Shown here: positions 1-22,537 of the stretch, in pieces
Layout: each line of letters opens with the position of its first letter
Position numbering within the stretch: position 1 is the first letter of the stretch
IMG/VR virus record: IMGVR_UViG_3300030061_000634
Location: 1 to 22,537 of that record
Source of the DNA: a virus
Reading direction: 5' to 3' (one strand)
Length of the DNA stretch: 22,537 bases
Program-made: the position numbers and the translations under genes
Notes under the pieces: model-generated
Told to the model about the DNA's origin: nothing
Database searches by the model: none
What the model saw: the letters and a program-made list of their open reading frames with translations, nothing else

Positions 1-1273
1 AAACTATTTGTTCTCCTGACCCCGTGTCTGGAGTACCAAAAGCTCTTTTAATTCTACCACCATCTTTTACACCTAATCTTTCATAAGCATCTGCGATGTT
101 AGGATGAATGTCTTTAAATTCTGGAATAGTAGTAAATAAATTAAAATTTTTCTTAGCTTCTTCTAAAGCTTTTTTATAACGAATTAATTTTTTATCTGTT
201 AAATCTACCTCTTTACCTTTTTTAGTATACTTTTCTTCAATGTATAAATCTATTGCAGTTTTTGCATCTTTTACACTTTCGTATCTATCATATATTTCTC
301 CTACTACAGTCTTGTCACTTAAATTCTTTTTACGTGTTGTTGAATCTGCATCACTAAATTTTTCTTCTATTATAGTAGATATGACTTCATCTTGTGATTT
401 ACCTTTATATTTAGGGTTGTCTGATTTCATTAAAATAGATGCTTGATATTTTAAATCTTTAATACCAGGTGTATCCTTACCTGCTTTAGCTTCTTCTTTT
501 TCTTTTTCTTTGAAAGCTTTGTATGCCATTAATGTAACAGCTTTATCTTCTTTGTTTCTTTGTCTTACAATAGGTAGAGCCATATTAACAGCTGCATCTA
601 ATTTCTCTTTAAAGCTACCTTCAGTTCCAACAGCTTTAGCAGCTACTAATGCAGCTTCTCCTTTTTCCAAACCTTCATTTTTTAAAAGTTTATTTAAAAA
701 ATCTTTTTCTCTTTTAATTTCTTCCATAGGATCTAAAGTAATTGAGTTTTCTTCGCCTCCTAGTTCTATTATTTTTTTCTTTTCTGCTTCGTTTTCTAAT
801 ATTTGGTTAGCTACAGTGCCTTGGTAATTTTGTCTAATATCATCTTGTTCAGTAAATTCTAAAGTGTCAATACCAGAAGATGCAGTATCTGTAATTATTT
901 TTCCCGTATTTCTATTTCTTACATTACCCTCAGCATCTGTAAAAGTATTTTCTGCAGAAAATATAAAATCAGCAGATTTTTTAAGTTTTTCTCCTCTTTT
1001 TTTATATAATTCTTCTATCGTTTGAGGCGCAGTGTTAACGCTTCCTCTAGTATCACTACCCGCTAATACTTCTTCTATTCCTTTTGCTTTTTGTGTTTCT
1101 TTAATTTGTCCAGGTAATAATGGAATTTGAGTTTTAGTTCCTAATATATTTTGATTTAAAAAATTAATAATAGGATTTTGAAAACCTGTTCTACTTCCCA
1201 TGTTTGTTCCGGACATAATTCCGCCACCTATGGTATTGCCGCCTCTTCTAAATGATGCTCTTTTTAAATACAT
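1..1273 (-). CDS. Probable internal virion protein, 3' end cut off by window edge
   Basis: The frame stays open from the ATG at 1273 to the left edge, about 424 codons without a stop, so the C-terminus lies outside the window. The start overlaps the stop of the preceding gene as TAATG, and GGAGG lies a few bases upstream. The N-terminus is short, basic and Gly-rich (MYLKRASFRRGGN); most of the rest is Lys/Glu-rich and looks helical, with no transmembrane segment or catalytic motif I recognise. Near residue 404 it carries KDGGRIKRAFG, the same DGGRI motif found twice in the gene at 2175-3818. Position after two other low-complexity virion-type genes suggests an internal or ejected virion protein; this is inference from context. 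The gene itself is certain, its function is not. Confidence 0.75.
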   Translation of the reverse strand, partial: MYLKRASFRRGGNTIGGGIMSGTNMGSRTGFQNPIINFLNQNILGTKTQIPLLPGQIKETQKAKGIEEVLAGSDTRGSVNTAPQTIEELYKKRGEKLKKSADFIFSAENTFTDAEGNVRNRNTGKIITDTASSGIDTLEFTEQDDIRQNYQGTVANQILENEAEKKKIIELGGEENSITLDPMEEIKREKDFLNKLLKNEGLEKGEAALVAAKAVGTEGSFKEKLDAAVNMALPIVRQRNKEDKAVTLMAYKAFKEKEKEEAKAGKDTPGIKDLKYQASILMKSDNPKYKGKSQDEVISTIIEEKFSDADSTTRKKNLSDKTVVGEIYDRYESVKDAKTAIDLYIEEKYTKKGKEVDLTDKKLIRYKKALEEAKKNFNLFTTIPEFKDIHPNIADAYERLGVKDGGRIKRAFGTPDTGSGEQIV

Positions 1274-2175
1274 TATTTTCCTCCACCAAAAATACTACCT
1301 AAACCATAAGCACTTAATCCAGCAGATAAAGCTTGAGATAAAGGACCGACTCCGCCACCAGCTCCACCCATGGATTGGTTAGTTGTTGTTATTGGTGATC
1401 CGCTAGCTTGTGATGCAATACCTGATCCAAAAGCCTGTATTCTACTTAATGGTTCATTGTAAGCTAACTGAGCTTGTTGTTGTGCTGCATCTAACTGAGC
1501 TTGTTGGAAAGCTAAGTTCCCTGTACCAGCTGCACCTAATTGTTGTACACCTGACGCTGCTAATGATGGTTGTAATGATGCTAAGTTTTTTTGTTGTTCA
1601 AATGCATTTTGTGCAAATTGATTTGCTTGAGTAAATCCTTGACCTAATAATTGAGCTTGTAATGCTGCTCTGTTTCTTGCAGCTGTATTAGCATATTCTG
1701 CTTGAGCTATACCTTCTCTAGCACCACCAAAAGCTCCAGCTTGAATAGCTGTAGCTGCTAATTGTGGAACACCTTTTGCGGTTTGTACATCAAATTCTTG
1801 TAACGTCGTATCAATTACTTGTTGCTGATAAGGCGACATGAAAGATTGAAAAGCTTGTGGACCTGAATATGCAGCTGCTTGATCTAAGAAAGGTTGATAC
1901 CCTGCAACACCCGTTCCTGCTCCTGCACCTGTCACAGCTCCTGTTGCATCAAATTGTAATTGACCAAGACCTGCTTGAGTTGCTGCTTGTTGTTGAGCTG
2001 CTTGAGTTAAAACGTTTTGACCTGCAACTTGTGGTCCAAGTTCCGATAACGTTGGTACACCTAACGAGCCAGGAGGCCTACCAACTTGTTGTGTTAATAA
2101 ATCTATATAGTTTTCCTGAGCTGCTTCTATTGCAGGGGATCGTCTTACTGTTTGTGTATAATCTGTTACTGCCAT
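1273..2175 (-). CDS. Ala/Gln-rich internal virion (ejection-type) protein
   Basis: 300 residues, strongly enriched in Ala, Gln and Gly. The central segment has MSPY (113-116), then IDTTLQEFD (121-129), then AGAFGGAREG (146-155). I recognise this arrangement from a protein family widespread in marine podovirus-like phages, usually placed next to the tail genes and annotated as internal or tail-associated. Long Gln/Ala runs (57-70, 186-240) suggest extended helices; the C-terminus ends in a Gly/Ser-rich tail with FGGGK. It starts at the TAATG overlap with the gene upstream and ends in a TAATG overlap with the next, so the three genes are translationally coupled. By position and composition it could be an ejection protein like those of P22 or T7, but I see no enzymatic domain, and the role is inferred. 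Confidence 0.65.
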   Translation of the reverse strand: MAVTDYTQTVRRSPAIEAAQENYIDLLTQQVGRPPGSLGVPTLSELGPQVAGQNVLTQAAQQQAATQAGLGQLQFDATGAVTGAGAGTGVAGYQPFLDQAAAYSGPQAFQSFMSPYQQQVIDTTLQEFDVQTAKGVPQLAATAIQAGAFGGAREGIAQAEYANTAARNRAALQAQLLGQGFTQANQFAQNAFEQQKNLASLQPSLAASGVQQLGAAGTGNLAFQQAQLDAAQQQAQLAYNEPLSRIQAFGSGIASQASGSPITTTNQSMGGAGGGVGPLSQALSAGLSAYGLGSIFGGGK

Positions 2176-3818
2176 TATGCTTTACCTACTTGTTCTGCTT
2201 GTTTCATTGTTTTATATAATTTTTTAGAGCCTTCTTCAACGTCTCCTCCACCAATACCTCTAACAGCATCAGCAGTCATTACAAATTCGTTTTTAGATAA
2301 CATTGCTGGAACGTCATCTGCTTTTTCTTTTACACCAACTGGTACAAAACCACCTTCGTCTCTATAGTCTCTTTCAATTACACCTGCTTTATTTTGTGTT
2401 AATTTACCTGTTGGCACATCTCCTATACCACCCACTGATCTAAACGTTTTACCTGTTAATTGAAATAGTTCTGCTTCAATATCAGATACATCTGCGTTAG
2501 CATCTTTTGCTAATATACCATCTCTTAAAACTAATAATTCAGACACTCTGTTAGATCCACCTGCATACCCAATTCTACCGCCATCTGCTTTCATACCCAT
2601 AATAGCAATTTCTTTTAATATTGCTGCATCGTTAGGATAAGATCCAGGATTATTTAATATTTTATATAGATTAGGCATTGTGTAAGATCTACTTGCTCCA
2701 CCAGCACCTCCTAGTCTTCTAAATAAATATGATTTCTCTGCAGAGCTAAATGTAATACCTGCCATTAAATCGTCTTCTTTTTCTTCGTCGTCACCAGCTT
2801 CAACGTCAATAGTCATGATACCTATTTCTGCATCTTCTGGTTCTGAACCAAATTTAAATCCTATTCTTCCACCGTCTTTTTTACCAGCAAAGAAGTTAGT
2901 TAAGTAACCTGCGTACTCTTCTTGTTTATCTGCTTTTTTTAATTCATCATATTCTGCTTCAGTTAAATCTTCATCAACTCCTGTTTCAGCTGCTAGTGCT
3001 CTAGCTTCTGCGTATGATGCAGTGAAAGCTACTGCTCCCAATACTGCTGCTTTGTCAAGTGTAGTTCCACCTTTACCATCTGGTTTAGTAAACGCTGCTT
3101 TACCTGTTCTTTTTAAAAGATCTAACGCTGCATTTCCTCTGTCCCCCATAGTGCTATTAGGACTCACAATTTGTTTTATTGATTCTGTAATTGACATTTG
3201 ATTTGGTGAAGCTGTAAGAGTTTCTTGTGTTACTTTTTCAGCTATGTTTTGTGGGGTTAAAGATACTTCACTCATTTGTTCTGCTAAAATATTTGGCGAA
3301 GCACTTGTGCCTCCTGCAGACTCAGCCATAGTTATATTTCCACCTACATCAGATCCTGTTAATCCGTCTCCTACACTTGAAACAGGATCAGTTCCTCGGT
3401 TCGAGAAGAACTTACCAAGACCCGTGTCTGTACCTATAGGGGAACTAAATCCTGATGTAAAACCACTAGGTGTAAAAGCACCACCTGATGCAAAAGGATT
3501 ACCTTGGAATCCTGCACCACCAATGTATCTTGCAGCTTGTCCACCGCCATATGTTAATGCACCGCTTTTTAAAGAGTCACCAATACTACCAGTTTGATCA
3601 AAGCTACCAATACCGGCCATAGCACCTGCAAGAGCAGGGTTAAATGGAGCTACAAAAGGAGCAGCTTTAACTGCTATATCCGCTACTTCATTGGGTATAA
3701 TTTTTCTTACAAATTTTTTAAGTTTACTACCTAAGCCAAATTTTTCTCTAGGGGCAACTTGCATGATGCCTCCGTTTGCTTGTAATTGTCTGTTCATTAA
3801 AGATCTAGATATTGCCAT
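2175..3818 (-). CDS. Large low-complexity virion protein with DGGRIG motifs and conserved DDVPAMLSKNEFV tail
   Basis: 547 residues. The N-terminal 90 residues are basic then hydrophobic/Gly-Ala-rich (KKFVRKIIPNEVADIAV, then APFVAPFNPALAGAMAGIG), which could be an amphipathic or membrane-active segment. The middle (100-250) is Gly/Ser/Thr-rich and probably disordered. DGGRIG occurs at 315-320 and 412-417, with an acidic run between them (338-351). The C-terminus carries DDVPAMLSKNEFVMTADAV (501-519) followed by GGGDVEEGSKKLYKTMKQ, a tail I know from many marine phage internal or tail proteins; its function is unknown. The ATG at 3818 follows a 56-base gap and has no Shine-Dalgarno match, only AT-rich sequence. 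I infer an internal or ejection-type virion protein. Confidence 0.62.
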   Translation of the reverse strand: MAISRSLMNRQLQANGGIMQVAPREKFGLGSKLKKFVRKIIPNEVADIAVKAAPFVAPFNPALAGAMAGIGSFDQTGSIGDSLKSGALTYGGGQAARYIGGAGFQGNPFASGGAFTPSGFTSGFSSPIGTDTGLGKFFSNRGTDPVSSVGDGLTGSDVGGNITMAESAGGTSASPNILAEQMSEVSLTPQNIAEKVTQETLTASPNQMSITESIKQIVSPNSTMGDRGNAALDLLKRTGKAAFTKPDGKGGTTLDKAAVLGAVAFTASYAEARALAAETGVDEDLTEAEYDELKKADKQEEYAGYLTNFFAGKKDGGRIGFKFGSEPEDAEIGIMTIDVEAGDDEEKEDDLMAGITFSSAEKSYLFRRLGGAGGASRSYTMPNLYKILNNPGSYPNDAAILKEIAIMGMKADGGRIGYAGGSNRVSELLVLRDGILAKDANADVSDIEAELFQLTGKTFRSVGGIGDVPTGKLTQNKAGVIERDYRDEGGFVPVGVKEKADDVPAMLSKNEFVMTADAVRGIGGGDVEEGSKKLYKTMKQAEQVGKA

Positions 3819-3874
3819 AATTTAAATATATTTATACTGTTGAGCAGGCATAGATATCCTGAAAATACTACACT

Positions 3875-4837
3875 TTATTTGATTTTTTTAGGCTCGTCAA
3901 TAGATTTGAGCGCTCTGCTTCCTTGCCAAAGATCATCTCTAAATCTACCGCAATAAGAATACTCACCAATGTGTGTTATATAATCGTTAATATAAGCATA
4001 TATCTTACCACCTAAATTTCGCCATCTTTGACAAAATCCAAAATCTTCTCCAAAATATCTTTTAGTTTTAGGGTCATGTAAAGTGTCAAATAAATTGTAC
4101 ATATTTGGTTGTTTAACTTCTTTACCATTTATAATGGTTGGTTGAAATATTTCGAGATCTGGGTTAGCTTCCATTAAATCAGTTAATACTTTTCTTTTAA
4201 TTAACATGCATCCCGTAGGAATATGAGTAAGTTCTACCACACCATCTTGTGCTTCAACATTATTAGGATTATCTGTCTTTACTGGATAAGTATATCCTGA
4301 ATGCATTAAATCATCAGGACCTTGAATAGCATCTTCTTTTTCATGCAGTCTTCTCCACATTTTATCCCAACTTAATGTTTTCATGGGATAAGGAACACCT
4401 ATAATATCTTTATCTTTTTCTAACATTTTAAAAATAGTTTTTGCTTCAAAATCAATATCTGAATCTATAAACAATAAATGAGTATAATTGTCTTCATGAT
4501 TTAACATACTCGCTACACATAAATTTCTACCTTGTGTAACTAAAGAAGATTTTAATAAAGTAAAACTTACTATCATGTTTTTTCTCATACACGCTTGTTG
4601 AAATTTTAAAACCGCTTGAGTGTAATGCATAGTAACTTCGCTATGACACGGGGTACATACCATAATCTTATAGGGCGAAACATTTCCTATATTTATTTCT
4701 GTAACCTCTGACTCTACTTTATTTGTTTTTATAGTTTGATAAGTATCTTCGTTATGAGTTATGGTTTTACTCGAAGATGTTTCATTAAACCAGATGGGTT
4801 CATTGTTTTTGCCCGAGGGCGTATTACTTTTTTGCAT
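3875..4837 (-). CDS. GT-A-type glycosyltransferase (family 2-like)
   Basis: 320 residues. After a polar N-terminal extension of about 55 residues the Rossmann-type core begins (KIMVCTPCHSEVT). The segment LLFIDSDIDF (121-130) supplies a DxD-type metal/nucleotide-sugar motif (D125-S-D127). PTGCMLIKR (207-215) and YFGEDFGFCQRWRNLGG (261-277), then DYITHIGEY, match the acceptor-side 'GED...F..RW...GG...HIG' pattern of phage-encoded GT-A glycosyltransferases. No signal peptide or membrane segment, so it should act in the host cytoplasm on a nucleotide-sugar donor. Its start overlaps the end of the GT-B glycosyltransferase by 14 bases, so the two are co-translated. Donor and acceptor are unknown; position among virion genes suggests a virion protein as target, although DNA or host polysaccharide remain possible. 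Confidence 0.82.
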   Translation of the reverse strand: MQKSNTPSGKNNEPIWFNETSSSKTITHNEDTYQTIKTNKVESEVTEINIGNVSPYKIMVCTPCHSEVTMHYTQAVLKFQQACMRKNMIVSFTLLKSSLVTQGRNLCVASMLNHEDNYTHLLFIDSDIDFEAKTIFKMLEKDKDIIGVPYPMKTLSWDKMWRRLHEKEDAIQGPDDLMHSGYTYPVKTDNPNNVEAQDGVVELTHIPTGCMLIKRKVLTDLMEANPDLEIFQPTIINGKEVKQPNMYNLFDTLHDPKTKRYFGEDFGFCQRWRNLGGKIYAYINDYITHIGEYSYCGRFRDDLWQGSRALKSIDEPKKIK

Positions 4838-5765
4838 TGATTGCTCCTTGTAAAAATCGGGCCCAAGACGTGCTTTGCTTACGCCAATTGTAATAGGTAT
4901 TTACATATTTAGATTGATCTTTTAAATGTTCTTGAATAGACGGTTCATGTAAAGTAGCTGCAGCTGCTTCAATACCATAAGCAAACTTTTCAGCTAAATT
5001 TCTATAATTAATATCATAAGGTATATACATTGGAAACTCTGCACCTGTTTCAAACAAAGCTCCATAATTAGTAGTAATACAATAAAGACCTGCAGCCATA
5101 GATTCTAATAAAGATATGCAAGATGTTTCTTCAAAAATACTTGGGTACACATACATATTATAATTGTGAATATTTTCTCTAATGTATTTATTTGGTTTGT
5201 AACCAATATAATTTACGTTAGGTAATTCTCTAGCTTGTTTATAAAGAGCTGTATAGTTATGATCATTCTGATCATAAAATTGTTTTCCATATATTTCTGT
5301 AGACGAATACACATCTAAACTAATTAAAGGATTTTTAATTAATTGCATTGCACCTAACAATACACTTAGTCCTCGCCAGGGAGTATTTTGATGAATAATT
5401 TTTATAGGTTTGTTTTGTTCATAAGGTTTAGCTTTTCCTATTTTTTCTATTCCATTTTTAATAACTAAACATTTATGACACGGTAAACCAAACATCATTC
5501 TAAATTTTTCATAATTCCAATGTGAATTAAATACATACCAATCGTACTTGTGATGATTAGCTTTATTCTTAAACCAAGGATGTAAATTAGGTTGATCGTA
5601 AGAATTTTTTTGCCAAAGTATATTTACTTTATTTGGATCAATAGGAATTTTACCAGGAACACTAGTACATATTTGTACTTGATCTAACAATTCTTTTTTT
5701 ACGTACTTAGTTAAAAATTCTAATTGTAACTCAGTGCCGCCTTTAGGGTTTTGGTTTGTTATCAT
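4824..5765 (-). CDS. GT-B glycosyltransferase (group 1 / GT4-like)
   Basis: 313 residues. Recognisable GT4-type landmarks: NPKGGTELQ near the N-terminus (6-14), VIKNGIE (101-107), the RGL loop (131-133), and YPSIFEETSCISLLESMAAG (207-226), which contains the E-x7-E motif (E213, E221) expected to contact the nucleotide-sugar. No membrane segment. It is shorter than a typical two-domain GT4 enzyme because the N-terminal domain is compact, but both domains seem present. The ATG at 5765 lies 23 bases inside the preceding small gene and fits the family N-terminus well. It directly precedes and overlaps a GT-A glycosyltransferase, so two sugars, or two acceptors, may be handled by one co-expressed pair. 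Substrate unknown. Confidence 0.83.
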   Translation of the reverse strand: MITNQNPKGGTELQLEFLTKYVKKELLDQVQICTSVPGKIPIDPNKVNILWQKNSYDQPNLHPWFKNKANHHKYDWYVFNSHWNYEKFRMMFGLPCHKCLVIKNGIEKIGKAKPYEQNKPIKIIHQNTPWRGLSVLLGAMQLIKNPLISLDVYSSTEIYGKQFYDQNDHNYTALYKQARELPNVNYIGYKPNKYIRENIHNYNMYVYPSIFEETSCISLLESMAAGLYCITTNYGALFETGAEFPMYIPYDINYRNLAEKFAYGIEAAAATLHEPSIQEHLKDQSKYVNTYYNWRKQSTSWARFLQGAINAKK

Positions 5766-5934
5766 TTTTCATTGTTTTCTGTATCATGTCTAAACCTTTC
5801 GGAGAAACTTGCACAGTAACATCTTGTACTATATCTTCTCCTTCTACTTTCTTTTTAAACACTTCGTTTGTTTTAGTATTACGCCACGTAGTTATTGTAG
5901 TGCAATCTATCTTTATTATATTATCCGTTTTCAT
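5743..5934 (-). CDS. Small hypothetical protein, 63 aa
   Basis: 63 residues, beginning MKTDNIIKIDCTTITTW and ending in a basic Lys/Asn/Pro-rich tail. I do not recognise a domain. It overlaps the previous gene by 14 bases and the glycosyltransferase after it by 23 bases, so it sits firmly within the chain of coupled genes, which is the main support that it is real. Predicted mostly beta, with no signal peptide or membrane segment. Phages with this gene order often have such short genes between nozzle and internal virion genes; a structural or assembly role would be a guess. Confidence 0.55.
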   Translation of the reverse strand: MKTDNIIKIDCTTITTWRNTKTNEVFKKKVEGEDIVQDVTVQVSPKGLDMIQKTMKNDNKPKP

Positions 5935-6271
5935 TCTCTCTGTTTATTAAAGCATAACTTATTAGACCTTGTATTTTATTACTGCCTGTAGCTGCTTGCA
6001 CAGTTATAGCATCTCCTGCTTCTAAGTTCAAGCCTTGAGGTGAAGCATTTACTTGTGATTTACCAGGTACATCATCTCTAAAAAATTCATATTCAGTGCT
6101 TGAATCAGAAGAATCTACTAAATTCATGTTTACTAAAATAGATGATGATGCATCATTGTTTGCACAATAAACACTTTTAACGATGATTGCTCCAGTGGTA
6201 GGGCAAGTAAGCACTGTAGCTTTACTTGTATCAACCTGTTTAAAACCTTGGTTTTTATATTGTATTGTCAT
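5921..6271 (-). CDS. Small virion-type beta protein, 116 aa
   Basis: 116 residues, Ser/Thr/Asn-rich with alternating hydrophobics typical of a beta-sandwich. The segment LNLEAGDAITVQA (81-93) resembles the 'L.LeaGD.I.vqa' strand-turn-strand seen in small phage structural proteins that decorate heads or tails. Its ATG overlaps the stop of the preceding 54-residue gene as ATGA. No enzymatic motif. I infer a minor structural protein from composition and from its place between the nozzle-like gene and the glycosyltransferases; the precise location in the particle is unknown. Confidence 0.6.
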   Translation of the reverse strand: MTIQYKNQGFKQVDTSKATVLTCPTTGAIIVKSVYCANNDASSSILVNMNLVDSSDSSTEYEFFRDDVPGKSQVNASPQGLNLEAGDAITVQAATGSNKIQGLISYALINRENENG

Positions 6272-6432
6272 GATAAAAAATAATTAAATGCATCCTGTTC
6301 GTTTTTTAAATCCTCTTGAAAAGAAAAATTAAGTTGTTGTTTCATAGTTGTTACAGATTCAATAATTTGTCTTTGATTTTCTACATCATAGTCTTGTTGA
6401 GGTTCGGGTATATAATTAGTTAACTTAGCCAT
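6268..6432 (-). CDS. Very small coupled gene, 54 aa
   Basis: Read directly from the DNA: an open frame of 54 codons from ATG at 6432 to TGA at 6268. The start overlaps the preceding stop by one base (TAATG) and the stop overlaps the next start as ATGA, leaving no unused base on either side. The product begins MAKLTNYIPEPQQDYDV, continues as a Gln/Glu-rich probable helix (QRQIIESVTTMKQQL) and ends DAFNYFLS. No domain recognised. The perfect stop/start coupling at both ends and the protein-like composition are the evidence that it is translated. It might be a chaperone or a small structural component, but nothing in the sequence decides this. Confidence 0.6.
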   Translation of the reverse strand: MAKLTNYIPEPQQDYDVENQRQIIESVTTMKQQLNFSFQEDLKNEQDAFNYFLS

Positions 6433-6614
6433 TATGCTCTATTTATTTTTCTTAATGTTTTAGCAAAACGAGCTCTTTGTCCTAATTTGCCTTTTGCTTT
6501 AGCTGCTTTATTTAATTTAGCTAAAGGTATCTTTTCACCTTTTTTAATATTTAAAGCTTTTCTTAAAGAACCTGGTTTCTTAATTGCTTTTTTAATGTTT
6601 AGTCTTTTCGTCAT
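6432..6614 (-). CDS. Small Lys/Arg-rich phage protein, 60 aa
   Basis: 60 residues, strongly basic. The segment IKKPGSLRKAL (11-21), followed by IPLAKLNKAAKAKGKLGQRA and ARFAKTLRKI, matches a small family often seen in tailed phages ('aIKkPGaLr...L...Ak..g....rra.lA.TLkk'). Its role is not established; the charge would allow binding to DNA or to acidic virion proteins. ATG at 6614 overlaps the stop of the nozzle-like gene as TAATG, and its own stop overlaps the next ATG the same way. Identity as a member of that family is fairly secure; function is unknown. Confidence 0.7.
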   Translation of the reverse strand: MTKRLNIKKAIKKPGSLRKALNIKKGEKIPLAKLNKAAKAKGKLGQRARFAKTLRKINRA

Positions 6615-8524
6615 TATCTTCTCCCGTCTGGTTGAGCATCCATTCTAAAACTACCATAACGCCATGTTTGTCCTGCAGCATCGTTTTCTACTTTTAATGA
6701 TAATAATCTTCCTCGTGCTCTAGTATCTACTTTTTCTGTAGTGCTGGTTATTGTAAAAGGTCCGAGTGGTGACCCTGTTTGAATATCAGAAGGAAAGTCA
6801 GAAATAAACAAAGTTACTTTTGAATCACCTACTAAAAATTTATAGTCAGGCATAAATCTTTTCATTGACATAAATAATTCTCCGTCGTCAATATCAAAAT
6901 CTCCTGATCTAATAAATGCTGCAATTGCTGTAGTTCCCGAACTGTTAACTTGGTCAGTTCCTATTTCATGAGCATAATATATTGATGCTCCATATTTATT
7001 TGTAATGCCTGATATTTCAGAAAAAGCTGGAGTGCTTGTTGCTTCATAGTCTGTTGCATAAGGTAAATTAAATACACCTTGATCTTGATAAGTAGTTCTG
7101 TCTAAAGAACTGGTAGTCCAACAGTTTTCTTGATAATTATAAGTTACACATCGATCTATTTGTAAAGACTCCGATTTAGGATAAAACCAATTTACTTCTG
7201 TATATAAAGTATTAGGTGCTGAATAAACTGTAGAAGACGCATCATAGTTAATTCCTAAATCTCCATTACGTGTAGTAAATACAAAATCTTCTACAAGACA
7301 TGGCAGAGCTTTAACAGTACCGTCGTACATAAAAAATCCACCTTCACCCGACATCCAATATACAGCACCATTAACGTAACTTGCTGCATGTTGAGCGATA
7401 CATCCACAGTTTGTACCAACTTGTCTAACACTAAATGTAAATGGTGGACCTACAAATTGAATAACATAAGCAGCTAAATCAGTTAATACAAATACATAAT
7501 CTTTACCTTGTAAAGCTGCAGTAATTTTATTTCCTGTATCTAATCTAAATGTTCCCGCAGTATTAGTAGCTTTAGGCAAATAAGTATTAAGGTCTTCTTG
7601 ATTAGAAAACCTTACAAACATGGGATCTTGAGTGTTAGGTGAAGCGATAGTAGTTTCGGTTCCAAAATGAAATAAGTGTCGATCTCTATCTGAAACTAAT
7701 GTAAATCTAGTTGCAGTTGGATTTGCAGATGTAGAAAAACCAGATGTTGATTGCGAAGCTCTTATTGTTCGTGGATTAGTTGCTCCCGCGTTCCACGTAA
7801 AAGTTTTGCCGTTGAATACTGTTGCAACCAATACTTCTCCAAAATTATCTAAAGACCAGTTACCTGGATCTAGAGTTACATCACTTGTTCCTCGTTCTGT
7901 TCCCCATGTAGAATCACCCCACAAGTACGTGCTCCATCCATAACCTTTAGTTTGAAAAGTAGGACCAACTTTAACGTATGGATTAATACTAGCGGATCCT
8001 GAAGCAGAGGCAGCGCCAGAGGCATTAACTCGCATTTGAATCGTAAAACTGTTTGCATTAGGAACAGTTAATATTTCAAAAGCTCCTTCAGTAAAATCAG
8101 TCGCTACGTATCCAGTAGGAGGAGTAACTGATGTAAACGTTACATATCTTCCAATCTCTAATCCATGACCTGTTTTGTTAACTGTTACATTATTTTGACT
8201 AGAGAAAGTATCAAATGTAGCTCCGGTAATAGCTGTGTCTAAAGGAGTAATATCGTAAAAAGCTTCTCCGTAATATAAAAATAAACCTTGAGACGTTCCA
8301 ATAGCAGTATATCGTTCACCTTTTAAACTAGTAAATGCTAATTGAGCTCTAGCTGCACCGGGTACAGTTTCATTAGCTTGTGTAAGTTGTGTCCAACCTC
8401 CTATTTTTTCTGGTGCTGTATATCTAAAGCGTACAAAGTCGCCATCTACCCATTGTCCTGGAAGAGCTGAAGGTACACTTTGTTTATTAAAACCTGCTGC
8501 AAATTTGACTTTTTTTAGTGCCAT
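6614..8524 (-). CDS. Tail nozzle-like protein (P22 gp10-like / stabilisation type)
   Basis: 636 residues. The N-terminus (MALKKVKFAAGFNKQSVP, then WVDGDFVRFRYTAPEKIGGW) resembles the start of phage nozzle or DNA-stabilisation proteins, in which a ring of beta-propeller-like domains closes the short tail. Residues about 110-180 look like an inserted beta domain (NKTGHGLEIGRYVTFTSV ... GAFEILTVPNANSF). A Trp-rich motif, W197-x4-W202-x4-W207, then leads into repeated beta strands through to the C-terminus (MDAQPDGRR). Length and position among adaptors, fibres and internal proteins fit a nozzle. It follows the oxygenase cassette after a 44-base gap containing TATAAT on the coding strand (8568-8563) but no convincing -35. 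Structural role is likely; equivalence to gp10 is inference. Confidence 0.6.
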   Translation of the reverse strand: MALKKVKFAAGFNKQSVPSALPGQWVDGDFVRFRYTAPEKIGGWTQLTQANETVPGAARAQLAFTSLKGERYTAIGTSQGLFLYYGEAFYDITPLDTAITGATFDTFSSQNNVTVNKTGHGLEIGRYVTFTSVTPPTGYVATDFTEGAFEILTVPNANSFTIQMRVNASGAASASGSASINPYVKVGPTFQTKGYGWSTYLWGDSTWGTERGTSDVTLDPGNWSLDNFGEVLVATVFNGKTFTWNAGATNPRTIRASQSTSGFSTSANPTATRFTLVSDRDRHLFHFGTETTIASPNTQDPMFVRFSNQEDLNTYLPKATNTAGTFRLDTGNKITAALQGKDYVFVLTDLAAYVIQFVGPPFTFSVRQVGTNCGCIAQHAASYVNGAVYWMSGEGGFFMYDGTVKALPCLVEDFVFTTRNGDLGINYDASSTVYSAPNTLYTEVNWFYPKSESLQIDRCVTYNYQENCWTTSSLDRTTYQDQGVFNLPYATDYEATSTPAFSEISGITNKYGASIYYAHEIGTDQVNSSGTTAIAAFIRSGDFDIDDGELFMSMKRFMPDYKFLVGDSKVTLFISDFPSDIQTGSPLGPFTITSTTEKVDTRARGRLLSLKVENDAAGQTWRYGSFRMDAQPDGRR

Positions 8525-8568
8525 AGTCTCAAATATATAGGGTTTTTAATTTTTTTGGTAGTATTATA

Positions 8569-9171
8569 TTACAATTTTAACTCACTTAAAGTATTATCTG
8601 AACCCAATATTCCTTTATAAAAAGTATTAAAAGCAAGACTTATTCTAGTATCATGATTTTTTTTGGTATCGACTCGATGAATTAATGATGATGGAAACAT
8701 TATTAATTGGCCTGTTTTTACAGGAAGCCACCACGTATCTGAATTCCACATATTATATTTTTCTATCTCGGGTTTAATCTGTTGATATTCTTTTGGATAA
8801 GAAAATTTAATGCTATCATCTGCATTTAAATAAAATACACCTGATATAATTGAATTAGGATGAGCATGAGGATGATGATGCTCACCTTGTTCCATATAAT
8901 TTATCCAAGATTGAGTTACGTATAATTCAACTTTATGTTTAGGTGATATAATTTTATCTAAATAGTTTTTACAGTTTTTATCTATAAAACTTTTTATACT
9001 TTTTAATTCTGGTTTATCTAAAATATAGGTATCTTTTGTAAAAGAGTTAAAGTTTTTATTTGTCTTGTTTTTTTGATTATCAACAAAACTTAATTCTTTT
9101 TTTGTAAATGGTCGATTTATTTCTGAAATATAAACAGGGGTTGGAAATAAGCTATGGGTATTATACTTCAT
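8569..9171 (-). CDS. 2OG-Fe(II) oxygenase-like protein (TIGR02466 / PF13759 type)
   Basis: 200 residues using ATG at 9171. I preferred this start because the family begins near LFPTPVY (8-14), and the longer form would overlap the previous gene by 59 rather than 11 bases. The metal motif region is EHHHPHAHPNSIISGVFYLN (97-116); H102-x-H104 is in the place where many 2OG enzymes have HxD. The second half has IMFPSSLIHRV with H165, then DTRISLAF with R176, the expected 2-oxoglutarate-binding arginine. Such enzymes couple 2-oxoglutarate decarboxylation to hydroxylation of a substrate, here unknown. Last gene of the oxygenase cassette, separated from its relatives by the MAHFA protein. Confidence 0.82.
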   Translation of the reverse strand: MKYNTHSLFPTPVYISEINRPFTKKELSFVDNQKNKTNKNFNSFTKDTYILDKPELKSIKSFIDKNCKNYLDKIISPKHKVELYVTQSWINYMEQGEHHHPHAHPNSIISGVFYLNADDSIKFSYPKEYQQIKPEIEKYNMWNSDTWWLPVKTGQLIMFPSSLIHRVDTKKNHDTRISLAFNTFYKGILGSDNTLSELKL

Positions 9172-9724
9172 CCCACAATGTTGTATCAACATTCCAAACG
9201 TGAGTATCTTCATTAACATTTAGATGAGAAGCATTTCCATACCATTTTTGTTGGTCTTCATTCCATTTAATGTAATAAGGAGCTTGGTCAGGTTGTGTAC
9301 CTATAACGTTTCCATCGTTATCTGTTATGTCTTGTCCTGCTAAAGGATTACTATATTCTGTAACTGTTGGATAATCTACTGGTGCTTTCCAACTAAAATC
9401 TTCATTACTTAAATGCCATGAAGCGTAAGGTTGTGGTTCTACAAATCTATCAGCAGTTTCTAAATAAACTCCTCCACGCCCTGTAGCTTGATTTCTAAAA
9501 TTGTGATTATATGAATATTGTTTCCATACATTTTGCTCTTCAGAATACATATGTTTGTATAGATTTTTTACATATGTTTCGCCATCTACATGCATATCGT
9601 TTTCTCCTAAAGGACCGTTTGAAGTTGGTATATCATTAGAAGCAACAATACACTCTTGTACTTGCCATTCTAACTCTCCAGTAAATGGATTTGGTTGTTT
9701 CTCTAATCTTGCAAAATGTGCCAT
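9161..9724 (-). CDS. MAHFA-type marine phage protein, function unknown
   Basis: 187 residues. MAHFARLE at the start, VWKQYSYNHNFRN (66-78) and PQPYASWHL (97-105) are hallmarks of a protein I recognise from T4-like cyanophages and other marine phages, commonly lying among tail or oxygenase genes; no biochemical role is known to me. It is Trp/Tyr/Asn-rich with an acidic C-terminal half, has no signal peptide or membrane segment, and ends in NVDTTLWDEV. AAGGAG at 9737-9732, seven bases from the ATG, is a better ribosome site than most oxygenase genes around it have, and a possible promoter lies in the 39-base gap. Sandwiched between oxygenase genes, it might be a substrate or partner, which is speculation. 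Confidence 0.72.
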   Translation of the reverse strand: MAHFARLEKQPNPFTGELEWQVQECIVASNDIPTSNGPLGENDMHVDGETYVKNLYKHMYSEEQNVWKQYSYNHNFRNQATGRGGVYLETADRFVEPQPYASWHLSNEDFSWKAPVDYPTVTEYSNPLAGQDITDNDGNVIGTQPDQAPYYIKWNEDQQKWYGNASHLNVNEDTHVWNVDTTLWDEV

Positions 9725-9734
9725 AATAATTCTC

Positions 9735-9763
9735 CTTATATAATATTTAAAAATGCGTGTAAA
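9735..9763 (-). promoter_or_regulatory. Possible promoter before the MAHFA-type gene
   Basis: TTTACA (9763-9758), a 17-base spacer and TATAAG (9740-9735), each one base from consensus, lie in the 39-base gap. The -10 overlaps the AAGGAG ribosome site, so a transcript from here would lack it, which argues against use. AT-rich background makes chance matches likely. Confidence 0.25.
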
Positions 9764-10378
9764 TCATTTTTTACCTTTAAAAAACGCCGGTAGACCAAGC
9801 ATGGGTCGGTCATCAAATATAACAGCATTCTTAGTTTTTTTGTTATAGTGTAAAAATACTTGTGCACAGTCGGCTCCCGTAAAAGGTTTTCTCCAGTGTT
9901 CTAAATCACATCCTTTGTATATCAACATATCTCCTGGATTCAAATCTATTTTAACTCCTTTTTTGCCTTCTTTTCCTGTAGGTTCTAAATAGATAGGCCA
10001 ATTTTGACCTCCTAAATTTAAAGTCGTAGATATATCACAGGCCATTCTATCTTTATGTCTTTTTAAAACATCACCTTTCTTATATATTCGTCCATAAGAA
10101 TAATTAGGATGCAGTTTTAAACCTGTTTCTTTTTCCATAATGGGCTTGATGTGCTGTAATAAAGTTTCAAATACAGTATCAGAATATATACAAAACGTTT
10201 TAGGGACTTGAGTATCACCAAAAGAACCAAATAATTTTTCTTCTGGATTAATGTATCTATGATGTATTAAAACATGAGTTAAATACCTTCTGTTTAAAAA
10301 ATAATTAAATAAAAAAGTACAAAAATTTTTATCTAAAACTTTCTTTAAAACTTTATATTTATTTTTTTTAAAACTCAT
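9764..10378 (-). CDS. 2OG-Fe(II) oxygenase, HxD type
   Basis: 204 residues. After a basic helical N-terminus the double-stranded beta-helix core includes NYSYGRIYKKGDVLKRHKDR (92-111) with H108-x-D110 as predicted iron ligands, followed by ISTTLNLGG. NPGDMLIYKGCDLEHWRKPF (147-166) gives the distal His161. The expected late arginine is not in its usual place: the last core strand reads CAQVFLHYN, with Gln173, so the 2-oxoglutarate carboxylate may be held differently, perhaps by Arg163. Phage proteins with this GD...HWR.PF...QVFLHY pattern are usually annotated as oxygenases. The ATG forms an ATGA overlap with the stop of the preceding oxygenase gene. Substrate unknown. Confidence 0.82.
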   Translation of the reverse strand: MSFKKNKYKVLKKVLDKNFCTFLFNYFLNRRYLTHVLIHHRYINPEEKLFGSFGDTQVPKTFCIYSDTVFETLLQHIKPIMEKETGLKLHPNYSYGRIYKKGDVLKRHKDRMACDISTTLNLGGQNWPIYLEPTGKEGKKGVKIDLNPGDMLIYKGCDLEHWRKPFTGADCAQVFLHYNKKTKNAVIFDDRPMLGLPAFFKGKK

Positions 10379-10878
10379 TTTATATCTTTATTGTAATAAT
10401 TTAAATTAATTACTAACCTATTTTTTTCATCCGTGCAAGTGGTTCCTGTATGTTCATAACGTCCGTCAAAAATAACTACTCTATTTTCTCGACTTAATAT
10501 TTCTCTACCATTTTTAAAAATAGTTTTACCATTATTGGTATTAACATAATAAATGGCTGTCCACCATTTATGGTTCCAATCAAAATCAGTATGGTGATCA
10601 AATTTTTTAATATTTTTAGTCCGCAATAAAAGATTAGCTTTTATTCTAGCTATTGCTGTAGCATTTAATTTTTTTATTAAAGGATCTAACATATTACAAA
10701 AATCAGAGTTTGTTCCTCCTGTTTGATAAAACAAATGTGAAAATTGAAATTCATCTTCTTTATTATTTCCAGTAACACAACTAAAGTACCAAGGAAAATA
10801 ACCGCTGTTCATAGTATCATTTATTTTATTAAAACTTTCCCAATCTAAAAAATGATCATATATAAAAATATCTTTCAT
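10375..10878 (-). CDS. Compact 2OG-Fe(II) oxygenase
   Basis: 167 residues, the smallest of the group. FDHHTDFDW (93-101) gives H96-x-D98; VVIFDGRYEHTG (134-145) gives His143; NRLVINLNYY (153-162) gives Arg154. Together these complete the HxD...H...R set for iron and 2-oxoglutarate binding. IYYVNTNNGKTIF (109-121) is the usual strand pair between them. The reaction is expected to be a hydroxylation. The ATG lies two bases after the stop of the upstream oxygenase and its own stop overlaps the next ATG (ATGA). It differs strongly in sequence from its neighbours, so the cassette does not look like a recent tandem duplication. Confidence 0.82.
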   Translation of the reverse strand: MKDIFIYDHFLDWESFNKINDTMNSGYFPWYFSCVTGNNKEDEFQFSHLFYQTGGTNSDFCNMLDPLIKKLNATAIARIKANLLLRTKNIKKFDHHTDFDWNHKWWTAIYYVNTNNGKTIFKNGREILSRENRVVIFDGRYEHTGTTCTDEKNRLVINLNYYNKDIK

Positions 10879-10880
10879 TT

Positions 10881-11489
10881 TTATTTAAAACTATATCCTA
10901 AATTCCACACGACTAAAGAATATCTAGTGCCTCGTGTAATGGGTGTAACTCTATGCCAAGTATCTGAAGGAAAAACTATTAAACTTCCTTTACCTCCTAT
11001 TTCTTTTACCCTATGGGGTTTACATTTTTTTACATCTTGATGATCTCTAAAATCAAATTCAAAATGTCCTCCTTTATAATCTTTAGGATCCGATAAATTT
11101 ATAGTCATAGATATTTTTCTAAGTTTATTATGTGTATTTAAATTATTAGGAGTGTCATACGGTAAACTAGTATCTATGTGCCAGTTATAAAATTGATTAG
11201 GTCCGTATATAGTAAATTGAGCAGGCTCTGTCCAATCCCATTGAAAATTCCACTCTGCTTCTTTATTTGCTTGATGCACAAAAGGTTGAAGTTCTCTGTA
11301 AAGCCATTCTTCATCTAAAAAAACTACATCAGAGTTTCTATATTTTTTTGTATTTATTTGTTTTTTGTTTGTTATTTTTCTTACAGTTGCTTTTTTAACT
11401 TTGTGTCTTAAACCATACTTAATAACATCATCACAAAATTTATCTGATACAGCTTTTTTAAAATAAAAATATTTATGTTTTAAAATCAT
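10881..11489 (-). CDS. 2OG-Fe(II) oxygenase, prolyl-4-hydroxylase-like
   Basis: 202 residues from ATG at 11489. A 20-residue longer frame exists, but the chosen ATG overlaps the upstream stop as ATGA, is preceded by GAGAGGA, and gives the typical family N-terminus (KHKYFYFKKAVSDKFCDDVI). The core contains FYNWHIDT with H104-x-D106, then KISMTINLSDPKDYKGGHFEF, then IVFPSDTWHRVTPITRGTRY with His179 and Arg189, all canonical. The 'L.d...Y.GG.f.f' and 'FPs...H.V.Pi..GtRys' pattern is that of P4H-like oxygenases common in T4-like and marine phages. Probably hydroxylates a protein side chain, though small-molecule substrates cannot be excluded. Confidence 0.87.
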   Translation of the reverse strand: MILKHKYFYFKKAVSDKFCDDVIKYGLRHKVKKATVRKITNKKQINTKKYRNSDVVFLDEEWLYRELQPFVHQANKEAEWNFQWDWTEPAQFTIYGPNQFYNWHIDTSLPYDTPNNLNTHNKLRKISMTINLSDPKDYKGGHFEFDFRDHQDVKKCKPHRVKEIGGKGSLIVFPSDTWHRVTPITRGTRYSLVVWNLGYSFK

Positions 11490-12109
11490 TGATGCATTTC
11501 CTCTCTCCAAGCTATTCCATTTTCTTGCCAATATACTGGCCACGTCCAACTTGTCATAGAATATTTAACTCCTGATGTAATAGGAGATACAGTGTGGGGA
11601 TGCGTCACTTGACTAGGCCATATTAAAGCATGTCCTACTGGTATTTTTTTATTATCGAATTTTTGTCTTGGAAGTTTAAGTACACCACCTTTAAAATTAT
11701 CATTTAATTTAACTACCATTGTTATGTGACTTACATCATTATGCAAATGTAATTCGTCTTTTTTACTACCATCATACCTAACAATAAATGGGTCAAACCA
11801 ACCTATAACTTTCGTAGAGGGCCATTCTTTTTTTATCATTTTAGAAATAGTTTGAGAATAATGTATAGTAAAATCTTCAAAAAATTTTTCTCCCGCAAAA
11901 TATCTAGATCGCATAATATTAAAGTACAACGTTGAATCTTTAGCAACTTTAGATTGATGCCAATAATTAAATTTATTTTTTAATTCATCTCCTATGTTAC
12001 AAAGTTCTTTACAAAAAGATTCAGTAAATAAAGGTGTAATTAAAATATCTTTATGGTTTTTATATTTAATTCCTGCATCTTTGTGCACACCTTTTAAATA
12101 ATCAATCAT
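11486..12109 (-). CDS. 2OG-Fe(II) oxygenase, divergent active site
   Basis: 207 residues. HLHNDVSHITMVVKLND (121-137) contains H123-x-D125; FKGGVLKLPR follows, then ALIWPSQVTHPHTVSPITSG (161-180) with distal His172. The position of the 2-oxoglutarate-binding arginine reads GVKYSMTSW, so Lys182 replaces it; in other members of this cassette the same place reads GTRYS. Lys substitution can be functional in some 2OG enzymes, but this could also mark altered co-substrate use. The C-terminus is extended by a Trp-rich tail (WTWPVYWQENGIAW). ATG immediately follows the upstream stop (TAAATG) and the stop overlaps the next start. Confidence 0.82.
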   Translation of the reverse strand: MIDYLKGVHKDAGIKYKNHKDILITPLFTESFCKELCNIGDELKNKFNYWHQSKVAKDSTLYFNIMRSRYFAGEKFFEDFTIHYSQTISKMIKKEWPSTKVIGWFDPFIVRYDGSKKDELHLHNDVSHITMVVKLNDNFKGGVLKLPRQKFDNKKIPVGHALIWPSQVTHPHTVSPITSGVKYSMTSWTWPVYWQENGIAWREEMHQ

Positions 12110-12688
12110 TTAATAACACCAAGATACAAAAGAATATCTTGTTCCTTTCTTTATAGGCTTAACTAAATGTGGATATAAAAATATAGAAGGAAAAATAATT
12201 AAATCTCCAGCTTTAAATTTAATTTCATAATCATCAAACATTATAAATTCTCCACCTTTGTAGTCATCATTTAAGACCGCAACAATACTTAAAATTGGTA
12301 TTCCTTTCGTTTCTCCATTAAATAAATCATGAATATGATCTACATGTTTAGACATAATTTGATTTTTTTTATATCTGTTAAATCTAATTTTAGAAAATCC
12401 ATTCCAACTATTAATGGTGTCTCCACCAATTTTATCTGTAATAATATATTTTTCTATTGCTTTCCAGGTTAGTTTCATTAACTCTTCTAAATAAGTTAAT
12501 TTTTCTCCCCAACAAATATTAAGTTCTTTACTACCATTTTTAACATAAGTATCACTCGCATCTTGAAAGTTTTGATATTTGTGTTGTTCCCAAGTTTTAT
12601 CTTTTTTAAGTTCTTCTAAAGAAGTTTTTAAAATATTATGAGGAATCCAATTATCTAACTGAAGTATGTAGTCTTTTAAATTTTTCAT
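12110..12688 (-). CDS. 2OG-Fe(II) oxygenase, canonical P4H-like
   Basis: 192 residues. All key residues are present: SKHVDHIHDLF (113-123) with H115-x-D117; IVAVLNDDYKGGEFIMF (135-151) as the core strand pair; DLIIFPSIFLYPHLVKPI (162-179) with His174; and KGTRYSFVSW with Arg184. This is the layout of phage prolyl-4-hydroxylase-like oxygenases, requiring Fe(II), 2-oxoglutarate and O2. No signal peptide. The ATG overlaps the stop of the preceding gene as ATGA, which fixes the start. The protein is clearly related to the next two genes downstream through the YKGG and GtRYS segments, suggesting old paralogy within the cassette. Confidence 0.88.
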   Translation of the reverse strand: MKNLKDYILQLDNWIPHNILKTSLEELKKDKTWEQHKYQNFQDASDTYVKNGSKELNICWGEKLTYLEELMKLTWKAIEKYIITDKIGGDTINSWNGFSKIRFNRYKKNQIMSKHVDHIHDLFNGETKGIPILSIVAVLNDDYKGGEFIMFDDYEIKFKAGDLIIFPSIFLYPHLVKPIKKGTRYSFVSWCY

Positions 12689-13380
12689 TTAATAAATTTT
12701 TTAGGTCTTAATTTATTACCTAGCTTCATTAATTTCCAAGCTACATTAACAAAATAATTTTGTGGTTGAGAAGTTGCATGTGCTTTAAACAACTCCTCTG
12801 TCCATTTTAATCTTTTTAAATTAAAATCATCATTAAGCTTTTTACTTACAAATCTGACATAATATAAAGGCTGGTTTTCTTTTATTTTAATTGGTTTTTT
12901 ATCGTTTAATATTTCAAAGGTAAAATCTACAGGTCTTTGCCAACTGTGAATATCAAAGGTTCCACTAATAAATCTTGTGTTACTTACTTCACCATGTAAG
13001 AAAGGAGGATAAACTTCTAGCCACACAGGTTCGTCTGCAACAAACATATACGAAACTAAAACAGAACATAAAGCTTTATCTGTATCTGTATATTGTCCAA
13101 ATCTAGGGTCAACCATATGGTCTACAAAACCTTGTTTTTGACTTACCCAAATTCTTTTTTCTTCTCTAAAATATTTAATTTCAACGTCAAATGGAGATTT
13201 AATAACATAAAAATTTTTTAAAAAATTAAAGTTAGAGGGACATTGTTTAAATAAACTATTTGTTTTTTTGTAAAATCCTGAAATTTTTTCAGGAGTTTTT
13301 ATCATTCTTTCTAAAGATTCAATAAGATGATATTTATCAGAATAACTTTTTTTGAATGGTACCCAGCCTATTTTTGTCAT
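12685..13380 (-). CDS. Conserved marine phage protein of unknown function inside the oxygenase cassette
   Basis: 231 residues from ATG at 13380, which overlaps the upstream stop as ATGA; a slightly longer frame would need a TTG start, so ATG is preferred. Not an oxygenase: no HxD...H pattern is visible. Recognisable segments are FYVIKSPFDVEI (57-68), FDIHSWQRPVDFTFE (142-156) and QPLYYVRF (170-177). I recall proteins with these segments in other marine phages, typically near oxygenase genes, but know no function. The fold appears mixed alpha/beta with a short helical C-terminus (AWKLMKLGNKLRPKKF). Its fixed place between two oxygenase genes hints at a partner, substrate carrier or target-recognition role. 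Confidence 0.7.
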   Translation of the reverse strand: MTKIGWVPFKKSYSDKYHLIESLERMIKTPEKISGFYKKTNSLFKQCPSNFNFLKNFYVIKSPFDVEIKYFREEKRIWVSQKQGFVDHMVDPRFGQYTDTDKALCSVLVSYMFVADEPVWLEVYPPFLHGEVSNTRFISGTFDIHSWQRPVDFTFEILNDKKPIKIKENQPLYYVRFVSKKLNDDFNLKRLKWTEELFKAHATSQPQNYFVNVAWKLMKLGNKLRPKKFIK

Positions 13381-13925
13381 TCCCAATTTTCCCTGTTTCT
13401 AAAATTAAAAGCTATGGCATATTTAACAGTATCATCTATTATTCTTTTTGTTTTATGTCTAAGATGTGCTCTAAATAAAACAATTTTATTTTTTATAATT
13501 TCTGTTTTTAAATTTAATTCAGGAAATTCTAAGTAGTGTCCTTTACAAGTATTTAAAAATAATACGCCTGATATACTGTTGCCAGAATGATCATGCAGGG
13601 CAGTAAAACAATTTCTTGTCATTTTATTTCCCCAAGCATCTTTTAAATATGAATTACCCATTTTTGTATCTAAATTAAAATGATCTATGCAAAAAGAAAG
13701 TGCAGCATTTAGATCTAAATCGTAAATAAAATACGTCCAATCCGTCATTTCTCCACGAACATTAGTTCTATGGTTCATATTATTTGGAAGAGTAATACCG
13801 TGTTCTATTTCTCTAATTAATTTTTTTGTATTTATATTTTCTAAAATACATTCATAAAAAAAAGTTGGTTTTTCTATATTTCTCTCTAAAATTAAATTAG
13901 TCTGTTTTACTCTAATAGCTTTCAT
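13377..13925 (-). CDS. Divergent 2OG-Fe(II) oxygenase-like protein, first gene of cassette
   Basis: 182 residues. ALHDHSGNSISGVLFLN (109-125) aligns, without gaps, with AHPNSIISGVFYLN of the cassette's last gene, placing H111-x-H113 over its HxH. IVLFRAHLRHKTKRI (148-162) matches its IMFPSSLIHRV, so His157 is the distal ligand. The final core strand reads TVKYAIAFNF, where Lys168 stands in for the usual arginine. The metal site is therefore three histidines plus a lysine, an unusual set, and activity is uncertain. ATG at 13925 has no Shine-Dalgarno sequence and follows a near-consensus promoter by only 13 bases. The stop overlaps the next ATG. Confidence 0.72.
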   Translation of the reverse strand: MKAIRVKQTNLILERNIEKPTFFYECILENINTKKLIREIEHGITLPNNMNHRTNVRGEMTDWTYFIYDLDLNAALSFCIDHFNLDTKMGNSYLKDAWGNKMTRNCFTALHDHSGNSISGVLFLNTCKGHYLEFPELNLKTEIIKNKIVLFRAHLRHKTKRIIDDTVKYAIAFNFRNRENWE

Positions 13926-13938
13926 AATGTATTGCTAC

Positions 13939-13967
13939 ATTATATAGATAAATAAAATCTTATTCAA
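13939..13967 (-). promoter_or_regulatory. Promoter of the oxygenase cassette, near-leaderless
   Basis: On the minus strand TTGAAT (13967-13962), a 17-base spacer and a perfect TATAAT (13944-13939). The -35 box overlaps the stop codon of the glycine-rich gene. Transcription would start about seven bases before the ATG at 13925, leaving no room for a Shine-Dalgarno site, and none is seen. Confidence 0.55.
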
Positions 13968-14898
13968 TAGTTAAAGTACCAGTAGATAAAAAGGTAATTA
14001 TTGCACTTCCATCTTGAGAAGCAGTTATTGAACCTTCTGGACTGACTGTAACAAGGGGCACTAAAGCAGTAGGGCATCTTAAATGAACTCTACCAGATCC
14101 TCCCGTTCCGTTTCCTCCGCCTTGAACTGGGCCGCCGCCTCCGCCGCCGCCTCCAGTATTTGCTGCAGCGTTTCCTCTTCCACCGGCTCCTCCGCCAGAC
14201 CCTCCTGATCCGCCAGATCCGCTAGGTACGTTTCCAAATCCACCGCCACCTCCACCAGAGAATGTTTGTGAACTTGGTGAAATAAATGTAGTTGAACTTC
14301 CAGGTCCTCCTGGTCCTCCAGAGTTAGAATGTGATCCTGCTGATCCAGAAGCTCCTCCGCCTCCGCCACCAGCCGCTCCATAGGCCGGTCCATCTAATGA
14401 ACCTGGTGATTGACCACCTTGTGCGCCTTCAGGTGGAGAGTATCCACCAGCGTTTCCATTTCCTCTTGGATTAGAACCTACATATCCTCCCGGTCCAGAT
14501 CCACCGCCTGCACCTCCAGGCTGACCAGCAGCGTTTAAATCAGGAGATCCTTGATTACCTCCGCCACCGCCTCCGGTTGCTTCAACCGCAAATGAAGAAC
14601 CTGTAAATACTGAAGAATTACCACCAGATACACCTCTTCCAGATCCTTGTGCTGGTGGTACTGATCCAGATCCTCCAGCTCCAACTGTAATTGTGTATGT
14701 TCCTGTTTCGACTTCTTGTTGACCTTGGGGAATTGAAAATTCTCTCATTCCGCCGCCGCCTCCGCCGCCGCCGTAGTTAGAACCTCCAGCGCCTCCGCCA
14801 GCGACAAGTAAATAACCAAAAGGTATTTTATTTGATGATCCAGCTTGAAGACCAAATGCTCTTGATGCTGATGCTCCAAAACTTCCTAGTAGTGGCAT
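13960..14898 (-). CDS. Glycine-rich tail adhesin-like protein
   Basis: 312 residues, with Gly runs of up to eight or more and many GPGG, PGGAGG and SGG segments between about 30 and 270. IPFGYLLVAGGGAGG (25-39) and GTYTITVGAGG (66-76) mark the beta-strand plus polyglycine pattern of glycine-rich phage fibre and adhesin domains, in which Gly-rich stretches may pack as polyglycine-II helices at the fibre tip. The last 45 residues return to ordinary beta sequence (VHLRCPTALVPLVTVSPEG). Follows the fibre-type gene after 21 bases with AGGAGG before the ATG. It is the last gene before the oxygenase cassette, whose -35 box overlaps this gene's stop. Receptor binding is inferred; proline/glycine content makes it a plausible hydroxylation target. 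Confidence 0.72.
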   Translation of the reverse strand: MPLLGSFGASASRAFGLQAGSSNKIPFGYLLVAGGGAGGSNYGGGGGGGGMREFSIPQGQQEVETGTYTITVGAGGSGSVPPAQGSGRGVSGGNSSVFTGSSFAVEATGGGGGGNQGSPDLNAAGQPGGAGGGSGPGGYVGSNPRGNGNAGGYSPPEGAQGGQSPGSLDGPAYGAAGGGGGGASGSAGSHSNSGGPGGPGSSTTFISPSSQTFSGGGGGGFGNVPSGSGGSGGSGGGAGGRGNAAANTGGGGGGGGPVQGGGNGTGGSGRVHLRCPTALVPLVTVSPEGSITASQDGSAIITFLSTGTLTIE

Positions 14899-14919
14899 AA
14901 TCTTTCTCCTCCTAATTTA

Positions 14920-15990
14920 TTACGCAAACTGTGTTTGAGACGCTAATACTGTAAATGTCGCCGAACCAGTTTTAATAACTGTATATGAATAAACATCTAA
15001 GGAACTTGCATTACCAGAAGTTGGCGCAGATCCGCCTTGATATTCTGGAGTAACACTTGATCCATCAATTTGAACTGCACTATTGTAATAAGGTGTACTA
15101 CCTTGTTTTACAATGTGTGCAATAGTTATTGATTCTCCTGTATCCATAATTGAATCTAAAGATGTAGAACCATCTCCTCTAATATTTAGAGTCCAGTTAG
15201 CTCCTGCATCTGAACTAAAGTTCCAAACTGCTTGTGTAAGAACATCGTAGTTAATTGTTCCTGTAGCGGCTGTTGCTTCAGTTGTAACTTTTTCTGCAAC
15301 ACTTTGAATTTTACCTTGGCCATTAAAAGTTGCTCTTCCATAACCTTTTGGTGTAATGTTTAAATCTATATTAGCATCTCCACCAGTTGCAGATAAATTT
15401 GGCGCATTACCTGTAGCTGCGTTAGCGACTGTAAATTCATTAACTGCAGAGCCAGTTGTTGAAAATTTAATTTGTTCGGCTGAATTTTCGTCTAAGATAG
15501 CTTTTGTGTTATCAATAATAATATTTTGTGCGTTAGTATCTAAGTCTGCTGAAAGTTGTGGGGAGAAGTCAGACGATAACTCTGTAAATGCTGTATCAAC
15601 AACATTTGTTCCATCCGAGTAAACCATTTTTGTGCCTTTGTCAGCTGCTGCCCAAGTTACTCCAGTTCCTGAAGCAGTTTTAAACGTCACTGTGTGAGAA
15701 CCAGTAGTTCCGTTATCGACTACAAAAGTTTTTTCAATTGAATCAGGGATAGTTACATTAACTGCTCCTCCGATTGTTCCTGTTAATTTTAATACTGCAT
15801 TTTTACCGTTTGATAAAGCGCCGTTTGAAAAAGTTAAAGTTGCACCTGATGTAATACCTACGGCATCATAACCACCAATTGCTTGTTCTAAAATTAATAA
15901 GTTTGTGTTTGTAATTTGTCCCCAAGTTCCTGAATTTTCTCCAGTAGCTTGAACTGTAAGTTTTAAACTTGCTGATGTCGAATTCGCCAT
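14920..15990 (-). CDS. Tail fibre-type virion protein
   Basis: 356 residues. The N-terminus (MANSTSASLKLTVQATGENS, then GTWGQITNTNLLILEQAIGG at 21-40) is a recognisable marine phage structural module, often at the start of fibre or spike proteins. The rest is Thr/Ser/Gly/Asn-rich beta repeats (AVNVTIPDSIEKTFVVDNG; HTVTFKTASGTGV; NIDLNITPKGYG) as in trimeric fibres. The C-terminus (YSYTVIKTGSATFTVLASQ) is again beta. No enzymatic motif such as a lyase or hydrolase is visible. It follows the cupredoxin-containing protein, with an AU-rich hairpin in the gap, and precedes the glycine-rich adhesin, so the three may build one fibre assembly; this is inferred from order. Confidence 0.7.
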   Translation of the reverse strand: MANSTSASLKLTVQATGENSGTWGQITNTNLLILEQAIGGYDAVGITSGATLTFSNGALSNGKNAVLKLTGTIGGAVNVTIPDSIEKTFVVDNGTTGSHTVTFKTASGTGVTWAAADKGTKMVYSDGTNVVDTAFTELSSDFSPQLSADLDTNAQNIIIDNTKAILDENSAEQIKFSTTGSAVNEFTVANAATGNAPNLSATGGDANIDLNITPKGYGRATFNGQGKIQSVAEKVTTEATAATGTINYDVLTQAVWNFSSDAGANWTLNIRGDGSTSLDSIMDTGESITIAHIVKQGSTPYYNSAVQIDGSSVTPEYQGGSAPTSGNASSLDVYSYTVIKTGSATFTVLASQTQFA

Positions 15991-16028
15991 ATTTTTATTC
16001 TCCGATTTTCTTAATTTATTAAAATTTT

Positions 16029-16049
16029 ATTATAGTGTCAAACTATAAT
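16029..16049 (-). terminator. AU-rich hairpin at the end of the cupredoxin-like gene
   Basis: ATTATAGT / ACTATAAT, an eight-pair stem with five-base loop, begins inside the stop codon at 16049 and is followed by AAAATTTT. The stem has only two G-C pairs, so it is weak. TTGACA, a perfect -35 hexamer, lies across the loop with TAAATT 17 bases further, so the site could instead be part of a promoter for the fibre gene at 15990. Confidence 0.35.
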
Positions 16050-17518
16050 TATGCAGCGTTTGTATCGACTTCCTGCCATCCTGGAGGATCAACTGGTGCT
16101 GTGCCAGTGTTGACTTCGTTCCAAATCAATACATTTGTAGCGGTACCTAGGCTGAAAGTCAAGGCATTTCCAGAAGGAAATACATTACATTCTGTAAGTA
16201 CATCTGCTACTGAATTCAATGCAGTTGTTAAACTGATTCCTGTAACATCTACTGGTGTATTTAAATCTACTGTTTCAGCTCCTAATGTCAGAGCCATAGT
16301 CTGACCATAATTAGGATCAGCTATAAATTGACCATTATTCCATCTTGAATTGCCCCAAGTAGCATCTCCCCAAGCCATAGTAGTATCACCGGCTCCGGTA
16401 TTCGCATCTCCAGTAATTTCAAAATTATTTTGTCCTGGTATTGCTAAAAATGCGGCCATTGCTTGACCAGTGACTGTTGCATCTGGAGCTGGATCAACAC
16501 CAGAAAAGTTTTCTGACATTGCCATTACCAAAGTATTTATTGGCTGATTACCATAGACTCCAAATCCCCAACTAGAATTACCCCAAGTAGAAGCTGATTT
16601 GGCTGATATTTCGGCAATTGTAATATTGTCTGCAATTACTGTTCCTAAAGCAGCGGACATTGCAATACCTGAAGGTTGAGCAAACGCAGGATTAAAGTTT
16701 AATTGAGCAACCATTGGTAGACCTGTCAACTCCTCAACAAAAGAAGCAAATGCTTCTACAGTCGCTGGAGCAGAAACAGTTAATGGATTACCTGTAGGTA
16801 TTACATTTGAGTCACCATTAATTGTTGAACTACCAAGTCCTTCTGACATTGTCATTGCAATACCAGTTACTGCATGTAAATTTCCTGATTGACCCCAAGT
16901 TTCTATACCCCAAGCATCAGAACTCCATCCTTGATTAATTTCATTTATAATTGTTATGCCACTATTATTAAGTGACATCGAAAGAGCTTCACCATTATTC
17001 CAGTCACCAAAGCCCCATACATTAGCGCCCCAAGCAACATTGTTAGGATTAGATACTTGAACTGTTAAATCTTGGTTTTGATTCCAAGCTCCTTGATTCC
17101 AAGAGTGAGCTCCCCATGAATTAACAACCATATCCATGATGCCACCCATACCAATGCCATGGACGTAACATAAATAATAAAAATCTGTAAAAGAAGATGG
17201 GGTTACTTCTACGTATCGAGTTGTAGCCGCATTAAATGTAGTGGTGTTAGTGTATTGAGAATAAGTAACGGCACCGTCTAAATAATAAGTTACACCAGAA
17301 GTTAGATATTGATCTTTGCTGGTAGTAGTAGAAAATATTAAAGGGTGATTGTCATTAGTGCCTGCACTTTGATCAAAACGCAAAGTAGAATTTGCAACCC
17401 AATCAACTGTTCCAGGTCCTGTTGCATTTCGTGCACCGTCTAAATAAAATACGCTACCTGTGCCACCGCCATATAAGCTTCCACTTGCTACGGTAACCGT
17501 GTAAGTTTTATTTGCCAT
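16049..17518 (-). CDS. Fibre-like virion protein with cupredoxin-like N-terminal domain and Trp-rich repeats
   Basis: 489 residues in two parts. Residues about 1-132 look like a cupredoxin fold: NDNHPLIF (56-62, His58), a beta region, then FYYLCYVHGIGMGG (113-126) with Cys117-x2-His120-x3-Met124, the loop of type-1 copper proteins. Residues 133-489 consist of repeats: W-x4-W-x4-W (or Tyr) at 135/140/145, 163/168/173, 198/203/208, 312/317/322 and 383/388/393, alternating with beta segments such as GIAMTMSEGL, GIAMSAAL, TLVMAMSENF and GISLTTAL. No signal peptide. AGGAGG precedes the ATG. Location between a small virion protein and fibre genes suggests part of the tail or its fibres. Copper binding is a prediction from ligand spacing only; a structural, metal-free use of the fold is possible. 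Confidence 0.65.
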   Translation of the reverse strand: MANKTYTVTVASGSLYGGGTGSVFYLDGARNATGPGTVDWVANSTLRFDQSAGTNDNHPLIFSTTTSKDQYLTSGVTYYLDGAVTYSQYTNTTTFNAATTRYVEVTPSSFTDFYYLCYVHGIGMGGIMDMVVNSWGAHSWNQGAWNQNQDLTVQVSNPNNVAWGANVWGFGDWNNGEALSMSLNNSGITIINEINQGWSSDAWGIETWGQSGNLHAVTGIAMTMSEGLGSSTINGDSNVIPTGNPLTVSAPATVEAFASFVEELTGLPMVAQLNFNPAFAQPSGIAMSAALGTVIADNITIAEISAKSASTWGNSSWGFGVYGNQPINTLVMAMSENFSGVDPAPDATVTGQAMAAFLAIPGQNNFEITGDANTGAGDTTMAWGDATWGNSRWNNGQFIADPNYGQTMALTLGAETVDLNTPVDVTGISLTTALNSVADVLTECNVFPSGNALTFSLGTATNVLIWNEVNTGTAPVDPPGWQEVDTNAA

Positions 17519-17533
17519 AGGAGCTTCCTCCTA

Positions 17534-17992
17534 TTAGCCCGATATTCTTAGTATCGCTGCTGTTGATGTTGGCGCTGGAAACTGAATTGTAAAAGTTCCT
17601 GACGTAGCTGTTTTGTCTGCTCCAAAATCTAAAACACAAACTGCATCAGTAGTTCCTGATCCGGCTCCTGCCGTTGTGTTATAAATTAAAGCACCTCTTG
17701 CAGTCAGAGTTACACCTGTAAACGATCTGTCTGCAAAATCACATCTTGCTACACCTGCAGTCATAGAAGTTCCTAAGTTAACTAGAGCTCCGCCACCTTG
17801 TGTGTACTGACCAGTGTTTGCAACTTGACCACCTGTGCTATCGCCAGGATAGTTAGTAGTTGCAGAGTTTAGAGTTGCTGTTGAAGAGTAAAGAGCTAAT
17901 TTGAACGTATCACCACCAGTTTGTTTAAAACTCATTGCTCCATCTAAAAGTTCTTTTTTAAATGAATTACAAATTGCTTGTGTTATTGCCAT
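17534..17992 (-). CDS. Small virion protein of MAITQAICNSFKKELL type
   Basis: 152 residues. The first 30 residues (MAITQAICNSFKKELLDGA) followed by TFKLALYSSTATLN and later ARGALIYNTT match a family I know from many marine phages, generally encoded beside adaptor and fibre genes and assumed to be virion components. Composition is Thr/Gly/Ala-rich and beta-like after the first helix. AGGAGA lies before the ATG. Ten bases separate it from the adaptor-like gene. Which part of the tail it belongs to is not shown by the sequence. Confidence 0.68.
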   Translation of the reverse strand: MAITQAICNSFKKELLDGAMSFKQTGGDTFKLALYSSTATLNSATTNYPGDSTGGQVANTGQYTQGGGALVNLGTSMTAGVARCDFADRSFTGVTLTARGALIYNTTAGAGSGTTDAVCVLDFGADKTATSGTFTIQFPAPTSTAAILRISG

Positions 17993-18002
17993 CGTTTATC
18001 TC

Positions 18003-18656
18003 CTATTGTTTTCCTATTCGAGGAACACCGCTTTGGTATTCATCCCGTCTTCGTCTTCCCATTTGTTCGATTGAGAATCCTTTAACAGCCTCTTGATATT
18101 TTTTATCATATAACTGAAGCATGTCAATGGGTCCCTTTAAGAAACCATAAGCCTCTACTAGGCATGCATACAATAAGCCATTGGGAAATTTTTGACTTAG
18201 GTATGTAGTTGTATTTGTAGACGATAACCCGGCAGTTTTCAAGATATAATTTATTTGAATTGTGTAAGTCGCATCAGGGGTAGGGGCAAAAACTAAAGTC
18301 TTTTCATCCCAATAGCTATAATATTTTGGAACACCCGTCTCTCCTTTTGGATTATACTCAGACATAAAATTAGTATCTCTATACTGTAAAAAATCTCTAT
18401 TATCTGCTGCGGCTGTACCATCAGAATCTACAATTTGAGCGGATCTAACTATTAATAAATCTTCAGGGGTATCTATAAATCTCGTATTTAAAACTAAGCT
18501 AGCTGTTGCATATCTTCTATTATTATCAGAATCTACTTCTCTTAAGATTTTAAGTTCAGCATCTTGAATAAATCCATTTAAAATAGTATCCGTAAATACG
18601 TTACTTGATACTTCAGTATAATCTTTAATTTTTTGTTTTAGTTCTGTGTATGTCAT
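18003..18656 (-). CDS. Head-tail adaptor-like protein (SU10-adaptor type)
   Basis: 217 residues. An N-terminal helical part (TYTELKQKIKDYTEV; LNGFIQDAELKILREVD) is followed by a beta segment (ATASLVLNTRFIDTPEDLL) and the pattern PKYYSYWDEKTLVFAPTPDATYTIQINY, which resembles phage adaptor proteins that join portal to tail in SU10-like podoviruses. A second helical region (GLLYACLVEAYGFLKGPIDM; QLYDKKYQEAVKGF) and a basic tail (RRRRDEY) close it. ATG overlaps the upstream stop as ATGA. Assignment rests on pattern recognition; a distinct but analogous connector is the alternative. Confidence 0.6.
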   Translation of the reverse strand: MTYTELKQKIKDYTEVSSNVFTDTILNGFIQDAELKILREVDSDNNRRYATASLVLNTRFIDTPEDLLIVRSAQIVDSDGTAAADNRDFLQYRDTNFMSEYNPKGETGVPKYYSYWDEKTLVFAPTPDATYTIQINYILKTAGLSSTNTTTYLSQKFPNGLLYACLVEAYGFLKGPIDMLQLYDKKYQEAVKGFSIEQMGRRRRDEYQSGVPRIGKQ

Positions 18657-19450
18657 GCTCTATCATTAACGGGTCCAGCTAAACATTGAAACCCGCCTCC
18701 TGTTTCTGTACTGCTTGCAGCAGTTATTAAGTTAAAAGTAAAACTGTTATTTTGTGTAACAGTTGAAGGTTGACCCGCTTGTGGGACTACTGTTGGAACC
18801 ATAGTCACGGAATAAGCTCCGTAGACTTTTGCTCCGCTTGAGTGCGCACCTGCGGGTGTGTTTTTGGGAGTCTGTCCTCTAAAAGGAGCAGCTGTTCCTC
18901 GAACACAATTTGATAAAACGTTTCCTGAATTACCGTTATAAAAAATAGTTTCATTTTCAAATAAACCTGAAACAGAATTTATTTTTTCAATCATAATGTA
19001 ACCTTGACTTGGAAAGGCAGAAGAGTCTGTTAAAGTTATAGAAATATCTGTAGCAGTAATGTCACCATTTAAAGTTGTTTGTAATTGTAAAGTAGAAACT
19101 GAAACTCCACCTACTGGAGATTTAACATCATAAAATCTTATGAAGTCTCCTGTTCTATAATCACTAAATGGAAAACTTACTGAAACTTGAGTTGATGCAG
19201 CAGTCATTGTAAAAGGATTTTTAGGTAAAAAATCTGTAGTTGGAAATTCTGTTCTTGCCGGTCTTGGATGTGGTAATCCTTGAGGACTAGCAGTGTAGGG
19301 TTTAGGCTCTAGCTGTGGTTGCTTTGGTTCATACTCTGAAGTATGAACTCTTGCACCATTCCATTCTTTAACCATTTCAGTATATGGATATGCTAATCCA
19401 GATCTGTCTGAAATAAATAATGCGTATCTGCCTTTTGATAAATTTCCCAT
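18653..19450 (-). CDS. Head-completion-type protein with degenerate zinc-ribbon N-terminus and inserted beta module
   Basis: 265 residues. The start (GRYALFISDRSGLAYPYTEM ... EWNGARVHTSEYEPKQPQLEP) follows the layout of phage proteins with CDRCG...VC..C...KHPQ zinc ribbons, but here all four cysteine positions are replaced (SDRSG, VHTSEYE). Residues about 125-215 form a beta module (ISITLTDSSAFPSQGYIMIE; ETIFYNG; NCVRGTAAPF; PAGAHSSGAKV) that resembles residues 88-162 of the preceding gene's product. No Shine-Dalgarno sequence is seen before its ATG, which lies two bases after the upstream stop; translational coupling is likely. Virion location is inferred from operon position. Confidence 0.55.
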   Translation of the reverse strand: MGNLSKGRYALFISDRSGLAYPYTEMVKEWNGARVHTSEYEPKQPQLEPKPYTASPQGLPHPRPARTEFPTTDFLPKNPFTMTAASTQVSVSFPFSDYRTGDFIRFYDVKSPVGGVSVSTLQLQTTLNGDITATDISITLTDSSAFPSQGYIMIEKINSVSGLFENETIFYNGNSGNVLSNCVRGTAAPFRGQTPKNTPAGAHSSGAKVYGAYSVTMVPTVVPQAGQPSTVTQNNSFTFNLITAASSTETGGGFQCLAGPVNDRA

Positions 19451-19452
19451 AG

Positions 19453-20394
19453 TTATATACTCGGATAATAAGTTTTAGGTGAAATGTAAACACTAGCTGA
19501 AGAACCATCTTCTTCTAGAGCTCTAGCCAATTCATCCTCATAAATTAATTTCATTTCTTGTATTCTCGGTTGTGCATATTTCATAGCTAGATAATACGAC
19601 AAACCAGCTACCATGCAAGGTACAAATCTAAATGGTACATCACTTGCATTTGTGTAATCTCCCACATCTTGTATTCTTTTTTCATAATAAAAATTTATTA
19701 CATTTCCATTTTCTGATGAACCTGGTGTTAAATATAAAGTTATTAAAATATGATCTATAAATCTTTGAACAAAATATTGTGAAGGTTGTCCTGTAGCTGA
19801 TTTATTGGAAAGAGCTTGAAACTGTGATCTATTAATTTTTTCTAACGGAGCATCTACATTAGAAGAATTTCTATAAGACATTTCTAAAATTTCTGTAGCT
19901 TGATTAACAAAATTAGTGACAGCATCTCCATTAGAGTGAGTCGCCGCAGTTGTTCCGTTTACTCCTCTTGTAACTCCTGTTAGCTCCAAAGAACTAAATC
20001 CAGTGTAAGAAATATTTTCTGATCCTACATTTATTGTGCCTGTATCAGGCATACGATCTTTAGAAGCAATTGTAATTCCAGTGGTTGCGCTTGTAGATGA
20101 AATAGCAGCAGTTAAAGTAGTAGTTACTCCATTGGAGTTTCCGTCAGACGTAGCTCTAAAAATTTTATATTCGTTTTGATTATTAACTAAAGTAATATTA
20201 GTGTTTGCTACTTCCCAAAAATGAAGCCCTCTATTTCCCCATTCTTGAAACATTATGTTTAACGATCTTCGGGCAGTTTTTAGATTATAACCGCTCATGT
20301 CAAATTGACCAAGTCTGTTGTAAGACTCTTCAATTATCTCGTCAATTTTAAACGTTTTGTCAAACGTTGTAGTGCCTGAAGTAACGTTGGCCAT
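19453..20394 (-). CDS. P22 gp4-like tail adaptor / DNA-stabilisation-type protein
   Basis: 313 residues. The helical N-terminus (IDEIIEESYNRLGQFDMSGY; ARRSLNIMFQEWGNRGLHFW, 41-60) is typical of the phage gp4-type connectors that bind under the portal. Residues 88-162 are an inserted beta module (ITIASKDRMPDTGTINVG; ENISYTG; LTGVTRGVNGTTAATHS). The parent fold resumes with DAPLEKINRSQFQAL, PSQYFVQRF and ITLYLTPG. The C-terminal helices (FVPCMVAGLSYYLAMKYA; MKLIYEDELARALEED) fit the same family. AGGAG precedes the ATG. Its role would be to extend the portal channel after DNA packaging; this follows from resemblance and gene order rather than from a decisive motif. Confidence 0.62.
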   Translation of the reverse strand: MANVTSGTTTFDKTFKIDEIIEESYNRLGQFDMSGYNLKTARRSLNIMFQEWGNRGLHFWEVANTNITLVNNQNEYKIFRATSDGNSNGVTTTLTAAISSTSATTGITIASKDRMPDTGTINVGSENISYTGFSSLELTGVTRGVNGTTAATHSNGDAVTNFVNQATEILEMSYRNSSNVDAPLEKINRSQFQALSNKSATGQPSQYFVQRFIDHILITLYLTPGSSENGNVINFYYEKRIQDVGDYTNASDVPFRFVPCMVAGLSYYLAMKYAQPRIQEMKLIYEDELARALEEDGSSASVYISPKTYYPSI

Positions 20395-20402
20395 TTAAAC
20401 TC

Positions 20403-20708
20403 CTAGCTATAAAATACAGAACAAACTGTTACGTGCTCAGTAGTAAAAGCAACTGTTAAGTCTGTTGTAAATAAAATTGGTCCAGGAAAATTAATTACTA
20501 AAGGTGATGCGCCTGAAGCTGTGCCTGTAGTTTTGTATTTAAATCTTACTGTTCCAGAAGCTCCACCATCTTTTAAATGAAAGTCTCCTGCAGTTCCTGT
20601 TGTGTTTAATACAATTCCGTGAGCTCTTGTTCTTCCAGATTTTACAATCTTATTTTCTGTAGTAACGTTTGAATTAAATACATCACCACTAGATCCATAT
20701 GTTTGCAT
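20403..20708 (-). CDS. Small virion-type beta protein, 101 aa
   Basis: 101 residues, Thr/Gly/Ser-rich and beta-like (AHGIVLNTTGTAGDFHLKDGG; VRFKYKTTGTASG; PGPILFTTDLTVAF). No recognised domain, although the layout resembles small phage proteins that decorate the head or tail. AAGGAG lies before the ATG. A stable cUUCGg hairpin sits in the gap upstream and the gp4-like gene follows eight bases after the stop. A structural role is inferred only from neighbours and composition. Confidence 0.55.
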   Translation of the reverse strand: MQTYGSSGDVFNSNVTTENKIVKSGRTRAHGIVLNTTGTAGDFHLKDGGASGTVRFKYKTTGTASGASPLVINFPGPILFTTDLTVAFTTEHVTVCSVFYS

Positions 20709-20730
20709 ATATTTTCTCCTTAAAATTTTA

Positions 20731-20750
20731 TGCGGGCCCGAAGGCCCACA
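20731..20750 (-). terminator. cUUCGg tetraloop hairpin
   Basis: On the minus strand an eight-pair stem TGTGGGCC / GGCCCGCA closes a UUCG loop with a C-G pair, the unusually stable cUUCGg type. One pair is a G-U wobble that would be an A-C mismatch on the plus strand, so it is a minus-strand RNA structure. It is followed by AT-rich sequence (TAAAATTTTAAGG) without a clean U-run; partial terminator or mRNA end-protecting element. Confidence 0.6.
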
Positions 20751-20762
20751 TCTAATTATTTA

Positions 20763-21302
20763 TTACGATCCACTAAAAGGCGTAGCGATTGTGCCACTAC
20801 CAACTAGTACACCTTCAACCATGTAAGTGTTAGCTGCAGTTGCAGTAAACTTAATTCTTGAACCTTTTAAACCACCTGTTGTAGCAACAGATGCTCCAGC
20901 TTCTCCATTTAAGTTTACGATATCGTTTGCTGCTGTTGGTATAAAAGATTTTTTTGCACCATCATCAACACCGATCATAACTGAACCTATAAACTTGTCA
21001 GTTCCATCAGTTGAAATTGTTCCAGTGAAATCATCAATGAAAAGCAATTCAAAAGTTGTACCAACTGTGCTTGGGTTGTTTGGATCTCTACCTGGTCCTG
21101 CTACTGATGAATCAGCTCCACCAACGATTGCTGGTAAAGTAATCGCAGTAGGTGTTCCAACAGGGTCCATAGTAACAATTCTGCCTGCATGATCAGCAAC
21201 TGTTAAATCAGTAGCTAAAGTCAACGCAACAGTTGATCCTGGTCCTATTGATTGAAATCCGTTACGTGATCGTACCGGACCATCGAATGTAGTATTTGCC
21301 AT
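20763..21302 (-). CDS. Capsid-associated virion protein of MANTTF-GPVRS type
   Basis: 179 residues. The opening MANTTFDGPVRSRNGFQSIG is one I recognise from many marine phages, encoded shortly after the major capsid gene. The body is beta-rich with ALTLATDLTVADHAGRIV (26-43), FELLFIDDFTGTISTDG and a C-terminal YMVEGVLVGSGTIATPF. These are features of a capsid decoration or head-surface protein, but no experimental role is known to me. AGGAGG lies eight bases before the ATG. It has its own near-consensus promoter and an approximately 80-base leader with a hairpin, and is followed by another hairpin, so it may be expressed more strongly than its neighbours, as expected of a many-copy virion protein. 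Confidence 0.68.
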   Translation of the reverse strand: MANTTFDGPVRSRNGFQSIGPGSTVALTLATDLTVADHAGRIVTMDPVGTPTAITLPAIVGGADSSVAGPGRDPNNPSTVGTTFELLFIDDFTGTISTDGTDKFIGSVMIGVDDGAKKSFIPTAANDIVNLNGEAGASVATTGGLKGSRIKFTATAANTYMVEGVLVGSGTIATPFSGS

Positions 21303-21324
21303 ATTAATATCCTCCTAGTTTTCC
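21303..21324 (-). promoter_or_regulatory. Strong Shine-Dalgarno site after leader hairpin
   Basis: On the minus strand AGGAGG (21316-21311) lies eight bases before the ATG at 21302 and just downstream of the leader hairpin, leaving the ribosome site single-stranded. Confidence 0.7.
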
Positions 21325-21365
21325 GAACATAGTCTCTAGGCCGCCGACTATACGCGTCTATGTTC
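21325..21365 (-). promoter_or_regulatory. Leader hairpin upstream of the capsid-associated gene
   Basis: GAACATAG (21365-21358) pairs perfectly with CTATGTTC (21332-21325) around a 25-base, GC-richer loop that contains a possible partial inner stem. With transcription starting near 21383 this hairpin would be near the 5' end of the message and immediately before AGGAGG. Such 5' hairpins can stabilise mRNA or set translation; a terminator for the upstream gene is less likely because no U-run follows. Confidence 0.5.
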
Positions 21366-21389
21366 TGATTTTAATTGTATAGTAAGTTA

Positions 21390-21418
21390 ATTATATATTA
21401 GATTTTAGTAGAGTGCAA
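21390..21418 (-). promoter_or_regulatory. Probable sigma-70-type promoter
   Basis: On the minus strand TTGCAC (21418-21413), a 17-base spacer, and a perfect TATAAT (21395-21390). The -35 box matches only three of six consensus bases, but spacing and -10 are ideal. Expected start near 21383, giving a leader of about 80 bases before the ATG at 21302. It lies in the longest gene-free stretch of the window (21303-21462). Confidence 0.5.
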
Positions 21419-21462
21419 GAGAGCCTACGGTATTTATGCATTTCAGCAATTGTAGCTTTAGA

Positions 21463-21672
21463 TTAAGTAGCTACAGAAACTTGTGGAGCTGCTCCGTCGA
21501 CAGTATTCTGTCTGTGGGCAATAGCTGCTTCTTCCAGCTTGATCTCGGTGATGACGTGTTTAATCTTGTCATCAATTCTGACCATGTCAAGAGTATATCT
21601 ACCATTAGACAGATGCTCCTGTTCCCACTTCAACTCCAAGGACCTTTTTTGTTTGTAAAGGTCTTGTATCAT
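21463..21672 (-). CDS. Small coiled-coil-type protein, 69 aa
   Basis: 69 residues from ATG at 21672. A start five codons earlier is possible, but AGGAGG (21684-21679) lies exactly six bases before the chosen ATG, which decides the start. Charged and helical (MIQDLYKQKRSLELKWEQEH; YTLDMVRIDDKIKHVITEIK; LEEAAIAHRQ), consistent with a short coiled coil; it ends in an Ala/Val/Ser tail. It overlaps the C-terminal coding part of the preceding 83-residue gene by 68 bases in another frame. No family recognised. Placed between capsid and capsid-associated genes, it may help head assembly. Confidence 0.6.
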   Translation of the reverse strand: MIQDLYKQKRSLELKWEQEHLSNGRYTLDMVRIDDKIKHVITEIKLEEAAIAHRQNTVDGAAPQVSVAT

Positions 21673-21856
21673 CAACAACCTCCTCATAGGTTATTCTATT
21701 TAACGGGCCGAACATTCCCGTCTTTTCCCATTTTATATCGTTTTCTCCTAGTTTGTCAAGTATAGCATTTTCTACACTTTTAGCATTATCTGCAGCTAAT
21801 ATAGTAAATTTGCCATGATAATCGTAGGCCCAGATATTAATGAGAAGTTTTTTCAT
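21605..21856 (-). CDS. Small hypothetical protein after the capsid gene, 83 aa
   Basis: 83 residues beginning MKKLLINIWAYDYHGKFTIL, apparently alpha/beta, with no recognised domain. The upstream AAGAAAG gives only a weak ribosome site. The final 22 codons overlap the next gene in a different frame; the C-terminal sequence from that overlap (QTKKVLGVEVGTGASV) is the least certain part. The hydrophobic start is too polar after residue 10 to be a convincing signal peptide. Position directly after the capsid hairpin suggests a head-related or regulatory small protein, but nothing decides it. Confidence 0.55.
   Translation of the reverse strand: MKKLLINIWAYDYHGKFTILAADNAKSVENAILDKLGENDIKWEKTGMFGPLNRITYEEVVDDTRPLQTKKVLGVEVGTGASV
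21679..21684 (-). promoter_or_regulatory. Shine-Dalgarno AGGAGG inside the upstream gene
   Basis: AGGAGG on the minus strand, six bases before the ATG at 21672, lying inside the coding sequence of the 83-residue gene. It decides the start of the 69-residue gene. Confidence 0.7.
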
Positions 21857-21880
21857 GTTTTTCTTTCTTATTTTTAGATT

Positions 21881-21903
21881 GAGGCGGAACTATGTTCCGC
21901 CTC
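21881..21903 (-). terminator. Perfect 10-bp hairpin after the capsid gene
   Basis: GAGGCGGAAC / GTTCCGCCTC with a three-base loop, 11 bases after the capsid stop codon. The stem is GC-rich in AT-rich surroundings. No proper U-run follows on either strand, so it may protect the capsid mRNA 3' end or attenuate transcription rather than fully terminate it. Confidence 0.55.
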
Positions 21904-21914
21904 AAAATTATTTA

Positions 21915-22537
21915 TTAACTGATTCCAGGAGAACCGAAAATTCCTCTAAAGTCAGAAACACCAAATTGGTATCTTTCTCTAGCTTTGAATCTTAAGTTTC
22001 CAGTATCGAAGTCACCTTCCATCGCTGTTTTGATTGGAGTTCTAATGAAATGTTTCATTCCATTTGGAACATCCGTAATGATAAAGAATGCATTTGGATC
22101 TGTTAAGAAATTGTTCACTCTGTAACCTTGAGGAACCATTCCCATTGATCTGATAGCATTGATATCATTGTCAGCTGTTGCAACTCTACCTTCAGACTTC
22201 ATGATTCTTTCAGCTGTAAATTGAAGAGCTGAAGGAATTATCATTTTAACTCCTTTAGCTGCAACTTTTAAGCCTCTTTCATCAGTGAATGCCGCAATAT
22301 CAATTAACGACTGCTCTAATGAAGTTTCATTTAAGTCTGCTGCTGTTGCAAGTGTGTTTGACGTAGTACCAGCAATTGTTGGGTGATTAGTAGCAAATAA
22401 ATTGCTTCCGTCACCAGAAGTGAATCCACCTCCGAAACCGTTAATCAAAGGATTAACAGCTTTAACTTGCTTAGTATTAGCCATACTTCTAGCTAACGCT
22501 TTTGTGTATCTGCTTGACAGTCTGTCATACAGGTTAT
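21915..22537 (-). CDS. Major capsid protein, 5' end cut off by window edge
   Basis: The frame is open to the right edge, giving the last 206 residues. Reading upstream of the internal Met at 22484 shows NLYDRLSSRYTKALARSMA continuing in frame, so that Met is not the start. YDRLSSRYTKALARSMANTK, then NPLINGFGGGF, and later LKVAAKGVKMIIPSALQFTA, GMVPQGYRVNNFLTD and FFIITDVPNGMKHFIR are typical of the C-terminal half of HK97-fold capsid proteins of marine phages. Followed by a strong hairpin. The protein assembles the icosahedral shell; scaffold and portal genes must lie further right, outside the window. Confidence 0.85.
   Translation of the reverse strand, partial: NLYDRLSSRYTKALARSMANTKQVKAVNPLINGFGGGFTSGDGSNLFATNHPTIAGTTSNTLATAADLNETSLEQSLIDIAAFTDERGLKVAAKGVKMIIPSALQFTAERIMKSEGRVATADNDINAIRSMGMVPQGYRVNNFLTDPNAFFIITDVPNGMKHFIRTPIKTAMEGDFDTGNLRFKARERYQFGVSDFRGIFGSPGIS

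Follow-up and report, generated by a model that had tools for sequence, protein, structure and literature searches.

The pelagimyophage HTVC008M and the cyanophage S-MS29 carry several genes annotated as 2OG oxygenase, phytanoyl-CoA dioxygenase, or “ferrochelatase” beside a protein resembling G8 of the locus described here, and in HTVC008M the oxygenase run sits directly behind a very long ORF. Unlike our locus, however, both belong to myoviruses with other gene sets, in which no glycine-rich tip is shown adjoining. A glycine-rich receptor-binding tip of the tail fiber that is exchanged between phages is gp38 of phage S16, although oxygenases are not known beside tips of this type; the glycine-rich protein of our locus (GlyR) may be comparable to gp38. 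Closest to our locus are the cultured HTVC023P-type pelagiphages HTVC023P, HTVC027P, and 023Pt_psg01, for which clusters of 2OG-Fe(II) oxygenase genes have been published, described there as “not adjacent” and accompanied by “ferrochelatase” (PMC9599517). A published list of host-recognition genes from variable islands of marine phages also includes Fe(II)-dependent oxygenases (PMC3909814). These metaviromic islands resemble our locus in that placement, but no mechanism or linkage between tip and cassette was given for them.

The window, i.e. the whole 22,537-nt stretch analyzed (positions 1–22,537 of IMGVR_UViG_3300030061_000634), is assigned to an HTVC023P-type pelagiphage by its structural gene order and its similarity to cultured members (HTVC027P, 69% for the stabilization protein and 84% for the capsid; HTVC023P, 56% for the stabilization protein). 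No polA, the gene whose tree serves for placement in this group, was found among the genes identified in this 22.5-kb fragment. Nine tightly packed genes on the minus strand at 8569–13925 (G1–G9, Table 1) form the cassette, and seven of them encode proteins of the 2OG-Fe(II)-oxygenase type. The original prediction had placed seven such genes among nine here, and all nine ORFs are indeed present at these coordinates. Neighboring genes are spaced by −4 (G2/G3), 0 (G3/G4), −4 (G4/G5), +2 (G5/G6), −4 (G6/G7), +39 (G7/G8), and −11 bases (G8/G9); G1 and G2 also overlap, by ATGA if the ATG at 13380 is the start of G2. The locus agrees with the published pelagiphages in group, gene families, site beside the stabilization gene, and “ferrochelatase” neighbor. 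It differs from that account, as far as accessible, in that the seven genes are consecutive but for two others, and in that the “ferrochelatase” has an oxygenase fold (PMC9599517).

Table 1. Genes of the cassette and its surroundings (positions in the window)
Feature	Position	Strand	Assignment and motif
G1	13377..13925	-	PF13759-type oxygenase; H111-D-H113 ... H157 ... K168
G2	12685..13380	-	phrog_17480; not an oxygenase by any test run; likely ATG at 13380
G3	12110..12688	-	PF13640 (P4H-like) oxygenase; H115-V-D117 ... H174 ... R184
G4	11486..12109	-	PF13640 oxygenase; H123-N-D125 ... H172 ... K182
G5	10881..11489	-	PF13640 oxygenase; H104-I-D106 ... H179 ... R189
G6	10375..10878	-	phrog_274-type oxygenase (“denV” misnomer); H96-T-D98 ... 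H143 ... R154
G7	9764..10378	-	phrog_2954 (mislabeled “ferrochelatase”); oxygenase fold; H108-K-D110 ... H161
G8	9161..9724	-	MAHFA-type protein, phrog_7759; probable fiber/virion component
G9	8569..9171	-	PF13759-type oxygenase; H102-A-H104 ... H165 ... R176
GlyR	13960..14898	-	glycine-rich fiber-tip protein; PF21722 above cut-off
Fib2	14920..15990	-	upstream fiber-region protein of the backbone; stays when the block moves
Stabilization/virion structural protein	6614..8524	-	phrog_3287; downstream border of the block
Two glycosyltransferases	3875-5765	same direction as cassette	3 kb from the cassette

We assign all seven proteins to the 2OG-Fe(II) oxygenase superfamily by predicted fold or curated family match, and they are probably catalytic. 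In the HMM search against 2OG families that the original prediction had proposed, five of the seven pass the Pfam cut-off: G3 (1e-12), G4 (1e-9), and G5 (2e-16) with PF13640, and G1 (3.7e-6) and G9 (6e-21) with PF13759. G6 falls 1 bit short of the cut-off for PF13640 (2e-5), which its homologue from a cyanophage does reach; for G7 the Pfam search gave no match. In PHROGs, G1 and G9 belong to phrog_81 and G3–G5 to phrog_61; G6 and G7 fall into families labeled “DNA endonuclease V” (phrog_274) and “ferrochelatase” (phrog_2954), respectively. Orthologues of G3–G7 possess an HxD...H motif; those of G1 and G9 instead possess HxH...H, as in the PF13759 members 3bvc and 2rg4, solved structures to which G9 is related. 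The predicted continuation of this pattern by an arginine or lysine after the distal histidine holds for six of the seven proteins. G7 is the exception: it lacks such a residue ∼10 positions past the distal histidine and has an invariant arginine at +2 instead.

The metal ligands are essentially invariant in the orthologues of all seven (15–122 aligned sequences per gene), and dN/dS of the oxygenases is 0.05–0.32, so that they are under purifying selection. Cupin-like folds can be structural, and the cassette sits among structural genes, so that the proteins might be virion components or chaperones that retained the fold and lost catalysis. This is highly improbable, since the ligands persist although mean identity in the same alignments drops to 0.5–0.8.

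The AlphaFold model of G7 (pLDDT 91) assumes the β-helix of 2OG oxygenases, the outcome that the original prediction had expected of structure prediction, and matches prolyl-4-hydroxylases as well as other 2OG oxygenases. Among its best structural matches are bacterial prolyl-4-hydroxylase (4j25, and 4iw3 with EF-Tu) and the viral collagen prolyl hydroxylase vCPH of PBCV-1 (5c5t), all protein-modifying 2OG oxygenases, with E-values of 1.9e-8 to 4.3e-7 but only 10–14% identity. Invariant Arg-97, Arg-111, and Arg-163 are candidate 2OG-binding residues. A TET-like DNA oxygenase was also considered for G7 and rejected, as the weak match to Naegleria Tet (E 0.015 with the single sequence) became worse with a profile (0.38). 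No ferrochelatase domain was detected at E≤1 in 34 relatives, and we conclude that the “ferrochelatase” of phrog_2954 is, as modeled, an oxygenase-fold protein. Likewise, the “denV” of cyanophage S-SSM7, a homologue of G6, matches 2OG oxygenase models (and weakly DUF6445). Neither protein matches an endonuclease model, and a PDB search with G6 did not return T4 endonuclease V. By family match, the cyanophage “denV” is thus a PF13640 oxygenase. Both relabelings are new here and correct names that are widely used. One concerns the “ferrochelatase” label in pelagiphages as well as cyanophages, on which iron and heme arguments and a seasonal-enrichment result (PMC11561400) rest; the other concerns the annotation of a cyanophage gene as “denV.”

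The published reading is metabolic: the oxygenases would be auxiliary metabolic genes that alter 2-oxoglutarate, iron, or heme metabolism of the host with “ferrochelatase” as partner (PMC9599517, PMC11561400; for cyanophages PMC3037559). Iron uptake genes of the host are in fact raised at some of the time points sampled while pelagiphages infect (PMC12753301). However, the supposed partner has an oxygenase fold, the cassette is embedded in the tail module and moves with the fiber tip (see below), and many divergent paralogues per genome are ill suited to drawing down one metabolite. We therefore regard a metabolic role as unlikely.

The paralogues are not simple recent copies, as had been proposed. 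The highest identities within the cassette are 30–32% among G3, G4, and G5 and 23% between G1 and G9, and the intra-cassette comparison gave no significant identity of G6 or G7 to other members. Recent tandem duplication is ruled out by these values (≤32%, versus 48–100% for orthologues elsewhere). An assembly artefact is ruled out because further contigs and samples contain the block, among them L084 with a copy at 98–100% and L171 and L177 with copies at ∼80–98% per gene. In related contigs the cassette again lies beside tail genes, as the original prediction had anticipated.

Comparison of the window with contigs L267 and L273 reveals an exchanged block (8392..14833, minus strand; 88.8% DNA identity to L267, range 88–89% for both). 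In L267 the proteins of the flanking genes are only ∼45% identical to those of the window. Inside the block dS is ∼0.2–0.6, except for G7 (1.2), whereas outside it the fiber and stabilization proteins are only 30–46% identical, with dS of 1.3–1.6. Against L267 the block ends ∼130 bp into the stabilization gene and, on the other side, within GlyR, just past an N-terminal anchor of ∼22 residues; the remainder of GlyR is the exchangeable tip. L267 and L273 retain a different anchor. Contig L008 represents the reverse case, with 88% identity outside and 14849–8573 replaced, so that the borders almost coincide in two opposite comparisons. The cassette thus swaps together with the C-terminal glycine-rich fiber tip as a 6.3–6.4-kb block, whereas anchor and backbone stay. 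This joint exchange is new here, being absent from the accessible portion of the published account (PMC9599517).

When only 96 residues of the tip served as query against 2.9 million viral contigs, 18 contigs were retrieved; a G1 orthologue adjoins the tip in all 18, and the cassette is present in all that reach further. A second, unrelated tip (contig L013) has its own ordered oxygenase set, found also in L323 and in L324, the latter despite a backbone protein only 48% identical; six of the nine L013 oxygenases pass Pfam, and three were recognized by profiles built in this analysis plus the motif. Across loci, similarity of the oxygenase sets tracks similarity of the tips (partial r 0.41, permutation p 0.0005; 0.22 and p 0.01 without the window-type group) and not that of the backbone (−0.06), with p-values that are only indicative, because the test counts related loci as independent and the loci were gathered by similarity to window genes. 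The joint travel of block and tip, absent from the original prediction, is the strongest clue obtained.

Because tip and cassette are adjacent, linkage alone could yield the same exchange pattern: in a recombination hot spot everything between conserved flanks would co-move, and the oxygenases could act elsewhere, e.g. on host surface sugars, lipids, or small molecules. The exchange borders do lie in conserved flanks, and non-oxygenase genes are also found within the interval. Moreover, coupling is not strict, because phages with collar-type fiber tips differ in their oxygenase sets, save one shared gene, despite tips that are ∼70% identical. However, the upstream border lies inside GlyR, between anchor and tip, each of two unrelated tips retains its own ordered set, and oxygenases adjoin G8-type proteins in unrelated phages too (HTVC008M, S-MS29, and DSL-LC04). 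We consider linkage alone a serious but rather less probable explanation.

Among 76 distinct related loci, the interval contains 1–10 such genes (median 3), and at least seven in 11 loci. The ten-gene count, for L041, is rejected in favor of nine, as the motif is missing from 7142–7627, which has a weak match to DUF1810. The tail-module cassette is real, and its seven oxygenases are a high number, yet not an exceptional one. Nor is the clustering entirely novel: it was in part already published (PMC9599517), and similar annotated runs exist in the cultured HTVC008M and S-MS29. Homologues of G5 (∼47% identity) occur in many other cassettes, and the sets range from 1 to about 9–10 genes as members are swapped, even where the backbones of two phages are 90% identical. 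Separate modifiers that are mixed and matched thus fit better than a fixed pathway, and the dedicated multi-step pathway of the original prediction is unsupported as stated. A true multi-step pathway would arise if the glycosyltransferases, which are nearby and co-directional, decorated tail-protein hydroxyls made by the oxygenases. This is very unlikely, as the glycosyltransferases lie outside the exchange block, follow the backbone instead of the cassette, and co-occur with very different oxygenase sets.

The joint swap of tip and enzymes suggests that these oxygenases complete the host-recognizing part of the fiber by chemical modification. We therefore propose, with about even confidence, an exchangeable host-recognition module whose oxygenases would hydroxylate the fiber tip. 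The cassette would be the enzyme half of this module and the GlyR tip the other half, probably together with the fiber-like G8. G2 is under strong constraint (dN/dS 0.04–0.11); as a candidate further oxygenase, its window protein gave no Pfam match at E≤10 and an AlphaFold pLDDT of only 38. Production of the oxygenases would coincide with that of the tail proteins, and the new tip would be hydroxylated on its side chains before or during virion assembly. As the 287-residue tip contains no lysine but 20 prolines and 12 asparagines, proline and asparagine are the likeliest targets; ten tests gave no convincing correlation between residue composition of the tip and oxygenase number. Hydroxylation may alter folding of the tip or the SAR11 surface bound, and for this reason each tip would keep its own enzyme set, both being replaced together. 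We found no demonstration of a substrate, an activity, or a virion modification for these oxygenases in the papers retrieved.

Abundant ocean phages commonly carry oxygenase genes, which are mostly classed with auxiliary metabolism. Their joint exchange with a fiber tip points to host recognition and provides a specific candidate substrate. Tentatively, and at somewhat less than even confidence, marine phages might possess exchangeable receptor-binding modules in which each glycine-rich tip has hydroxylases of its own, up to about nine, for its chemical finishing. If true, host range would depend not only on tip sequence but also on a combination of post-translational modifications, and post-translational modification would be part of host choice by viruses that infect the ocean's most abundant bacteria.

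The 22.5-kb window is identified by similarity as a genome fragment from an HTVC023P-type pelagiphage; the stabilisation protein that it encodes shares 69% identity with that of HTVC027P and 56% with that of HTVC023P, both cultured on Pelagibacter HTCC1062. Every gene identified in it lies on the minus strand. The interval between the glycine-rich fibre-tip gene (GlyR) and the stabilisation gene consists of nine genes, G1 to G9. From G1 to G7, neighbouring genes overlap or stand no more than 2 bases apart; a 39-base gap follows G7, and G8 and G9 overlap by 11 bases. Elsewhere in the window, one tail gene marks a site of locally fast change or exchange, as it is only 83% identical to its counterpart in the related contig L084, which is otherwise 98–100% identical.

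Features of the window and their family assignments
Feature	Position	Strand	Assignment
GlyR	13960-14898	-	PF21722 above cut-off
G1	13377-13925	-	PF13759 above cut-off
G2	12685-13380	-	phrog_17480
G3, G4, G5		-	PF13640 above cut-off, each
G6	10375-10878	-	phrog_274
G7	9764-10378	-	phrog_2954
G8	9161-9724	-	MAHFA-type, phrog_7759
G9	8569-9171	-	PF13759 above cut-off
Stabilisation gene	6614-8524	-	other border of the nine-gene interval
Tail gene	2175-3818	-	

Seven of the nine genes (G1, G3–G7, and G9) are confirmed as predicted 2OG-Fe(II) oxygenases, from sequence for six and from a structural model for G7. G6 matches PF13640 one bit under the cut-off, and its cyanophage homologue (41% identity) matches above it. 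G7 has no match in Pfam. Its AlphaFold model (34-sequence input, mean pLDDT 91) matches bacterial prolyl-4-hydroxylase, SnoN, HygX, PBCV-1 viral prolyl hydroxylase, and PHD2, among others, in a Foldseek search of the PDB (best E 1.9e-8; 600 matches at ≤0.001). The metal ligands are invariant, with HxD...H in G3–G7 and HxH...H in G1 and G9, and the basic residue expected for 2OG binding is present in six of the seven, G7 having none at the usual place. The replacement of HxD by HxH in the two PF13759-type members suggests that the metal is bound by three histidines or that the ligands are arranged in another way. G2 and G8 showed oxygenase signs in none of the tests applied.

Among 76 distinct loci, a sample biased by retrieval through similarity to window genes, the same interval holds 1 to 10 oxygenase-like genes (median 3), with at least seven in 11 loci; the ten-gene locus retains nine after checking. 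Cultured HTVC027P carries three, and HTVC023P has four or more if its “ferrochelatase” is included. Comparable gene runs in HTVC008M and S-MS29 bear the annotations 2OG oxygenase, phytanoyl-CoA dioxygenase, and ferrochelatase. Within another cluster, L041:7142-7627 is without the oxygenase motif and matches DUF1810 weakly (E 7e-4). In some related loci (L068, L019, L049, and L164), part or all of the oxygenase set has the orientation opposite to that of the late genes. Clustered oxygenases are a known kind, of which the compact cassette of the window is a large example; new are an exchange unit of tip and cassette and the correction of two wrong labels, “ferrochelatase” for G7 and “denV” for G6.

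The family of G7 is labelled “ferrochelatase” and includes the S-PM2 gene of that name, but a ferrochelatase domain was found in 0 of 34 G7 relatives. In pelagiphages and cyanophages (G7; L303:2878-3486), this family is predicted to fold as a 2OG oxygenase and shows an invariant HxD...H motif. The abstract of PMC11561400 names a ferrochelatase category, for which its Fig. 3 gives phrog2954. Judging from name, position, and HTVC023P annotation, the oxygenase partner that PMC9599517 calls “ferrochelatase” is very probably this same G7 family. The rule stated there, that ferrochelatase always has an oxygenase alongside, would then reduce to an oxygenase beside an oxygenase, since G7 is an oxygenase-fold protein. 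A further family labelled ferrochelatase, phrog_3531 (362 positions), aligns with G7 at 72–168 and with G3 at 280–361 and appears to join a G7-like domain to a PF13640-like one in tandem, as a fusion with two oxygenases per chain. The G6 family is labelled “DNA endonuclease V.” A T4-type endonuclease V was rejected for the cyanophage “denV” homologue of G6, as the S-SSM7 protein (T4-GC 100; L302:2989-3471) matches the 2OG oxygenase family PF13640 above cut-off.

G2 ranks with the block's most strongly constrained genes (dN/dS 0.04–0.11) and occurs in window-type cassettes only, plus remote cyanophage and roseophage homologues; a recognisable fold was not found. Homologues of G8 adjoin oxygenase genes in the widely differing phages HTVC008M, S-MS29, and DSL-LC04.

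The cassette is exchanged as one block with the fibre tip. Compared with the related contigs L267 and L273, the window shows 88–89% DNA identity over the stretch between 14833, a short way into the glycine-rich gene, and 8392, a short way into the stabilisation gene. On either side of this block, fibre and stabilisation proteins are 30–46% identical (dS 1.3–1.6), whereas dS inside is 0.2–0.6 except for G7. Because its dS is 1.2 against 0.2–0.6 in most neighbours, G7 was probably replaced separately within the block. The glycine-rich protein of both contigs has another N-terminal anchor than that of the window (where the anchor is the first ∼22 residues) and the same tip at its other end. L008 is the mirror image, with 88% identity outside and 14849 to 8573 replaced. 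By dN/dS (<0.5), selection maintains function in all the genes.

Across 34 loci, similarity of the oxygenase set tracks that of the tip (partial rank correlation 0.41, permutation p 0.0005; 0.22, p 0.01 without the window-type group) and not that of the backbone (−0.06), the p-values being only indicative as the loci are non-independent. When viral contigs were scanned with 96 tip residues alone, a G1 orthologue adjoined the tip in 18 of 18 contigs, and all that reach past G1 carry further cassette genes. The tip of L013, which is of a different type, recurs in three further contigs. In L323, whose tip is 84% identical, the ordered oxygenases persist at 72–85% to the contig's reach, and in L324, at 52% identity for the tip and 48% for the stabilisation protein, most of the gene order persists at 39–52%, whereas phages with 83–91% identical stabilisation proteins and other tips do not keep the ordered set. 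The main rival explanation is that linkage alone accounts for the joint exchange. Phages with collar-type tips speak against strict coupling, as at ∼70% tip identity they have one oxygenase in common and their remaining sets differ.

The original prediction holds for the seven-gene cassette and only in part for the dedicated multi-step pathway proposed with it: such a pathway, with or without nearby glycosyltransferases, is not supported, because the glycosyltransferase genes lie outside the exchange block and follow the backbone. Fe(II)-dependent oxygenases have been described among host-recognition genes of variable islands in marine phages (PMC3909814). The tip has 0 Lys, 20 Pro, and 12 Asn per 287 residues, which excludes lysine hydroxylation of the tip; given this composition and the P4H-like members of the cassette, Pro or Asn would be the natural candidate targets. 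In the proposed mechanism, the enzymes act during synthesis of the tail proteins and hydroxylate the tip or, as a second candidate substrate, the small neighbouring protein G8, and tip and enzymes are co-inherited because they are functionally coupled.
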